Shown in pieces: positions 1 through 64,000 of a stretch of 64,000 nucleotides of DNA (its first letter is position 1; every line of letters starts with the position of its first letter). Made by a program: the position numbers and the translations under genes. Under the pieces are notes generated by a model. That model did no database searches and was not told the origin of the DNA. It worked only from the letters and a program-made list of their open reading frames with translations. The stretch is from Sulfitobacter litoralis. Its GTDB lineage: Bacteria > Pseudomonadota > Alphaproteobacteria > Rhodobacterales > Rhodobacteraceae. Location: positions 1 through 64,000 of the forward strand of contig NZ_FNJD01000018.1 of NCBI RefSeq assembly GCF_900103185.1, read 5' to 3'.

Positions 1-254
1 AGGAAGTGATCCCGTTCTTTGCTTTTGATCCCGCCATCCGAAAGATCATCTACACCACCAACGAAATTGAAAGCTTGAACCGTGTAATCCGCAAATCGAT
101 TAAGACGCGGGGATCGTTCCCGACCGAAGACGCAGCCACGAAGCTGATCTACTTGGCGATCCGCAAGTTTGAGAAAGGCGGCCGAAATGTTCGAGAATGG
201 TTTGCGGCCCGCAATCATTTCGCCATAATGTTTGAGGATCGCTTCAATGCGTGA
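1..254 (+). mobile_element. IS256-type (mutator) transposase, C-terminal fragment
   Basis: The reading frame is open from the first base, so this is the tail of a transposase whose catalytic N-terminal part lies outside the window. The motif TTNEIESLNRVIRKSIKTRG followed by a basic, tryptophan-containing tail (NVREWFAARNHF) is the typical C-terminus of IS256-family DDE transposases, including the last catalytic glutamate region. The stop is followed by sequence that looks like the element's right end. Whether the element is intact cannot be judged from here. Confidence 0.85.
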
Positions 255-279
255 CTGTATCTAAAACCCGCATGGGCCA

Positions 280-310
280 GACCAGATACACAAAGTTCAT
301 GACACTCCCG
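280..310. repeat. Probable right terminal inverted repeat of the IS256-type element
   Basis: About 25 bp after the transposase stop lies AGATACACAAAGTTCATGAC followed by ACTCCCG. IS256-family elements often end in a similar GATACACAAA...TTCATGACACTC stretch, so this is the likely outer edge. The partner left repeat is outside the window, so the boundary and any target duplication cannot be checked here. Confidence 0.55.
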
Positions 311-396
311 TAATCAGCCGCAACCCCACCACAGATCGGAACATTCCACCGCGCCTTGCGTTTTCACCAAGAACCCAAATGGTGAAAGGACTTTCC

Positions 397-822
397 ATGA
401 TCAAGAAATCAGGCTCCGCAAAATGGACAGGCAACCTCAAAGAAGGCAAAGGTCACGTCTCTACCCAGACCGGCGTGATCAGTGACCAGCCCTACGGCTT
501 TAACACGCGCTTTGAGGGCAAAGACGGCACCAACCCCGAAGAGCTGATTGGCGCGGCCCATGCGTCCTGCTTTTCTATGGCCCTGTCGATGATCCTTGAA
601 GACTACGATCTGATCGCGGACAGCATCGAAACCAAAGCCACCGTATTTCTCGAACAAAAAGATGGCGGCTTTCACGTGCCGAAAATTCACCTTGATGTTG
701 AATGCGTGATCCCAGATGCCACGCAAGAGCAGTTCGAAGAGGCGACAAAAACCGCCAAAGAAAACTGCCCGATTTCCAAGCTGATGACCGCAGAGATCAC
801 GATGGACGCAAAACTGTCCTGA
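397..822 (+). CDS. osmC: OsmC family peroxiredoxin
   Basis: A 141-residue thiol peroxidase of the OsmC subfamily, which reduces organic hydroperoxides in the cytoplasm. The sequence keeps the family landmarks: GKGHVSTQTGV, QPYGFNTRFEG, GTNPEELIGAAHASCFSMAL with the peroxidatic Cys58, and ENCPISKLM with the resolving Cys124. Arg38 and Glu49 fit the positions that activate the cysteine. An in-frame ATG exists 18 bp upstream, but the start at 397 is preceded by a GAAAGGA ribosome site and gives the usual OsmC length. A GC-rich hairpin follows the stop. It stands alone, next to the insertion-sequence end. Confidence 0.95.
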   Translation: MIKKSGSAKWTGNLKEGKGHVSTQTGVISDQPYGFNTRFEGKDGTNPEELIGAAHASCFSMALSMILEDYDLIADSIETKATVFLEQKDGGFHVPKIHLDVECVIPDATQEQFEEATKTAKENCPISKLMTAEITMDAKLS

Positions 823-834
823 CCCTGCCCAAGG

Positions 835-860
835 AGGGCCGCGCTTGCCGCGGCCCTTGC
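835..860 (+). terminator. Probable terminator of osmC
   Basis: GGGCCGCG (836-843) and CGCGGCCC (849-856) form an 8-bp GC stem, extended by an A-T pair, with loop CTTGC, 12 bp after the osmC stop. The following tract is pyrimidine-rich (TTGCACTTCC...) rather than a clean T-run, so termination may be weak. Confidence 0.6.
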
Positions 861-934
861 ACTTCCCCCTTCACCCTTTTCTCAAATACTCATTCCACCC
901 TTGCACCCCGCGCCCCCCCGTCCATATTGGACAT

Positions 935-1618
935 ATGATCCGCATCCTCCCCATCGTCCTCGCCGTGCTCTTCGGGCTTGCCATGTACCGCTTTTCTGCG
1001 TGGCGCACCGCCAAGGAGCTTGACGAGAAATCGACCGAGCTTTTGGACCCTGCCCTGCGCGAAATGACATCGAAACTGGCCAGTGCCCTCGATCTGCCGC
1101 GGATCAAGGTCCATATCTACGAGGTGGCCCCCGTCAACGGTCTTGCAGCGCCGGATGGGCGGATCTTCATCACCCGCGGCTTTTACGATAAATTCAGGTC
1201 CGGTGCTGTCACTGCCGAGGAACTTGCCAGCGTGATCGCGCACGAGCTGGGCCATGTGGCCTTGGGCCATTCCCGGCGACGGATGATTGATTTTTCCGGC
1301 CAGAATGCCATGCGTGCAGCACTTGGCATGATTTTGGGGCGCATTATCCCGGGTGTCGGCGTCTGGATCGCCAACATGCTTGCGAGTTTGCTGGCAGCAC
1401 GGCTATCGCGCGGTGATGAATACGAGGCGGATGCTTATGCCGCCGCTCTTTTGACCAAAGCAGGCATCGGCATCGCGCCGCAAATCTCTTTGTTCAAAAA
1501 GCTTGAAGCGTTAACACAAAGTAACCACGGGACGTCGCCCGCATGGTTGCTTAGCCATCCTAAAACGGCGGACCGGATCAGTGCGTTGACTGCGTTGAAA
1601 TCCGCGTGGGACCGCTAA
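935..1618 (+). CDS. M48 family zinc metalloprotease
   Basis: A 227-residue membrane-anchored peptidase of the HtpX/Ste24 (M48) clan. One N-terminal hydrophobic segment (residues 3-19) precedes the catalytic domain. The zinc site is visible as HELGH at 103-107 with the third ligand Glu164 in DEYEADAYAA. A second hydrophobic stretch at about 136-155 lies between them. The C-terminal SHPKTADRI motif is typical of short M48 proteases that resemble the peptidase part of BepA or LoiP. The ATG at 935 is preferred; the frame extends 30 codons upstream, but that part is proline-rich and unlike protein. It overlaps the convergent PIN gene by 4 bp. Confidence 0.85.
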   Translation: MIRILPIVLAVLFGLAMYRFSAWRTAKELDEKSTELLDPALREMTSKLASALDLPRIKVHIYEVAPVNGLAAPDGRIFITRGFYDKFRSGAVTAEELASVIAHELGHVALGHSRRRMIDFSGQNAMRAALGMILGRIIPGVGVWIANMLASLLAARLSRGDEYEADAYAAALLTKAGIGIAPQISLFKKLEALTQSNHGTSPAWLLSHPKTADRISALTALKSAWDR

Positions 1619-2160
1619 CCGAGCGCTTTGGCAAGCCGCGGCAAACGCGCTTTTTTCAGCAGCGGACGCATTTCCCATGGCTGCCCCGACAGGCGGCGCG
1701 CTTCTTCCAGAACAGAACCGGCAACCTGTTGAATTAGCTCCGGCTGGGCCAGCCAGACACCGTGCAGATAGCTATCGGGATCCACCCGTGCCAAGCCTTC
1801 TTCGGCCAGAGTGCCACGGGGAAAATCCTTGGCATTCAGCGTCATGATGATATCGGCATGGCCGGTGATCGCGGCGGCCAGCACGTGTATGTCGTTTTCG
1901 TCCGGCAGGTACAACCGTGCCGCCAGACCGGGGCTTGGGGGCACTTCTGCCTTGGGCCAGGCGGCGCGCAGCACCGCGATCTCAGCGCGGGCCTGCGCCT
2001 CGCCCTCGGGGCCAAGCTTGATCGCGGCGCGCGCCCATTCCTCCAACAGGCGCGCTGACCATAGCGGTTCAAATACCCCCGCCCGCGCCGCACCCATCAC
2101 CATTTCACGCATCACGGTGGGATAGAGGACGCAGGCGTCGATCAGGATGCGCAGCGTCAC
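1615..2160 (-). CDS. PIN domain protein
   Basis: 181 residues, beginning with the classic PIN strand ILIDACVLYP (Asp8) and containing the acidic cluster DENDIHVLAAA and the NAKDFP motif, which together form the metal-dependent RNase site of VapC-like proteins. The GTG start overlaps the stop of the upstream methyltransferase gene (GTGA at 2160-2157), so translation is probably coupled to it. No antitoxin-like small gene is adjacent. The family is shared by toxins and housekeeping RNases; the absence of an antitoxin and the coupling to an rRNA-modification gene argue against a classical toxin module. Its target is unknown. Confidence 0.75.
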   Translation of the reverse strand: MTLRILIDACVLYPTVMREMVMGAARAGVFEPLWSARLLEEWARAAIKLGPEGEAQARAEIAVLRAAWPKAEVPPSPGLAARLYLPDENDIHVLAAAITGHADIIMTLNAKDFPRGTLAEEGLARVDPDSYLHGVWLAQPELIQQVAGSVLEEARRLSGQPWEMRPLLKKARLPRLAKALG

Positions 2161-3386
2161 GACAGACGGAAGAACAGTGACTTTAGGTATCCCGTTTCGG
2201 CCAGTTGTGGCAACTGCGGGTGGTCCGGACCGGCGAAACCGGTGTGCAGCAACGCCGCTCGACGTCCTGCACGTCCAATGCCGCGCACGGACGCAGTGCG
2301 GAACTGCGTCAGATCGGCCGCGTGCGAACAGGAACACAGTCCCAGCACACCATTCTCTGCGACCAGCTGCGCTGCCAAACGGGCAACACGTTCATAGGCA
2401 CGCAGCCCTGCTTCAAGCGCAGGCTTGCCGGGGGCAAATGCGGGCGGGTCACAGATCACGACATCAAACTCTTCGCCCTCGGCACGCAGGGCAGTCAGTA
2501 TATCAAACGCATCCCCCTGCCGCGTCGCAAAACGGTCCGATACGCCCATGGCATCGGCACCCTGCTGGGCCAGTTCCAACGCCGGAGCAGACCCATCGAC
2601 CGCAACCGCAGAGGATGCGCCATTTGCCAGCGCTGCCAGAGAGAACCCACCGACATGCGCAAACACATCCAGCACGCGTTTGCCCTTGGACAGGTTGGCC
2701 GCAAAGGCGTGGTTGGGGCGTTGATCGTAGAACAGTCCGGTTTTCTGGCCGCCTGTAAGGTCTGCCATATAGGTCGCGCCGTTCATCGGCACCGGCACTG
2801 CCGCGCCAGGCGCGTCGCCATGAAGCACACCGCTGACGTCATCCAGCCCTTCAAGGCTGCGCGTCCGGCCCGCTGCGTTCTTCAACACGTGGCGCACACC
2901 GGTTTGTGCGACCAGCGCCGCGGTCAGCGCGTCGATATGGACGTCGGCCCATGCGGCATTCGCCTGGATAACAGCCGTATCGCCAAAGCGATCGATCACG
3001 ACACCGGGTAGCCCGTCGGCTTCGGCGTGGATCAAACGGTAAAACGGCGCGTCATACATTTGGTCACGCAATTGTACGGCGCGCTTGATATGGGCCTCGA
3101 ACCAGCTCTGGTTCACCACCGCTTCGGAATTCTGGTCCAGCATCCGGCAGAAGATCTTGGAGGCCGGGTTCACCGCGACCACCCCCATCACCTGACGCGC
3201 ACTGTCTTCCAGCAGCGCGAGGCTGCCAGGGGTCAACGCTTTGGTGCGGCGGTCGGTGACCATTTCATTGGCATAAACCCAAGGAAACCCGTGCCGAATG
3301 GCGCGGGCATTCGCCTTGGGCAGCAGGCGCACCACAGGCAAATCGGAAGGGTCGGTCGAAGCGGGAGGGGAAAGGGGCGTTGTCAT
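2157..3386 (-). CDS. Class I SAM-dependent rRNA methyltransferase, RlmI-like
   Basis: About 409 residues. An N-terminal PUA-type RNA-binding region (PKANARAIRHGFPWVYANEM) is followed by a connecting domain with GLPGVVIDRFGD and a Rossmann methyltransferase domain. The SAM-binding loop is VLDVFAHVGGFSLAA, the next acidic residue lies in AVAVDGSAPAL, and the catalytic stretch is VVICDPPAFAPGK followed by LCSCSH. This layout matches RlmI, which makes 5-methylcytosine in 23S rRNA. The exact target nucleotide in this organism is inferred only from family. The start at 3386 has GGGGGC just upstream; an in-frame ATG lies 8 codons earlier. The PIN gene follows with a 4-bp overlap. Confidence 0.85.
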   Translation of the reverse strand: MTTPLSPPASTDPSDLPVVRLLPKANARAIRHGFPWVYANEMVTDRRTKALTPGSLALLEDSARQVMGVVAVNPASKIFCRMLDQNSEAVVNQSWFEAHIKRAVQLRDQMYDAPFYRLIHAEADGLPGVVIDRFGDTAVIQANAAWADVHIDALTAALVAQTGVRHVLKNAAGRTRSLEGLDDVSGVLHGDAPGAAVPVPMNGATYMADLTGGQKTGLFYDQRPNHAFAANLSKGKRVLDVFAHVGGFSLAALANGASSAVAVDGSAPALELAQQGADAMGVSDRFATRQGDAFDILTALRAEGEEFDVVICDPPAFAPGKPALEAGLRAYERVARLAAQLVAENGVLGLCSCSHAADLTQFRTASVRGIGRAGRRAALLHTGFAGPDHPQLPQLAETGYLKSLFFRLS

Positions 3387-3443
3387 ACCGCCCCCATTAG
3401 TCGGTTCCACGCGTTTGGGGAAGCGCAGACTTCACCGTCACGC

Positions 3444-4073
3444 TTAATAGGCGGCAAGTTTCGTGCGTTTGTAGCTGCCCGGTGTCGACAGCTGTTGTTC
3501 GATCGCGCGGGCAAGATCGTGGATCAGCACTGCGTTATCTGGCTGCGCTTCGGCAACGGGCGGAGCAAAACTGTTGAGTTCGACCGCGACCTGACGGGGC
3601 TCTGCCAGTGTCTTGCCGTTGCGCGCGTCCACTACGGTCAGAATGAACTCGGCCGATGGTACGGCTGTCGCAGACCCTGCAGCGGGATTGTGAAAGCGCA
3701 GGACCTCTACCTCGAGCGTCGCTGGAACGGGTCCATAGGCGGTGACGGCACCCTGTTGGATTGCGGCCTCAAAGATAGCACGCACCTGATCGCGGTGATC
3801 GGCGTTGGCTGCGTCATGCCAGATGATGTCCGCCGATTGCAGCAAGTTGGTTTCTTGGGCGACACGAAGATGATTGGGCAAAAAGACATTGGTTTGCTGG
3901 ATATGAACAGCATCCAACAGCGTATCGGGCTGGTAAGAATTAAGGTTATCCAGCAAAGACATACGGGACGAGGATGTATCATACATCGCATTCCGGCTGG
4001 CAATATCCGCCGGTGCACAACCGGACACGGCAGCGGCAAAGGCCAAAGCGATCAACAGGTTTTGATGTTTCAT
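3444..4073 (-). CDS. Uncharacterised outer-envelope lipoprotein
   Basis: A 209-residue protein with a clear lipoprotein signal: MKHQNLLIALAFAAAVSGCAP, where Cys19 of the VSGC lipobox would be lipidated. The mature part is mixed alpha/beta with no motif I recognise; it contains TLEVEVLRFHNP and EFILTVVDARNGKTLAEPR, a strand pattern seen in small envelope lipoproteins. There is no aspartate at position +2 after the cysteine (Ala), so outer-membrane sorting is plausible. The upstream in-frame extension of 21 codons was rejected because the ATG at 4073 begins the signal peptide. No function is assigned. Confidence 0.75.
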   Translation of the reverse strand: MKHQNLLIALAFAAAVSGCAPADIASRNAMYDTSSSRMSLLDNLNSYQPDTLLDAVHIQQTNVFLPNHLRVAQETNLLQSADIIWHDAANADHRDQVRAIFEAAIQQGAVTAYGPVPATLEVEVLRFHNPAAGSATAVPSAEFILTVVDARNGKTLAEPRQVAVELNSFAPPVAEAQPDNAVLIHDLARAIEQQLSTPGSYKRTKLAAY

Positions 4074-4221
4074 ATTCCCCTCCAAAAGCTGCCGGTGAAT
4101 AGGACTGTGCAGCGTTGATATTGTAATGCCGTCCAATTAAGGCGGGAATGGGGCGAGAATGTTCAGAACTTAAGGCAACATTTGGGTATTTCGGCACGTT
4201 TACGTCTTATTGTAGCGTTAT

Positions 4222-4494
4222 TTAGCTTCGAGGGCGTGTTTTCCACCCGCCACGCCGTCGGGGCGTGGCCATACCGATCAACCCCTCCTGCATTACACCT
4301 GTCATCGGATGGTCCCTATTTTCCGGTGCAACCTGATCCAGCAACGCGCGTAAGGCAGCCTTGGTATCTGCCTCCATCGGCAAGCTCAGGGCCCAATCCA
4401 GGAAGATCGACCGGCACTCTGGCGGCGAGATATCCGGTATGCGGTAGGATTCATAGATCAACCCCTTAGGGTCGTTCAGATCACCTTTGGTCAT
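4222..4494 (-). CDS. Small conserved protein coupled to glnE
   Basis: A 90-residue soluble protein. Its start overlaps the glnE stop in an ATGA (4494-4491), so it is translated as the second gene of a glnE operon. It has SPPECRSIFLDWALSLP in the middle, an acidic helix (EADTKAALRALLDQ) and a basic C-terminal tail (TPRRRGGWKTRPRS). I do not recognise a domain. The tight coupling suggests co-production with the glutamine synthetase adenylyltransferase, but no role can be inferred from sequence. Confidence 0.7.
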   Translation of the reverse strand: MTKGDLNDPKGLIYESYRIPDISPPECRSIFLDWALSLPMEADTKAALRALLDQVAPENRDHPMTGVMQEGLIGMATPRRRGGWKTRPRS

Positions 4495-7304
4495 GACTGT
4501 CCCCTGTCGGCCTTATCAACGTAATCGGCCAATGCCTCGCCAATGATCGCCGCGGCCTGCGCATAGCTCCGAGTCAAATGGTCGTGCAGTTCTTTCGGTG
4601 TCTCGACCTCATGCGTGCGACACAAGAACCGCAAGCCCGCCTGCCCCAAAGACTCCTCGCGCAGAACCGATGGTGACAGCAACCGCGTCGCGGCCTGCAA
4701 AGCCCAGCACGTGCGATAGACCTTGCGCAACACCTCTGCCTGATCGACACTGACGATCTTTTGCTGTTCCGCATGCGCAATGCCGCTGGCGATATCGCGC
4801 GCCGTCGTCCCCGCCAGCAATGCACCCGCCTGCGCCAACAGCTCGATATCCTGCAAGCGCCCCGGCCCGTTTTTGGCGTCCCAAATGCCGCCCGCAGCCT
4901 TGGCTGTGGCAAGACGCGCGCGCATGGCGGCGACCTCGTGCAAGGTATCGGCGCGGTCGCGCGGGCGTGCGAGCACCTTGTTACACAGCCCCGACACCTC
5001 CTGCATCAGGTCATCGGGGCCTGCCACACATTCGGCTCGGGTCAGCGCGAGATGCTCCCAGACCCAAGCCTGCCCCATCTGGTAACTTTCAAAGCTTGCA
5101 AGACTGGTCGCTACCGGGCCTTGCGTGCCGGAGGGGCGCAAACGCATGTCCACCTCGTAAAGCTTGCCTTGGGCCATGGGGGCGGTCATCGCAGTAATCA
5201 TCGCTTGGGTCAGGCGTGCGTAATACAGCCGCGAGGCAAGCGGCCGCTTTCCGTCAGAGCTTTCGACATCGGCGGAATCGTAGACGACAATCATATCAAG
5301 ATCAGAGGCCGCGGTCAGGCGGCGCGCACCAAGCGATCCCATCCCCACCAATACAGCGCCGCGTCCCGGTGGCGGCCCATGACGCCGCGAAAACTCGTCA
5401 ATCACCACGGGCCATAGCCCGCGCAAAACAGCCCGCGCGAGATCGGCATATTGTGCGCCCACCGTCGCGGCATCAAGCAACCCGCGCAGGTGATGCACAC
5501 CGATCCGAAAGTGCCATTCCTTTGCCCATCGACGGCAGGTATCAAGCCGCGCTTCGTAGTCCTCTTCGGCCTCCAACGCTTCTGTCAGACTCTCGAGCAA
5601 CCCATCTTCACCGGGCCAATCGCTAAAGAAATCGCCGCCGATCACGGCATCGAACACTGACGCATTGCGCGATAGATAAGCCGCCAAGGCGGGCGATGCA
5701 CTAACGATATCTACAAGTAAATCAGACAGTTGCGGGTTGATCTTCAACAAAGAGAACAACTGAACGCCCGCGGGCAGCCCTCCCAGAAATCCATCAAAGG
5801 CCAAAAGCGCCTCGTCCGGCTTGGTGGCCCGTGCCAGCCGCGCCAGTAGGCCGGGCTTGAGCTCTGCAAACAGCTCTGCCCCGCGGGCGCTACGCAAAGC
5901 GGGATAACTAAGCCAACGATCAACAATGGCGGCGTCAAAGACATGTTCGTCAGGGGCGGCAGCCGGTGTAGGGCTTGAGGTCGAGCCCGCAAAGAACCCT
6001 TCGGTCAGCTGGTGGACCTCTTCCAGTCGCCGTTCAAGATCGCTGCGCAAGGCCGGCAGATCCATGTCCATCATCGCGGCCAAACGGTCAAAGCCTTCAT
6101 CGGACTGTGGCAGCGTGTGTGTTTGCGCGTCGCGGATCATCTGTACCCGGTGCTCGACGGTGCGATGTGCGCGGTAATGGTCGCAAAGGGTTTCGGCCGC
6201 GTCTGCGGGAATCCATTCCTTATCGGCCAACACAGCCATGCCTTCGCAGGTGCCGCGCACCCGCAAGTCAGGGTCGCGCCCACCCGCAATCAACTGGCGG
6301 GTCTGGGTAAAGAACTCGATCTCGCGGATGCCGCCGCGCCCGAGCTTCATATTGTGGCCTGACAGCGAAACCTTGCCCCCCAGCCCTTTGTGTTCGCGAA
6401 TGGCAAGCCGCATGTCATGCGCATCCTGTATAGCGGCAAAGTCCAGATGCTTGCGCCAGACAAAGGGGCGCAGGACCGACAGAAACTGATCCCCCGCCGC
6501 CAGATCCCCGGCCGCGGGTCGCGCCTTGATATAGGCTGCGCGTTCCCACGTCCGGCCTAGACTTTCATAGTATCTCTCGGCGGCTTCCATCGCCATGCAG
6601 ACCGGCGTGACACCGGAATCGGGCCGCAAGCGCAGGTCGGTGCGAAAAACATACCCCTCGCCCGTGAGATCGTTGAGCATTCCGCTCATGGCGCGGGTGG
6701 CGCGCACAAATGCGGTGCGTGCGTCGTGGAAATCAGTCGGATCAAAACGGGTCTCGTCAAACAGGCAGATCAGATCGATGTCAGAGGAGTAGTTCAGCTC
6801 GCGTGCGCCCATCTTGCCCATGGCAAGCACGACCATCCCCGCGCCGGTATTGGCGTCCTCTTCGGTCATGCCGGGCAGTTTGCCGCGTTTGACCTGCGCC
6901 TTCAGCCCTGCCGTCAGCGCGGCTTGCGTCGCGGCATCGGCGAAATCCGTCAATGCACCGGTCACGTCCTCCAGCGACCACGCGCCTGCCAGATCGGCCA
7001 GCCCCGTCATCAACGCCACACGCCGCTTGCCCTGACGCAGGTGGTTGGCAAGCTGGTCGGGGGCCACATCGCCTGCGCCGTCAATCACCCGTTGGACTGC
7101 TGCAGCGGGATCGTCGAACGCCTTGCGACACCAGTCGGTTTCCTTTTGCATCAACGCTAACAGGTATGGCGACGTCGACCCTGCACCCGCAACAAGAGCT
7201 GAAATCTCGGGGGGCGCATCAGGAAACAACGCGCGCGCATCCTGCGCCTGATCGGTCGTAAAAATGCGGGGACAGCGGGTGATCTGACGGGCAAGTGTTC
7301 TCAT
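4491..7304 (-). CDS. glnE: Bifunctional glutamine synthetase adenylyltransferase/deadenylase
   Basis: A 937-residue GlnE, the enzyme that adenylylates glutamine synthetase when nitrogen is plentiful and removes AMP when it is scarce, responding to PII. Two nucleotidyltransferase domains are present. The N-terminal one contains MGKMGARELNYSSDIDLICLFD (deadenylase) and the C-terminal one contains GMGSLGARRLTAASDLDMIVVYD (adenylylase), both with the G...DxD signature. Each is followed by a helical PII-response region. Length is normal for the family. Its stop overlaps the start of a small downstream gene. Upstream lies a 225-bp intergenic region shared with a divergent DUF2852-like gene. Confidence 0.96.
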   Translation of the reverse strand: MRTLARQITRCPRIFTTDQAQDARALFPDAPPEISALVAGAGSTSPYLLALMQKETDWCRKAFDDPAAAVQRVIDGAGDVAPDQLANHLRQGKRRVALMTGLADLAGAWSLEDVTGALTDFADAATQAALTAGLKAQVKRGKLPGMTEEDANTGAGMVVLAMGKMGARELNYSSDIDLICLFDETRFDPTDFHDARTAFVRATRAMSGMLNDLTGEGYVFRTDLRLRPDSGVTPVCMAMEAAERYYESLGRTWERAAYIKARPAAGDLAAGDQFLSVLRPFVWRKHLDFAAIQDAHDMRLAIREHKGLGGKVSLSGHNMKLGRGGIREIEFFTQTRQLIAGGRDPDLRVRGTCEGMAVLADKEWIPADAAETLCDHYRAHRTVEHRVQMIRDAQTHTLPQSDEGFDRLAAMMDMDLPALRSDLERRLEEVHQLTEGFFAGSTSSPTPAAAPDEHVFDAAIVDRWLSYPALRSARGAELFAELKPGLLARLARATKPDEALLAFDGFLGGLPAGVQLFSLLKINPQLSDLLVDIVSASPALAAYLSRNASVFDAVIGGDFFSDWPGEDGLLESLTEALEAEEDYEARLDTCRRWAKEWHFRIGVHHLRGLLDAATVGAQYADLARAVLRGLWPVVIDEFSRRHGPPPGRGAVLVGMGSLGARRLTAASDLDMIVVYDSADVESSDGKRPLASRLYYARLTQAMITAMTAPMAQGKLYEVDMRLRPSGTQGPVATSLASFESYQMGQAWVWEHLALTRAECVAGPDDLMQEVSGLCNKVLARPRDRADTLHEVAAMRARLATAKAAGGIWDAKNGPGRLQDIELLAQAGALLAGTTARDIASGIAHAEQQKIVSVDQAEVLRKVYRTCWALQAATRLLSPSVLREESLGQAGLRFLCRTHEVETPKELHDHLTRSYAQAAAIIGEALADYVDKADRGQS

Positions 7305-7389
7305 ATGCCCAGCATTCGCTGGTTACTGGGGCTTCGTCAATGGGCGGAAAGACAGTGCTAAGCCCCAACAAACGCGGCCAAAACCAAAT

Positions 7390-7410
7390 AATGTAAAAAA
7401 CATTTACATT
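7390..7410. promoter_or_regulatory. Palindromic operator candidate, copy 1
   Basis: A perfect inverted repeat, AATGTAAA-N5-TTTACATT, 21 bp long. It lies in the glnE/DUF2852 intergenic region, 122 bp before the downstream ATG. A second copy with one mismatch follows at 7449-7469, centre to centre 59 bp. The symmetry suits a dimeric repressor such as a TetR-type protein; the regulator is unknown. Confidence 0.6.
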
Positions 7411-7448
7411 AAACCTTGCAAAGCAGGTCTAGCATGCCGATCTATTGT

Positions 7449-7469
7449 AATGTGAAAGGCATTTACATT
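7449..7469. promoter_or_regulatory. Palindromic operator candidate, copy 2
   Basis: AATGTGAA-N5-TTTACATT, identical in length and spacer to the copy at 7390 with one mismatch in the left arm. The right half CATTTACATT is an exact 10-bp direct repeat of copy 1. It ends 62 bp before the DUF2852-like start, a position suited to blocking transcription. Confidence 0.6.
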
Positions 7470-7531
7470 GCCCACCACCGCACCGGCCCGCAGCGTTCAG
7501 GGCCACCACACTCTGACCGAAAGGGAACTTG

Positions 7532-7939
7532 ATGACACAGAGCTATGCACCCTCGTACGCCGCACAACGCAGTTGGCTGGGCCGTGCCGAGGATTTTCTT
7601 GACGACAAGGGCAAAGGGGCGTGGATCGCCGCCATGGTTGTCGGCTTTATCGCATTCTGGCCGCTTGGCCTCGCCGTTCTTGCGTATATGATCTGGAGCA
7701 AACGCATGTTTAAATCTATGTCTTGCAGCAAACGTGCCCGCCGTGGCGTTGTCACCGGACGTTCTACTGGAAACGCCGCATTTGACGCCTATAAGGCCGA
7801 TACGCTTGCCCGTCTGGAGGAAGAGCAAACCAACTTTGAAGCCTTCCTGACCCGCCTGCGCGACGCCAAGGACAAGGCCGAGTTCGACCAGTTCATGGCC
7901 GAACGGTCGACCGATGAAGATGATGCGCAAAAGGCCTAA
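7532..7939 (+). CDS. DUF2852-like membrane-associated protein
   Basis: A 135-residue protein resembling the DUF2852 family of alphaproteobacteria. It has one strong membrane segment (residues about 29-51, AAMVVGFIAFWPLGLAVLAY), then a basic linker and a charged, probably coiled-coil C-terminal half rich in Glu, Lys and Arg (ARLEEEQTNFEAFLTRLRDA). AAGGGA lies just before the ATG at 7532; a TTG codon directly upstream is a less likely start. The twin palindromes upstream and the RDD gene 67 bp downstream suggest a small regulated envelope operon. Biochemical role unknown. Confidence 0.8.
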   Translation: MTQSYAPSYAAQRSWLGRAEDFLDDKGKGAWIAAMVVGFIAFWPLGLAVLAYMIWSKRMFKSMSCSKRARRGVVTGRSTGNAAFDAYKADTLARLEEEQTNFEAFLTRLRDAKDKAEFDQFMAERSTDEDDAQKA

Positions 7940-8006
7940 GGCTTTGCGCAAAGACAACCGTGCCCTCCGCCATGGCGGGGGGACACCCATTCTTGAGGGA
8001 CGAAAC

Positions 8007-8456
8007 ATGATGACCCCCACCACCCCTGATCCATTCGACCAGCCAGAATTCTATAGCGGTATCCCGACCAAACGGTTCATGGCGTGGGTTGTTGATGCTT
8101 TGTTGGTGCTGATTGCCAGCGTGCTAATCGTGCCGTTCACCGCCTTTATCGGGTTGTTTCTATTCCCGTTGTTGATGCTAATCGTGGGCTTTACCTACCG
8201 TGTTGCGACGCTTGCCAGCGGGTCGGCCACATGGGGGATGCGCCTGTTCGGCATGGAACTGCGCACCGCACGCGATGAACCGCTTGATCTGGCGTCGGCC
8301 TTTTTGCACACGGCAGGCTATAGCGTAAGCGTTGCCATGATGCCGTTGCAGGTGATTTCGATCATCCTCATCTGTTCCACCTCGCGCCACCAGAGCCTGA
8401 CGGATGTGATCCTCGGCACGGTCCCGCTGAATCGTCGTGCCGAAAGCGTGAACTGA
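8007..8456 (+). CDS. RDD family integral membrane protein
   Basis: A 149-residue protein with the RDD signature near its N-terminus (TKRFMAWVVDALLVLIAS, here K-R...D) and three hydrophobic segments at roughly 30-52, 53-70 and 105-130. The loop after segment two carries GSATWGMRLFGMELR, typical of RDD proteins, and the tail has RHQSLTDVILGT. RDD proteins are proposed small transporters or envelope factors; no substrate can be inferred. A GAGGGA ribosome site precedes the ATG at 8007. It follows the DUF2852-like gene on the same strand. Confidence 0.85.
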   Translation: MMTPTTPDPFDQPEFYSGIPTKRFMAWVVDALLVLIASVLIVPFTAFIGLFLFPLLMLIVGFTYRVATLASGSATWGMRLFGMELRTARDEPLDLASAFLHTAGYSVSVAMMPLQVISIILICSTSRHQSLTDVILGTVPLNRRAESVN

Positions 8457-8522
8457 CCCAAACTTGTACTTGGCGCGGTTTGGTCCAGTTGTTAGGATTT
8501 CGCGGAACAACAACGGATTTTC

Positions 8523-9344
8523 ATGCGCCATACACTCCCCATCGCACCGCAGTTCTATGTCACTGCGCCGCAGCCCTGCCCTTATCTTGAAGGTCGGATG
8601 GAACGTAAGCTGTTCACCGCCCTACAAGGAGAGACTGCGACCAAGCTGAACAACAGCCTGTCGGGTCAAGGGTTCCGGCGGTCGCAGAATGTGCTGTACC
8701 GCCCGTCTTGCGCCGATTGCGCGGCCTGTATGTCCGCGCGCATCAACGTGGCCGACTTCAGCCCGAGCAAGGGCCAAAGGCGCACGATCAAACGCAATGC
8801 CGGACTGGCACGACGGGCCACGTCGCCGTGGGCCACAGAAGAACAATACGATCTATTTCGCACCTATCTCGACAGCCGCCATGCGAATGGTGGCATGGCG
8901 GATATGGATGTTTTCGAATTTGCCGCGATGATAGAGGAAACACCGATCCGCAGCCGCGTGATCGAATATCATGACAAGCAAACCCGTGAGTTGATCGGCG
9001 TGTGCCTGACGGATGTGCTCGAGGATGGGGTGAGCATGGTCTATTCTTTCTACAGTCCCGATCGCCCCCGTGACGGGTTGGGCAACTACATCATCCTCGA
9101 TCATATTGAGATCGCCCGCTCGGCGGGTCTGCCCTATGTCTATCTAGGCTATTGGGTGCCCGGCAGCCCCAAGATGGGGTATAAAGCTAAGTTCTCGGGA
9201 CTTGAGGTCTATATGGGGGGCGCGTGGCAAAAGATGCGTAACCCCGATGATTTTTCCCCCGACCAGCATCCGCTGAACACCGTTCCAATTGCCGAGCAGG
9301 TCGCCAATATCGCGCTGCCCGATCTAAGCCCGACCCGCCGCTGA
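8523..9344 (+). CDS. bpt: Aspartate/glutamate leucyltransferase (N-end rule)
   Basis: A 273-residue Bpt/ATE-type aminoacyl-tRNA-protein transferase. Members of this bacterial group move leucine from Leu-tRNA to N-terminal Asp or Glu, creating degrons for ClpS/ClpAP. The sequence shows the N-terminal cysteine cluster ([16 protein letters not shown]), the [12 protein letters not shown] motif, and the GNAT-like core with [22 protein letters not shown] and [18 protein letters not shown]. Length is normal. The gene ends before a strong terminator shared with the convergent TRAP operon. Confidence 0.93.
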
Positions 9345-9391
9345 TATGCGACTGCGCTGCGCTTTTAACTACTCTCATTCTTAATGAAACG

Positions 9392-9424
9392 AAAAAAGGC
9401 ACCCCGAGGGGTGCCTTTTGTTTT
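9392..9424. terminator. Bidirectional Rho-independent terminator
   Basis: AAAAGGCACCCC (9394-9405) pairs with GGGGTGCCTTTT (9408-9419), an almost perfect dyad with A-rich and T-rich flanks on both sides. It sits between convergent bpt and the TRAP large permease gene and can serve both strands. Confidence 0.9.
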
Positions 9425-9444
9425 ATCAAAACCGTGCTGCCCGT

Positions 9445-11799
9445 TTAGTTCGGGATCAGATCCGGCACGATTGTCACGATCACCGGGAACATCCACAGCA
9501 GCGCCAAGGCCCCAACCTGGATCAAGACGAAAGGAATGATCCCGCGATAGATGTGCGACGTGGTCACGCTCGCCGGCGCAACGCCGCGTAGGTAGAACAA
9601 CGCAAAGCCAAAGGGCGGCGTCAGGAACGACGTTTGCAGGTTCACCGCGATCATAATAGTCACCCATTTCGGATCGAAGGTGCCGCCATAGATCACCGGC
9701 CCGACAATCGGGATCACGATGTAGATGATCTCGAGGAAGTCGAGCACGAAGCCCAGCACAAAGAGCACCAGCATCACGATCAGGAACACCGTCAGCTCGT
9801 TGTCAAAGCTTTTCAGCCACTGCTGGATATAGTGTTCACCGCCAAAGGAGATCACCACAAGGTTCAGCAACTGAGACCCAATCAGGATGGTAAATACCAT
9901 CGAGGTCACCTTGGCCGTCTCGCGGACCACGGGGCTCAGCACGCCCGAAGTATAGAGGATCCAACACGAGAACAGCAGACCAAACACCGCGTATAGATAC
10001 GCGCCGTAGGCCACGAAGAAGGCAAACCAGCTTTCGACGCTCACGCCCTCCTGGTTGATGCGAAGGTCAAAGTTCACGCCCACAAGGATGCTGATCAGGA
10101 TCGCCAGCGTAGACCAGATGATCACCTTGGGTGAGCGGTCCATATCCTTGAGCTTGCGATATGCCGCCAGCATGATCGCACCACCAGCCCCCAAAGCCGC
10201 AGCAGGCGTCGGGTTGGTGATGCCGCCAAGGATCGACCCCAGCACCGCAACGATCAGGACCAGCGGCGGAAAGACCACGCGGATCAGTTCGTTACCAGCG
10301 CAGAGCTTCAGCGCATAGACCACACCATACATCACAGCCACGAAGGGCAGCGCCATCAGCACCACCAACGCCCCCGATGATGTTGCAGGGCCAATCAGCA
10401 GGATGTCCACCAACACGGCAAGAACCAGACCGATAGCGCCGATGATCAAGGGGCGCTTGTCCGCCGAAGGTGCCACACCGCGACCCGTCGTCATGACCAA
10501 GGCCAGCAGGATCAGGATGATTGCGACACCGGTGCCAATCGGCGCGGCGTCAGCGATCTTGTCTGCCTGCTTTTGGGCCAGGGCTTCTTCGGTCAGCTTT
10601 TCGCTGGCCTGTTGACCACCTGCGGCTTCGATCGCGGCTTGTTCGGTCACCGCTTGATCCCATGCACTTTGCCCGTGCAGTTCGATCATCGCGGCCTGAC
10701 AGGTTTCACCGACGTTCGTGCGCAGGCTCGCACCCTGCCCGATGTCGCTAAAGCTGGACACAACAGTCGACTGGCTGCCCACCATACCAAGGTTGCCCAG
10801 AACAATCGTCCCGACGATCAGCAGCGCTGGCATGCCAAGGAACCAGGTAAAACCTTCGCCCCGCGTGATGGGTTCGGCATTGGTCGCCCCCATTGGCACA
10901 GCAGGTGCTTTTTCAGGGTTCAGCAGCGCGTATACAAAGGCATAGAGCGCATAAAGCAGCGCCAGCATGATCCCCGGCAGCAATGCCGCTTGAAACAGCG
11001 TGCCCACAGACACGACCGCAGGCTCGCCCAGATAGGTCAATGCATCCGTACAGCCAGCCGAGGTTGCCCGTGCTTCTTGCGCCGCTGAGTACAAGTCACC
11101 AGCCAATGTGCCCAACAGAACAATAACAATGGACGGTGGGATAATTTGCCCCAAGGTACCAGACGCGGCGATGACACCGGTTGAAAGCTCGGGCGAATAT
11201 CCGTTCCGCAACATCGTAGGCAGGGCAAGCAGGCCCATCGTAACAACGGTCGCGCCCACGATCCCTGTCGAAGCGGCAAGAAACGCGCCAACAACGACGA
11301 TCGACACGGCCAGACCACCGGGTAACGGGCCAAACACCCGCGCCATCGTTGTTAGCAAGTCGTTAGCAATCTTGGAACGCTCGAGCGTGATGCCCATGAG
11401 AACGAACATCAGAACCGCCAGTAGCGTCTCGATCGACTGCCCCGCGAGGACGCGTTCGTTCATCCGGTTCACGATAAAGCTGACGTTCCGGTCGAGTGCG
11501 ACTTCCCACCCTTGCGGGAAAACCGATTCACCAATCAGCGGTAAATCGGGATAGCGGAACTTGGACACCGCGTCGTTGGGAACGCCAGAGTTCACCAGAT
11601 CACGATACGCCTGGGACGATTGGTCAATCGCCTGATGCACCATCAACCCCGCACTATCGAGCGCGGCAATGATGCCGAAAGAAATGATACCAGCACCACC
11701 GATGGCAAAGGCCACCGGAAATCCGGACAGGATGCCGCCAAAGAGGCAGGCAAAAACAATGATCAGGCCAACTTCGACCCCGTCGAGACCAAATAGCAT
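9445..11799 (-). CDS. TRAP transporter large permease, long DctM type
   Basis: A 784-residue inner-membrane permease. The N-terminal part (LIIVFACLFGGILSGFPVAFAIGG, then LAASTGIVGATVVTMGLLALP and ASGTLGQIIPPSIVIVLLG) and the C-terminal part (NLQTSFLTPPFGFALFYLRG) are the signature regions of DctM/TakM subunits. It is much longer than the usual 430 residues because of extra central membrane segments and soluble loops (about residues 350-560). This long form is known in TRAP systems of the mannitol/2-oxo acid type. AAGGGGCG precedes the ATG. It lies 13 bp after the small permease gene and closes the operon. Confidence 0.92.
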   Translation of the reverse strand: MLFGLDGVEVGLIIVFACLFGGILSGFPVAFAIGGAGIISFGIIAALDSAGLMVHQAIDQSSQAYRDLVNSGVPNDAVSKFRYPDLPLIGESVFPQGWEVALDRNVSFIVNRMNERVLAGQSIETLLAVLMFVLMGITLERSKIANDLLTTMARVFGPLPGGLAVSIVVVGAFLAASTGIVGATVVTMGLLALPTMLRNGYSPELSTGVIAASGTLGQIIPPSIVIVLLGTLAGDLYSAAQEARATSAGCTDALTYLGEPAVVSVGTLFQAALLPGIMLALLYALYAFVYALLNPEKAPAVPMGATNAEPITRGEGFTWFLGMPALLIVGTIVLGNLGMVGSQSTVVSSFSDIGQGASLRTNVGETCQAAMIELHGQSAWDQAVTEQAAIEAAGGQQASEKLTEEALAQKQADKIADAAPIGTGVAIILILLALVMTTGRGVAPSADKRPLIIGAIGLVLAVLVDILLIGPATSSGALVVLMALPFVAVMYGVVYALKLCAGNELIRVVFPPLVLIVAVLGSILGGITNPTPAAALGAGGAIMLAAYRKLKDMDRSPKVIIWSTLAILISILVGVNFDLRINQEGVSVESWFAFFVAYGAYLYAVFGLLFSCWILYTSGVLSPVVRETAKVTSMVFTILIGSQLLNLVVISFGGEHYIQQWLKSFDNELTVFLIVMLVLFVLGFVLDFLEIIYIVIPIVGPVIYGGTFDPKWVTIMIAVNLQTSFLTPPFGFALFYLRGVAPASVTTSHIYRGIIPFVLIQVGALALLWMFPVIVTIVPDLIPN

Positions 11800-11814
11800 G
11801 GGACGCCCCTTGAA

Positions 11815-12783
11815 TTAATGTGTGCCCTCATAGGCTTCTTCGCCCTCGCCCAACGTATCGCGGTCGAGATATTTATCTGCGCTCTCAGGCCCTTCTCGGA
11901 ACTCTAACAAAGCACGATAAAACACTGATATTGCTTGCAAAATCACCATTGCGCAGAAGGCGCACAGCAGGATTTTGAACAAGAAGTAGCCATTGAATCC
12001 GTTCGGCGAAAAGCCGATGGTTTCTACATTCCACTTCAGCAGTCGCGCCTTGCGCAGCAACAGCTCTAGCCGGTCAGATGCCGACGGGTTCGGTGTCACC
12101 AGATGGCGCCACAGGAAGAACCAGCCATAGAGCCATGTGACAATCGCAAAGGGGATCATGAAGAACAGCGCGCCGAACATGTCAATCACGCGCTTGGTGC
12201 GGAACTTGGCACCGGCATAGAACAGGTCAACCCGTACGTGGCCGCCTTGCACAAAGGTGTAAGACACACAAAGACACACGACCAAGGCGTTGAAAAGCTT
12301 TAGTTCTTCGGCAAACCAACTGATGTCGAATTGCAGCGGAATACCAAAGCCGATAGAGATATCAGGCCGCGTAAAAATGCGCTGCATGAAGACGATGATG
12401 ATCTGTTGCAGCACCATCAGCAATCCGGCCCATGCAAAGAAACGCCCCGTTGCATTGGCGAAACCTTCCAGCCCGCGCACGCACGCCCACATAACGCTGC
12501 GCTTCCAAATCCCTATGGCCGTGACGATCACCAACCCGATCAGCAGGACAAAGAACAGCTCTGCCGAGGCACCGTAGTAGATGAACCGCATCAGCGCTTC
12601 GCCATTGGACCAGTCCAGCCACATGGACGGGTTCAGCAGCGCTGCGAAGAAATTGTAGAATGCCTCGAGTAGGTTGCCCAGAACAAAGCTGATCAGGTTG
12701 CCCTCTTGGAACTGGTCCAAGCAGCTGATTTTGGCCCCTTCCGCCGCGCGGAAAAATCCTGCGCATACTGCATCTTCTGCCAT
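11815..12783 (-). CDS. TRAP transporter small permease (DctQ type)
   Basis: A 322-residue membrane protein, longer than the typical 160-230-residue DctQ. Hydrophobic segments are visible at about 60-95, 110-135, 150-178, 196-222 and 262-290. The DctQ-like core includes LFNALVVCLCVSYTFVQGGHVRVDLFYAG and the following DMFGALFFMIPFAIVTWLYGW. A run of G residues before the ATG (12783) is the ribosome site. It lies between the binding-protein gene and the large permease in a single operon. The extra N-terminal region matches the long permease partner. Confidence 0.88.
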   Translation of the reverse strand: MAEDAVCAGFFRAAEGAKISCLDQFQEGNLISFVLGNLLEAFYNFFAALLNPSMWLDWSNGEALMRFIYYGASAELFFVLLIGLVIVTAIGIWKRSVMWACVRGLEGFANATGRFFAWAGLLMVLQQIIIVFMQRIFTRPDISIGFGIPLQFDISWFAEELKLFNALVVCLCVSYTFVQGGHVRVDLFYAGAKFRTKRVIDMFGALFFMIPFAIVTWLYGWFFLWRHLVTPNPSASDRLELLLRKARLLKWNVETIGFSPNGFNGYFLFKILLCAFCAMVILQAISVFYRALLEFREGPESADKYLDRDTLGEGEEAYEGTH

Positions 12784-12906
12784 TGATATCCCCCCTTCGC
12801 GCGCCCGGTTTCAGCGCGGGCTTGGTGCGAAAATTATCCTCGGTTTGCGTGCCCTGTTTCAGGGATGCAAAGTCGCGTGCGGGGCCGCCCCAAAGGCAGC
12901 CCCCAT

Positions 12907-12925
12907 GTCATCCCAACGGGATGAC
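12907..12925 (-). promoter_or_regulatory. Intercistronic hairpin after the TRAP binding-protein gene
   Basis: GTCATCCC-AAC-GGGATGAC is a perfect 8-bp stem abutting the stop codon of the binding-protein gene, with no T-run after it. Hairpins at this place commonly protect the binding-protein message from 3' decay, so that it is made in excess over the permeases. Confidence 0.6.
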
Positions 12926-14014
12926 TTACATTTTGCCAAGAACGCGCTGGCGTTGCTCGACATAGTAGGCGTCGGATTTCGACAGCCATTCTGCCGATGC
13001 GGACAGCGAGGATTCAAAGCTGGTACGGATGTCAGCGAACAGGGTATCGTCCATGTTCTCGTCCATAACCTCTTTGGAGGCGGCACCGAACGCATCCCAA
13101 ACATCGTCGGGGAACTGCATGGTTTTAACACCCTGCTGCTGCAAACGGGACAATGCGGCACCGTTATTAGCCAGCGTTTCGGCCAGACCTGTGTGCGTCG
13201 TCGCCATCGATGCATATTCGATGATCTTTTGCTGTGCAGGCGTCAGGTCGTTGAACACATCAAGGTTGACCGATGCTGTCAGGCCCGAACCTGGCTCGTG
13301 GAAACCAGCGGTGTAATAGATCTTGGCGACTTCCTGGAAGCCCGCGCGTTCGTCCGCAAATGGGCCAACCCACTCAAGACCGTCCAGCGCGCCCGATGAC
13401 AGCGCCTGATACAGTTCGCCACCGGGGATGTTCTGAACCGACGCGCCCAGTTTACCCAGAACCTTGCCGCCCAGACCGGGCATGCGGAATTTCAGGCCAT
13501 TGAAGTCTGCAGCAGAGTTGATTTCTTTGCGGAACCAGCCACCGGACTGCGACCCGGAGTTACCGGCGAGGAACATCTTCATGTTGAAGATTTCACCGAT
13601 CTGGTTGTGCAGATCATGGCCGCCGCCGTGCAGGTACCAGTTTGTCAGCTCCTGGGCTGTGGCACCGAAAGGCACGGCGGTGAAATATGCCAGACCGGGG
13701 TGCTGGCCGATAAAGTAATAGTCGGCGGCGTGGTACATATCCGCCTGACCGGAGGATACGGCATCAAAGACTTCGAACGCGCCGACAAGCTCGCCGGGGG
13801 CTTTCTTTTCGATGGTCAACGTGCCGTCAGACATTTCGTTAACCATATTGTTCAGATAGGTGGCAGCGTCATCGAGCACGGCAAAACCACGGGGCCAAGC
13901 GGTGACCATGGTCAGTGTGCGTTTGCCTTGGGCATAAAGCGGTGCGGCCAGTGTGGTTGCAGCAGCGGCAGACCCGCCAAGCGCGGATGTCTTCAGAAAT
14001 GAACGACGGTCCAT
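12926..14014 (-). CDS. TRAP substrate-binding protein, TakP-like
   Basis: A 362-residue periplasmic receptor. The N-terminus MDRRSFLKTSALGGSAAAAT has a twin-arginine (Tat) motif, with cleavage expected near LYAQG. The mature domain resembles TakP, the Rhodobacter 2-oxo acid receptor: SGGWFRKEINSAADFNGLKF, then RMPGLGGKVLGKLG and GGELYQALSSGALDGLEWVGP. The conserved arginine-containing WFRKEI and RMPG motifs and the EWVGP segment line the carboxylate pocket in this family. The ATG has GGGAGGAG upstream. It leads the operon with both permeases. Substrate is likely a monocarboxylic 2-oxo acid or related acid, by homology only. Confidence 0.9.
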   Translation of the reverse strand: MDRRSFLKTSALGGSAAAATTLAAPLYAQGKRTLTMVTAWPRGFAVLDDAATYLNNMVNEMSDGTLTIEKKAPGELVGAFEVFDAVSSGQADMYHAADYYFIGQHPGLAYFTAVPFGATAQELTNWYLHGGGHDLHNQIGEIFNMKMFLAGNSGSQSGGWFRKEINSAADFNGLKFRMPGLGGKVLGKLGASVQNIPGGELYQALSSGALDGLEWVGPFADERAGFQEVAKIYYTAGFHEPGSGLTASVNLDVFNDLTPAQQKIIEYASMATTHTGLAETLANNGAALSRLQQQGVKTMQFPDDVWDAFGAASKEVMDENMDDTLFADIRTSFESSLSASAEWLSKSDAYYVEQRQRVLGKM

Positions 14015-14275
14015 GTTGGATACTCCTCCCGAGTAATATGAGGGTGCCCGCGCTTCATTATATGCGCGCAGGTCATTTCAAGTGACACTCAATTTACGCA
14101 AATGCCCGAACATGAAAATACCAACTACTGCGTAGACAGCACAGTTTTACCGCCCAAATATGCTGCAGACGACTGAAGTGACCCGCCATATCTTGTGCAC
14201 CCGCACGCATAGCGGGTGAAAGGCTCGCTGCATCTAGCACTTTGATTCGCGAGGATTTCCCAGTATCAGCCATGC

Positions 14276-15679
14276 ATGCGCCGCCCGTCATTCCTGATCG
14301 CCCCCACCTATGCTCAAAAGCTGACGCTCATTGCTGCCGTCCCTTTGGTGCTGGCAGTGACGGCGATTGCCTTTGTGGTGGCATTACAGGCTCGCGCCGT
14401 CGCGAACCGCGAAATCTCGACGTTAGAACAGCAACTGATCGACGCCAAAAAAGTCGAGCTGCGCAACTATGTCACCCAAGCACGCAATGGGTTTTACTTT
14501 GTCTACGGCTCTGCCTCGCCCGATGACGGGGCAGCAAAATCGCAGGTCGCACAGATCCTGTCAGCGATGATTTATGGCGAAGAGGGGCAATTCTTTGTCT
14601 ACGACTACGACGGCACCGCGCTCGTCAGCCCGCGCCAAACCGACCGGATCAACCGCAACTTTGCCGGCGAGACGGACAGCCAGGGCACTGCTGTGGTGGA
14701 CGAACTGATCCGCATCGCGCGCAATGGCGGCGGGTATCACACCTATATGTGGCCTAAACCGTCGACCGGTGAAGACGCACGCATGATCACCTATGTGACG
14801 TCGTTTCCAAGTTGGCAGTGGGCTGTGGGCACGGGTGTATTCATCGATGACGTGCTCGCCAGCGGTGCCACCGCCCGTTTCGACGTCTTGGCGCGGGTGC
14901 ATCGCACGTTCTTCTATATTGGCGCGATCACGGTCACCGCGCTTTTTCTGGTCTTCGGGTCGGGCATGCTGGTCAACCTGCGCGAACGCCGCCTTGCGGA
15001 TGCCAAGCTCAAGAAGCTCACCCAACGGGTATTTGATGCCCAAGAAGAAGAACGCGGGCGTGTGGCGCGCGAATTGCACGACGGGATCAGCCAGATTCTT
15101 GTGGGGGTGCGCTATGCGCTCGACAATGCGCGCCGCAGGCTTGAACGGGGCGACACCCGCGCAGCAGAGCCTTTGGCCAAGGGGATCGACAGCCTTGCCG
15201 AAGCCATCGCAGAAGTCCGCCGTATCAGCCGTGAGCTACGCCCCAGCATCCTTGATGATCTAGGCCTTGGTCCGGCGCTGAAAACTCTGGTAGAACAGTT
15301 TGCACTACGGACAGGCGTGAAATGCCAATTCAACACCGTGGTGTTTCGCAACCGTCTGGACGACGAGGCTAAGATTGCACTGTACCGGATCGCACAAGAG
15401 GCGCTGACCAATATCGAACGCCATGCCCGCGCCACAGAAGTTATTGTCGACCTGCGTGGACACCGGCAGGGGGCGACGCTCTCTATCTCTGACGACGGGT
15501 TGGGGCTATCCAAGACGCGCTCTGTTTCAGGCGGGTTGGGGCTGCGCAATATGCAAGAAAGGATTGAACAGCTTGACGGGACGCTGACGCTGCAAGCCTC
15601 GGCCCAAGGCGGCACCCAGATCACCGCCACCGTACCACTGACCCATATGCTGCGCCCGCCGCCGATCGCCCTGCCCTGA
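14276..15679 (+). CDS. Cache-domain sensor histidine kinase, NarL-type
   Basis: A 467-residue inner-membrane kinase. Transmembrane helices lie at about 16-37 and 212-233. Between them is a single Cache-like periplasmic sensor, with GEEGQFFVYDYDGTALVSPR and SFPSWQWAVGTGVFIDD. The cytoplasmic part has a HisKA_3 dimerisation helix, EEERGRVARELHDGISQ, with phospho-acceptor His268, then the ATPase motifs EALTNIERHA, ISDDGLGL and GGLGLRNMQERI. It is divergent from the TRAP operon and followed by its response regulator. Cache domains bind small organic ligands, which fits sensing of the transported acid, but this link is inference. Confidence 0.92.
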   Translation: MRRPSFLIAPTYAQKLTLIAAVPLVLAVTAIAFVVALQARAVANREISTLEQQLIDAKKVELRNYVTQARNGFYFVYGSASPDDGAAKSQVAQILSAMIYGEEGQFFVYDYDGTALVSPRQTDRINRNFAGETDSQGTAVVDELIRIARNGGGYHTYMWPKPSTGEDARMITYVTSFPSWQWAVGTGVFIDDVLASGATARFDVLARVHRTFFYIGAITVTALFLVFGSGMLVNLRERRLADAKLKKLTQRVFDAQEEERGRVARELHDGISQILVGVRYALDNARRRLERGDTRAAEPLAKGIDSLAEAIAEVRRISRELRPSILDDLGLGPALKTLVEQFALRTGVKCQFNTVVFRNRLDDEAKIALYRIAQEALTNIERHARATEVIVDLRGHRQGATLSISDDGLGLSKTRSVSGGLGLRNMQERIEQLDGTLTLQASAQGGTQITATVPLTHMLRPPPIALP

Positions 15680-15713
15680 CCCCGATGAACTTCCTCCTGC
15701 CGAAAGCAACCTC

Positions 15714-16376
15714 ATGCCCCCTTTAGCCTCTCCGCCATCCCAAATGATCAAGGTCATGATTGTCGACGATCACCCGATGGTCGCCGAAGGCATTCAGTCG
15801 ATCCTAGAAAGCTACGATGATATCGAGGTGGTTGGCTGTCTGCCCAACGGGCGCGCTGCCATTGATAGCGTCGCACAACTGGCACCGGATGTGATCTTGA
15901 TGGACCTCAACATGCCCGAGATCGGCGGACTTTCGGCGACTGAAATTTTGCTGGAGCGCGAACCTGATACCCGCATCGTGATCCTGTCCATGCACGATAA
16001 CCCCGAATATATCTCTTCGGCGCTGAGCCACGGTGCCTTGGGCTATATCCTCAAGGACGTACCAACCGACGAGATCAAGCTGGCGATCGATACGGTGATG
16101 GCGGGCAGTCGCTATCTGTGCACCGGTGCGCAAGGGTCGCTTGAACCCAAGGACGCAACGCGTGAATCCCTGACCGAGCGGGAGCAGACGATCCTGCTGC
16201 AGCTGGCACAAGGGAAATCCAACAAAGAGGTCGCGGTGACCTTGGACATCTCCGTGCGTACCGTCGAGACACACCGCAAGAACATCAAACGCAAGCTCGG
16301 CATCTCGTCGACTGCGGGGCTGACGCGTTATGCGATGGAACATGGGGTGTTGCAGGGAACGGGAGTCCGGCTTTAG
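15714..16376 (+). CDS. LuxR/NarL family response regulator
   Basis: A 220-residue two-domain regulator. The receiver shows the acidic pair in MIVDDHPMVAEG, the phosphorylated Asp64 in VILMDLNMPE and the late lysine in YILKDVP. The C-terminal GerE/LuxR helix-turn-helix reads LTEREQTILLQLAQGKSNKE, followed by ISVRTVETHRKNIKRKLG. It lies 34 bp after the kinase gene, its evident partner. Two ATGs are possible (15714 and 15744); neither has a strong ribosome site, and the longer form is given. Regulation of the divergent TRAP operon is the most likely output. Confidence 0.92.
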   Translation: MPPLASPPSQMIKVMIVDDHPMVAEGIQSILESYDDIEVVGCLPNGRAAIDSVAQLAPDVILMDLNMPEIGGLSATEILLEREPDTRIVILSMHDNPEYISSALSHGALGYILKDVPTDEIKLAIDTVMAGSRYLCTGAQGSLEPKDATRESLTEREQTILLQLAQGKSNKEVAVTLDISVRTVETHRKNIKRKLGISSTAGLTRYAMEHGVLQGTGVRL

Positions 16377-16492
16377 CGCCGCAAAACCGGTTTAAACGGC
16401 TACAATTTTTCAATAATTAGAAAACTTACGATTTCACGCAACAAATGAAAAGATTTTCAGCCCTCAGCGACACTTTTAGATCAAATATGCCA

Positions 16493-16519
16493 TTGACGCC
16501 CCTTTGCGCCGATCATAAT
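16493..16519 (+). promoter_or_regulatory. Promoter for the ilv leader and ilvBN
   Basis: TTGACG (16493-16498) and CATAAT (16514-16519), spaced 15 bp (16 if ATAATG is taken as the -10), resemble a housekeeping promoter. Transcription would begin near 16526, just before the ribosome site of the leader peptide, which makes a compact leader with all attenuator parts downstream. Confidence 0.6.
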
Positions 16520-16549
16520 GTCCATGGACGCAACGAAGGGCCTTTGGTT

Positions 16550-16612
16550 ATGACAGACCTAGCGATTACAGATATCGTCGTCATTCTAAGACACACGCGC
16601 ATGGGCCGGTAA
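16550..16612 (+). CDS. ilvBN leader peptide (attenuation peptide)
   Basis: A 20-codon frame with ATG at 16550 and TAA at 16610, reading MTDLAITDIVVILRHTRMGR. Codons 9-13 are Ile-Val-Val-Ile-Leu, with further Leu4 and Ile6, exactly the amino acids made by the pathway of the downstream genes. GAAGGG at 16534-16539 is a well-spaced ribosome site. The end of the peptide contains GCGCATGG, which can pair with CCATGCGC before the terminator. It is far too short to be found by ordinary gene calling. Ribosome stalling at the branched-chain codons would relieve termination. Confidence 0.88.
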   Translation: MTDLAITDIVVILRHTRMGR

Positions 16613-16666
16613 CGGCAGACCATACCAGTCACCATGCGCCCCCGTCAAAATCGGGGGCTTTTTTTT
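16597..16666 (+). promoter_or_regulatory. Transcription attenuator of ilvBN (antiterminator and terminator)
   Basis: Antiterminator: GCGCATGG (16597-16604, inside the leader peptide) is an exact complement of CCATGCGC (16632-16639). Terminator: GCCCCCG (16638-16644), loop TCAAAAT, CGGGGGC (16652-16658), then eight T. The two structures share bases 16638-16639 and so compete. A ribosome that finishes the leader covers GCGCATGG and the terminator forms; a ribosome stalled on the Ile/Val/Leu codons leaves it free. A small GCCG-GTAA-CGGC hairpin at 16605-16616 spans the leader stop. Confidence 0.85.
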
Positions 16667-16711
16667 GCGCAACGCACCTTTTGTTAAACCACCGCCTGAC
16701 GGAGCACCAAG

Positions 16712-18463
16712 ATGACACGTAAAATGACCGGAGCGAAGATGATCGTTCAAGCCCTGATTGATCAGGGTGTCGATACCGTATTTGGCTATCCCGGCGGCGC
16801 TGTCCTACCGATTTATGACGAGGTGTTCCAACAAAACAGCATCAAACACGTGTTGGTGCGCCACGAACAAGGCGCGGTTCATGCCGCCGAAGGCTATGCG
16901 CGCTCGACTGGGAAACCGGGCGTTGTGCTTGTGACCTCTGGCCCCGGTGCCACCAACGCTGTGACTGGTCTGACGGACGCCTTGCTCGATTCCATTCCGC
17001 TTGTGGTTCTGACGGGGCAGGTGCCGACCTTTATGATCGGCTCTGACGCCTTTCAGGAGGCCGACACCGTGGGCATCACCCGCCCCTGCACCAAACACAA
17101 TTGGCTGGTGAAAGAGACCGACAAACTGGGCGCCGTCCTGCACGAGGCATTCCACGTGGCCACCAGCGGACGCCCCGGTCCAGTTCTTGTCGACATCCCC
17201 AAGGATGTGCAGTTCGCCACGGGGCAATATACCCCCAAGAAACCGTCGACCTCGCATTATCAACCGCCCGTCAAAGGCGACATGACCGAGATCACCGCAC
17301 TGGTAGAAGCCATCGAATCTGCCAAACGCCCTGTCTTTTATACTGGCGGCGGCGTCATCAACTCTGGTCCCGCGGCCTCGCAACTGCTACGCGAATTAGT
17401 CGAGGCGACAGGCTTTCCCATCACCTCTACGTTGATGGGCCTTGGCAGCTATCCTGCGTCGGGCGACAAATGGCTGGGAATGCTGGGGATGCACGGTCTT
17501 TACGAGGCCAATATGGCGATGCACGACTGCGATCTGATGATCAACATCGGCGCGCGTTTTGACGACCGTATCACCGGCGTTGTCGATCTGTTCAGCCCGA
17601 AGTCGAAGAAAGCGCACATCGACATCGACCCATCGTCGATCAACAAGATCATCCGTGTCGACATTCCTATCGTCGGTGACGTGGGCCATGTGCTGGAAGA
17701 CCTGCTGAAAGTCTGGAAATCCCGCGGCCGCAAGACCAACTCCGACGCGGTTGCCAAATGGTGGAAACAGATCGAGGAATGGCGCAATGTTGACTGCTTG
17801 AAGTTTGAACAAACAGGCAAGATCATCAAACCGCAATACGCGCTCTCGCGGCTTGAGGCGCTGACCAAGGATCACGACCGCTATATCACGACCGAAGTGG
17901 GCCAGCACCAGATGTGGGCGGCACAATACCTGAATTTCGAAGACCCGAACCGCTGGATGACATCCGGTGGGCTTGGCACGATGGGCTACGGCTTTCCTGC
18001 CTCCATCGGTGTGCAGATGGCCCACCCCGACGCGCTGGTGATTAACGTCGCGGGCGAAGCGTCGTGGCTGATGAACATGCAAGAAATGGGCACCGCGATG
18101 CAATACGGCCTGCCGGTCAAACAGTTCATCCTGAACAATGAACGTCTGGGTATGGTACGACAGTGGCAGGAATTGCTGCATGGCGAGCGTTATTCCCAAA
18201 GCTGGTCTGAATCCCTGCCCGACTTTGTAAAGCTGGCAGAGGCTTTCGGGGCCAAGGGCATCATTTGTTCCGACCCCGATGATCTGGACGATGCCATCCT
18301 GGAGATGTTGAACTACGACGGCCCCGTTATCTTTGACTGTCTGGTGGAAAAACATGAAAACTGTTTCCCAATGATCCCGTCGGGCAAAGCCCACAACGAT
18401 ATGATGCTGGCGGGTGCCGGTACGCAGGGTGTGATCGACGCCAAAGGATCGGTCTTGGTCTAA
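16712..18463 (+). CDS. ilvB: Acetolactate synthase, large (catalytic) subunit
   Basis: A 583-residue thiamine-diphosphate enzyme that condenses two pyruvates, or pyruvate with 2-oxobutyrate, in the first common step of valine, leucine and isoleucine synthesis. Visible features are the N-terminal FGYPGGAVLPIYDE motif, RHEQGAVHAAEGYARSTGKP with the catalytic glutamate, the central FAD-domain stretch GMLGMHGLYEANMAMHDCDL, and the cofactor region VINVAGEASWLMNMQEMG. The usual GDG/GDA triplet is GEA here. The start has GGAG upstream and follows the attenuator. The regulatory subunit gene lies 74 bp downstream. The symbol ilvI is equally usable. Confidence 0.96.
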   Translation: MTRKMTGAKMIVQALIDQGVDTVFGYPGGAVLPIYDEVFQQNSIKHVLVRHEQGAVHAAEGYARSTGKPGVVLVTSGPGATNAVTGLTDALLDSIPLVVLTGQVPTFMIGSDAFQEADTVGITRPCTKHNWLVKETDKLGAVLHEAFHVATSGRPGPVLVDIPKDVQFATGQYTPKKPSTSHYQPPVKGDMTEITALVEAIESAKRPVFYTGGGVINSGPAASQLLRELVEATGFPITSTLMGLGSYPASGDKWLGMLGMHGLYEANMAMHDCDLMINIGARFDDRITGVVDLFSPKSKKAHIDIDPSSINKIIRVDIPIVGDVGHVLEDLLKVWKSRGRKTNSDAVAKWWKQIEEWRNVDCLKFEQTGKIIKPQYALSRLEALTKDHDRYITTEVGQHQMWAAQYLNFEDPNRWMTSGGLGTMGYGFPASIGVQMAHPDALVINVAGEASWLMNMQEMGTAMQYGLPVKQFILNNERLGMVRQWQELLHGERYSQSWSESLPDFVKLAEAFGAKGIICSDPDDLDDAILEMLNYDGPVIFDCLVEKHENCFPMIPSGKAHNDMMLAGAGTQGVIDAKGSVLV

Positions 18464-18537
18464 GCCGCGAACGGCACAAGCAAACACATCGGCGCGGCCG
18501 CGCGCCGACATTGAATACATCTTAAAAGGACAGTGTC

Positions 18538-19098
18538 ATGTCAGCCCTAAAGATCAAAAAAGGCGCCACCAGCCATTCAGCCTACAACCTGCGTCCCAAC
18601 TTTTCGGATGTGATTGAACGGCACACGCTTGCAGTTCTGGTTGAAAACGAACCAGGCGTGCTGGCGCGTGTCATCGGCCTGTTTTCAGGCCGCGGTTATA
18701 ACATCGACAGCCTCACCGTTGCAGAGGTCGATCATACAGGCCACCTAAGCCGCATCACCATCGTCACCTCGGGGACACCGCAGGTCATCGAACAGATCAA
18801 AGCGCAACTGGGTCGGATTGTACCGGTACATGAGGTGAATGACCTAACCGTTGAAGGTCCGGTGGTCGAACGCGAGCTTGCCATGTTCAAGGTCAGCGGC
18901 ACAGGCGAGAAACGCGTCGAAGCACTGCGTCTGGCGGATATCTTTCGTGCCAATGTCGTTGACAGCACGTTGGAAACGTTTGTTTTCGAGATTACCGGCG
19001 CGCCCGAGAAGATTGATGCCTTTGCCGAATTGATGCGCCCCTTGGGGCTGGTCTCTGTCGCGCGGACTGGTGTTGCAGCGCTGTCTCGCGGCGACTGA
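18538..19098 (+). CDS. ilvN: Acetolactate synthase, small regulatory subunit
   Basis: A 186-residue subunit that activates the catalytic subunit and confers feedback inhibition by valine. The ACT domain starts at about residue 28 (HTLAVLVENEPGVLARVIGL) with GRGYNIDSLTVAEVDHTGHL and the SRITIV strand. The C-terminal domain contains KVSGTGEKRVEALRLADIFR. The N-terminal 27 residues are an extension relative to E. coli IlvN/IlvH, as in other alphaproteobacteria. AAAGGA precedes the ATG. It is the last gene of the attenuator-controlled ilv operon. Confidence 0.95.
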   Translation: MSALKIKKGATSHSAYNLRPNFSDVIERHTLAVLVENEPGVLARVIGLFSGRGYNIDSLTVAEVDHTGHLSRITIVTSGTPQVIEQIKAQLGRIVPVHEVNDLTVEGPVVERELAMFKVSGTGEKRVEALRLADIFRANVVDSTLETFVFEITGAPEKIDAFAELMRPLGLVSVARTGVAALSRGD

Positions 19099-19120
19099 TG
19101 CGCTCACTACGCCCGGGGTC

Positions 19121-19144
19121 GGCCTAGCCTAAACAGGCTGGGCC
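19121..19144. terminator. Hairpin between convergent ilvN and a small gene
   Basis: GGCCTAGCCT-AAAC-AGGCTGGGCC forms a 10-bp stem with one G-T pair. It overlaps the stop codon of the minus-strand gene and follows ilvN by about 22 bp. No T-run follows on either strand, so it may act as a mild terminator or mRNA 3' end stabiliser. Confidence 0.45.
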
Positions 19145-19482
19145 AGATTCCGTTGACGAAGCGCTGCGGGCGGTGTTTTTCTGGGCCGGAAATGCAAGAC
19201 ATCGCCCCCGAGAGTATCCCTTACGGTCGTGTTTGAGTGCTGCATTAGTTTTTCCGGCAGATCGGCATCCGCTTTGCTTTTCACGATGGTGGGATTGAAC
19301 GCCTTGCGCAGCTTGGCATCCTGATAGACTTCGAATTGAACCAGGTCGCCGGCATCAAAGGGTGTTTCGGAAAGGTCTAGGCTGTCCGGATCGCCGTGAA
19401 AGTAGGCGAGATCGCCGTGATCTTCACACCAGAAGACGGCTTTATTGGCTCTCGCGTCGCTCCAAAGCACTACTCCGTACAT
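19129..19482 (-). CDS. Small soluble protein of unknown function
   Basis: A 117-residue protein with a strong ribosome site (GGAGGGG) 7 bp before the ATG, so probably real. It starts MYGVVLWSDARANKAVFWCE and has alternating hydrophobic strands (LVQFEVYQDAKLRKAFNPTIV), followed by a basic tail with RPRKTPPAALRQRN. The beginning resembles a small beta-barrel, loosely like cold-shock-type folds, but no defining motif is present. It is divergent from an XRE regulator, with which it shares a 208-bp, AT-richer promoter region. Confidence 0.65.
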   Translation of the reverse strand: MYGVVLWSDARANKAVFWCEDHGDLAYFHGDPDSLDLSETPFDAGDLVQFEVYQDAKLRKAFNPTIVKSKADADLPEKLMQHSNTTVRDTLGGDVLHFRPRKTPPAALRQRNLAQPV

Positions 19483-19582
19483 TTCCGAACCCCTCCTAAA
19501 TACTTCTAGACATGAGATATACTCGCGCCATTTTGATAAATTGTCGATTTTTTTACGAATTCAATTTGTGTCGGCCGCTACT

Positions 19583-19610
19583 TCATTTGACGCTAATCAG
19601 CGTCAAATGA
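19583..19610. promoter_or_regulatory. 28-bp dyad, operator candidate for the XRE gene
   Basis: TCATTTGACGCT-AATC-AGCGTCAAATGA is a perfect 12-bp inverted repeat with a 4-bp centre, 80 bp before the XRE ATG and 100 bp from the divergent gene. Such a dyad could be an autoregulatory site of the XRE protein, or form a cruciform or RNA hairpin. The TTGACGCT arms also carry a -35-like TTGACG. Confidence 0.6.
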
Positions 19611-19690
19611 CATCCAATAAGGGCAAACCCACTTGCCAATTCATTCAAAGGTTGTGATGTTTAATTACTTTATTCTAATGGACTTCTTTT

Positions 19691-20473
19691 ATGACAAGCC
19701 CAGCTGATATTAGAACGATTTTTGGCGAAAATTTAAAACTATTAATAGCAGACTACCCGTCGGTGACCTACCTCGCACATGAGCTCGGCGTCAACCGGAC
19801 CCAGTTAAATCGCTACCTCTCCGGGGACAGTTTCCCCCGGCCCGACGTTCTGGCCAGAATTTGCAAGTTTTTCGGCGTCGACGCCCGGATTCTGTTGGAA
19901 CCTCTAAATGACATAAAAAAACCTACGCCCCCGTCATCTGGACTGATGCGCGATTTTGTAGCGGCCCGCGCGCTGGATCTTCCCGAAGCCATGCTTCCCA
20001 GCGGGTTTTACCGCTTTTCACGCCGAAGCTTCCTGATCCCGGAAAAATTCGCTGTCGGGCTTTTGATGGTCTTTCGTCGCGGTCGCAGAACCTATGTGAG
20101 AGGCTATGAAACAACGATGGCTATGCGCATGCAGGGGTTACCGCTTAAACCTGAGTTTCGTGAATATCGCGGTATTGTCTTGATGCAGGAAGAAGGTATC
20201 GCAATCATCGCCTCACGGCGCGGCGCGATGACGTCATCTTTTAACTATCTTGGTCGCATCGGGACGTTCAACAATAATTTCTGGGTCGGCTATATTACCC
20301 GTACCGTACCCGAAAGCGCCATTGGCCTGCGTGCAACCCGCTTAGTTTATGAGTACCTGCCCCAAACACTGCCAGCGGCGCTGAAAGTCGCCCGTAGCGG
20401 CGGCCTATTTGCCGAGGAAGAGCTTGAGCCCTTCCATCGGCGTTTGCTGCGCACCGAGCACGCGTTTGAATAA
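19691..20473 (+). CDS. XRE-type helix-turn-helix regulator with unknown C-terminal domain
   Basis: 260 residues. The N-terminal third is a Cro/C1-type helix-turn-helix: TYLAHELGVNRTQLNRYLSG, followed by DSFPRPDVLARICKFFGVD at about 26-64. The remaining 180 residues form a separate domain (GFYRFSRRSFLIPEKFAVGL, RGRRTYVRGYETTMAMRMQG, GLRATRLVYEYLP) that I do not recognise and that could bind a ligand. There is no clear ribosome site before the ATG (AATGGACTTCTTTT). Codon use near the start is more AT-rich than in neighbours. The large dyad upstream suggests autoregulation. Target genes unknown. Confidence 0.8.
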   Translation: MTSPADIRTIFGENLKLLIADYPSVTYLAHELGVNRTQLNRYLSGDSFPRPDVLARICKFFGVDARILLEPLNDIKKPTPPSSGLMRDFVAARALDLPEAMLPSGFYRFSRRSFLIPEKFAVGLLMVFRRGRRTYVRGYETTMAMRMQGLPLKPEFREYRGIVLMQEEGIAIIASRRGAMTSSFNYLGRIGTFNNNFWVGYITRTVPESAIGLRATRLVYEYLPQTLPAALKVARSGGLFAEEELEPFHRRLLRTEHAFE

Positions 20474-20481
20474 TCCGCGCG

Positions 20482-21894
20482 CTAGCCGAGTTGTGGTCGG
20501 CGGGCTTGGGGCCAATGGGTCGTCTCGTGCCAATGCTGGGCAAGTTGCAGCAGCTTCGTGTCGCTCCCGCGGGGCCCGATAAGTTGCAGCCCTGCTGGCA
20601 GTCCTGCCGCGCTAAACCCGGCGGGGATATTAACGACAGGCAGTCCGATCAGGCCAGCCGGCACCACCACCTGCATCCAGCGATGATACGTATCCATATC
20701 ACGGCCCGCGATCTGCGGCGGATGTACTTGATCGACGTCAAAGGGCCACAGCTGGGCGGATGGCAGCACCAGCACATCGACCTTTTCAAACAGCGCGGTC
20801 ACACAGCGGTACCAATCGGACCGCGTCAGGCTGGCCTTTTGTACCTCATGTGCCGCAAACCCAAGGCCGCGTTCTACCTCCCACTGGGCGGCGGGTTTAA
20901 GGTGCGCACGCGTTTCCTCGTTTTGGTAAAGGGGGCCAAGTCCGTCTGCTACGGCAAAAGAGCGTAGGGTAATCCAGCTTTCCCACATCGCTTCCGCATC
21001 GAAGGGCGCGGGAAGATGGGTGATTTTGTGGCCCAAGGTCGCCATCTGGCCCAATGCCGCTTGACTGGCCGCGTCGATCCCGTCCTCATACGGAAAAGCC
21101 CCACCCCAATCCCCCAGCCACCCGATGTGCAGCGGCCCAAGCGAAGCGTCCATTTCGGGAAGGTTTGGTTCTGGCGACAGACCCAGTGGCTGATCGGGGT
21201 CGTTACCGGTCATGGTATCCAGCAAAGCCGCCAAATCACGCGGGGTGCGCGCCATCGGTCCTGCGGTGCTGAGCTGATGCAGGAACATATCCCCGTCAGG
21301 CTCTGCCGGAACAGTGCCCCAGCTTGGCCGCATACCATAGACGTTGTTCCAGCCAGCGGGATTGCGCAGGCTGCCCATCATATCTGAACCGTCCGCGACG
21401 CTCAGCATACCGCAGGCCAGCGCTGCTGCCGCCCCGCCCGACGATCCACCAGCAGAGCGGGACAGATCATAGGGGTTCCGCGTGGCACCGTAGACCGGAT
21501 TGAACGTATGGCTGCCAAGTCCGAATTCGGGCGTGTTGGTTTTGCCGATGATGATGGCCCCCGCCGCACGAATACGGCTGACGAACACACTGTCCTTCTG
21601 CGCTATAGTGTCGGCAAACAGAGGTGAGCCTTTGCTGGTTGGCAACCCCTTGGCATCAGACAAGTCCTTGATCGCAATGGGAATACCGTGCAGCCAGCCG
21701 GTTCTGGGCGTTGCATCGGCCTGTGCGGCCTCTGCCATCAGGTCTGCCCGGGGACGCAGCGCGACGATTGCATTGACCTGCCCGTTGACGGCGTCAATGC
21801 GCGCCAAGGTTGCCTCCATCAGCGTGACGGCGGTCAAGCTCCCGTTCGCCAGCGCTTCGGATTGGGCCAACGCCCCGATGTCTAGGATATTCAT
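20482..21894 (-). CDS. Amidase signature family hydrolase
   Basis: A 470-residue amidase. The catalytic Ser-cisSer-Lys triad is visible as the lysine in GIPIAIKDLSDAKGLPTSKG and the serines in SRSAGGSSGGAAAALACG, with the typical GSDMMGSLRNPAGWNNVYGMRPS following. The C-terminal part keeps GLPVVNIPAGFSAAGLPAGL. Members cleave diverse amides, so the substrate is open. It lacks neighbouring gatC or gatB and is not obviously the glutamyl-tRNA amidotransferase subunit. The ATG at 21894 follows a GGAGGA site; the longer frame was rejected. Confidence 0.88.
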   Translation of the reverse strand: MNILDIGALAQSEALANGSLTAVTLMEATLARIDAVNGQVNAIVALRPRADLMAEAAQADATPRTGWLHGIPIAIKDLSDAKGLPTSKGSPLFADTIAQKDSVFVSRIRAAGAIIIGKTNTPEFGLGSHTFNPVYGATRNPYDLSRSAGGSSGGAAAALACGMLSVADGSDMMGSLRNPAGWNNVYGMRPSWGTVPAEPDGDMFLHQLSTAGPMARTPRDLAALLDTMTGNDPDQPLGLSPEPNLPEMDASLGPLHIGWLGDWGGAFPYEDGIDAASQAALGQMATLGHKITHLPAPFDAEAMWESWITLRSFAVADGLGPLYQNEETRAHLKPAAQWEVERGLGFAAHEVQKASLTRSDWYRCVTALFEKVDVLVLPSAQLWPFDVDQVHPPQIAGRDMDTYHRWMQVVVPAGLIGLPVVNIPAGFSAAGLPAGLQLIGPRGSDTKLLQLAQHWHETTHWPQARRPQLG

Positions 21895-22009
21895 GGCTGT
21901 TTCCTCCGTTCGGGTCATAGAACGAAAGGCGGCGTCCAGATGCAAGGGGCGGCAACGCGAATGTCGCACGTCATCTCTGCGACCACGCGGTGCTGCCTAG
22001 AATATGGCC

Positions 22010-23131
22010 TTAGCCTTGCGCCTCGGCGCGGGACTTACCCGATACCGCAAGCGCCAGTGCGGCCCCCATCAACCCGTCAAGATCACCGTCCAGAACCCCT
22101 TTGGTGTCCGAGGTTTCATAGTTGGTGCGCAGGTCTTTAACCATCTGATAGGGCTGCAGAACATAGGACCGGATCTGGTTGCCCCAGCCTGCGTCGCCTT
22201 TATTCTCATGGGCTTCGTTGATGGCAGCGTTCCGACGATCAAGCTCCATCTGATACAGCCGCGATTTCAAAGCCTTCATTGCGATGTCACGGTTCTGGTG
22301 CTGCGATTTCTCAGAGCTGGTGACGACGATCCCCGTGGGGTGGTGTGTGATCCGCACGGCAGAATCCGTGGTGTTCACGTGCTGACCACCGGCACCGGAA
22401 GAGCGGTAGGTATCGATGCGGATATCGCTGGGGTTGATGTCGATTTCAATATTATCGTCGACCACCGGATATACCCAGATAGAGGTAAAGGACGTGTGGC
22501 GTTTCGCAGCGCTGTCAAAGGGGCTGATCCGCACCAGACGGTGCACACCGGATTCCGATTTCAGCCAACCATAGGCGTTCAGACCGCTGATCTTGTAGGT
22601 GGCTGATTTAATCCCTGCTTCCTCGCCCGCGCTTTCGGATTGCAGCTCGACCTTATACCCCTTCTTTTCGGCCCAACGGACATACATCCGCGACAAAATA
22701 TTGGCCCAGTCACAACTTTCGGTGCCGCCCGCGCCGGCGTTGATCTCGAGGAAGGTGTCATTCGCGTCGGCCTCGCCGTTCAGCAACGCCTCGAGCTCTT
22801 TTTGGGCGGCTGTTTCGGCCAGTGACTTCAAAGAGGCTTCGGCCTCGGCGATCACCTCGTCATCGCCTTCCATCTCGCCCAATTCGATAAGCTCGATGTT
22901 GTCGGCCAGCTCTTGTTTGATGCCCTCATAGGTGGCGATTGAATCAACCAGCGCCTGACGGTCGCGCATCAGCTTTTGCGCGGCATCGGGATCATCCCAC
23001 AGGTTGGGGTCCTCGACGCGGGCATTGAATTCTTCCAGCCGGTAGGGCGCGGTTTCGACATCCAAACGCTGCGCCAACAGCTCCAGCGATTTGCTGATCT
23101 GATCTGCTGTGTTTTGTGCATCTGCGCGCAT
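22010..23131 (-). CDS. prfB: Peptide chain release factor 2
   Basis: A 373-residue RF2, which recognises UGA and UAA stop codons and triggers peptide release. The anticodon-like tripeptide SPF is in [15 protein letters not shown], and the catalytic GGQ loop is in [20 protein letters not shown]. Unlike E. coli prfB, the frame is continuous from the ATG, with no in-frame TGA and therefore no autoregulatory +1 frameshift in the first 40 codons. The frame is open upstream, but the ATG at 23131 gives the standard N-terminus. Confidence 0.96.
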
Positions 23132-23153
23132 GGTGTCCTGCCTTAAAATAGAT

Positions 23154-23179
23154 CGCGGCCCCGAATAGCCGGGGCCGCG
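23154..23179 (-). terminator. Hairpin between the PBP1A gene and prfB
   Basis: CGCGGCCCCG-AATAGC-CGGGGCCGCG is a perfect 10-bp stem. On the minus strand it follows the PBP1A gene by about 55 bp and is followed by a T-rich stretch (ATCTATTTTA), so it probably ends that transcript before prfB. Confidence 0.6.
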
Positions 23180-23234
23180 TTTCAAATAGACCAGCGCGGC
23201 AACTTGGGCAAGCGCTAGGGCGGTTCGTGTACCG

Positions 23235-25787
23235 TCAGTACAATCCGCCAGAATTGATCGAGCCAAAGCTGGCCTTGGGCCCCACGCGCGCTTTTTTACC
23301 GGTGGAGGTCGTAACCTCGCGTGCGCCGCTGCTAGACTCGTTCACCAGTGGCAGATCGGCACCCATCGCGAAGCCACCGTCAAAGGTGATCCCGAACAGG
23401 GGCTCTTCGCCATCACGGAAATATTCAGCCACAACATTCGAGCCCGAGGCACTGTCAGACAGGCGCGCACCGCTGAAGCGGTCAATCTTGATAAAGCGCC
23501 CACCGGGGGGCACTTCGAACGGACCGCCACCATATTTTTGAATCGCCTCGCTCATGAAGCGCTGGAACACCGGACCGCACATACCAGCCCCATATGCCCC
23601 ACGCCCCAGCGAGCGCGGATTGTCGAAACCGATATAGCAGCCTGCTACGATGTTGCTGGAAAACCCAACGAACCAAACGTCTTTCGCATCATTTGTCGTA
23701 CCGGTTTTGCCTGCGATTGGCACTGGCAGGTTCACCGCGCCGCGGGCCGTCCCGCGATCAACCACGCCCTTCATCATAGACGTCAGCTGATAGGCGGTAA
23801 TCGGGTCCATGACCCTTTCGCGGTTAGAGATAATGCGCGGCCCGACACCGGGGGCAAGCGTTTCCAACTGGCAGTCGTTACAGATCCGCTGGTCATGCTT
23901 ATAAACGGTGCGGCCATAACGGTCCTGCACACGGTCAACCAAGGTCGGCTGCACCCGTTCGCCGCCATTGGCGAACATCGCATAAGCTGACACCATCTGG
24001 TACAGCGTTGTTTCCTGCGAGCCGAGCGCGTTAGCAAGTACCGGCGACAGGTTGTCGTACACCCCGAACCGTTCGGCGTAATCGCCCACGGTGTTCATCC
24101 CGACCTCTTGTGCAAGCCGGATGGTCATCAGGTTGCGCGACTGTTCGATCCCCGTCCGCAAGGGCGTGGGCCCGTAAAACTTGTTCGACGAGTTGCGCGG
24201 CCGCCACATGCCCTGGGGTGTATTGATCTCGATCGGCGCATCTACGACGATGGTCGCGGGGGTATAGCCGCTGTCCAGTGCCGCAGCATAGACGAAGGGT
24301 TTAAAGCTTGACCCCGGCTGGCGCTTGGCCTGCGTGGCGCGGTTAAACACCGATGCCTGATAGGAAAAGCCGCCCTGCATCGCGATCACACGACCGGTGT
24401 TCACGTCCATTGCAACAAAGCCGCCCTGCACTTCGGGAATTTGACGCAAGGTCCAGCGGATAAATGACCCGTCGCTATCGGTGGTCATGCGACGCACAAG
24501 CACCACATCCCCGACCTCAAGCAGATCTGCAGGCACCTGTGCCCGCGGGCCAAGCTTGCCGTTTTCCAGACGTTTGCGCGCCCACTGGACATCCTTGGCA
24601 GGAATGGAATGACCGCCCTCTACTTCGTCCACGCCTTCGATCCCGATACGGGCGGCGCCATTTTCAAGGTTTAGAACGACCGCCGGATACCATTGATTTT
24701 CCAGATCGACATCACGCGGCACCCGCACGTCAGACAACGCTTCGCGCCAATCTGCCTCTGACGTCAGCTTTTCAGTCGCGATTTTCTTGCCGGTGCCGCG
24801 ATAGATACCAATGCCCCGGTCATATTGTTCAAGTTGAAGCTGCAGGGACTGTGCCGCGATGGGTTGCATTTCGTTGTCGATGGTGGCGCGCACGGTCAGA
24901 CCGCCAGTGAAAAATTCACCCTCGCCAAAGTTTTCAGACAGCTGGCGGCGAATTTCATCGGTAAAGTAATCACGCGGCGGCAGTTCTGCCTTAAAGCTTT
25001 CGAAATCACCATTCTGCACCGACCGCAGGGGCTGCGCGACTTCGGTGTCATAAGCAGCGGCGGTGATATAGCCGTTTTCCTTCATCTCACGCAGAACAAA
25101 GTTCCGACGCGACAGCAGCCGCTCTTTTTGGCGGACAGGGTGATAGTCAGACGGCGCTTTGGGCAAGGACGCGAGGAAGGCGGCCTCATGCGGGGCCAGC
25201 TCCCCCAGTGTCTTGTTGAAATAGGTCTGCGAGGCCGCAGCCACACCGTAGGAGTTTTGGCCAAGGAAAATTTCGTTCAGGTAAAGTTCGAGGATTTTCT
25301 CCTTCGGGAGCGTTTCTTCAAGGCGGGCGGCAAGGATGATTTCCTTTACCTTGCGCTCTGCGCGTCGGTCGCCAGACAGCAAAAAGTTTTTCATAACCTG
25401 TTGCGTGATGGTCGACGCACCGCGCACGTCCTTGCCCCGTGTGCGCACTGCATCCACCGCAGCGGCACCGATGCCGCGCAGGTCATAGCCTTCGTGGATG
25501 TAGAAGTTCTTGTCTTCGGCCGAGATGAAGGCCTGTTTAATCAGGGGCGGGATCGTGTTGGCCGGCGCGAACAGGCGGCGTTCCTTGGCGAATTCGTCGA
25601 TCAACCGCCCCTGCCCCGAATAAATCCGGCTGATCGTCGGGGGCGTGTATTGCGCAAGGGATTCGTGGCTGGGCAGATCGCGGCCATACATCCAGAACAC
25701 CGCGCCGATGGTCAGCGCGACCATACCGATGCTCATGGTGAGGGTGGTAAAAATACCCCCGAAGAAAGACAGGATCAAACGAAACAC
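23235..25787 (-). CDS. Penicillin-binding protein 1A (bifunctional murein synthase)
   Basis: An 850-residue class A PBP that polymerises and cross-links peptidoglycan. One membrane anchor lies at about residues 4-32. The GT51 glycosyltransferase has [18 protein letters not shown] with catalytic Glu91, then [14 protein letters not shown] and [20 protein letters not shown]. The transpeptidase has the SxxK site in [10 protein letters not shown] (Ser493), SRN at 550-552 and [17 protein letters not shown]. An OB-like insert lies between the domains. The GTG at 25787 follows AAGGA and gives the usual length; an upstream in-frame ATG would add 35 atypical residues. The gene is usually called mrcA or ponA. 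Confidence 0.95.
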
Positions 25788-25916
25788 GGCTGGCAGTTCC
25801 TTGCAAGGAGGGTTGGTGACCCGTCTATACGCAACCCTGCGGGAATCGTCAAAACACGATGCAGTGGCCCTGTGCGGTAACCCGCGCACCAATACTGCGA
25901 TTATATTTGCTGTGGA

Positions 25917-27131
25917 TTACTGGCGAATCAAAGGCTTAAGCGCTGCATCCGCGTCGCGCCACTTGGCAATTGAATCGGCAATCGCCGAGACCATTACAGC
26001 ACGCCAGATCGGGTCCCGCAGATTAGCCAGATCCCGTTTGGAGCTGAGAAACCCGATTTCGATCAGGACCGACGGAATATCGGCGGATTTCAACACCGAA
26101 AAGCCCGCATTGCGCAACGGGTGCCGGTTCATTGGCCCGCCGGCAGCTTTCATCCCCTCAAGCAGCGCGGTGGCGGCAGCGACGGACCGTGGCTCTGTCT
26201 CTTGGCGGGCGAGGTCTAGCAGCACGCTGGCCACCTGATCGTCCGAACCGGTCAGATCAGCCCCCGCGATAATATCCGCGCGGTTGTGACGGGCCGCCAG
26301 ATGATCTGTGGCAGAATCACTGGCGTCATCCGACAGCGTGTAGACCGTCGCACCTTTTGCCCCGCCTTGGGGCAAACTATCGGCATGAAGCGAAATAAAC
26401 AGATCCCCCTCTGCCTGATGCGCGATGGCGACACGAGTTTCCAGCGCAACGAAGTGATCGGTATTACGGGTCAGCACTACATCGATCCCGTCGCGCACCA
26501 GCGTGTCCCGCAGCGCTTGGGCAAAGGAAAGCATCAGGTCTTTCTCTAAGATACCGTCGGTTTCAGCCCCCGGATCGACCCCGCCGTGTCCGGGATCCAG
26601 CACAACGCGGAACGGGCTGGCTTTGGTATCGGCCTCAATCTTCGGCGGCGCAGCAAGCGCCATGGTCCACGCGGGATCCACAGGCGCACCAGCGGCTTCG
26701 GCAAACTCTTCGACGGTGGCCGATTTCAGCTTGATCTCGAGCGTGGCCTGACCAGAGCCCTTATTCACCGGCATCCCGATTTCGCGCGGGATCATTGGTT
26801 CGGCCAGATCCGCCACCAGACGTGACCAACCGGGCTGGAACGGTCCAAAGCGCAATCCGCTGATCCGCCCCGGCTCTGGCAGCAGGTCTTGGGTGTTGAC
26901 CCCGCTCCAATCGGCCTCGCGAAAATCAACCACCAACCGTGCTGGATCATCCAGCAGGAACACGCGAAACGGCACGCCCTGGCTTAGCCCCAACGTCAAG
27001 GTTGTCCCGCCGAACCATCCATCCGAGATCGCACTTTTGTCCGGTTCAACCCGCGCAAGCGCCGTCAGATCCTGCGCCGAAGCAGGCAAAGACAGCGCGC
27101 AAACCGTTGCGATGATGGGGAAAATACGCAT
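25917..27131 (-). CDS. N-acetylmuramoyl-L-alanine amidase with AMIN domain
   Basis: A 404-residue periplasmic zinc amidase of the AmiC type. A signal peptide (MRIFPIIATVCALSLPASAQ) is followed by an AMIN domain (residues about 40-145), which targets peptidoglycan or the division site, and by an Amidase_3 domain. Zinc ligands are visible in VVLDPGHGGVDPG, in the glutamate of GILEKDL and in FISLHADS; the catalytic glutamate is in VLIEIGFLSS. A GTG lies three codons earlier; the ATG is preferred. It is adjacent to the PBP1A gene on the same strand, a sensible cell-wall pairing. Confidence 0.93.
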   Translation of the reverse strand: MRIFPIIATVCALSLPASAQDLTALARVEPDKSAISDGWFGGTTLTLGLSQGVPFRVFLLDDPARLVVDFREADWSGVNTQDLLPEPGRISGLRFGPFQPGWSRLVADLAEPMIPREIGMPVNKGSGQATLEIKLKSATVEEFAEAAGAPVDPAWTMALAAPPKIEADTKASPFRVVLDPGHGGVDPGAETDGILEKDLMLSFAQALRDTLVRDGIDVVLTRNTDHFVALETRVAIAHQAEGDLFISLHADSLPQGGAKGATVYTLSDDASDSATDHLAARHNRADIIAGADLTGSDDQVASVLLDLARQETEPRSVAAATALLEGMKAAGGPMNRHPLRNAGFSVLKSADIPSVLIEIGFLSSKRDLANLRDPIWRAVMVSAIADSIAKWRDADAALKPLIRQ

Positions 27132-27199
27132 GCCTGTCACCGTTCTGCTTGGGGTGGTTGCGGCGGGTATAACATTCCGCCGCCCCCCGAACCAGCCTT

Positions 27200-28342
27200 T
27201 CAGCGTGCTGCCATATAGGCCTTGAGCCGCCCAAGACCCTCGGCGATGTCTTGTGTGCTGCGCGCATAGGAAAAGCGTAGCGTCTGATGCCCGCGTACCG
27301 GATCGAAATCCAGCCCGGGCGTTACAGCCACGCCAGCCTTGTCCAGAATGTCACGCGCCAATTCGCGGCTGTCCGTGGTCAGCGACGACACATCCGCATA
27401 GACATAGAAAGCCCCGTCAGGGGGAGCAAAACTGGTGAACCCGGCGTCGCGCAGGCCCGTGATCATCATCGCACGATTGGCGCGGTAGACGTCCATGTTT
27501 GCCTCAAGCTCTGCCGTGCAATCCATCGCAGCAAGGGCGGCCACCTGACTGGCGTGCGGTGCACAAATAAACATATTCTGGGCGATCCGCTCAACCACGC
27601 GCACGTGATCCTCGGGCACAACCATCCAGCCCACACGCCACCCCGTCATAGAGAAATACTTGGAGAAGGAATTGATCACATAGGCGTCGTTCGAAATCTC
27701 AAGCGCGGTAACGGCTTTCTTTTCATACTCGATGCCATGGTAAATCTCGTCCGAAATAAAGGACGCACCCTGCCCTTGGGTCGCGTCAATCAGCGCAGAC
27801 ATCGCGCCATGGTCCAGCATCGTCCCCGTCGGGTTGCCCGGCGAGGCGACCAACAGCCCCTGAAGGTCCATATCGGCGAAATCCGACGGCACCGGCTGCA
27901 AACGGTTCTCGATCGAGGTCGGCAGATCAACCGGTGTGAGGTCCAGCGCCTTGAGAATTTGGCGATAGCTGGGATAGCCCGGCGCACCGATACCGACGCG
28001 ATCGCCCGTATCAAACAGCGATGTGAACGTCAGAATAAAGCCGCCCGACGAACCAGAGGTGATCACCACGCGGCTTGGGTCCAGATCAACATTGTACCAC
28101 TCGGCATACATCAGCGCGATCCGCTTGCGCAGCGCCGGCAGGCCAAGCGCGACCGTATAGCCAAGCGCGCCCTGCTCCATCGCGGCTGTCAGCGCGGCGC
28201 TGGCCCCTTTGGGCGCGCCGGTGCCCGGCTGACCGACTTCCATATGGATGATGTGGTGCCCCTCTGCCTCGGCGGCAGCGGCGGCCTGCATTACATCCAT
28301 CACGATAAAGGGATCGACCTGAGACCGGGTTGAATTGCGCAT
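27200..28342 (-). CDS. Class I/II pyridoxal-phosphate aminotransferase
   Basis: A 380-residue fold-type I aminotransferase of the aspartate/alanine group. The cofactor lysine is in INSFSKYFSMTGWRVGWMVV. Other PLP-binding motifs are SGSSGGFILTF near residue 94, the asparagine in VASPGNPTGTML and the terminal substrate arginine in TLRFSYARS. Substrate specificity cannot be set from sequence. The ATG at 28342 follows a TAGGA site and begins with RNSTRSQVDPFIVMDVM, which is typical for this subgroup. It is divergent from the DsbA-like genes. Confidence 0.9.
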   Translation of the reverse strand: MRNSTRSQVDPFIVMDVMQAAAAAEAEGHHIIHMEVGQPGTGAPKGASAALTAAMEQGALGYTVALGLPALRKRIALMYAEWYNVDLDPSRVVITSGSSGGFILTFTSLFDTGDRVGIGAPGYPSYRQILKALDLTPVDLPTSIENRLQPVPSDFADMDLQGLLVASPGNPTGTMLDHGAMSALIDATQGQGASFISDEIYHGIEYEKKAVTALEISNDAYVINSFSKYFSMTGWRVGWMVVPEDHVRVVERIAQNMFICAPHASQVAALAAMDCTAELEANMDVYRANRAMMITGLRDAGFTSFAPPDGAFYVYADVSSLTTDSRELARDILDKAGVAVTPGLDFDPVRGHQTLRFSYARSTQDIAEGLGRLKAYMAAR

Positions 28343-28481
28343 GAGCTTGATCCTACTGTTGGGCTTGGACCTTTCACCGCACCCCGCTGGTGCCGTCAAC
28401 CCTTGTGCGTGCGTCCAAAATCGCGCACCAACCCTGCAACCGGTGCCTGCACCCCCGCGCAACAACAAGCGAGTGACCCTG

Positions 28482-29225
28482 ATGAAAAAGCTGATCGCCC
28501 CCGCCTTGATGGCCCTGTCCCTGACAGCCCCCGCCCAAGCGATGGACCTGACCGAACTGACCGACGCCGAGCGCGCGCAATTCCGCGCGGAGGTTCGCGC
28601 CTATTTGATGGAAAACCCCCAAGTCATCATGGAAGCGGTCAACCAGCTACAGCAACGCGAGGCCGAAGCGCAGGCGCAGGCAGATTTCACGCTGGTATCT
28701 GACAATGCAGCGGCGATCTTTGATGATGGCTATTCCTATGTCGGCGGCAACCCTGACGGCGATTTAACCATCGTCGAGTTCATGGATTACCGCTGCGGCT
28801 ACTGCAAAAAAGCGTTCTCCGAAGTCGAAAAACTGGTGAACGGCGACGGCAACATCCGTTTTATCGTGAAAGAGCTGCCGATCCTGGGCGAGCAATCCAT
28901 GGTCGCCTCGCGCTTTGCCATCGCGACCAAGATCGTGGCGGGCGACGAGGCCTATAAATCTGTTCACGACGCCCTGATGAGCTTTAACGGTGACATTACG
29001 CAGACGTCGCTGAGCCGCTTGGCCAGCAGCTTTGATCTGGATACCGACGCGATCCAGAAAGAAATGGACAGTGCCGAAGTCACAGCCGCGATCGCAAACA
29101 CACGTGAGCTGGCTCAAGCGATGCAAATCTCTGGCACCCCGACGTTCGTAATGCAGGATGAACTGCTGCGCGGCTATCTTCCCTACGACCAGATGAAAGC
29201 CATTGTCGCAGAAAAGCGCGACTAA
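28482..29225 (+). CDS. DsbA/ScsC-like periplasmic thiol oxidoreductase
   Basis: 247 residues. A signal peptide (MKKLIAPALMALSLTAPAQA) leads to a helical N-terminal segment (FRAEVRAYLMENPQVIMEAV) that resembles the ScsC oligomerisation domain. The thioredoxin fold follows, with the CGYC active site in MDYRCGYCKKAF and the cis-proline in SGTPTFVM. Com1/ScsC-like proteins oxidise or isomerise disulfides in envelope proteins. A shorter paralogue starts one base after its stop. The frame is open for 49 codons upstream, but only the ATG at 28482 gives a signal peptide. Confidence 0.9.
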   Translation: MKKLIAPALMALSLTAPAQAMDLTELTDAERAQFRAEVRAYLMENPQVIMEAVNQLQQREAEAQAQADFTLVSDNAAAIFDDGYSYVGGNPDGDLTIVEFMDYRCGYCKKAFSEVEKLVNGDGNIRFIVKELPILGEQSMVASRFAIATKIVAGDEAYKSVHDALMSFNGDITQTSLSRLASSFDLDTDAIQKEMDSAEVTAAIANTRELAQAMQISGTPTFVMQDELLRGYLPYDQMKAIVAEKRD

Positions 29226-29226
29226 G

Positions 29227-29709
29227 ATGCGTCTGGCACTGGTGTTTTGCGTGACCGCCCTTCCGGTGGTCGCGCAAACCGACTTTGGGGCGCTGACGGA
29301 TGCTGAGCGTTTGGCGTTCGGAACAGAGCTACGTGCCTTGTTGCGTGCCGAGCCGGAACTGGTCGCTGCTGCAGTGACACCCCCGAACTACGCGGCCGAG
29401 GCATATCAAGAGAAGGCGCAAGCCGATCTCGACCTTATTGCGTCCCTCACACGGCAAGTGCTGGCGGGCACGCAGATTGCGTTGTTTACCGGTGAAGACT
29501 GTACGGACTGTGCAAATGCTCTGGAAGAAATTAAAGCGATATCAAATACATACGACGTGACGTTCAAGCATCACGTTATGTCCGATCCGGCAAGCGCTGC
29601 CTTGGCAGAACAGCTCGGGATGACAGATGTTCCGTTTTACGTCATGCCCGACCGTATCCTGCGCGGCCATATGCCTGACATCGTCCTGCGGCGCTATTTG
29701 ACGCAATAG
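29227..29709 (+). CDS. Truncated paralogue of the DsbA-like protein, CTDC type
   Basis: A 160-residue secreted thioredoxin-like protein (signal peptide MRLALVFCVTALPVVAQ). Its first part parallels the gene just upstream (FGALTDAERLAFGTELRALL against LTELTDAERAQFRAEVRAYL), and both end in a conserved LRG-x-x-P segment. The active site is CTDC in FTGEDCTDCANAL, and the cis-proline is in TDVPFYVM. The helical insertion of DsbA is missing, which shortens the domain. This looks like a tandem duplicate that has diverged. It starts one base after its neighbour's stop, so the two are co-transcribed. Confidence 0.8.
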   Translation: MRLALVFCVTALPVVAQTDFGALTDAERLAFGTELRALLRAEPELVAAAVTPPNYAAEAYQEKAQADLDLIASLTRQVLAGTQIALFTGEDCTDCANALEEIKAISNTYDVTFKHHVMSDPASAALAEQLGMTDVPFYVMPDRILRGHMPDIVLRRYLTQ

Positions 29710-29712
29710 CGG

Positions 29713-30252
29713 CTAAAGAAAGCGCTGGTGATAGCGCACCATGCGTTTGAAGTGCGCGTCCAACGACCGCTTGAGATGCGGCGCTTCCTTCACGTTAAGA
29801 ATGTAATCGACCAGTAGATCATATTGCTTGATCTGACGCGGCAGGCGGTTTGACGGGGTCAGCCGTGACTGCCGTTCCTCTTCGTCGATGACCTGCACCA
29901 CCTGCTTTTCCGGCCATTCCAATACCGGCGCGTTGGCCACCATCGGCTTGCCGTTCATCAAGGGCAATTCGGCGTCGTAATGGGCAAAGATCGACCGCTC
30001 TAATGGCTCCACTTCGGATTTGGTCGCGACGGGCCACGCCCAGACAAATGCGATTTCCCACACGTCAATCTGACGGTTTGCAATCACGTCCGAGCGTGCG
30101 GACGTCAGATGCCGCCGCACCCGTGTACGGATGCCATCAACGGACTGGCCCACGTAAATTGGATTGCCGTCTAGATCGCACAGCGCATAAACGCCGATTT
30201 GATTGGTCAGCGCCGCCAATGCTTTGCCACGAAACGCCTGCGCCGCGTTCAT
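29713..30252 (-). CDS. GIY-YIG nuclease, probable restriction endonuclease
   Basis: A 179-residue GIY-YIG domain protein. The catalytic set is visible in order: Tyr22 in GVYAL, Tyr33 in IYVGQS, Arg44 and His48 in RVRRHL, Glu85 in PLERSIF and Asn100 in LMNGKP. The Arg-x3-His spacing is the same as in Eco29kI, a GIY-YIG restriction enzyme. The C-terminal 75 residues, rich in Arg and Lys, may recognise DNA. Its ATG overlaps the stop of a cytosine-5 methyltransferase (ATGA at 30252-30249), as expected for a type II restriction pair. An alternative is a repair-type nuclease; the coupling favours restriction. Confidence 0.75.
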   Translation of the reverse strand: MNAAQAFRGKALAALTNQIGVYALCDLDGNPIYVGQSVDGIRTRVRRHLTSARSDVIANRQIDVWEIAFVWAWPVATKSEVEPLERSIFAHYDAELPLMNGKPMVANAPVLEWPEKQVVQVIDEEERQSRLTPSNRLPRQIKQYDLLVDYILNVKEAPHLKRSLDAHFKRMVRYHQRFL

Positions 30253-31403
30253 GCCACTGCGCCCAAGCTTTGGCGTTCCAGAATGGGGGCGAACAGCACC
30301 TCGTCCAGATAACGCACCACCGGCACAGCAACGCCGTCCCCTGCCACGCGGTAGGCATTGTTATAGGTGTCGGGCATCTTGTAGCTATCGGGCAGCCCCA
30401 TCAGCCGCGCCACCTCGCGCGAGGACACAAGCCGCGCCTTGGTCTGGTTGCCTTTGATAAACATCAGGATTTGCCGCGATGATCCGCCCGCGGGCGTCCG
30501 TAGGCACCCTGCGATCCCGTCGGTGCGCAGCTCTGCCCGCTGACGGACGTTGCCGTCTGCATCAGGGCGACCACGTTTATAAATCGTACCGACGACCGTA
30601 CGACCTGCCTTACGCGCCACACGCAGCCGTTCAAGGCTGGGTGGTGACATCAGTGTCAGCAAACGGTCGGTGTCCGCTGCACTGAACCACGGCATCGTGG
30701 CGCGGCGTTCTAGCACGCCCTCTAGCGCTTGTTCATCGGCGGGGGCGTCGTCAAGCTTCCACCAGACCCAGTTCGACCGCACAGGACGCGACGCAGAAGC
30801 CAGGAACTTTTGCAACTTTTTGCCGTGAAAGACGTGGGACGGCTTTGGCACCGTCAGACCCGAAATGTCGATATCCTCGCGCACACAGACCACGAACAGT
30901 CGCGGGCGGCTTTGTGGCAGGAACCGCCGCGCGTCAATCTCGAGCGCACCAACCTTGTATCCAAGCCGCACAAACGTCGCGAGCACCGTGTTCATATCAG
31001 CGCCACTGTTGCGTGACACCAGCCCGACCACATTTTCAAAGGCGATGATCCGCGGCGCAAAGCCCGCTTGGATCGCCGTCGCGATCTTGTCTGCCCAATG
31101 CGCAAAAACGCCACTGCGCGCGCCGCTGAGCCCCTGGCCCTTGCCCGCGAGGCTAAAATCCTGACAGGGACTGGAGGCCCAATACATATCCACCTGACGC
31201 GATAGCAAATCATCCGGCATCTCGGCAATATCGCCGTGATGCAGCGCATCCTGCCCCCAATTTCGGGCATAGACCTTGCATTTCATTGCATCGATATCAT
31301 TGGCCAGCACACAGTCCCACCGGCCCTGCAAAGCCGCACGCACCATGCCACCGCCGCAGAAAAACTCGGCGTATGTAGGGGTCTTGGCGGCGTGATCAGG
31401 CAT
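30249..31403 (-). CDS. DNA (cytosine-5-)-methyltransferase
   Basis: A 384-residue C5 methyltransferase. Motif I is FFCGGGMVRAAL (residues 14-25), motif IV is SSPCQDFSLAGKG with catalytic Cys80, motif VI is the ENV at 123-125, motif VIII is QSRPR at 164-168, motif IX is SSREVARLMGLPDSY and motif X is AYRVAGDGVAVPV. The target-recognition region lies between VIII and IX (about 175-320). It lies 60 bp after ispG on the same strand and is translationally coupled to the GIY-YIG gene. The recognition sequence cannot be read from the protein. Confidence 0.92.
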   Translation of the reverse strand: MPDHAAKTPTYAEFFCGGGMVRAALQGRWDCVLANDIDAMKCKVYARNWGQDALHHGDIAEMPDDLLSRQVDMYWASSPCQDFSLAGKGQGLSGARSGVFAHWADKIATAIQAGFAPRIIAFENVVGLVSRNSGADMNTVLATFVRLGYKVGALEIDARRFLPQSRPRLFVVCVREDIDISGLTVPKPSHVFHGKKLQKFLASASRPVRSNWVWWKLDDAPADEQALEGVLERRATMPWFSAADTDRLLTLMSPPSLERLRVARKAGRTVVGTIYKRGRPDADGNVRQRAELRTDGIAGCLRTPAGGSSRQILMFIKGNQTKARLVSSREVARLMGLPDSYKMPDTYNNAYRVAGDGVAVPVVRYLDEVLFAPILERQSLGAVA

Positions 31404-31463
31404 ATCTATTGATATGGAATACGCAAATATCTGTCGATGGCAAATGCGCCGCTTTGGGCAAAG

Positions 31464-32597
31464 TCACTCGGCTGCTTGCTCGGCCGCTCGGGTCTCTGCC
31501 TCGATGGCTTCGGCGCGGGCTTCGACCTGTTCGACGATGTGGTCGATCATGCCCTCGTTGCCCAGCTTGTGACTTTGCTTGCCCGCAAGATAGACCATGC
31601 CCGACCCGTTGCCGCCACCGGTAAAACCAACATCCGTCATCAGCGCCTCGCCGGGGCCGTTGACGACGCAGCCAATGATGCTCAGGCTCATCGGTGTTTT
31701 GATATGTTCCAACCGCCGCTCCAGTGCTTCGACGGTTTTGATGACGTCAAAGCCCTGACGCGCGCAGCTGGGGCAGCTGATAATGTTCACGCCACGGTGG
31801 CGCAGGCCGAGGGATTTCAGGATTTCGTAGCCGACCTTCACCTCTTCGACGGGATCAGCAGACAATGACACACGGATCGTGTCACCAATGCCCATCCACA
31901 GCAGGTTACCCATACCGATCGCCGATTTGATCGTGCCCGACGTCAACCCGCCAGCCTCGGTGATCCCGAGGTGAATGGGCGCATCCGTGGCTTCTGCCAA
32001 CTGTTGATAGGCAGCGGCAGCCATAAAAACGTCGGATGCCTTGCAGCTGATCTTGAATTCGTGGAAATCGTTGTCTTGCAGGATTTTGATGTGATCCATC
32101 CCGCTTTCGACCATCGCGTCGGGGCAAGGTTCGCCATATTTCTCAAGCAGGTGCCGCTCAAGCGAGCCTGCGTTCACGCCAATACGGATGGAACAGTTGT
32201 TGTCCCGCGCGGCCTTGATCACCTCTTTGACGCGTTTTTCGTCGCCGATATTGCCGGGGTTAATCCGCAGACAAGCGGCCCCTGCCTCGGCGGCCTCGAT
32301 CCCGCGTTTGTAGTGGAAATGGATATCGGCCACGATCGGCACGGTCACTTCGCGCACGATTTCTTTCAGCGCCTTCGAGCTTTCCACATCAGGTACCGAC
32401 ACCCGCACAATATCAGCGCCCGCATCAGCAGCAGCCTGAATCTGCGCGATGGTCGCTTTGACATCGGTGGTCAGCGTGTTCGTCATCGTCTGCACAGTGA
32501 TCGGCGCATCCCCCCCGACCGGCACATTTCCCACCATGATCTGGCGGGATTTCCGACGGTAAATGTTGCGCCACGGGCGAATGTGATTGAGGGACAT
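31464..32597 (-). CDS. ispG: 4-hydroxy-3-methylbut-2-enyl diphosphate synthase
   Basis: A 377-residue IspG (GcpE), the [4Fe-4S] enzyme that converts methylerythritol cyclodiphosphate to HMBPP in the MEP isoprenoid pathway. The N-terminal TIM barrel starts with [20 protein letters not shown]. The cluster-binding cysteines are in [13 protein letters not shown] and [13 protein letters not shown]. Length is normal. It lies downstream of the rodZ-like gene, a common alphaproteobacterial arrangement. As an Fe-S enzyme it depends on the suf machinery encoded later in the window. Confidence 0.96.
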
Positions 32598-32695
32598 GCA
32601 AAGCTACCTTTGGCAATGAAACAGTCGAAGGATCGGTCAGGGCCGGTTCGCCCTACACCTATTCAGCCCGTCGCGTTGTTGCAATGGTAACCGGC

Positions 32696-33949
32696 TTATT
32701 CAGTCGGCGAAGTCGCGGCATTCTTCAGCTCGGCCACCATCGTGGCAAGCGCGGAATTCTCTTCCAGCACCGCAGGTTCATAAAGTTCAGCCAAGGCCTG
32801 GCGATGCAGTGGCAAATTGGACGTCACAGCACCGCGATCACCGACAGGTCCGAAATACTGACCATCCATCGCGAAATAGAGCGCACCAGATTCGCCCGTC
32901 CGCAATGTTGGGGGTTCTTCGGTTGCGGGGATATCCCAGCTGTCGCCCTTGTTCATGATGCCTTCAAAGATGACCTTGCCGTCGGCAGCACGGACCCGCA
33001 CCCAAGACGGATAGGCCGCAACCATACGCACCTGCGGCGCGGAATCTTCGACCACCTGCGGTACGGTACCGGGGGCCACATCCACCACATCGCGCTGGAT
33101 ATCATCATTTTGCGCAACACGTTGCGGCGTCACGCCAACCGCTGGTGACGGCGATCGCGAGATCGAAGCAAAGCTGCCGATGCTGCGCGGGTCAATCGTG
33201 GAAATCGGCGCATCACGGGCCACAAGCACGGGAACATCCAGCGCCGCCGGACGATAAAGCCGATCAAGCGCATCCGACCGCGGGGCGGCCATCGTTGCCG
33301 GAACGTCGGGGTCCTCGGCTGTGTCGGGCGCAGCGGCAAGCGCGCCCTGCAGCGGGTCAAGGTCGGACAGTACAACGGGGGTTTCGTCCACGGGGGACAC
33401 CTGCACGCGCTGCACTTCTTTCAGCACGCTCCAACCGCCATACCCGATCCCGCCAATCAGCGCGACCAGCACCAGAACCGACCCCAATGCACCGGGTTCG
33501 ATTCGTGCCAGAAAGGAGTCTCCCACTGGCGTGAAGGGGGTCGCGGGGCGGGAAAAGATGTCGCTTTCACCGGTATGTTTCAGACGTTCTTCGCGGGACG
33601 GCTTTTTAACAACCGAGGCTTTCGACGACATGCCATGCGCGACAGCAAAGCCGGATTCAGCACAGAATGCGGCAAAGGCCTTGTCGGGGTCCATATTCAG
33701 ATAGCGCGCATAGGAACGCACATAACCCGCAATAAAACCAGGTGTATCAAAGGCTTCCGGGTCAGCATTTTCAATTGCCGCGATATAGGATGCTTTGATC
33801 CGCAGTTCGCGCTGCACGTCCAAGAGCGATTTACCAAGGGTCGCACGTTCGCCCCGCATCAAATCACCTAGGCGCAAGTCGAAAGCGTCGAAGCCTTTGG
33901 CTTCAACTTCCTCGTCATCTGCTGACTTGAAGGACCACCGCCCAATCAT
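32696..33949 (-). CDS. RodZ-like helix-turn-helix membrane protein
   Basis: A 417-residue bitopic protein. The cytoplasmic N-terminal helix-turn-helix (LGKSLLDVQRELRIKASYIA, followed by FIAGYVRSYARYL) is the MreB-binding type of RodZ. A single membrane helix (about 153-173, LGSVLVLVALIGGIGYGGWS) follows, then a long low-complexity periplasmic linker and a C-terminal DUF4115-like beta domain (VRMVAAYPSWVRVRAADGKV, KGDSWDIPATEE). RodZ links the MreB cytoskeleton to cell-wall synthesis. Its place before ispG matches the usual rodZ-ispG order. Confidence 0.88.
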   Translation of the reverse strand: MIGRWSFKSADDEEVEAKGFDAFDLRLGDLMRGERATLGKSLLDVQRELRIKASYIAAIENADPEAFDTPGFIAGYVRSYARYLNMDPDKAFAAFCAESGFAVAHGMSSKASVVKKPSREERLKHTGESDIFSRPATPFTPVGDSFLARIEPGALGSVLVLVALIGGIGYGGWSVLKEVQRVQVSPVDETPVVLSDLDPLQGALAAAPDTAEDPDVPATMAAPRSDALDRLYRPAALDVPVLVARDAPISTIDPRSIGSFASISRSPSPAVGVTPQRVAQNDDIQRDVVDVAPGTVPQVVEDSAPQVRMVAAYPSWVRVRAADGKVIFEGIMNKGDSWDIPATEEPPTLRTGESGALYFAMDGQYFGPVGDRGAVTSNLPLHRQALAELYEPAVLEENSALATMVAELKNAATSPTE

Positions 33950-33983
33950 AAAAATGTCCCGTAGCTATGCCCGCTGCCCTTAA

Positions 33984-34005
33984 TCGAAACAACATGTTGA
34001 TTCGA
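33984..34005. promoter_or_regulatory. 22-bp near-perfect palindrome upstream of the rodZ-like gene
   Basis: TCGAAACAACA and TGTTGATTCGA form a dyad with one mismatched pair, centred on ACATGT. It lies 35 bp before the rodZ-like start and 62 bp after the hemA stop. No T-run follows, so an operator is more likely than a terminator. No regulator is identified. Confidence 0.4.
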
Positions 34006-34066
34006 GATTAGGCTTTTCTTTCGTTATCGGTAGCATAAATCAACGGACTATACGAAATATTCGGGG

Positions 34067-35290
34067 TCACCCCGCCATTTCGGCACGATTCAGCGCACAA
34101 TGGGACCATAGGACGTCCATCGCGTGAACCAGCCCTTCGATTTCCAGCGGGCCATGCACAGGCGACGGGGTAAAGCGTAAGCGCTCTGTTCCGCGGGGGA
34201 CTGTGGGGAAGTTGATCGGCTGCACGTAAATGCCATGATCTTCCAGCAAGCGGTCGGACAAAATCTTGGTATGAACAGGGTTCCCGACGATCACAGGGAC
34301 GATATGGCTGCCGTGATCGATGATCGGCAAGCCCAACCCCTTCAGCCGCAGTTTAAGCACTTTGGCCTGCTGCTGATGCTTCTCGCGCAGCTCGGGCGCG
34401 GTCTTGAGAAATGCGACCGATGCCGCAGCGCCTGCAGCCACCGCAGGCGGCAACGACGTGGTAAAGATAAATCCCGGCGCGTAGGACCGGATCGCATCAC
34501 ACATTTTGGCGGAGGCCGCGATATAGCCACCCATCACGCCATAGGCCTTGGCGAGCGTGCCGTTGATAATATCAAGCCGGTGCATCAGGCGGTCACGTTC
34601 CGCAACCCCTGCCCCACGTGGTCCGTACATCCCTACGGCGTGGACTTCGTCGATATAGGTCAGCGCGCCGAATTCGTCTGCAATGTCGCAAATCGCCTCG
34701 ATCGGGCCAAAGTCGCCGTCCATCGAATAGATTGATTCGAACGCGATCAATTTGGGCGCTGCGGGATCGTCAGCGGCCATTAGCTCGCGCAGGTGATCCA
34801 CGTCATTGTGCCGGAAGATACGCTTGGCCCCGCCATTGCGGCGCACGCCTTCGATCATAGAGGCATGATTCAACGCGTCGGAATAAATGATCAGACCTGG
34901 AAAGAGCTTGGGCAGCGTGCTCAGCGTTGCGTCGTTGGCGATATAGGCGCTGGTGAACAGCAACGCGGCTTCTTTGCCGTGCAGGTCGGACAGTTCTTCC
35001 TCAAGGCGCTTGTGGTAGATCGTGGTGCCCGAAATGTTGCGCGTCCCGCCAGAGCCGGCCCCGGTCGCATCAAGCGCCTCGTGCATGGCGGCAAGAACAA
35101 CTGGGTTTTGCCCCATCCCAAGATAGTCGTTCCCGCACCAGACAGTGATGTTTTTATCCTGCCCGTCAGGTTGCGTCCAGACGGCGTGCGGAAACTGCCC
35201 GTTGCGGCGCTCAATGTCGATAAAAGTCCGGTAGCGACCTTCCTCGTGCAGCCGGTCAATCGCCACATCAAGCTGTTTGGTATAGTCCAT
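34067..35290 (-). CDS. hemA: 5-aminolevulinate synthase
   Basis: A 407-residue ALAS, which condenses glycine with succinyl-CoA, the first step of tetrapyrrole synthesis by the Shemin route of alphaproteobacteria. The cofactor lysine is Lys248 in [18 protein letters not shown]. Other family motifs are [30 protein letters not shown] and [23 protein letters not shown] precedes the ATG at 35290; a longer frame was rejected. The upstream region carries TTAGAACC at 35374, the same 8-mer found at the iscR promoter. Confidence 0.97.
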
Positions 35291-35627
35291 TGCGCCTTGC
35301 TCCTTCGTCGGTGGCGGGACCAGCAAAGGCAACCGGATCATTCGCCATATTCGTGCCTTGGAATGAATACCGTTTAGAACCATTCAATTCAATGCTTTAA
35401 TGGGCACCGATTGTCGCAGGCCCTGCCGCAAGGCCCCCCGCAGCACGACCAGATGATGCGCATCGGAAACCCATGGGCTGCCCTGCGCACTGCAAGCGGA
35501 TGTTTTCCAAGCGATTCTCGTACGGTTTCTATGGTGATACCCCGCGCATGTACCCCACCACTGGACATGGCCAAGCGCGCTGATACGGTCGCGCTAATAT
35601 CCACCCCGACAGAAAGGTTTACCTCAC
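35291..35627. other. Intergenic region between hemA and the M20 peptidase gene
   Basis: A 337-bp divergent promoter region. It holds the hemA ribosome site at its left end, an AAAGG site for the peptidase gene at its right end, and TTAGAACC-ATTC at 35374-35385. Open frames run through it on both strands, but none has a ribosome site or recognisable protein character, including a cysteine-rich minus-strand tail (SCCGGPCGRACDNRCP). I see no tRNA, repeat or terminator here. Confidence 0.5.
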
Positions 35628-37004
35628 ATGTCCCTACCCGACGTCTTGGCACGCATCGACAGCGATCTGGATGCGGCCACCGACCGCCTGCTGGAACTGC
35701 TGCGCATCCCCTCTATTTCAACCGACCCCGCGTTCAAGGAAGACTGCGACCGCGCCGCCGACTGGCTGGTCGAGGATCTGAACAGCATCGGTATTGAGAC
35801 CACCAAACGCCCCACCCCCGGTCACCCGATGGTCGTGGGTCATGTCGACGGCCCCTCAGACAAGCCGCATATCCTGTTCTATGGCCACTATGATGTGCAA
35901 CCCGTTGATCCGCTAAACCTGTGGAACCGTGATCCCTTTGATCCTGCCGTTGAAGACACAGCAAAGGGCCGCGTGATCCGCGGACGCGGTGCGGCGGATG
36001 ACAAGGGCCAACTGATGACCTTTGTCGAAGCGTTGCGGGCGTGGAAAACCGTGAACGGTGACTTCCCCTGCCGGATGACGTTCTTCTTTGAGGGCGAAGA
36101 GGAATCGGGCTCGCCATCGCTCGTCCCGTTCATGAAGGAAAATGCCGAAGAGCTGCGCGCCGATTATGCGATGATCTGCGACACGGGCATGTTCCAGTCC
36201 AAGGTGCCCTCTATCGTGACAATGTTGCGCGGATTGATGGGCGAAGAGGTCACCATCACCGGCCCCGATCTGGACCTGCATTCCGGCATGTACGGCGGCG
36301 TATCAATGAACCCCGCGCGCGTCCTGTCCAAGGTGATCGCATCGCTGCATGACGACGCAGGTCGCATCACCGTGCCGGGATTCTATGACGGCGTGCCCGA
36401 GCTGCCCGACGATATTCAGGCCCAGTGGCAGGGCCTCGCGTTTGATCACGACAGCTTTCTGGGCGACGTTGGCCTGTCCAAACCCGCCGGCGAGCAGGAC
36501 CGTATGCCGATCGAGATGATCTGGTCGCGCCCCACCTGCGAAGTCAACGGCATGTGGAGCGGCTATACAGGCGCGGGTTTCAAGACCGTGCTGCCGTCGC
36601 AGGCACACGCCAAGATCAGCTTCCGTCTGGTCGGCACGCAAGACCCCCACGTCATCCGCGAAAGTTTTCGCAAGATGGTGACCGATATGATGCCCGAAGA
36701 CTGTACAGCGAGCTTCCACGCGCATGGGTCAAGCCAAGGATCAGTGTTTGAAACCACCGCCCCCGCGTTCGAGGAGGCGCGCAAGGCACTTACAGACGAA
36801 TGGAATGTGCCCGCCGCCTATGTCGGGTGCGGCGGGTCGATTCCCATCGCAGGCCACTTCCAGAAAATTCTGGATACCACGCCGGTGTTGATCGGATTCG
36901 GCAAGGATGACGATGCCATCCACTCTCCGAATGAAAAATACGATCTAGAGAGCTTTCACAAAGGTATCCGAAGCTGGGCACGGATACTGGATGCAATGAC
37001 CTAA
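35628..37004 (+). CDS. M20 family metallopeptidase (dipeptidase-like)
   Basis: A 458-residue cytoplasmic di-zinc peptidase. Metal ligands are visible in the histidine of ILFYGHYDVQPVDP, the bridging aspartate in GRGAADDKGQLM, the glutamate pair in FFFEGEEESGSPS and the aspartate in MICDTGMFQ. The dimerisation domain lies at about 210-370. The family includes carnosinase-like and other dipeptidases; a broad-specificity dipeptidase is the best guess. A strong terminator follows. Confidence 0.9.
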   Translation: MSLPDVLARIDSDLDAATDRLLELLRIPSISTDPAFKEDCDRAADWLVEDLNSIGIETTKRPTPGHPMVVGHVDGPSDKPHILFYGHYDVQPVDPLNLWNRDPFDPAVEDTAKGRVIRGRGAADDKGQLMTFVEALRAWKTVNGDFPCRMTFFFEGEEESGSPSLVPFMKENAEELRADYAMICDTGMFQSKVPSIVTMLRGLMGEEVTITGPDLDLHSGMYGGVSMNPARVLSKVIASLHDDAGRITVPGFYDGVPELPDDIQAQWQGLAFDHDSFLGDVGLSKPAGEQDRMPIEMIWSRPTCEVNGMWSGYTGAGFKTVLPSQAHAKISFRLVGTQDPHVIRESFRKMVTDMMPEDCTASFHAHGSSQGSVFETTAPAFEEARKALTDEWNVPAAYVGCGGSIPIAGHFQKILDTTPVLIGFGKDDDAIHSPNEKYDLESFHKGIRSWARILDAMT

Positions 37005-37012
37005 GAAAACGG

Positions 37013-37040
37013 GCGGGCCTCGCGGCCCGCTTTTCCCTTT
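37013..37040 (+). terminator. Rho-independent terminator of the M20 peptidase gene
   Basis: GCGGGCC-TCGC-GGCCCGC (37013-37030) followed by TTTTCCCTTTTT, starting 9 bp after the peptidase stop. Confidence 0.88.
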
Positions 37041-37079
37041 TTAGGACGAGGTAAATCAGACAATCTAAAAAGGGATAAG

Positions 37080-37156
37080 TGGCGCGGTTGACGGGGCTCG
37101 AACCCGCGACCCCCGGCGTGACAGGCCGGTACTCTAACCAGCTGAGCTACAACCGC
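37080..37156 (-). tRNA. tRNA-Asp (GTC)
   Basis: Read on the minus strand, the 77-nt gene begins GCGGTTGTAGCTCAGCTGG, has the anticodon loop CTGTCAC with anticodon GTC, a T-arm GGGTTCGAGCC, acceptor CAACCGC, discriminator G and an encoded CCA at 37080. All stems close. It differs from the second copy at 37374 by one D-loop base (C against A). Confidence 0.97.
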
Positions 37157-37373
37157 GCAGTAAGGGCGGAATAAGATAACCAGCCCGGAGCGTCAAGCGA
37201 TTAACCGCAGAAAATTACAAAGAATTCTGGAAAATTTCAGCGCAGACCGCGCAGGGCAAAATACGGCCTCGGGCACCTCAAAATTGGGTGAAAACCAATG
37301 GCCTGAACCCACAAGCAAACCACGCCCCCAAGGGCGTGTGCTTGTCATCATGATGTATGATAAAATGCAGCGG

Positions 37374-37450
37374 TGGCGCGGTTGACGGGGCTCGAACCCG
37401 CGACCCCCGGCGTGACAGGCCGGTACTCTAACCATCTGAGCTACAACCGC
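37374..37450 (-). tRNA. tRNA-Asp (GTC), second copy
   Basis: 77 nt with encoded CCA, identical to the copy at 37080 except in the D-loop (TCAGATGG against TCAGCTGG). The two lie in tandem 217 bp apart. A hairpin CACGCCC/GGGCGTG at 37321-37338 between them may end this transcript, although it lacks a strong T-run. Overlapping protein-like frames here are artefacts of the tRNA sequence. Confidence 0.97.
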
Positions 37451-37599
37451 CCACTGCGTACTTCGTCGTTGCCGTCGAAGCGTTTGGTGGTGATAGGGTC
37501 TGCTCGCGATGGCGTCAAGCAGGGTTTTGCACCGAATGGCAGGAAAATTGAAATTTTCTTTGGGCGGCAGCAAAATGCCCTGCCCGCCCCTGTTCTAGC

Positions 37600-37630
37600 A
37601 AAAGAAAAACCCGCGCTTTGCAGCGCGGGT
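37600..37630 (-). terminator. Rho-independent terminator of the mnh operon
   Basis: On the minus strand ACCCGCGCT-GCAA-AGCGCGGGT (37630-37609) is followed by TTTTTCTTTT, just after the mnhG stop. Confidence 0.92.
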
Positions 37631-37635
37631 CTATG

Positions 37636-37995
37636 TCATTTCTCGGAGTACGTGCCCCAGACGTGGTCACTCGGGGCTGGCGGCATATCCTTGGTTTGAT
37701 GCAGCCGGTGCAGATTTACCTTGGCGATAAGATGGCCGGTGATCGGTGCCGTCACAAACAGGAACGCCATCACCAGAACTTCGTGCAGCGACCCTGTCTC
37801 GGACGCAAAGGAATATATCATCGCCGCCATCAACAAGGACCCGACACCCAGTGTCGACGCCTTGGTCGGCGCATGGAGCCGCGACATGCAGTTATCGAGC
37901 TTGATCAACCCGATCGATCCGACGAGCGTGAAAAACCCGCCTACGATCAACAGGGCAGAGATGATGATTTCGGGGATTAGGGGCAGATCACTCAA
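37636..37995 (-). CDS. mnhG: Monovalent cation/H+ antiporter subunit G
   Basis: About 119 residues. Three membrane helices (about 8-30, 42-62 and 66-88) and the family motif LDNCMSRLHAPTKASTLGVG identify MnhG/PhaG, a small essential subunit of the Mrp-type Na+ (or K+)/H+ antiporter. I place the start at the TTG at 37995: it follows GAGG by 8 bp and gives the usual N-terminus (LSDLPLIPEIIIS). A GTG three codons earlier is possible. It overlaps mnhF by 8 bp and is the last gene of the six-gene operon, ending at a strong terminator. Confidence 0.9.
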   Translation of the reverse strand: MSDLPLIPEIIISALLIVGGFFTLVGSIGLIKLDNCMSRLHAPTKASTLGVGSLLMAAMIYSFASETGSLHEVLVMAFLFVTAPITGHLIAKVNLHRLHQTKDMPPAPSDHVWGTYSEK

Positions 37996-38257
37996 TGATA
38001 TCACCTCGTAGGACAAAGCGCGCGATGGCCACGGTGGATACAAATCCAAGCATGGCAAAGATCATCGCGCTTTCAAAATAAATGTCGGTGCCCAAGCGGA
38101 TACCCAGCAAGATGATCAGTGCAATCGCGTTCACCACCATGGTATCCAGCGCCAAAATACGGTCACCGGTGTTCGGGCCTTTCAGCAATCGCAACATCGC
38201 CAACAACTGCGAGATCGACACGGCAGCAAAGGCGATATTCAAAGCAATCAGAATCAT
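37988..38257 (-). CDS. mnhF: Monovalent cation/H+ antiporter subunit F
   Basis: 89 residues with three hydrophobic helices and the typical MnhF/PhaF stretch LRLLKGPNTGDRILALDTM followed by VVNAIALIILLGI. Its ATG overlaps the mnhE stop (ATGA) and its 3' end overlaps mnhG, so subunits E, F and G are translationally coupled. It is a core membrane subunit of the Mrp complex; its exact transport role in the family is not settled. Confidence 0.93.
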   Translation of the reverse strand: MILIALNIAFAAVSISQLLAMLRLLKGPNTGDRILALDTMVVNAIALIILLGIRLGTDIYFESAMIFAMLGFVSTVAIARFVLRGDIIE

Positions 38258-38745
38258 TCGAAAATCTCCTTCAAGCGCCGCTCGTAGCGCTGTTTGATAT
38301 CGTCGCGCACTTCGTCAGGGTTTTCAGCATCCAGCGCATGGACCAACAAGGCTTTTCCGTCTTCCGACACATCCGCCGACACAGTCCCTGGCGTCAAGGT
38401 AATCGTGCCAGCCAGCATGGTAATCGCCTCGGGTGTGCGCAGCTCCAACGGGATCACAACCCAAGCGGGGCGCATGTTCTTGTTCGATTTAAACAAGACA
38501 ATCATAGCGACCACGACATTGGCCACCAGAATATCCCACATCACCATGACCAGATATCCCACCAACTTGACCGGCTTGGCAACCGGAGGGCGGTCAGGCC
38601 AATAAGCGGCAGTCGCAATAGGGATTAACAGTCCAAGCATGACGCCAAACACAACGGTGCCCAGCTTGATTTCATTGACCAACAGACACCACGCGATCGC
38701 AAGGATCGCGGTCAGCATCGGGTGCGGAAGCAGTCGGGACAACAT
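38254..38745 (-). CDS. mnhE: Monovalent cation/H+ antiporter subunit E
   Basis: 163 residues. N-terminal membrane helices (AILAIAWCLLVNEIKLGTVV and a second at about 32-48) are followed by the MnhE core PVKLVGYLVMVMWDILVANV and the soluble ITLTPGTVSADVSEDGKALL domain. The ATG at 38745 lies one base after the mnhD stop (TGATATG). An upstream frame inside mnhD was rejected. Confidence 0.93.
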   Translation of the reverse strand: MLSRLLPHPMLTAILAIAWCLLVNEIKLGTVVFGVMLGLLIPIATAAYWPDRPPVAKPVKLVGYLVMVMWDILVANVVVAMIVLFKSNKNMRPAWVVIPLELRTPEAITMLAGTITLTPGTVSADVSEDGKALLVHALDAENPDEVRDDIKQRYERRLKEIFE

Positions 38746-38746
38746 A

Positions 38747-40396
38747 TCAGTGATCCTTTTCTGGTGCAGCGGCGGCGTCTGCGCCTTGGTCATCTGTAGC
38801 ATAGCCTGATCCGTCGGCGTCACCGTGAGTGTCTTCGCCGTGATCGTCGGAAATCTCTTTACCCGGCGTGGTCAACACCACGGATAGATAGCGTTCGGGA
38901 TTAAACAGCTGTGCCGACGTCGCCTCTAGCACGCGGGTGACGGGGCCCGCCGCAACGGTCAGCGCGACAAGAAGCGCCAGCAGGCCGCCAACAGAAACCA
39001 TCGGCAAAACGCCCTGCCCCTCAGGTACCACCGGCGCGGCGGCGTCATCCTCTACCGGCGTTTCAGCCCGCTGATGCGCGTTCCAGAAAATCTGGCTGCC
39101 AGCCCGAGAGAAACCAACCACCGCGATCAACGACCCGACAAGGATCGTCGCCCAGACCCACCACATCAGATCAGCGCTGCGTGCCGCATCCAGAATCAAC
39201 AGCTTGCCGACAAAACCTGAAAGTGGCGGCAGGCCTGTCATGGCAATCGCCGCAACAAAGAACATGCCCGCCACCAGTGCGCCACCTGTCATGGGGGGGG
39301 CATCCACGAAAGAGACCTCTGCCGCGCCGCGCCGACTGCGGATCACATCGATCAGCATGAACAGCGCCGCAGCGGCAAACGTGGAATGGATCGCATAATA
39401 GAGTGCGGCGGAAATCCCTGCGGGGGTAAAGACCGACACGGCAGCCAGCAACATTCCCATGGATCCGATCACCGAAAAGGCGACCATCCGGTCGGTCCGC
39501 TTCGCGCCCAACACGCCCGCCATCCCAAGCGCCACGGTCAGCAACGCCGCAGGCATCAGCCAGACGTCAAACAGTCCTTGCGTGATCTCAAGGTCAGGAG
39601 GGAAGACCAGCGTGTAGAAACGGATGATACAGTAAGCGCCAACCTTGGTCATGATCGCAAATAGTGCCGCCACCGGTGCCGGTGCTTCGGCATAGCTGGC
39701 GGGCAGCCAGAAATGCAGCGGCAGGATCGCGGCTTTTACCGCAAAGACCAGCAGCAACAGAACTGCAGCGACGCGAATACCAGCGCCATCGGCTGCGTCC
39801 AATGTCGCCACGCGCATTGCCAGATCCGCCATGTTCAGCGTGCCGGTTTCTGCATAGATCGTGCCAAGCGCGAACAGGAATAGCGTCGAGCCCAAAAGAT
39901 TATAGAGCACATATTGCGTGCCCGCCCGTAGACGCCGCTGCCCGCCCGCATGGATCATCAACCCGTATGACGCAATCAGCAGCACTTCGAAAAACACAAA
40001 GAGGTTGAACGCATCACCGGTTAAGAAAGCGCCCAAGATCCCCATCAACTGGAACTGGAACAGCGGATGGAAATGCCGCCCGCGATTATCCCAGCCCGAC
40101 CCGATCGCATACAGCAACACCGGTACCGCAAGCACACAGGTCAGCAGCACCATCAACGTCGACAGGCGATCCGCGACCAGAACAATGCCAAAAGGCGCGG
40201 CCCAATTGCCAAGCTGGTACAGGCTCACCGTGCCGTCAGAGGCCTGCCAGAACAATCCAACCGCCAGCATCAGCAGCGCCAGCGTGCCCGCCACTGACAA
40301 GACGCGCTGGATCAACAGATGATAGCGTGCGGCCAATACCATGAAAGCCGCCAACATGGCCGGCAGAACGATGGGAAGAATAAGCCAATGGGTCAT
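38747..40396 (-). CDS. mnhD: Monovalent cation/H+ antiporter subunit D
   Basis: A 549-residue protein with about 14 membrane helices, homologous to NADH dehydrogenase proton-pumping subunits (NuoN/NuoM). It shows LLIASYGLMIHAGGQRRLRA and the proton-path lysine-containing segment AVKAAILPLHFWLPASYAEA. The C-terminal tail is hydrophilic and rich in Asp, Glu and His (DDHGEDTHGDADGSGYATDD), longer than in many homologues. It overlaps mnhC by 4 bp. Confidence 0.95.
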   Translation of the reverse strand: MTHWLILPIVLPAMLAAFMVLAARYHLLIQRVLSVAGTLALLMLAVGLFWQASDGTVSLYQLGNWAAPFGIVLVADRLSTLMVLLTCVLAVPVLLYAIGSGWDNRGRHFHPLFQFQLMGILGAFLTGDAFNLFVFFEVLLIASYGLMIHAGGQRRLRAGTQYVLYNLLGSTLFLFALGTIYAETGTLNMADLAMRVATLDAADGAGIRVAAVLLLLVFAVKAAILPLHFWLPASYAEAPAPVAALFAIMTKVGAYCIIRFYTLVFPPDLEITQGLFDVWLMPAALLTVALGMAGVLGAKRTDRMVAFSVIGSMGMLLAAVSVFTPAGISAALYYAIHSTFAAAALFMLIDVIRSRRGAAEVSFVDAPPMTGGALVAGMFFVAAIAMTGLPPLSGFVGKLLILDAARSADLMWWVWATILVGSLIAVVGFSRAGSQIFWNAHQRAETPVEDDAAAPVVPEGQGVLPMVSVGGLLALLVALTVAAGPVTRVLEATSAQLFNPERYLSVVLTTPGKEISDDHGEDTHGDADGSGYATDDQGADAAAAPEKDH

Positions 40397-40770
40397 GCCT
40401 TGCCTCCTCCGCGCTGTGAGGGTTCGGCGTTTTTGGTTCCTGCCAGAGTGTCGGGGTCGTTCACCAGATCATCGCCCGCGCTGAGGTAGGACCCGACCGC
40501 GATCATCACGACCACGGCTGTCATCCCGAAGGAAATAACAATTGCCGTCAGTACCAGCGCTTGGGGAAGCGGATCGGTATAAACCTCTACCCCGTCCCGC
40601 AGGATCGGGGGGGCATTCAATGCCAACCGGCCCGAGGCAAAGAGAAAAACATTGACCGCATAGCTGACCAGCGACGTGCCGATGATCACAGGAAAGGTTC
40701 GCAGACGCAGGATCAAATAGACCCCGGCAGCAGTGAGAACGCCAATGGCGGAAGCGACTAAAAGCTCCAT
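40393..40770 (-). CDS. mnhC: Monovalent cation/H+ antiporter subunit C
   Basis: 125 residues, homologous to NuoK. Three helices are visible (about 4-24, 28-46 and 73-95), with the PVIIGTSLVSYAVNVFLFAS motif and VLTAIVISFGMTAVVVMIAV. Its ATG lies one base after the mnhAB stop (TGATATG), and its stop overlaps the mnhD start. Confidence 0.95.
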   Translation of the reverse strand: MELLVASAIGVLTAAGVYLILRLRTFPVIIGTSLVSYAVNVFLFASGRLALNAPPILRDGVEVYTDPLPQALVLTAIVISFGMTAVVVMIAVGSYLSAGDDLVNDPDTLAGTKNAEPSQRGGGKA

Positions 40771-40771
40771 A

Positions 40772-43633
40772 TCAGGTCTCCGTCTCGGTTTTCGGTTCAT
40801 CCCGTGACGGGTCGATATCCATAGCGTGTTCACTTTCCTCGATGCCTGCACGACGCCCCAGCCGCGAGAAGCTTTCAAGCGACAGCATCACCGCGCCGAC
40901 CACCGCAAGGAACACCCCAAGGTCAAAGCCCATCGCGGTTGCCAGCTCAAATTTCTCCATTGGGGGGATGCGGAAATAGCCGAAAGCAGAGGATAGGAAA
41001 GGCGCACCGGCAAACCACGCACCGATGCCGGTCACGCCAGCGCAAAGCACCCCTGCCCCGATGATGCCGTGATAAGGATAGCGCTGGCGGTTGTCGGCCC
41101 AGGCAAAGCCGCTGGCCATATATTGCATCACGACCGCAATCGCCACGATCAGACCGGCGACAAACCCGCCGCCCGGTTCATTGTGCCCCCGCAGGAAGAT
41201 ATAGACACCGACCAGCAACACGACAGGCATCAAAACACGGGTCAGCACCACCATCATCATCGGGTGGGCGTCGCCCGCGCGCTTTTCCTCATAGCCACGG
41301 TTCAGCAAACGTGCCCGCACGGGGCCGGACAAGAGCGCCTCTGTCAGGGCATAGATCACCAGCGCGGCAATCCCGAGCACGATGATTTCGCCAAAGGTGT
41401 CAAAGCCACGGAAGTCTACAAGGATCACGTTCACCACATTGGTGCCGCCGCCGCCCTTGTAGGAGTTCGCAAGGTGGTAGTCGGCGATAGAGGCAATCGG
41501 GAAATTCGACATCAGGATCGAATAGATCAAGCCCGCCGCGGCCAGCCCTGCCACAACCGACACCACGATATCGCGGCTGCGGTGCAAAACAGTGCTTTCC
41601 TTAGGCGTGCTGTTGGGCATGAAGTTCAATGCCAGCAACAACAGCACGATCGTCACCACCTCGACCGAGATCTGGGTGAGCGCAAGATCGGGGGCCGAGA
41701 AGTAGTTGAACCCGACGGATACCATCAGGCCGATGATCCCCATCAGGATCAGAACCGCCAGACGGTTGCGGTGCACCGTGACCAAGAACCCCGTTGCGAT
41801 CATCAACATCAGCCAGCCGGCAAATCCAACCGGCGTGATCGGCAGCATCTCGCGCGTAGGTGCGCCGTCGGTGCCGGTGAACCATGCGTGTGCCCCGATG
41901 GCGACGACGGCGGTCACAAAGATCGCGGCATAGCGGGTGAAGGACCCGTTGTGCAAACGCTCCGATACGAGGCTTGCGAGTCCGACAGCGCCTGCGATGA
42001 TCCGATCAAAGATGTCCTTCGCCTCGGGGCGCGGGGTCGCGGCCCAAAGACGCGCCAACGGGTTCCACGCCGCCAGCAGGATCAAACCACCGACCACAGC
42101 AATCGCTGACATCCCGAGAGCGGGCACAAACCCGTGCCACAGCTTGATATGTTCGCTTGGCATTTCAGCAGCAGAGCCGATCACGGCTTGCGTCACGGTA
42201 CGAACAAAAGGTTCCGCCAGAAACGGCGCCACACCGATCACGATCACGGGGATGATCAGCAAGGCGGGCGAAATCCACAGACCGAATTCGGGATCGTGGG
42301 GCTTGGCCGGATAGTCGTTCCGGACCTTGCCAAAGAAGGTATGCGCGATAAAGCGGAAGCTATACGCAGCGGAGAACAATGCCCCCAGCGTCGCCACAGC
42401 CGCCACCAGATAGGGCGAACCGAACAACGTTGTGCGCAGCGCCTCTTCCAGCATCATCTCTTTTGACAAGAACCCGTTCAGCAACGGGATACCCGCCATC
42501 GACAACGCGGCCAGCGTTGCAATCGCAAAGGTGATCGGCATCAAACGGCGCAGCCCACCCAAACGGGTCATGTCGCGGGTATGGACCGCGTGATCGACAA
42601 TACCGGCGCTCATGAACAAGGCCGCCTTAAAGCTCGCGTGGTTCAGAATGTGAAATACAGCCGCCATCGCGCCAAAGGACGTGCCAGTGCCCAGCAGGAA
42701 CGTGATCAAACCCAGATGCGACACGGTGGAAAATGCCAACAGCGCCTTGAGGTCGTTTTTAAAGATCGCGATCAGCGCACCAAGGACCATCGTGATCAAC
42801 CCGGCAGAGCAGACCAACACGATCCAGATTTCCGTGCCCGACAGAACCGGCCACATCCGCGCCATCAAGAACAGCCCCGCCTTCACCATCGTGGCAGAGT
42901 GCAGATAGGCCGACACAGGCGTCGGCGCGGCCATGGCGTGTGGCAGCCAGAAGTGGAACGGGAATTGCGCGGATTTGGTGAAACACCCCAGCAGAATCAG
43001 GATCAGCGCGGGGATATACAGCGGCGACGCCTGAATAAGGTCACGATTTTCAAGGATCACCGTCAAATCATAGCTGCCCACAATCTGCCCCAGCAGCAGC
43101 ATGCCACCGATCATCGCCAGACCGCCCATACCTGTCACGGTCAACGCCATCCGCGCGCCTTGGCGCCCTTCGGGAAGATGCTTCCAGAACCCGATCAGCA
43201 GGAAGGACGATAGGGACGTGAGCTCCCAGAAAATGAGCAACATCAGGATGTTGTCAGACAGAACGATCCCGACCATCGCGCCTTGGAACAGCAGTAGATA
43301 GGTGAAGAACGCGCCCATATTGTCGTCACGCGACAGGTAGAACCGCGCATAAAGGATGATCAACATCCCGATCCCAAGGATCAGACCCGCAAACATAAAC
43401 CCCAACGGATCGAGAAAGAGGTTTACGTTCAACCCCAGCTGCGGCAGCCACGTGAGGCTGGCGGTCACGACCTCGCCCGCTAGAACAGCCGGCGCGTGTG
43501 TCGCAAGGCCGATCGCGGCGCAGGCCGTCACCAGAAAGGTCACCAAAAAGCAGCTTTGACGGCCTGCCTGATACATCAGGCCGGGCAGCAAGGCGCCAAG
43601 AAACGGGAGGGCTATAATCAGGAACAAAGACAT
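40772..43633 (-). CDS. mnhA: Fused Mrp antiporter subunit A-B (PhaAB type)
   Basis: A 953-residue fusion. The first 600 residues are MnhA, homologous to NuoL: VLSDNILMLLIFWELTSLSS, KSAQFPFHFWLPHAMAAPTP and the TMVKAGLFLMAR helix. A DUF4040-like segment follows (FNYFSAPDLALTQISVEVV). The final 200 residues are a full MnhB domain (VLTRVLMPVVLLVGVYIFLR, then GHNEPGGGFVAGLIVAIAVV). Fused AB marks group-2 Mrp/Pha systems, which move Na+ or K+ out in exchange for protons and give alkali or salt tolerance. The ATG at 43633 heads the six-gene operon. Confidence 0.95.
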   Translation of the reverse strand: MSLFLIIALPFLGALLPGLMYQAGRQSCFLVTFLVTACAAIGLATHAPAVLAGEVVTASLTWLPQLGLNVNLFLDPLGFMFAGLILGIGMLIILYARFYLSRDDNMGAFFTYLLLFQGAMVGIVLSDNILMLLIFWELTSLSSFLLIGFWKHLPEGRQGARMALTVTGMGGLAMIGGMLLLGQIVGSYDLTVILENRDLIQASPLYIPALILILLGCFTKSAQFPFHFWLPHAMAAPTPVSAYLHSATMVKAGLFLMARMWPVLSGTEIWIVLVCSAGLITMVLGALIAIFKNDLKALLAFSTVSHLGLITFLLGTGTSFGAMAAVFHILNHASFKAALFMSAGIVDHAVHTRDMTRLGGLRRLMPITFAIATLAALSMAGIPLLNGFLSKEMMLEEALRTTLFGSPYLVAAVATLGALFSAAYSFRFIAHTFFGKVRNDYPAKPHDPEFGLWISPALLIIPVIVIGVAPFLAEPFVRTVTQAVIGSAAEMPSEHIKLWHGFVPALGMSAIAVVGGLILLAAWNPLARLWAATPRPEAKDIFDRIIAGAVGLASLVSERLHNGSFTRYAAIFVTAVVAIGAHAWFTGTDGAPTREMLPITPVGFAGWLMLMIATGFLVTVHRNRLAVLILMGIIGLMVSVGFNYFSAPDLALTQISVEVVTIVLLLLALNFMPNSTPKESTVLHRSRDIVVSVVAGLAAAGLIYSILMSNFPIASIADYHLANSYKGGGGTNVVNVILVDFRGFDTFGEIIVLGIAALVIYALTEALLSGPVRARLLNRGYEEKRAGDAHPMMMVVLTRVLMPVVLLVGVYIFLRGHNEPGGGFVAGLIVAIAVVMQYMASGFAWADNRQRYPYHGIIGAGVLCAGVTGIGAWFAGAPFLSSAFGYFRIPPMEKFELATAMGFDLGVFLAVVGAVMLSLESFSRLGRRAGIEESEHAMDIDPSRDEPKTETET

Positions 43634-43810
43634 GGCCGCAACTATGTCATGAGCCACGCCAAAACGACCAGCCCTCTTTTCGCAAATTGCGATGGAAAAA
43701 TACGGATTTATGAGCGCTTCTTGTCGCAGCAACTGAACTTTGCTGCGGCACGATGATTTAATTTAGGTCCATTTCGCGAATATGTAAGAGAGCAACCGCA
43801 TCCGCCGCAC

Positions 43811-43841
43811 AAAAAAATGCGGCAGTCGTCTAACTGCCGCA
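43811..43841 (-). terminator. Rho-independent terminator after rlmE
   Basis: On the minus strand TGCGGCAGT-TAGACG-ACTGCCGCA (43841-43818) is followed by seven T. It ends the ppx/gppA-rlmE transcript about 180 bp before the mnh operon starts. Confidence 0.92.
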
Positions 43842-43881
43842 GCACATTTGATAATTCCGCGCGCCTTGGGGCGGTGCGAGT

Positions 43882-44670
43882 TTACAGATTCTCTAGGTCT
43901 TCGGGTAGCGCCCCTTTGAAACCGGTGGCGACCACGAATTTCTCGGAACTGTCGGACCGGCTGGCAGGTGGCTTGATGTTGGCGACCTTGGCAAACCGAC
44001 GCTTGAGCAGCTGCTGCAAATCGCCCTCCGCCCCGCCGGCCAGCACTTTGGCGACAAAGGTGCCGCCGTCTTCCAGCACATCAAAGGCAAAGTAAGCCGC
44101 AGCCTCGCACAGGGCAATGATCCGGTTGTGGTCAGTCTGTTTGTGCCCCGAGCTTGAGGCCGCCATGTCCGACATCACCACATCGGCCTTGCCACCCAAC
44201 CAGCCTTTGACGATCTCGTCTGCGTCGTCTTCCATGAAATCAAGTTGGTGCAATTCGCAGCCTGCAATCGGCTCCATCTCTTGTAGGTCGATCCCAAGAA
44301 TCGTGCCGACGTTCTTGCCCTTCTTTTCGCCCAGAACATTGCAACGTTTCACCGCGACCTGACACCAGCCACCAGGGGCTGCCCCCAGGTCAACAATCCG
44401 CGCACCCGGCACCAGAAAGCGGTATTTGTCGTCCAGTTCCATGATCTTATAGGCGGCACGCCCGCGATACCCTTCGGCATTGGCGCGTTTAACGTAGGGG
44501 TCGTTTAATTGGCGCTGCAACCAGCGGGTCGAGCTCAGCTTGCGCCCGCGTGCTGACTTTACCTTGACCTTGAGGTCACGTTGACCGCGCCCCGATGTGT
44601 TCTTGCCTGTGGGGGTCTTCCCGCCCGCAGCACCGCCCGTTGGCGTCTTGCCTGTCGGAGTTTTCGCCAT
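43882..44670 (-). CDS. rlmE: 23S rRNA 2'-O-ribose methyltransferase
   Basis: A 262-residue RlmE (FtsJ/RrmJ) methyltransferase that modifies the A-loop uridine of 23S rRNA in the large ribosomal subunit. The SAM site is [15 protein letters not shown], and the K-D-K-E catalytic set is represented by the lysine in [13 protein letters not shown], the aspartate in [11 protein letters not shown] and the lysine in FVAKVLAGG. The N-terminal 40 residues are an unusual basic extension with three copies of KTPTG, absent from the E. coli enzyme. Its ATG shares a base with the ppx/gppA stop (TGATG). Confidence 0.94.
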
Positions 44671-45800
44671 CAGCCTAATCCTTCTTCCAAAACGCCGTCC
44701 GCGCTCATCTGGGCATATAACAGCCCCTCGCGCAGACCCCGGTCTGCAACACTTAATCTATCTGTCGGCCAGCACCGCATCAACGCCTGCAAAATCGCGG
44801 CCCCTGACATGATCAACGCCTGACGGTCCAACCCGATACGCGGATCGGCGCGCCGGCCACCCGGCCCCATCGCAAGATAGGAATGGATCACCTTGTCGAT
44901 CTGCGCCGAGGTCATCCGAAGCCCGTCCACTTTGGTCCGGTCGTAGCGCTTTAGACCCAAATGACTGGCAGCGACAGTGGTGACCGTCCCCGAGGTGCCA
45001 ACAATCTGGAACCGATCCTGGGATTGAATGGATTGATAGGGGGTAAAGTCCGTCAGGTTCTCCTCGAAGAACCAGCTCATCAAGGCGAAACGCGCGGCGT
45101 CGTCTTCCACATCAGAGAATTGGTCGCGCAAAGTCGCCACACCCAACGGCACACTGATCCAATCGACCACACGCGCGGCAGGCACATCAGTTTTCGCCTG
45201 ATGGAAGCCGCCATGCAGCCGCATGATGGACTGCGCACGGTCGGCTTTGGGCACCTTGGAGATGTCGATCCAGACCAATTCGGTCGAGCCGCCGCCAATG
45301 TCCACCACCAGCAGGTTGTGGGTTTTGCGGTTCACCAGTGGTGCGCAGGAAATTACCGCAAGCTGCGCTTCTTCCTCGGGCTTGATGATATCAAGTTTTA
45401 ACCCCGTCTCGCGCTGGATACGCTGCATAAATTCGGCACCGTTGGCGGCACGACGACACGCCTCGGTCGCAACAAGCCGCATACGCCGCACCTTGTTACG
45501 GCGCAGCTTTTGCTGGCAGATGCGCAATGCCTGAATGGTACGCGTCATCGATCCGCGCGACAATCGCCCGGTTTTCTCAAGCCCTGCCCCAAGCTGGACA
45601 GACTTCGAGAAGCTATCGACGACATGGAAACCGCTGCCTTTTGGCTGTGCGATCAGCATGCGACAACTATTTGTGCCCAGATCAAGGGCCGCATAAAGTT
45701 CGGTCGATCTGGGCGGAACTGGCGCGGGGCTCAGAGCCGGCGGTACATCGAGCGCGCCCGCACCTTTGGGACGCTGTGGCGCCATGATTGCGCCTTTCAT
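44670..45800 (-). CDS. Ppx/GppA family phosphatase
   Basis: A 376-residue ASKHA-fold exopolyphosphatase/pppGpp phosphatase. Phosphate-binding loops are visible: [17 protein letters not shown] near residue 35, [15 protein letters not shown] near 165 and [13 protein letters not shown]. It is shorter than E. coli Ppx and GppA and lacks the C-terminal HD-like domains, as in many alphaproteobacteria. Whether it acts on polyphosphate, pppGpp or both is not decided by sequence. GGGGG precedes the ATG. It is the first gene of a two-gene unit with rlmE. Confidence 0.9.
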
Positions 45801-45964
45801 ATTGAGTTACCCCCAAGGTAATGTTTCTGCGGGCAAGGAGCAAGCGGGAAACCTGAAAACAGGCACGCTCAAGCCTATCGTCAGCCTCACAACCATCTTG
45901 AGAATTATGACACCCCGCCCCCCTCGCCTGTGGCGCGGACGCGCTGTAATGTCGTCACGTCGCA

Positions 45965-45995
45965 GACGCCGTTTTGAATGTCGAAAAATGGCGTC
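45965..45995. promoter_or_regulatory. Imperfect dyad upstream of the one-carbon cluster
   Basis: GACGCCGTTTT (45965-45975) can pair with AAAATGGCGTC (45985-45995), 11 bp with one G-T pair and a 9-base centre, 53 bp before the first gene of the cluster. It may be an operator or a leader hairpin. It does not resemble a riboswitch I know. Confidence 0.4.
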
Positions 45996-46047
45996 GGGGA
46001 CAGATCAACAGCCGCTAAGAAAAACAAGCACAGCAGAGGAATCAATC

Positions 46048-46344
46048 ATGCCCGAAGTTACCATCGTCTATTGGCGTGATATTCCAGCACAGGTCATCGT
46101 TGGCAAAGGCCGGCGCGGATCAAAGCGCCCGCTGCCCGAACGGTTTGAACAGGCCATCGACCGCGCCGCGATGAAAATCGGCGCGGATGACAGCGATGCC
46201 TATCTTGCCGAATGGCGCAAGGCCGATCCCTATACGGTCGACGGCGATCCCGACGCCGTGGCCGATGCCGAAGTCGTACGTATTGATGCCGAATACGACC
46301 GCGACCGCATCAAGACATTGATTGCCAATGACGGCTGGGCCTGA
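46048..46344 (+). CDS. PF13769-type 'virulence factor' family protein
   Basis: A 98-residue protein beginning MPEVTIVYWRDIPAQVIVGK, the signature of a small family labelled virulence factor. It contains RGSKRPLPERFEQAIDRAAM and an acidic C-terminal half. In alphaproteobacteria the family often sits next to methylenetetrahydrofolate reductase and corrinoid methyltransferase genes, as here, so a role in one-carbon transfer is more likely than virulence. AGAGGA precedes the ATG. A long upstream frame was rejected. Confidence 0.8.
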   Translation: MPEVTIVYWRDIPAQVIVGKGRRGSKRPLPERFEQAIDRAAMKIGADDSDAYLAEWRKADPYTVDGDPDAVADAEVVRIDAEYDRDRIKTLIANDGWA

Positions 46345-46392
46345 CCGCCTCTTGCCGGTGCAAAAGTTGATCCCCTCATGAAAGAAATGCTC

Positions 46393-47322
46393 ATGTCCCT
46401 TTTGAACTTCCGGCGCAAGGAAGCCCCAGCGTTTGAATTGCCCACTCCCGAGGTCGCGGCCTTTTTGCAGGACTATTCGATCGAGGTGATGCCCCGCACA
46501 GCGGAAAAGGTCGAAGACTTCCGCGATCTGCTGCCCGAGGGGACACGGGTCTATATCGCGCATATCGATGGCACCCCGATCGAAGACATGGTCGCCACCG
46601 CAGCACGTCTGAACGCCGACGGCTACAAGGTCATGCCCCACTTTCCCGCGCGCATCATCAAGGATCGCGCGACGCTGGAAAACTGGATCGCCATGTATCA
46701 GGGCGAGGCTGACGTAAAGCAGGGCTTGCTGCTGGCCGGCGGCGTCACCACACCGCACGGGGATTTCAGCGATTCCATGCAGCTGATGGACACGGGCCTG
46801 TTTGACAAACACGGGTTTGAGCGTCTGCACATCGCAGGCCACCCCGAAGGCAACCGTGACATCGACACCGACGGCACCCGCCTGCGGGTCGACGATGCCC
46901 TGCGCTGGAAACAGGGGTTCTCCGAACGGACCGACGCGAAAATGGCCATCGCCACGCAGTTTGCGTTCGAGGCACAGCCAATCATCGAATGGGCCGAGAG
47001 CCTGAAACATGCGGGCATCGACCTGCCGATCCACATCGGCATTGCAGGCCCCGCCAAGCTGCAAACCCTGATCAAATTCGCCATCGCCTGCGGGGTCGGC
47101 CCGTCACTGAAGGTGCTGCAAAAGCGCGCGATGGACGTTACCAAACTGCTGTGGCCCTACGAGCCGACAGATGTGATCACCGAACTGGCCGCCCACAAAG
47201 CCGCCAACCCAGATTTCAACATTACCCATGTGCATTTCTTCCCGCTGGGTGGGATCAAAACGAATGCAAACTGGGCCATCGAGAATGGCGGACCTGCTGC
47301 GCAACCAGCCAATTCCGTCTAA
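46393..47322 (+). CDS. Methylenetetrahydrofolate reductase family protein
   Basis: A 309-residue TIM-barrel flavoprotein of the MetF family. It has EVMPRTAEKVEDFRDLLPEG at the N-terminus, VMPHFPARIIKD, LLLAGGVTTPHGDFSDSMQL and the C-terminal THVHFFPLGGIKTNANWA. Sequence is divergent from biosynthetic E. coli MetF and fits the version found with corrinoid methyltransferases, where it likely oxidises methyl-THF to methylene-THF. The ATG at 46393 is preferred; ATGs at 46378 and 46387 are possible. Its stop is 16 bp before the next start. Confidence 0.85.
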   Translation: MSLLNFRRKEAPAFELPTPEVAAFLQDYSIEVMPRTAEKVEDFRDLLPEGTRVYIAHIDGTPIEDMVATAARLNADGYKVMPHFPARIIKDRATLENWIAMYQGEADVKQGLLLAGGVTTPHGDFSDSMQLMDTGLFDKHGFERLHIAGHPEGNRDIDTDGTRLRVDDALRWKQGFSERTDAKMAIATQFAFEAQPIIEWAESLKHAGIDLPIHIGIAGPAKLQTLIKFAIACGVGPSLKVLQKRAMDVTKLLWPYEPTDVITELAAHKAANPDFNITHVHFFPLGGIKTNANWAIENGGPAAQPANSV

Positions 47323-47338
47323 GGAAAGACTGAACACC

Positions 47339-48415
47339 ATGACCAGAACCGTCGTCGAATCCAAAACCAAAACAGCAATCATCGGCTTTGACGAGCCCTT
47401 CTGCGTGATCGGGGAACGTATCAACCCCACCGGCCGCAAGATCCTCGCCGAAGAGCTGGAGCGTGGCGATTTCAGCCGCGTCGAGGCCGACGCCATCGCA
47501 CAGGCCGCAGCAGGGGCAAATATCCTGGACGTGAACTCCGGTGCCGTGTTCTCGAATAAAATGGCCGAAGATCCGCGCTACGCCGACAACAACTTTGTCG
47601 AACCGATGCTGATGCCTGAGCTCATCCGCGTCGTGCAAAACGCTGTTGATATTCCGATCTGTATCGACAGCTCTGTTCCTGGCGCGTTGGAAGCGGGTCT
47701 TGAGGCCTGCGAAGGCCGCCCGCTGCTGAATTCGGTCACAGGCGAAGAAGAGCGGCTGGAACTGGTGCTGCCTTTGGTCAAGAAATACAACGTGCCGGTG
47801 GTGGCGATCTCTAATGATGACACTGGCATCTCCGAAGATCCCGATGTGCGGTTTGAAGTTGCCAAGAAGATCGTTGAACGCGCCGCAGATTTCGGCATTC
47901 CAGCCCACGACATTGTGGTTGATCCACTGGTGATGCCGATTGGGGCGATGGCGACGGCAGGGCATCAGGTTTTTACCCTCGTGCGTCGTCTGCGCGAGGA
48001 ACTGGGTGTGAACACCACCTGCGGCGCGTCAAACATCAGCTTTGGTCTGCCCAACCGCCACGGCATCAACAACGCCTTTCTGCCCATGGCGATGGGGGCT
48101 GGCATGACCTCGGCGATCATGAACCCGATCACGCTGGCGGTGAACCCGACAAAAATTGCCGAGAAGAAAGCCGAACTGGTCGCGGCGGGCATCATTCTGC
48201 CGGACGAGATCGACGACGAGACATTTGTGACGCTGCTTGGCATGGGATCGACCAAACCCACCCCCGGCAAAGAGATGGAAGCGATCCGTGCTGCTAACTT
48301 CTTGTTCGACCGTGACCCCCACGGCACCGAATGGATCAAGTTCAACAAGGTCGCGCCCAAGGCCGGCCAAGAGGGTCGCGGACGCGCGGGCCGCAAGGGG
48401 GGCCGTCGCCGGTAA
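47339..48415 (+). CDS. Methyltetrahydrofolate:corrinoid methyltransferase
   Basis: A 358-residue pterin-binding (DHPS-like) TIM barrel, similar to the folate domain of MetH and to MtgA/AcsE-type enzymes. Motifs are FCVIGERINPTGRKILAEEL, ANILDVNSGAVFSN and ICIDSSVPGALEAGLE, with NTTCGASNISFGLPNRHGIN late in the barrel. It moves methyl groups between tetrahydrofolate and a corrinoid protein. The C-terminus is a basic tail (EGRGRAGRKGGRRR). AAGGAAAG precedes the ATG. No corrinoid protein or substrate methyltransferase is encoded nearby in this window. Confidence 0.88.
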   Translation: MTRTVVESKTKTAIIGFDEPFCVIGERINPTGRKILAEELERGDFSRVEADAIAQAAAGANILDVNSGAVFSNKMAEDPRYADNNFVEPMLMPELIRVVQNAVDIPICIDSSVPGALEAGLEACEGRPLLNSVTGEEERLELVLPLVKKYNVPVVAISNDDTGISEDPDVRFEVAKKIVERAADFGIPAHDIVVDPLVMPIGAMATAGHQVFTLVRRLREELGVNTTCGASNISFGLPNRHGINNAFLPMAMGAGMTSAIMNPITLAVNPTKIAEKKAELVAAGIILPDEIDDETFVTLLGMGSTKPTPGKEMEAIRAANFLFDRDPHGTEWIKFNKVAPKAGQEGRGRAGRKGGRRR

Positions 48416-48442
48416 TGGGGATTCTCCCTACCGCCAAGAACA

Positions 48443-48480
48443 AAAACCTCGCAAACTCTGGTTTGCGGGGTTTTCTTTTG
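48443..48480 (+). terminator. Rho-independent terminator of the one-carbon operon
   Basis: AACCTCGCAAAC-TCTG-GTTTGCGGGGTT (one T-G pair) followed by TTCTTTTG, about 30 bp after the methyltransferase stop. Confidence 0.9.
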
Positions 48481-48538
48481 GGGCGAAAGGCTTTTTTCCG
48501 GCAATCAGAGGTTGACCGCATACCTCAAGCACGCATGA

Positions 48539-48577
48539 TCTAGGCGCAAAGCCGAAAGGGCTTTGTATTATCCTAGA
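48539..48577 (+). ncRNA. Two-tier hairpin, candidate structured RNA element
   Basis: Outer stem TCTAGG/CCTAGA (48539-48544 with 48572-48577) encloses an internal loop (CG against TATTAT) and an inner 7-bp stem CAAAGCC/GGCTTTG with loop GAAAG. It lies between the preceding terminator and the 7TM kinase gene, 113 bp before that start. It could be a 5'UTR element or part of a small RNA; no known class is recognised. Confidence 0.35.
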
Positions 48578-48690
48578 CACTGGTAACGACCACCTCACAT
48601 GGCGCATTCCGGCAGTCCAAGTTCGGTCAAAAAATGAACACAACTGTGTGGCTACTATGAAATGGCAAGACGCGACCCGTAGGTGGAACC

Positions 48691-50544
48691 ATGATGACAT
48701 GCTTTGAGGGAATTACCACGCAGCCCGTTTTTTGGGCGGCTGGCAGTGTCGGCCTTATTGCGGCGATCGTCATGATTTCTATGCTTTGGGTCCAGCGCTT
48801 TCGTGGCAAGCTTTACTACGCGCTCACCTTCTTTGCGATGATCTATACGCTGCTTATCGTTGGCGCAGAAGCCTCAGCGGTGGCCTTTGATTGTCAGTAC
48901 AAGTTAGGCGTTGCCGCGTGGCTCGGGAACGCGCTGGTGCCGGTGGCGTGGTGTTTCTTTGTCTACGCTTACGTCCATCAATCCAGCTGGCTTGGCAAAA
49001 AACGGGTTGTTGCAGCACTTGTGCTCGCGCCTGTGCTGTCCTTTGCTTTTGCTGCGACAAATACACATCACGGGCTGGTCTACGATCACGCGACCACGAT
49101 CCCACCAGGCGCGCGCCAGATCGACTACATCCACGGGCCCGGGTTCTACGCCATTATGGCCGTGCTCTATGCCTTTGTTGGTGCCACCTACTATGGTCTT
49201 TACAAGGGGTTCAGGCGGTCGCGCCGGTCAGCGTGGCCGCTGCTCACGATGCTTGCCGTCGTAACGATGACCCCGCTTGCAGCAAATGCAGCCTATATCT
49301 TTCTTGGCTTCACCATTTTCGGACTGGACCCGACATCGTTTATGTTCAGCGTCGGTATCTTTGCCTTCACGTTTATGCTGCTCACAAACAAAACGTTGGA
49401 TATGGCGTCGGTCGGGCAATCTGTCTTGTTCAACACCATGAGCGAAGCTGTCGTCCTTGTGGATAATAACAAAAACGTCGTCTTGATGAACACAGCTGCA
49501 AAGAAACGCGGCTTCTGCAAGGTCCCTAAGGACGAAGCCGCCGCCCTTCTCGCCACTATCGATACCCGTAGCCTAAGGACCACCGAGGCATCCGTGACCA
49601 TCGACGAACGCGTCTATGATCCTCGGGTCCAAGAGATCGAAAGCCCGTTGGACCCAGACGGCACCATTTTGGGCTGGAGCGTCACGTTGGTCGACATTAC
49701 CGACCGCATCGCCATCACCCGCGCCCTCGAAAATGCGTTGCTACGTGCGGATGAGGCCAATCGTGCCAAGGACGAATTCATCTCGGCTGTCAGCCATGAG
49801 CTACGTACGCCGCTGACGTCGCTCAAGGGGGGCTTGGCGCTCGCCCTCAGTGGCCGCCTGGGTGATATGGACGACCGCGTACGATCTCCGCTTGAAATCG
49901 CACAGCGCAACGGTGTGCGCCTGTCTCGGCTGGTCGACAACATTCTCTTGTCCCAGAAAATCGATGGGGACGCCCTTAGCCTTGATCAGCAGCCGGTCGA
50001 TCTGGGGGCCCTTTTAAAAGACAGCCTCGAGGAAAACCAAATGTTCGCTGCCGAACAGCGGATCAAGCTCGTCCGGCCCAAGGGTGATCAATCCGCGATT
50101 ATCACCGGTGACGCCTTCGCACTTCGGCAGATCATCGACAACCTTGTCTCGAACGCGATCAAATTCTCTGATCCCGACAGCATCGTCGAAGGCGCGCTGT
50201 CGGTCTCTGACGGCCACGTGCGCCTGTCGATCAAAGACAATGGGCGTGGTATTCCTGATGGGATGGAAGATCAGGTCTTTGGCCGGTTCGCGCAGGTCAA
50301 AAACGGCGGCCAATTCGCGACGCAGGGCTCCGGTCTGGGGCTGCACATCTCGCAGCAGCTTGCCCGGCAGATGTCGGGTAAGATCTTTTACGAAAGCGAA
50401 GTCGGCCAAGGCTCGGTATTTCACATGGACTACGCCACTATCGCGGCACACCAAGTGAAGGTTATCCACGCAGCAGATCCCGATGCGACGGACGCATCTG
50501 CCCTTCAGCACCGTGGCGACCTGCCGGAAAACGCACAGGTATAA
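48691..50544 (+). CDS. 7TM-domain sensor histidine kinase
   Basis: A 617-residue membrane kinase. Seven hydrophobic segments fill residues 10-235, resembling the HisKA_7TM N-terminal domain. A PAS-like domain ([20 protein letters not shown]) follows at about 247-350. The HisKA box [20 protein letters not shown] carries the phospho-acceptor histidine. ATPase motifs are [24 protein letters not shown] and [16 protein letters not shown]. No response regulator is adjacent, so it is an orphan kinase in this window. AGGTGG precedes the ATG pair at 48691. The signal is unknown. Confidence 0.9.
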
Positions 50545-50585
50545 CGCCCGAAACGAGTTCGTAAGTATATCAGGAATAAAGGAGA

Positions 50586-50662
50586 TGGTGGTCCCAGCTG
50601 GATTCGAACCAGCGACCTCTCGCTTCGGAGGCGAGCACTCTATCCAGCTGAGCTATGGGACC
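50586..50662 (-). tRNA. tRNA-Arg (CCG)
   Basis: On the minus strand the 77-nt gene reads GGTCCCATAGCTCAGCTGGA..., with anticodon loop CTCCGAA (anticodon CCG, codon CGG), T-arm GGTTCGAATCC, acceptor TGGGACC, discriminator A and an encoded CCA at 50586-50588. It lies 58 bp downstream of sufS. Confidence 0.97.
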
Positions 50663-50720
50663 ATATGGGGGCGGTATAGCCAGACTGCCCGCCCCCTGCA
50701 ATTACAAAATCAGTTCATTT

Positions 50721-51941
50721 TCACGCAAAGAGATCATGCGCCAATTCAAGCGCTTCAATCAGCGTATCGATCTCAGCATTGGTGTTGTACATTCCGAAAG
50801 AGGCGCGGCAGGTGGCGGTCTGCCCCAGATGCTGCATGAGCGGCCCACAACAATGCTGCCCCGCCCGTACGGCAACGCCCTTTTTGTCCAAGATGGTAGA
50901 GATATCATGCGCATGCGCCGCACCGTCCAGCGTAAAGCTGAAGATCGCGGCCTTATCCGGCGTGGTGCCTTGAACCTGCAACCAGTTCAATCCTGCCAGA
51001 CGGGTCACTGCATAGTCACGCAAGGATGCTTCATGGGCCGCAATATTCTCCATTCCGACGTTCATCATATATTCTAATCCGACACCCATGCCGATGGTCT
51101 GCACGATGCCGGGGGTGCCCGCCTCGAACCTCATCGGCGTGTCGTTGTAGATAATGCCGTCTTTGGTGACTTCGCGGATCATATCGCCGCCGCCCAGAAA
51201 CGGGCGCATCTCGGCCATGCGGTCGGGGTGGATATAGATCGCGCCGGACCCTGATGGACCATAGAGCTTGTGACCGGTGATCGCATAGAAATCGCAGCCG
51301 ATATCCTGCACGTCCACGGGCATGTGCACCGCCGCCTGCGACCCGTCAACCAAGACGGGCACACCTTTGGCATGGGCCCCTGCGGTGATCGCCTTGACGT
51401 CCACCACCGTGCCCAGAACATTCGACACCTGCGTCACGGCAATGAGCTTGGTCTTGGGGGTGATGGCGTCGATCACGGCTTGGGGATCAAGCGCACCGGT
51501 CGCATCCACATCTACCCATTTGATCACCACGCCTTGGCGTTCGCGCAGAAAATGCCACGGCACGATATTGGCGTGATGCTCCATCACCGACAGGATAATC
51601 TCGTCCCCCGCCTGCAGGTTCGGCATGGCCCAACCGTAAGCGACCAGATTGATCCCTTCTGTCGTGCCGGAGTTGAAGACGACGTGATCCTCGTTCCCGA
51701 CGTTTAAGAACCGCGCAACGGTTCCGCGCACGGATTCGTACTGGTCGGTCGCCAGATTAGAAAGATAGTGCAAGCCGCGGTGAACATTGGAATATTCATG
51801 GCTGTACGAGCGGCTGATCGCATCAATCACGACCTGCGGCTTCTGCGCCGATGCACCATTGTCGAGATAGACCAGCGGCTTGCCGTTCACTTCACGGGAC
51901 AGGATCGGAAAATCGCGGCGGATGGCGTTTACATCATACAT
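50721..51941 (-). CDS. sufS: SufS-type cysteine desulfurase (group II)
   Basis: A 406-residue PLP enzyme that removes sulfur from cysteine for Fe-S cluster assembly. The PLP lysine is in [20 protein letters not shown]. The catalytic cysteine is in [18 protein letters not shown], the short-loop group II arrangement, and the N-terminal [20 protein letters not shown] is typical of SufS. The ATG at 51941 overlaps the preceding YIP1-like gene by 8 bp and has GGAG upstream. It is the last gene of the suf island. No sufE-like partner is seen nearby. Confidence 0.95.
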
Positions 51942-52533
51942 CAAGAAGCACTCCTTGGGCAGCAATGCCCACGATAGAAAGAAGCAGGCTCATCCCCAAA
52001 ACGACAGCCGCCATAGCAATCAGCAACACGCCAATCGCCTTGCCCAAACCAGTGAAGTCGAATGCCGCGGCAATGAAGTTCACCAATATCCAAAGACCGA
52101 TGATCCCGGTCCCCAGTGATGCCAGTACCGACACACCAGGAGAGATGTACATAAGCAGAAAAATTGCCACTTGCGCAATAATGCGCAAGACCTGCAAGAA
52201 CACGACCAATGCCAGTATATCGCCAAGGTTCCCGTCACCACCAAGCGCGCGGCCTGTCCAGAACAGCCCGTGCGTGGTGATCACCAAGACCCCTGTCAGC
52301 AGTACGAACATCGCCAAGGGACTGGTAAAGAACGCGGGCATGCCTGGAGTCGGCTGCAGCACAAGGCTGACCGAGAAAATCAGCGTGTTCACCGCCGCCG
52401 CCAGCGCAAGCGCGGTCCACAATACATTGCGATCAAGGCGCCAGCCAATAATCTGCTGTGCCGCCGCGCGAGGGTTGCGCAGGCTTAGAATGACCAACTC
52501 GGACAGAACCGATCGTATGTCAGGGGCGTTCAT
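51934..52533 (-). CDS. YIP1-family membrane protein
   Basis: A 199-residue protein with five hydrophobic helices resembling the Yip1 domain: LDRNVLWTALALAAAVNTLI, FVLLTGVLVITTHGLFWTGR, ALVVFLQVLRIIAQVAIFLL, then GLWILVNFIAAAFDFTGLGK and a final helix. Its ATG overlaps the previous gene by 4 bp (ATGA) and its end overlaps sufS. It is one of two adjacent Yip1-like proteins embedded between sufD and sufS. Function unknown. Confidence 0.8.
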   Translation of the reverse strand: MNAPDIRSVLSELVILSLRNPRAAAQQIIGWRLDRNVLWTALALAAAVNTLIFSVSLVLQPTPGMPAFFTSPLAMFVLLTGVLVITTHGLFWTGRALGGDGNLGDILALVVFLQVLRIIAQVAIFLLMYISPGVSVLASLGTGIIGLWILVNFIAAAFDFTGLGKAIGVLLIAMAAVVLGMSLLLSIVGIAAQGVLLDV

Positions 52534-53015
52534 GGGCGTGTCCGATATGCGACCAGCAAGCCGCTGATCCAGAACCATAAAAATACGCAAAGCCAGATCA
52601 ATCCGACAATGCGCAGCTCGATCCCTTCGCCGACGAACCCTGCTGTAAGTCCGTGCAGCAACACAAGGGGGCTGGACGCCAGCAAGGCCCAGAAAAGCGC
52701 AAGACGGGTGCTATACCCGCTCGGGCGACCGCGCATCACCTTGAGGATGATTTGCGTGCCGGCCGCGAGCATATAGAAAATCAACGGCGCGATGAACAGC
52801 CATGCCATCAGGGTCGCCCCCAGCAACATGTCCAGCTCGGTGCCGTTGACATGGGCTTCGCGGGCCAGACGCGGGGTCTGGGCCACGAAAAAGATCAGAC
52901 ACGCGACCATCAGATAGATCAGGTTGCGATCCTCCCGCGGGCCCTGCCCCAACAACCGCCGCACAACGGCGGCGGGGTTGCGGTAGCTGGCCACGATATC
53001 GCGTGTCGCCGCCAT
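52530..53015 (-). CDS. YIP1-like membrane protein, first of a pair
   Basis: 161 residues with four to five membrane segments (LIYLMVACLIFFVAQTPRLA, LMAWLFIAPLIFYMLAAGTQ, ALFWALLASSPLVLLHGLTA, IVGLIWLCVFLWFWISGLLV). It starts with DIVASYRNPAAVVRRLLGQG, the same layout as its downstream neighbour (LRNPRAAAQQIIGW). The ATG shares a base with the sufD stop (TGATG) and its stop overlaps the next start. A role linked to Fe-S assembly is suggested only by this coupling. Confidence 0.78.
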   Translation of the reverse strand: MAATRDIVASYRNPAAVVRRLLGQGPREDRNLIYLMVACLIFFVAQTPRLAREAHVNGTELDMLLGATLMAWLFIAPLIFYMLAAGTQIILKVMRGRPSGYSTRLALFWALLASSPLVLLHGLTAGFVGEGIELRIVGLIWLCVFLWFWISGLLVAYRTRP

Positions 53016-54298
53016 CAGGCTGCGTGCCGCTCAAGCCACTCGGCAAGCCGTGCGGTGATCTCTTCGCGCAGAGTTTCGTCCTCGATCTCTTCGACAGCCT
53101 CGGCCAAAAACGACAAGGTCAGAAGATCGGTCGCGACGTTATGCGGTACACCACGCGAGCGCAGATAAAACAGCGCGTCCTCGTCGATTGCCCCCGAAGT
53201 GGAGCCGTGAGAACAGGCCACATCATCGGCGTAGATTTCAAGCTCGGGCTTGGCGAGGAACTGACTATCTTCATCCAGCAGCAACGACTGGCTGATCTGA
53301 TAGCCATCGGTCTTTTGCGCGTCTTTCTTGACCAAAATCTTGCCTTGGAACACGCCGGTTGCCCCGTTACGCAGAACCTTTTTGAAGACCTGACGGCTTT
53401 CGCAGTTCACCGCATCATGGGTGATGAACACCGTGTCGTCGTGGTGGAAATCACCCCCGTCGCCCACACAGGCCCCCGCCACATGGGCAGCAGCATCATC
53501 ACCCGTCAGTTCGATCACGCAATCGTTGCGCGTCATCACGCCATTGGCGGTCAGCGTAAAGGATTTGAACGCGGATTCAGTCCCCAGACGGGTAAAGATA
53601 TGCGTTGCTGCGCGTTGTTCATGGTCACGCCCTTGGGCGCGCACATGGTGGAACGCAGCGTTGTCGCCGACCTCGACTTCGAGCACACCGTTAAAGCGCG
53701 CAGCCACAGGGCCGTTCTCCAGCAGCGTGAATTCAGCACCGGCATCCAGCTTAATGACGTTGTGCAGCATGACATCAGCGGTCTCGGAGGTCCGGCGATA
53801 AACGATGTTCACCGGCTTGGAGACTTTGTCTGTCACATGGATCAACACGCCATCCGCGGCAAACGCCGTGTTCAGCGCTGCCAAGGGGCGCGCCACAGGC
53901 GTCTGACCGTTCTTTTCCAGCGTCCCATAAAGATCACGCGCCCAATGCAGGTCAGCGTTCGCTTGGGCCAGCCGTTCGATGGTGATGCCCTCAAGCGTCA
54001 GATCGTCCGACGCATCTGCATCGAACACACCGTCAACGAACACCAGCTTGAGCCGGTCGATCTGATCAAACAGAGCCACGTCTTCCGACGCGCGCACCGC
54101 GGCAGAGACAGCCTGCGGCTGGGTCAGCGTATCAGGGCGGGTGTATTTCCAGTATTCGTCACGACGCTCCGGCAGACCTGCCTGTTGCAGCCGCGATAGT
54201 GCGTCTTTGCGTGCCGCATCGGACCAGCCCCCTTGGGGCAGATCCAACGTGGCGATCAACGCCTCGGTCGGGGTTTGTTGTGTCGCTGCTTCGGCCAT
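53015..54298 (-). CDS. sufD: Fe-S cluster assembly protein SufD
   Basis: A 427-residue beta-helix scaffold subunit. The C-terminal domain is the SufBD fold: DVACSHGSTSGAIDEDALFY, followed by LRSRGVPHNVATDLL, with the conserved HGS motif. It forms the SufBC2D complex that builds and releases Fe-S clusters. Its start shares a base with the sufC stop, and its stop is fused to the next start, so the SufC-SufD stoichiometry is translationally coupled. Confidence 0.94.
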   Translation of the reverse strand: MAEAATQQTPTEALIATLDLPQGGWSDAARKDALSRLQQAGLPERRDEYWKYTRPDTLTQPQAVSAAVRASEDVALFDQIDRLKLVFVDGVFDADASDDLTLEGITIERLAQANADLHWARDLYGTLEKNGQTPVARPLAALNTAFAADGVLIHVTDKVSKPVNIVYRRTSETADVMLHNVIKLDAGAEFTLLENGPVAARFNGVLEVEVGDNAAFHHVRAQGRDHEQRAATHIFTRLGTESAFKSFTLTANGVMTRNDCVIELTGDDAAAHVAGACVGDGGDFHHDDTVFITHDAVNCESRQVFKKVLRNGATGVFQGKILVKKDAQKTDGYQISQSLLLDEDSQFLAKPELEIYADDVACSHGSTSGAIDEDALFYLRSRGVPHNVATDLLTLSFLAEAVEEIEDETLREEITARLAEWLERHAA

Positions 54299-55053
54299 TA
54301 CGCCACCTCGGACAGGATGTCGGCATACCCGTTGTTTTCAACTTCAAGCGCCAGCTCGGGACCACCAGTTTTGATGATCCGACCGTCAGCCATAATGTGC
54401 ACAACGTCGGGTTTGATGTGGTCCAGCAGACGCTGGTAGTGGGTGATCACGAGGAAGCCGCGCCCTTCGGTGCGCAGCGCGTTCACGCCGTCGGCAACCA
54501 GTTTCATCGCGTCGACGTCCAAACCGGAGTCTGTTTCGTCCAAGATGCACATCTTTGGCTCGAGCATCGCCATTTGCAGGATTTCATTCCGCTTTTTCTC
54601 GCCACCGGAGAAGCCCATGTTGACGGGACGTTTCAGCATCTCTGCATCGATCTTCAGCTCTTTGGCACGGGCGCGCACAACCTTGAGGAACTCTGCCGCT
54701 GACATTTCTTCTTCGCCACGGGCCTTGCGCTGTGCGTTCACAGCCGTCCGCAGGAAAGTCATGTTGCCGACGCCGGGGATTTCAACGGGATACTGGAACG
54801 CAAGGAACAGGCCTGCGGCGGCACGCTCTTCTGGCTCGAGGTCCAGCAGGTCAATGTCACCCAGATGCGCGGAGCCTTCTGTGACCTCGTAGCCGCCTTT
54901 GCCGGACAGCACATAGGACAGCGTGGATTTACCGGAACCGTTCGGCCCCATGATCGCGTGAACCTTACCGGCTTCGACTTCCAGATCGACACCCTTCAGG
55001 ATTTGCTTATCTTCTTCTTCCAGTTTGACCTTCAGGCCTTTGATGCTCAGCAT
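54298..55053 (-). CDS. sufC: Fe-S cluster assembly ATPase SufC
   Basis: A 251-residue ABC-type ATPase. Walker A is GPNGSGKSTLSYVLSG, the signature region is NMGFSGGEKKRNEILQMAML and Walker B is CILDETDSGLDVDAM with the SufC-specific HYQRLLDHI segment afterwards. It powers the SufBCD scaffold. The start is overlapped by a possible 33-codon frame. It follows the pyruvyltransferase-like gene in the same direction. Confidence 0.96.
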   Translation of the reverse strand: MLSIKGLKVKLEEEDKQILKGVDLEVEAGKVHAIMGPNGSGKSTLSYVLSGKGGYEVTEGSAHLGDIDLLDLEPEERAAAGLFLAFQYPVEIPGVGNMTFLRTAVNAQRKARGEEEMSAAEFLKVVRARAKELKIDAEMLKRPVNMGFSGGEKKRNEILQMAMLEPKMCILDETDSGLDVDAMKLVADGVNALRTEGRGFLVITHYQRLLDHIKPDVVHIMADGRIIKTGGPELALEVENNGYADILSEVA

Positions 55054-55148
55054 GGGAGGTTCCTTTTCTTGCGCTTTGGCGCTGCAATGACAGTGAATTG
55101 AGTGAATGAAAACCCCGCCAAGGGGCCGTCATCGGTGTAAGATTTCAT
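55047..55148 (-). CDS. Possible 33-residue small protein before sufC
   Basis: An ATG at 55148 preceded by GGGAGAG at good spacing opens a 33-codon frame that begins MKSYTDDGPLAGFSFTQF and ends in a basic tail (APKRKKRNLPC). It starts 4 bp inside the end of the upstream gene and overlaps the sufC start by 7 bp, so it could couple their translation. Without homologues it stays a candidate. Confidence 0.35.
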   Translation of the reverse strand: MKSYTDDGPLAGFSFTQFTVIAAPKRKKRNLPC

Positions 55149-55951
55149 GCCGCTCTCCCTGCCTGTAAGGCTTTGGGAAAACGCGCATAAAGGGCGGTTC
55201 GGCAGGCATCTATGCCCGCCTGATAGGAAAGCGGTGACAGCGGATCGGGTAGAACCGCTGTGGGGATATCTTCGATCTGCATCGGGGCCTGCATCGGCCG
55301 ACCGACGGAAGCTGCATAGTCGAGGTACTTCAACCGTGACTGCCCCGCCGGGGCCAACCAACTGTTGGGCACGCCATAGGCATCGGCCACAATCAACCCG
55401 TGCAGGGATGATGCAAATACATGATCGCATGTTGCAATCGCGTCGCAGACCGCCTGCGCATCGCCGCGTGGATCGATCAGTTGATATCGTGTATCGCTGG
55501 CGACAAGCGTTTGAAGCATGGGATCATCAATCAGCGAGTGGTGCGGCACGATACCGATCCTGCCGTTCGGTGCCCGTTTGTGCGGCCAAACGGCATTGAT
55601 CAACAATCCCGGATCGCCAAACTCGGACAACTCCAAGCCCAGCAACGCGGCGGTAATCGGTCCGCGTACCAGCGCTATATCCACATGGTCGGTAAACCCT
55701 GTGCCCTGCACCGGATGCAACAATCCTGCCCCCCAGATCACCGGCCGATGATCCTGCGCCTCGCTAAAGTTGCGCTTTACCACCTGCAACAGCGATCCGA
55801 TCGCCCAGACATCGGCCTTGCGCACACCAGCATGCTCCACAGGCCGGCCCGAGACATGGGCCAGCACCACAGGGCTGATGGCGTCCCCGAAATTCGGGAC
55901 CGCCTTCCACCAGTGCAGGCGCAAGGGAATGGTGTCAGCCGATAGTTGCAT
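55145..55951 (-). CDS. Polysaccharide pyruvyl transferase family protein
   Basis: About 268 residues with the family landmarks: WWKAVPNFGDAISPVVLAHV at the N-terminus, VWAIGSLLQVV, VIWGAGLLHPVQGTG, ALVRGPITAALLG, then VFASSLHGLIVADAYGVPNS near the C-terminus. Such enzymes add pyruvate ketals to sugars of surface polysaccharides. No other polysaccharide genes are near; instead it sits in the middle of the suf operon. The start at 55951 (MQLSADTIPLRLHWWK) is preferred; an ATG at 55993 is possible and would overlap the preceding gene. Confidence 0.8.
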   Translation of the reverse strand: MQLSADTIPLRLHWWKAVPNFGDAISPVVLAHVSGRPVEHAGVRKADVWAIGSLLQVVKRNFSEAQDHRPVIWGAGLLHPVQGTGFTDHVDIALVRGPITAALLGLELSEFGDPGLLINAVWPHKRAPNGRIGIVPHHSLIDDPMLQTLVASDTRYQLIDPRGDAQAVCDAIATCDHVFASSLHGLIVADAYGVPNSWLAPAGQSRLKYLDYAASVGRPMQAPMQIEDIPTAVLPDPLSPLSYQAGIDACRTALYARFPKALQAGRAA

Positions 55952-55982
55952 CAGCTTGCTGCGTCCTCGTACACGGCAATGA

Positions 55983-56174
55983 TCATGTGTCATCCCCCTT
56001 GCGCAGCACCAAAAGCGCTACACGGATCGCGGCATAGATCATCGCAAAGATCAGCATCTGAAAGAACGTGTCCTCAAACGCGGCGAGCGTCAGCCCGCCG
56101 CCCCGAACCAGAGCCATCAGCACCCAGAAAACCAAGGCGGCGATGGTCACATCCCATGTCAGTTTGCGCATCAT
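55983..56174 (-). CDS. Small two-helix membrane protein in the suf island
   Basis: A 63-residue protein, MMRKLTWDVTIAALVFWVLM being its first helix and FFQMLIFAMIYAAIRVALLV its second, with a short basic tail. It starts 5 bp after the sufB stop, so it is co-translated with sufB. I do not recognise a family. It may tie the island to the membrane or serve the neighbouring pyruvyltransferase-like protein. Confidence 0.65.
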   Translation of the reverse strand: MMRKLTWDVTIAALVFWVLMALVRGGGLTLAAFEDTFFQMLIFAMIYAAIRVALLVLRKGDDT

Positions 56175-56179
56175 CGCGA

Positions 56180-57718
56180 TTACCCCACGGACCCTTCAAG
56201 AGAGATCGCAACCAGCGCCTGCGCTTCCATTGCGAACTCCATCGGCAGTGCCTGAAGCACGTCTTTGCAGAAACCGTTGACGACCAAGGCCACCGCCTCT
56301 TCCTCGTCCATCCCGCGCGAACGGCAATAGAACAGCTGATCGTCATCCACCTTGGATGTGGTTGCCTCGTGCTCTACGCGGCTGCTGTTATTCTTGACCT
56401 CGATATACGGCACCGTGTGGGCACCGCACTGGTCGCCGATCAGCAAGCTGTCACATTGCGTATAGTTGCGCGATTCCTTGGCTTTGGGGTGCATGGTGAC
56501 CAACCCGCGATACGTGTTCTGCGCCTTGCCCGCCGAAATCCCCTTGGACACGATGCGCGACTTGGTGCGCTTGCCCAGGTGGATCATCTTGGTGCCGGTA
56601 TCGGCCTGCTGCATATTGTTGGCGATCGCGATGGAATAGAACTCGCCTTGGCTGTCATCGCCGCGCAGGATGCACGACGGGTATTTCCACGTCACAGCCG
56701 AACCGGTTTCAACCTGCGTCCACATCACCTTGGCACGGTCACCACGGCAATCGGCACGCTTGGTCACAAAGTTATAGATCCCGCCCTTGCCGTTCTCGTC
56801 ACCGGGATACCAGTTCTGAACGGTCGAATATTTCACCTCGGCGTCTTCTTCGATGATGATCTCAACCACCGCGGCGTGCAGCTGGCTTTCGTCCCGCTGC
56901 GGCGCGGTACAGCCTTCAAGGTAGGAGACATAGGACCCCTTGTCGGCAATGATCAACGTGCGCTCGAACTGGCCAGTGTTTTCCGCATTGATACGGAAAT
57001 AGGTCGACAGTTCCATCGGGCAGCGCACGCCCGGTGGCACGTAAACAAACGACCCGTCAGAGAAAACGGCCGAGTTCAACGTCGCATAAAAGTTATCATT
57101 CACCGGCACGACCGAGCCAAGGTATTTCTTGACCAGTTCCGGGTGCTCGCGGATCGCCTCAGAGATGGAGCAGAAAATTACGCCCGCTTTCTTCAGCTCG
57201 TCCTGAAAGGTGGTCCCGACGGAAACGGAATCGAACACGGCGTCCACAGCAACCTTGCGAGGTTCGTCGCCCATGTTTTCTGCACCCTCGACGCCCGCCA
57301 GAATGGCTTGCTCTTTCAAGGGGATACCCAGCTTCTTGTAGGTCTCGAGCAGCTTAGGATCTACGTCGTCCAGGGACTTGGGCTTGACCGCCATGGATTT
57401 GGGACGCGCATAGTAATACTGGTTCTGAAAGTCGATTTCAGGATAGTCCACCATCGCCCAGTTCGGCTCTTTCTTGGTCAACCAGCGCTCATAGGCCGCC
57501 AGACGCCATTCCAGCATCCACTCGGGCTCTTCATTCTTTTCCGAAATCAGTTTGACGATATCGGGGTTCAGACCCAGCGGGGCATAGTCCATCTCGATAT
57601 CTGTGGACCACCCATATTTATAGGCACCGCCGACTTCGCGCACGGCATCCACGGTGTCCTGATCAACGCCCTCTTTAACGCCGGTGTTCGGGTCATCCTT
57701 GACCAAAGTGCTATCCAT
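56180..57718 (-). CDS. sufB: Fe-S cluster assembly protein SufB
   Basis: A 512-residue scaffold protein. It contains the N-terminal [20 protein letters not shown], the [20 protein letters not shown] region, the conserved cysteine in [20 protein letters not shown], and the C-terminal [20 protein letters not shown] with the cluster-related glutamates. I start it at the ATG at 57718, which has AAGGA at correct spacing; the ATG three codons upstream directly abuts that site. Confidence 0.95.
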
Positions 57719-57747
57719 GCTTTTCATCCTTCAACTGGCGGTGCGCA

Positions 57748-58872
57748 TCAAGCGGCCCGCGCCTCGTGTTTCTTCAATTTCGCGGTCCAGGCGTCTGCAA
57801 AACGCAAGACCTGTTCTTCTGTGGTGTCCGGCCCAAGCGATACGCGCACGGCACAGGATGCCTCAGCGTCGTCAAAGCCCATGGCCGTCAACACCCGACT
57901 TGTCGCCACCTTGCCGCTAGAGCACGCAGACCCCGCGCTGATCGCAAAGCCTGCAAGGTCCATCTGCATCACCTGCGTCTCACCGCGCCACCCGGGCGTG
58001 ATAAAGCAAGAGGTGTTCGGCAAACGCGCCACGTCTTTCCCAACGAAAATAGTCTTCTTTGACGCAGCCTCAAGAGCCTTCTCTAGAACATTTCTAAGGT
58101 CTGCAACCCGTTCCCAGACGCCATCCGCCAAATCCTGCGCCGCGGCAGCGCAAGCGGCACCAAATCCGGCGATGCCTATGACATTCTCTGTCCCCGCACG
58201 ACGTCCCAATTCTTGCCCGCCTCCGCGCAACATCGGCTGCATCAATCCGGGCGTATATTCGGGCCCCGCGATCAGCGCGCCGATGCCCTTGGGACCGCCC
58301 AGCTTATGGGCCGAGACAGCCAATGACGTATGGCGCCCGACATCCGAGCGCCAGCGCCCCAGATCCGACAACTTACCGGCCGCTTGCACCGCGTCACGGA
58401 ACACGCTTGCAGGCGACGCGCCCAAACGCGACAGCTCGGTCAACAGGCTTTCCGGCTGCAACACCCCTGTCTCGCTATTGGCACGTTGCAAAAACAGCGT
58501 TTTGCCCGCCAAGGCTCCATCCGGTAGCGCGTTCAAATCCACGTGACCATTGTGACCCACAGGCAATTGCTCGGCCTCAGGGCACCAGATGCGCACCGCT
58601 TCATGCTCCACGGCTGCGCCGGCGACATTGCCCGCGTCCTGCACCACCCCCGCGATCGCTTCGGTGGCACCGCTGGTAAAGATCACTTCCGACACATCGC
58701 AGCCGACCAAAGCCGCCACCTGCCCGCGTGCCTTTTCAACCATCATCTTGGCCGCACGCCCTTCGGCATGGACGCTCGACGGGTTGCCCGCCACATCCAT
58801 CGCCGCCAACATCGCCGCGCGCGCCTCTGCCCTCAGCGGGGTGGTCGCGTTATGATCCAGATAGGTTCTCAT
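57748..58872 (-). CDS. Group I cysteine desulfurase (NifS/IscS-like)
   Basis: A 374-residue desulfurase distinct from SufS. It begins MRTYLDHNATTPLRAEARAA, has the PLP lysine in LAVSAHKLGGPKGIGALIAG and the mobile catalytic loop SAGSACSSGKVATSRVL of group I enzymes. It may supply sulfur to SufB, to tRNA thiolation or to both. GGAAG precedes the ATG. Its place between iscR and sufB is typical of Rhodobacterales. Confidence 0.9.
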   Translation of the reverse strand: MRTYLDHNATTPLRAEARAAMLAAMDVAGNPSSVHAEGRAAKMMVEKARGQVAALVGCDVSEVIFTSGATEAIAGVVQDAGNVAGAAVEHEAVRIWCPEAEQLPVGHNGHVDLNALPDGALAGKTLFLQRANSETGVLQPESLLTELSRLGASPASVFRDAVQAAGKLSDLGRWRSDVGRHTSLAVSAHKLGGPKGIGALIAGPEYTPGLMQPMLRGGGQELGRRAGTENVIGIAGFGAACAAAAQDLADGVWERVADLRNVLEKALEAASKKTIFVGKDVARLPNTSCFITPGWRGETQVMQMDLAGFAISAGSACSSGKVATSRVLTAMGFDDAEASCAVRVSLGPDTTEEQVLRFADAWTAKLKKHEARAA

Positions 58873-58923
58873 ATCAGCTTCCAAATGGTCCCAAATCCCA
58901 GGGAGCGTGAGGAACAGCGTCCC

Positions 58924-59394
58924 TCATTCCGTGTCGGCCTCGTCCACGATGGCAAAGAGGTTCGGCACCGCCGGACAGGGGGCAAGCTCATTGGCCACGA
59001 CATCGGACAGCCGCGTCTGGTGCAAGAAAACATAGACCTGCGCACTGAGCCCTTCCCACAAACGATTGGTCAAGGATTGCGCACGACTGCCCGATGACCC
59101 GCCAGAGGCACCTGCCCCCACATGCATCGCGTCGACCTTTTCGTCGACCGCCGCCAGAATGTCGACGACGCGGATATTCGCCGCTGGTCGCGCCAAACGA
59201 TAGCCGCCGCCGGGGCCACGCACCGATGCCACCAGCTCGGCCCGGCGCAGTTTTACGAAAAGCTGTTCTAGATACGGCAGGGAAATGGACTGACGCGCCG
59301 CGATATCGCCCAGATTGACCAGGCGGTCTGCAGGCTGCAACGCTATATCAGCCAGTGCGACCATGGCATACCGCCCCTTGGTAGACAGCTTCAT
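58924..59394 (-). CDS. iscR: Rrf2-family regulator IscR, single-cysteine type
   Basis: A 156-residue Rrf2 regulator. The winged helix (MKLSTKGRYAMVALADIALQ, then LPYLEQLFVKLRRAELVASV and RGPGGGYRLARPA) is intact. The three cysteines that bind the cluster in E. coli IscR are missing: residues 88-108 read DAMHVGAGASGGSSGSRAQS instead. The only cysteine is Cys140 in ELAPCPAVPN. Rhodobacter sphaeroides IscR is known to be of this unusual single-cysteine type. It heads the suf island and probably represses it when clusters or iron suffice. Confidence 0.92.
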   Translation of the reverse strand: MKLSTKGRYAMVALADIALQPADRLVNLGDIAARQSISLPYLEQLFVKLRRAELVASVRGPGGGYRLARPAANIRVVDILAAVDEKVDAMHVGAGASGGSSGSRAQSLTNRLWEGLSAQVYVFLHQTRLSDVVANELAPCPAVPNLFAIVDEADTE

Positions 59395-59494
59395 CGCAGA
59401 GTTCCCTTTCCCATAGGCGCCTGTTTGATTGACGAGGACGCATGAAATGCCTAAACGCAATGTCTGACCCACCTTAAAGCTGGGATCACACAAG

Positions 59495-59509
59495 TTAGAA
59501 CCGTTCTAA
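59495..59509. promoter_or_regulatory. TTAGAAC-C-GTTCTAA palindrome at the iscR promoter
   Basis: A perfect 7-bp inverted repeat with a single central base, in the intergenic region between iscR and the divergent hydrolase gene, 101 bp before the iscR start. A lone half-site TTAGAACC lies at 59546-59553, 17 bp before the hydrolase ATG. It is the best candidate for the IscR operator, known in Rhodobacterales as the Iron-Rhodo box; I have not verified that consensus. Confidence 0.6.
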
Positions 59510-59569
59510 ACTGCCTTAGCGAATTCGTCAACTATTCCGCTGCACTTAGAACCCCAAGCAGGGACGCTC

Positions 59570-60223
59570 ATGCCCGAGGTTATTTTTCCCGGACCCGAAG
59601 GCCGCCTCGAAGGCCGCTACCATCCACAAAAAGAACGCGACGCGCCAATCGCTATTCTGCTTCACCCACACCCACAATTCGGCGGGACGATGAACCATAA
59701 GGTCGTGTATAATATGCACTATGCCTTCTACAATATGGGTTTCACCGTTTTGCGCTTCAACTTCCGCGGCGTGGGCCGAAGCCAAGGCGAATACGATCAA
59801 GGCGTCGGTGAACTCTCTGATGCAGCGTCAGCGCTGGATTACCTGCAGTCGATGAACAACAACTCCAAGCACTGCTGGGTTGCGGGTTTCTCGTTCGGCG
59901 CATGGATCGGCATGCAATTGCTGATGCGCCGTCCCGAAATCACGGGTTTCATCTCTGTCGCACCGCCTGCGAACATGTATGACTTCAGCTTCCTCGCACC
60001 CTGCCCGGCTTCCGGTCTGGTGATCAATGGGACGGCTGACCGCGTAGCACCGCCAGCTGATACCGTGAACCTCGTGAACAAACTGCACGAGCAAAAGGGC
60101 ATCACCATCACCCACCAAGAAGTCGAGGGTGCCGGCCACTTCTTTGAAGAGCCGCATATGGATACGCTCATTACGTCGACCACCGACTATGTGAAGCGTC
60201 GCCTCACGGAAACGACCCGTTAA
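59570..60223 (+). CDS. Alpha/beta hydrolase
   Basis: A 217-residue small alpha/beta hydrolase. It shows the oxyanion HPHPQFGGTMNHKVVYNMHY, the strand FRGVGRSQGEYDQGVGEL, the nucleophile elbow GFSFGAWIG with the serine, and a late GAGHFFEEPH histidine. Substrate unknown. It is divergent from iscR and begins an operon with the next two genes, whose starts lie at or near its stop. Confidence 0.85.
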   Translation: MPEVIFPGPEGRLEGRYHPQKERDAPIAILLHPHPQFGGTMNHKVVYNMHYAFYNMGFTVLRFNFRGVGRSQGEYDQGVGELSDAASALDYLQSMNNNSKHCWVAGFSFGAWIGMQLLMRRPEITGFISVAPPANMYDFSFLAPCPASGLVINGTADRVAPPADTVNLVNKLHEQKGITITHQEVEGAGHFFEEPHMDTLITSTTDYVKRRLTETTR

Positions 60224-60456
60224 TGGCGGATCAGACAGTCGTCGATCTGGCCAATCAACTGGCCGAAGAATGTCTGGCAGTACAACGCGAAACCGGACAG
60301 GAGCGGCTTTTTATGGAAGTCGCTGCTGTTCTGGGCGCGTGGTCGCAGACCATGGAAGAAGCCTTTGTCACAGCGATCCGTACGCGGCTTTCTGCCGCAC
60401 AGGGGCGTGACTTTATCGCCAAGGCGCTCGCCGCGCACCGCGCAAAAGAAAGCTGA
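60223..60456 (+). CDS. Small helical protein of unknown function
   Basis: A 77-residue, predicted all-helical protein (MADQTVVDLANQLAEECLAV, then LFMEVAAVLGAWSQTMEEAF). Its ATG shares a base with the hydrolase stop (TAATG), so the two are coupled. No family is recognised. It ends three bases before the HD-domain gene, making it the middle gene of a three-gene set. Confidence 0.7.
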   Translation: MADQTVVDLANQLAEECLAVQRETGQERLFMEVAAVLGAWSQTMEEAFVTAIRTRLSAAQGRDFIAKALAAHRAKES

Positions 60457-60459
60457 CGT

Positions 60460-61041
60460 ATGACCACCAGACTAGAGCAACAGATTGCCTTCCTTAACGA
60501 AGCAGACAAGCTCAAGTCGGTCACACGCGGCACGCTTTTATGCGATGCCTCGCGGGCGGAAAATTCGGCTGAACACAGTTGGCACCTGACGCTTTATGCA
60601 CTGGTGCTAGCGGATCAGGCGGGCGAAGGCGTCGACATCACCCGCGTCATCAAAATGTTGATCCTGCATGACCTCGTCGAGATTGACGCAGGCGACAACC
60701 CGATCTTTGGCAGCTACGATGCGGCCGATATGGAGGCCCAGGAACAGCTTGCCGCTGACCGAATATTTGGCCTTCTTCCCAACGATTTACGCGACGATCT
60801 TCGCGCCACATGGGAAGAGTTTGAAGCGAACAAATCCCCCACGGCCCGCTTTGCAAAGTCGCTCGACAGGTTCCAGCCGCCCATGCAGAACCTTGCCGCG
60901 GGCGGGGGCAGTTGGGTCGAATACAACGTCACCGAAGCGCAGTTCGTGGAAAAGGTGGGCAGCAAGATCAAGACCGGCGCGCCGGGCTTGTGGGAATTCG
61001 CACGCGCCCGCGTCTCTGCCTGGTTCGCGGCCCGCGGCTAG
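60460..61041 (+). CDS. HD-domain phosphohydrolase (YfbR/HDDC2-like)
   Basis: A 193-residue HD_3 protein. The metal-binding residues appear in AENSAEHSWHLTLYALVLAD, LILHDLVEIDAGDN with the HD pair, and FAKSLDRFQP with the last aspartate. Relatives are 5'-deoxynucleotidases that act on deoxyribonucleoside monophosphates; nucleotidase activity is inferred from family. It is the last gene of the hydrolase operon and is followed by a 174-bp gap before icd. Confidence 0.87.
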   Translation: MTTRLEQQIAFLNEADKLKSVTRGTLLCDASRAENSAEHSWHLTLYALVLADQAGEGVDITRVIKMLILHDLVEIDAGDNPIFGSYDAADMEAQEQLAADRIFGLLPNDLRDDLRATWEEFEANKSPTARFAKSLDRFQPPMQNLAAGGGSWVEYNVTEAQFVEKVGSKIKTGAPGLWEFARARVSAWFAARG

Positions 61042-61215
61042 CACCCTCTGCCATTAGGTACCCGACCTCTTTCCTTTGCATCACAACCCTGCTGCAGCGC
61101 TTTGATATTTGGCAGACACCACATCCCTTTTTCAGTATACCATTGCATACCGACTAGGCATTGGTGCTTGAATAGTCTATGAGGAGAACAGTTTCACCTC
61201 AAAGGACCGCAGACG

Positions 61216-62433
61216 ATGACCAAGATCAAAGTGGAAAACCCGATCGTTGAGCTCGACGGTGATGAAATGACCCGCATCATGTGGGATTTCATCAAGAAAA
61301 AGCTGATCCTGCCCTATCTCGACGTGGATCTGAAATACTACGATCTAGGGATGGAGGTCCGCGACGAGACCAACGACCAGATCACCATAGACGCGGCCCA
61401 CGCGATCAAGGAACACGGCGTTGGCGTCAAATGCGCGACCATCACCCCTGACGAGGCTCGGGTCGAGGAGTTCGGCCTGAAAGAGATGTGGCGCTCTCCT
61501 AACGGGACGATCCGTAACATTCTGGGCGGCGTGATCTTCCGCCAGCCGATCATCTGCAAGAACGTCCCCCGCCTTGTGCCCGGCTGGACCAAGCCGATTG
61601 TCGTGGGCCGTCATGCCTATGGCGACCAGTATAAAGCGACCGATTTTAAATTTCCCGGCAAGGGCAAGCTAACGTTGAAATTCGTCGGCGAGGACGGGAC
61701 AGAGATCGAGCGCGAGCTTTTCGACGCCCCCGACGCCGGTGTCGTGATGGGGATGTACAACCTTGATAAATCCATCATCGATTTCGCCCGCGCCTCGCTG
61801 AACTACGGTTTGAACCTTGGCTGGCCGGTCTACCTGAGCACCAAGAACACGATCCTCAAGCAGTATGACGGCCGTTTCCTTGAGCTGTTCCAGCACATCT
61901 ACGAGACCGAGTTCGAAGATAAATTCAAAGCCGCGGGCATTACCTATGAACACCGTCTGATTGACGACATGGTCGCCTGCGCGATGAAGTGGAACGGCGG
62001 CTATGTCTGGGCCTGCAAGAACTACGACGGCGACGTGCAGTCGGACACCGTCGCGCAGGGGTTCGGCTCGCTCGGGTTGATGACATCCGTGCTGATGACC
62101 CCCGATGGCCAGACCGTAGAGGCAGAAGCCGCCCACGGCACTGTCACCCGCCATTACCGCCAACATCAGAAGGGCGAGGAAACCTCGACCAATTCCATTG
62201 CGTCTATCTATGCGTGGACGGGCGGGATCAAGCATCGCGGTAAACTGGATGATAACGCCGAACTGATCCGCTTTGCCGAAACCTTGGAAAAGACGGTCGT
62301 GGATACGGTGGAATCAGGTTCTATGACCAAAGACCTGGCCCTGCTGGTCGGCCCCGACCAAGGCTGGCTAACCACAATGGGATTCCTCGAAAAAGTCGAC
62401 GAGAACCTGAACAAGGCGCTGAGCGCGCAATAA
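61216..62433 (+). CDS. icd: NADP-dependent isocitrate dehydrogenase
   Basis: A 405-residue homodimeric IDH of the eukaryote-like subfamily, a TCA-cycle enzyme that makes 2-oxoglutarate and NADPH. Substrate motifs are [20 protein letters not shown] and [13 protein letters not shown]; metal-binding aspartates are in [20 protein letters not shown] and [13 protein letters not shown], and the NADP region is [11 protein letters not shown]. It is monocistronic, with its own terminator. Confidence 0.96.
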
Positions 62434-62451
62434 GCCAACCGCTTAAGACAA

Positions 62452-62479
62452 GGGCCATCCTGAACGGGTGGCCCTTTTT
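62452..62479 (+). terminator. Rho-independent terminator of icd
   Basis: GGGCCATCC-TGAAC-GGGTGGCCC (one T-G pair) followed by TTTTTC, about 18 bp after the icd stop. Confidence 0.93.
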
Positions 62480-62580
62480 CTGTGCAGCGGACCCTGCGTG
62501 ACGCGATGTAACGGGGGAAATTATTATTCTGCACTGCAGCACCCCTAGACAGGTCAACATAGCTGCCCTATCTGCACGAT

Positions 62581-63189
62581 ATGACATATGCTGATCCCCT
62601 CCACCATAGCTCGCTTGATGATGTCCAAGGCCTAAGCCTCGGGGTATTTTTGTGCGGTATCGGAATCTTCGTTTTGACCTCTGCCGGACTAATTACCGGT
62701 CAGACGGCGGGCTTGGCGGTGATCATCGCCTACCTCACGGGGTATTCCTTCGGCGTGGTGTTCTTTTTGATCAACCTGCCGTTCTACTTCATCGCCTACA
62801 AACGCCTCGGGGCGGAATTTACGATCAAATCGCTGATCTCGGTCACCATGCTGTCCGTTGTCACCGAATTTCTGCCCTACGGGTTTGCGATCCAGTCGCT
62901 GAGCCCGGCCCTCGCAGCGATGATATTTGGTGCCTTGGTCGGGTTGGGGCTGCTGGCGATGTTCCGACATAATGGGTCGCTTGGAGGTTTGGGCGTGATC
63001 GCGCTGTTGGTTCAAGACACCACGGGGTTCAAGGCGGGATGGGTACAACTGATCACGGACGCACTGATCTTTTCCGTCGCCTTGTTCCTGTTTCCAGCCT
63101 CTGTCGTGGGCTATTCGCTGCTTGGCGCACTGGTGCTGAACCTGATCATAACCTTCAACCACCGCCGCGACCGCTACATCGCCACCTGA
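62581..63189 (+). CDS. YitT family membrane protein
   Basis: A 202-residue inner-membrane protein with about five helices. The N-terminal repeat GLSLGVFLCGIGIFVLTSAG, then LITGQTAGLAVIIAYLTGYS, and FFLINLPFYFIAYKRLGAEF are the YitT/DUF161 signature. It lacks the C-terminal soluble DUF2179 domain of the long members. A transporter role is possible but undefined. No ribosome site is evident before the ATG. Confidence 0.85.
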   Translation: MTYADPLHHSSLDDVQGLSLGVFLCGIGIFVLTSAGLITGQTAGLAVIIAYLTGYSFGVVFFLINLPFYFIAYKRLGAEFTIKSLISVTMLSVVTEFLPYGFAIQSLSPALAAMIFGALVGLGLLAMFRHNGSLGGLGVIALLVQDTTGFKAGWVQLITDALIFSVALFLFPASVVGYSLLGALVLNLIITFNHRRDRYIAT

Positions 63190-63262
63190 CCCGCCGGCTC
63201 TTGACACCGGCCCGCGCCCGTCTCAGGACTGGGTCGGAAACCAGCATTGGGGGCACGGTGAT

Positions 63263-63592
63263 ATGCATTATTTCTGGCTGATGATCGCCATCGTGACCGA
63301 AACCCTGGGCACCAGCGCGCTGCAAGCCTCGCAACAATTTACGCGTTTATGGCCGTCTGTCGCGGTCGTCGTGTGCTATGCGGTCTCCTTTTACCTGATG
63401 GGGCTGACGCTCAAGGTGATGCCGGTGGGCATTGTCTATGCGATCTGGTCGGGGCTGGGTATCGTGTGTATCGCGGGCATCGGCTATATCGTGTTCGGTC
63501 AAAAGCTCGACCTTGCGGCCGTTTTGGGCCTGTCGATGATCATCAGCGGCGTGCTGGTCATTCATCTATTTTCCAACAGCTCCACCCATTAA
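63263..63592 (+). CDS. SMR family efflux protein (EmrE/QacE-like)
   Basis: A 109-residue, four-helix small multidrug resistance protein. The essential membrane-embedded glutamate is Glu13 in LMIAIVTETLGTSALQAS, and VYAIWSGLGIV carries the conserved Trp and Gly residues of helix 3. Exports cationic compounds or guanidinium in exchange for protons; specificity not determinable. GGGGG lies about 12 bp before the ATG. Confidence 0.9.
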   Translation: MHYFWLMIAIVTETLGTSALQASQQFTRLWPSVAVVVCYAVSFYLMGLTLKVMPVGIVYAIWSGLGIVCIAGIGYIVFGQKLDLAAVLGLSMIISGVLVIHLFSNSSTH

Positions 63593-63661
63593 GCGACCCC
63601 GCTCGGGAACCCGGCACCGCATTCAGGCGTTAGCGTATGACGCAACCACCGAAAGTGCCTC

Positions 63662-64000
63662 ATGCTCGATTCTTTAAGCTCCGTTTGGGGCACCCTGCCC
63701 GACCCTTTGCGCAACCAGCTTGAAGGGTACGCCGTCGGGTTCTGGAGCGTGCTGCCGCAACTTATTTTGTCGATTGTTTTCCTTTGTTTTCTCTGGGTCG
63801 TCGTTCGCATTGTGCAGGCTATCGTGCCGGGCGTGCTGCGCCGCGCCCGTATGCGTCGGTCGCTTGTCGATGTCATCATGATGCTGATTATCGTGGGGAT
63901 GTGGCTGTTTGGCGTGTTAATCGCCGTCACCATCGCCTTTCCCACCATCACCCCCGGCAAGGCGCTGACTGCATTGGGTGTGGGCGGTGTGGCCATCGGC
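63662..64000 (+). CDS. MscS-family mechanosensitive channel, N-terminal part
   Basis: An ATG at 63662 opens a frame that runs off the window for 113 codons. It has one N-terminal helix (VLPQLILSIVFLCFLWVVVR), a basic loop (RRARMRRSLVD), a second helix (MMLIIVGMWLFGVLIAVTIA) and then GKALTALGVGGVAIG, the glycine- and alanine-rich start of the pore helix typical of MscS. It is incomplete here, so the soluble vestibule domain cannot be seen. Confidence 0.8.
   Translation, partial: MLDSLSSVWGTLPDPLRNQLEGYAVGFWSVLPQLILSIVFLCFLWVVVRIVQAIVPGVLRRARMRRSLVDVIMMLIIVGMWLFGVLIAVTIAFPTITPGKALTALGVGGVAIG

Follow-up and report, generated by a model that had tools for sequence, protein, structure and literature searches.

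Layout of the ilvBN leader region

A short open reading frame rich in branched-chain codons, followed by an intrinsic terminator, precedes the acetolactate synthase genes ilvBN in a stretch of 64,000 nucleotides from Sulfitobacter litoralis (contig NZ_FNJD01000018.1, positions 1 to 64,000, forward strand), hereafter called the window. The locus raises the question of whether transcription of ilvBN is attenuated through translation of this leader and, if so, how the antiterminator and the terminator come to exclude each other. The features of the region, in window coordinates, are the following.

16493..16519, + strand: promoter, TTGACG (16493-16498), 15-bp spacer and CATAAT (16514-16519), read from the sequence
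16535..16540, + strand: Shine-Dalgarno-like GAAGGG of the leader peptide, read from the sequence
16550..16612, + strand: leader peptide ORF of 20 residues, MTDLAITDIVVILRHTRMGR followed by a stop codon, read and translated
16574..16588, + strand: control codons Ile-Val-Val-Ile-Leu within the leader ORF, I/L/V class kept among relatives
16597..16604, + strand: 5' arm of antiterminator P1, GCGCATGG, in the last leader codons, pairing with 16632-16639
16605..16616, + strand: hairpin P2, GCCG-GUAA-CGGC, whose loop contains the stop codon UAA, supported by covariation
16632..16639, + strand: 3' arm of antiterminator P1, CCATGCGC, its last two bases common to the terminator, from pairing and covariation
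16638..16666, + strand: intrinsic terminator, stem GCCCCCG/CGGGGGC (16638-16644/16652-16658), loop 16645-16651 and eight T at 16659-16666, from sequence and covariation
16712..18463, + strand: ilvB, acetolactate synthase large subunit, above cut-off for NCBIfam TIGR00118 and NF006581
18538..19098, + strand: ilvN, acetolactate synthase small subunit, above cut-off for NCBIfam TIGR00119

An earlier note on this DNA had listed a promoter and ribosome site, a leader peptide of 20 residues, an antiterminator stem of 8 bp and a terminator ending in eight T. Direct reading found every one of them in its place, with the upstream antiterminator arm in the final leader codons (16597-16604 inside the ORF 16550-16612), and the presence of a complete set of ilvBN attenuator elements is confirmed. 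The last control codon, which ends at 16588, is separated from the P1 5' arm by 8 nt in the window. The RNA fold of 16530-16720 was more stable than that of shuffled sequences (z -3.84, 0 of 200 shuffles as low). The downstream ilvB and ilvN, which pass curated NCBIfam cut-offs, code for products that make the very amino acids the leader would sense. At its length, the leader peptide would probably escape usual gene calling, and the window promoter was absent from the promoter-scan list because that scan requires spacers of 16-18 nt. Upstream of ilvBN, at 14276-16376, lies a two-component pair which is MctS/MctR-like but stands under the curated cut-offs.

Conservation of the leader and terminator upstream of ilvB

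We collected 110 ilvB upstream regions, made up of 80 named loci (the best 80 of 591), 29 loci of the own genus (the best of 55 ilvB-bearing genomes among 58) and the window, and scored them for a joint signal, defined as a short ORF with at least four I/L/V among five codons near its end followed by a terminator within 90 nt. The joint signal was present in 107 of the 110 regions, the window among them; 1580 dinucleotide shuffles made from 79 of those regions gave none. The terminator by itself was found in 109. The three regions that lacked the joint signal were L031, which is cut by a contig end, L045 and L060. For the close alignment A1, 106 of the 110 regions fitted the selection pattern (L010, L031, L045 and L073 did not), and 79 rows were left once near-identical ones had been removed. 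The pattern asks for a terminator and holds CATGG and most of the core segment CCATGCGCC constant, so that the invariance of these letters in A1 is partly built in. In the alignment of ilvB upstream regions that the earlier note had proposed as a check, the reading frame and the run of branched-chain codons were both conserved.

A covariance model, R1, was built on the 79 non-redundant rows of A1. It matched 180 of 196 genomes sampled from the order, all of them from one family, and 83 of 87 genera, with ilvB directly downstream in all 56 R1 loci checked. The own genome gave a single match, the next best having an E-value of 2.4. The 16 genomes with no R1 match all carry ilvB and belong to five genera (g6, ten; g8, two; g53, two; g56, one; g67, one). 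All ten sampled g6 genomes (L159, L161, L162, L166, L167, L169 and L171-L174) lacked the combination of leader and terminator before ilvB, and members of g8, g53, g56 and g67 exhibited divergent leaders with terminators under a looser criterion.

Of 67 ilvB upstream regions from members of the class outside the family, none had the joint signal (0 of 63 in a first scoring). This class survey detected ilvB at 1e-150 in 79 of 115 genomes. Thirty of these were taken as loci, two of them inside the family, and upstream stretches were taken for 40 more, leaving out nine (G269 and the eight lowest-scoring). The 63 regions of the first scoring remained after four stretches with no located start and one short stretch had been dropped. 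Since gene starts had rested on about 20 residues, the scoring was repeated with the strand and place of the ilvB match, which gave 67 scored regions and one short stretch dropped.

The promoter is conserved as well. All 79 non-redundant relatives carry TTGAC no more than 75 nt before the leader start, in a search for TTGAC only, for which an arithmetical estimate gives about 7% per sequence by chance. A CATAAT box was present in 38 of the 79 relatives. The best-matching spacer measured 15 bp in 57 relatives, 17 in 21 and 16 in one. We observed that the usual best spacer of this conserved promoter, 15 bp, is shorter than the customary 17. A purine-rich ribosome site was found in 79 of 79 relatives with a permissive motif set, a count that is not an independent test because the same motif set also chose the start codon.

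Form and codon use of the leader peptide

The usual leader has 15 residues, of the type MTxLVVIVGxTRMGR, and 15 residues plus stop were found in 70 of 79 rows. The window leader, five codons longer, shares its form with L088-L090 and is a lineage-specific longer form of this peptide. By eye, the five-codon lengthenings in the window lineage (16550-16573) and in L096 (MTSLVVTHLVVIVGHSRMGR) resemble in-frame partial duplications.

Leader codons 4 to 8 were I, L or V in 79, 78, 78, 76 and 76 of the 79 relatives, respectively (387 of 395 cells), and over the 79 rows every control position used several codons and switched among the three amino acids. Preservation of the I/L/V class while the residues switch would be expected of an operon that serves all three amino acids. 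Codon choice in the leader was strongly skewed. Leucine was coded by CTA in 67 of 100 cases, compared to 2.1% in 79 ilvB genes and 4.7% in 33 long ORFs of the window; valine was coded by GTA in 87 of 227 cases and glycine by GGA in 49 of 58, each compared to 6-7% elsewhere. According to passages of PMC1183508, the leu attenuator of Salmonella uses CUA as its control codon and became less sensitive when CUG replaced it. In the leader studied here, the bias may partly serve the avoidance of structure, since glycine, which is uncontrolled, also takes the rare GGA, and this counts against explaining it by tRNA supply alone.

Covariation in the three helices

As modelled, P1 pairs 16597-16605 with 16631-16639; the window has eight of these pairs, the ninth being G-A. 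In the close set A1, seven of the nine P1 pairs were invariant over 79 rows, partly through row selection, and the covariation score was matched by 58 of 500 shuffles for P1 and P2 and by 7 of 500 for the terminator. The A1 score is unremarkable because little varies in this close set. We also used a wider set, A2, fitted to the model structure from 71 sources chosen to include divergent rows; 65 of them matched and 63 were distinct, copies upstream of transporter genes (see below) included. In A2, 11 of 17 pairs had changed on both sides, in 35 cells, compared to 8.1 ± 2.5 in shuffles (0 of 500 as high) and to 10 cells at most in a control with the partners slid. Covariation was present in P1, P2 and the terminator, with two-sided changes in five of the nine modelled P1 pairs and, in some rows, in all three modelled P2 pairs (16606-16608 with 16613-16615). 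The compensatory changes that the earlier note proposed to look for in both stems thus exist. According to codon counts, the P2 loop reads GUAA or GUGA, a G and then the stop codon, in at least 76 of 79 rows; it is a GNRA-type tetraloop.

These data bear on two alternatives. The first supposes a plain terminator of a short transcript next to a chance ORF, with no translational regulation. The conservation of the frame, of the codon class, of the position of the stop and of the pairing makes this explanation hardly credible. According to the second, the terminated leader would serve mostly as a small RNA acting in trans, or the peptide itself would act in trans, and the nearly invariant GCGCATGGGCCGGTAACGG would be kept for that function. 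Conservation of GCGCATGGGCCGGTAACGG indeed exceeds the needs of pairing, with the seven constant P1 pairs mentioned above, and a precedent is described in portions of PMC10117765 and PMC7298713 for rnTrpL/peTrpL of Sinorhizobium, an alphaproteobacterium. Nevertheless, part of the core was held fixed by A1 row selection, GCGCATGGGCCGGTAACGG does vary in more distant relatives, where its pairing is preserved, and the element stands immediately before ilvB in each of the 56 R1 loci checked. We therefore regard a main function in trans as improbable.

Proposed competition between antiterminator and terminator

P1 and the terminator of the window overlap by two bases only (16638-16639). The overlap comprises two bases in 57 of the 79 relatives and three in the other 22. 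If the contested bases are assigned to P1, the mean computed energy of the terminator changes from -14.4 to -7.1 kcal/mol. For each of the two shared bases, pairing with either partner is possible in 61 of the 63 A2 rows. In four of the 63 rows (L255, L291, L278 and L279), the first shared base is A in place of G, and both partners are then U. These G-to-A rows support the predicted use of the shared base in both helices, with the reservation that U often occupies the two partner positions anyway (17 and 22 of 63 rows) and that L278 and L279 are near-identical. At the level of sequence comparison, then, the elements themselves, the conservation of frame and codon class, the pairing and the shared bases are all established.

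By calculated energies, the exclusion of one stem by the other is weak. The minimum-energy fold of the window combined a 6-bp remainder of P1 with the entire terminator. Full P1 (eight pairs) with a shortened terminator gave -31.5 kcal/mol and P1 of six pairs with the whole terminator -33.0 kcal/mol, both states including P2 and a putative small third hairpin at 16618-16630. Since the full P1 state is not the more stable one, P1 must act by being first or by its position. When 16597-16644 was folded, that is before the 3' arm of the terminator exists, the complete P1 was obtained. The overlapping terminator claimed in the earlier note is thus real in that shared bases exist, but the overlap is of just two or three bases and stability alone cannot give exclusion.

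An alternative is that the attenuator works as such, but that P1, instead of taking bases from the terminator, exerts a steric or kinetic effect as an adjacent hairpin at the RNA exit channel, the base overlap being incidental. The equilibrium fold, which permits a 6-bp P1 together with the whole terminator, is in line with this, as are four of 14 family loci viewed singly (L154, L163, L170 and L175), where the best stem beside the terminator did not overlap it. Against it stand the overlap of two or three bases in 79 of 79 core relatives, although the row pattern fixes part of the core, and the fit of the shared bases to both partners in 61 of 63 rows, G-to-A changes included. An incidental overlap appears unlikely to us, though it deserves more weight than action in trans. 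Longer alternative antiterminators in the divergent L158, L160, L164 and L168 were set aside, being helices of single sequences chosen by energy alone.

No upstream pause hairpin competing for the P1 5' arm was detected; the mean pairing probability was 0.535, compared to 0.552 with shuffled upstream sequence. A pause (1:2) hairpin, as in E. coli trp, synchronises ribosome and polymerase and is not essential to an attenuator family.

Proposed mechanism

The element is very probably a ribosome-mediated transcription attenuator of ilvBN that senses the charging of Val, Ile and Leu tRNAs, and the comparisons above support the attenuator interpretation of the earlier note, with competition for the shared bases as the preferred switch. 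Judging from the promoter boxes, transcription would start about 25 nt before the leader ORF. With ample charged tRNA, a ribosome at the stop codon would cover 16597-16604, the terminator at 16638-16658 would form and transcription would end. Under shortage of Ile, Val or Leu, the ribosome would be expected to stall on 16574-16588 and to leave the P1 5' arm free, and the free arm could fold into P1 before the terminator is made. The ribosome footprint reaches about 15 nt from the P site; with this value, a stalled ribosome would leave 16597 onwards free or nearly so, and a ribosome at the stop codon would cover the arm. By holding two basal bases of the terminator, P1 would both weaken the hairpin and set it 2 nt further from the T run, and the weakened terminator would allow read-through into ilvBN, which is the presumed direction of regulation. 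The model supposes that the loss of two or three basal pairs is sufficient to stop termination.

Copies upstream of Bcr/CflA-type efflux genes

The same module of leader, P1 and terminator was found upstream of Bcr/CflA-type efflux MFS genes in 12 loci (L274-L281, L290, L291, L293 and L295). The 30 genomes with more than one R1 match were searched again, which gave 33 second sites, 14 of which were read. The eight strongest (L274-L281, from eight genomes of six genera) precede an MFS transporter gene, and R1 E-values of the four best transporter-upstream sites ranged from 2.4e-21 to 1.8e-13. On the basis of the ORFs behind them, the six weak second sites L282-L287 (E 0.0024 or worse) were considered unrelated. 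The transporters of L274-L281 are 53-100% identical to that of L276, which passes the cut-off of the Bcr/CflA subfamily (TIGR00710). A family-wide search with the L276 protein gave a match at 1e-60 in 108 of 120 genomes, and R1 matched four of the 30 best transporter loci (L290, L291, L293 and L295), each time before the transporter gene. The own genome holds just a 40%-identical relative, and the contig that carries it gave no R1 match at E up to 10.

A tree was built from 38 transporters. A weakly supported branch sets off 16 of its rows, and all 12 module-bearing transporters are among them. Presence of the module required three label changes on the tree, compared to a mean of 10.5 with shuffled labels (0 of 500 as low). 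A single label change was obtained in no bootstrap tree of the transporters, and a single origin of the transporter copy is weakened. The transporter leaders (n = 12) contained four or five I/L/V out of five in six cases, three in two and two in four.

We tentatively suggest that the ilvB attenuator is a re-usable module of the family, and that a homologous copy of it, acquired on one or a few occasions and since lost from some lineages, may control a subfamily of Bcr/CflA-type efflux transporters. With its branched-chain run partly decayed, export might answer to valine shortage or to general ribosome stalling, through a minimal switch that has its stop codon in the antiterminator tetraloop and competes for two or three bases. 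Among the matches listed in open-licence PubMed Central, no description of the transporter copy was found.

Comparison with known attenuators

No Rfam ilvB motif fitted the region of the window at E up to 10. A search of 16450-16760 at E up to 10 gave eight weak matches to unrelated families, none credible, and at gathering score three tRNAs were the only matches over the whole window. In open-licence PubMed Central, no title among the matches listed concerned a Rhodobacterales ilvB leader; Vitreschak 2004, on proteobacterial attenuators, could contain it, and passages of PMC2864571 and PMC2965389 do not mention ilvB. As far as could be seen, the element is a real, conserved attenuator, ordinary in kind and new as a defined family.

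The closest known system by description is that of Caulobacter crescentus, whose ilvBN is, according to a passage of PMC4117421 citing Tarleton, Malakooti and Ely 1994, attenuated by means of a leader with tandem Ile and Val codons and a rho-independent terminator, low aminoacyl-tRNA leading to read-through. By this description, operon, bacterial class and leader/terminator logic are the same. Common descent with the Rhodobacterales element is not implied, with the joint signal in 0 of 67 class regions outside the family.

The Corynebacterium ilvB-II motif, for which passages of PMC10272879 report an upstream ORF motif with a reporter-tested response to rich versus minimal medium, resembles the present element in its ORF rich in branched-chain codons and in an antiterminator that takes the lower terminator stem. 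It belongs to another phylum, and it differs from the present element, whose antiterminator captures two or three bases at the foot of the terminator's left shoulder and encloses the stop codon. The ilvB-OMG and Leptospira ilvB motifs are described, in portions of PMC10272879 and PMC8632094, as likewise structured ilvB leaders with upstream ORFs rich in branched-chain codons. Within the Rhodobacterales, the cysS attenuator, motif uORFC-8-2, is presented in a part of PMC8632094 as another order-wide candidate for ribosome-mediated attenuation; with its tandem Cys codons before cysS, it differs in both gene and signal.

The enterobacterial trp, ilv and leu attenuators are alike in having control codons and alternative hairpins, with CUA as the leu control codon according to passages of PMC1183508. 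Unlike in these systems, no pause hairpin was detected here upstream of the antiterminator arm. The overlap between antiterminator and terminator is larger in the classical enterobacterial attenuators than the two or three bases found here. The small overlap is unusual, and the second home before efflux genes is unexpected. The element provides a family-wide, sequence-defined attenuator of a core biosynthetic operon in a large, mostly marine bacterial group. The copy before efflux genes suggests that such a module is re-usable for a gene outside amino acid synthesis, and the competition for two or three bases offers a clean test of the minimal overlap that an antiterminator needs.
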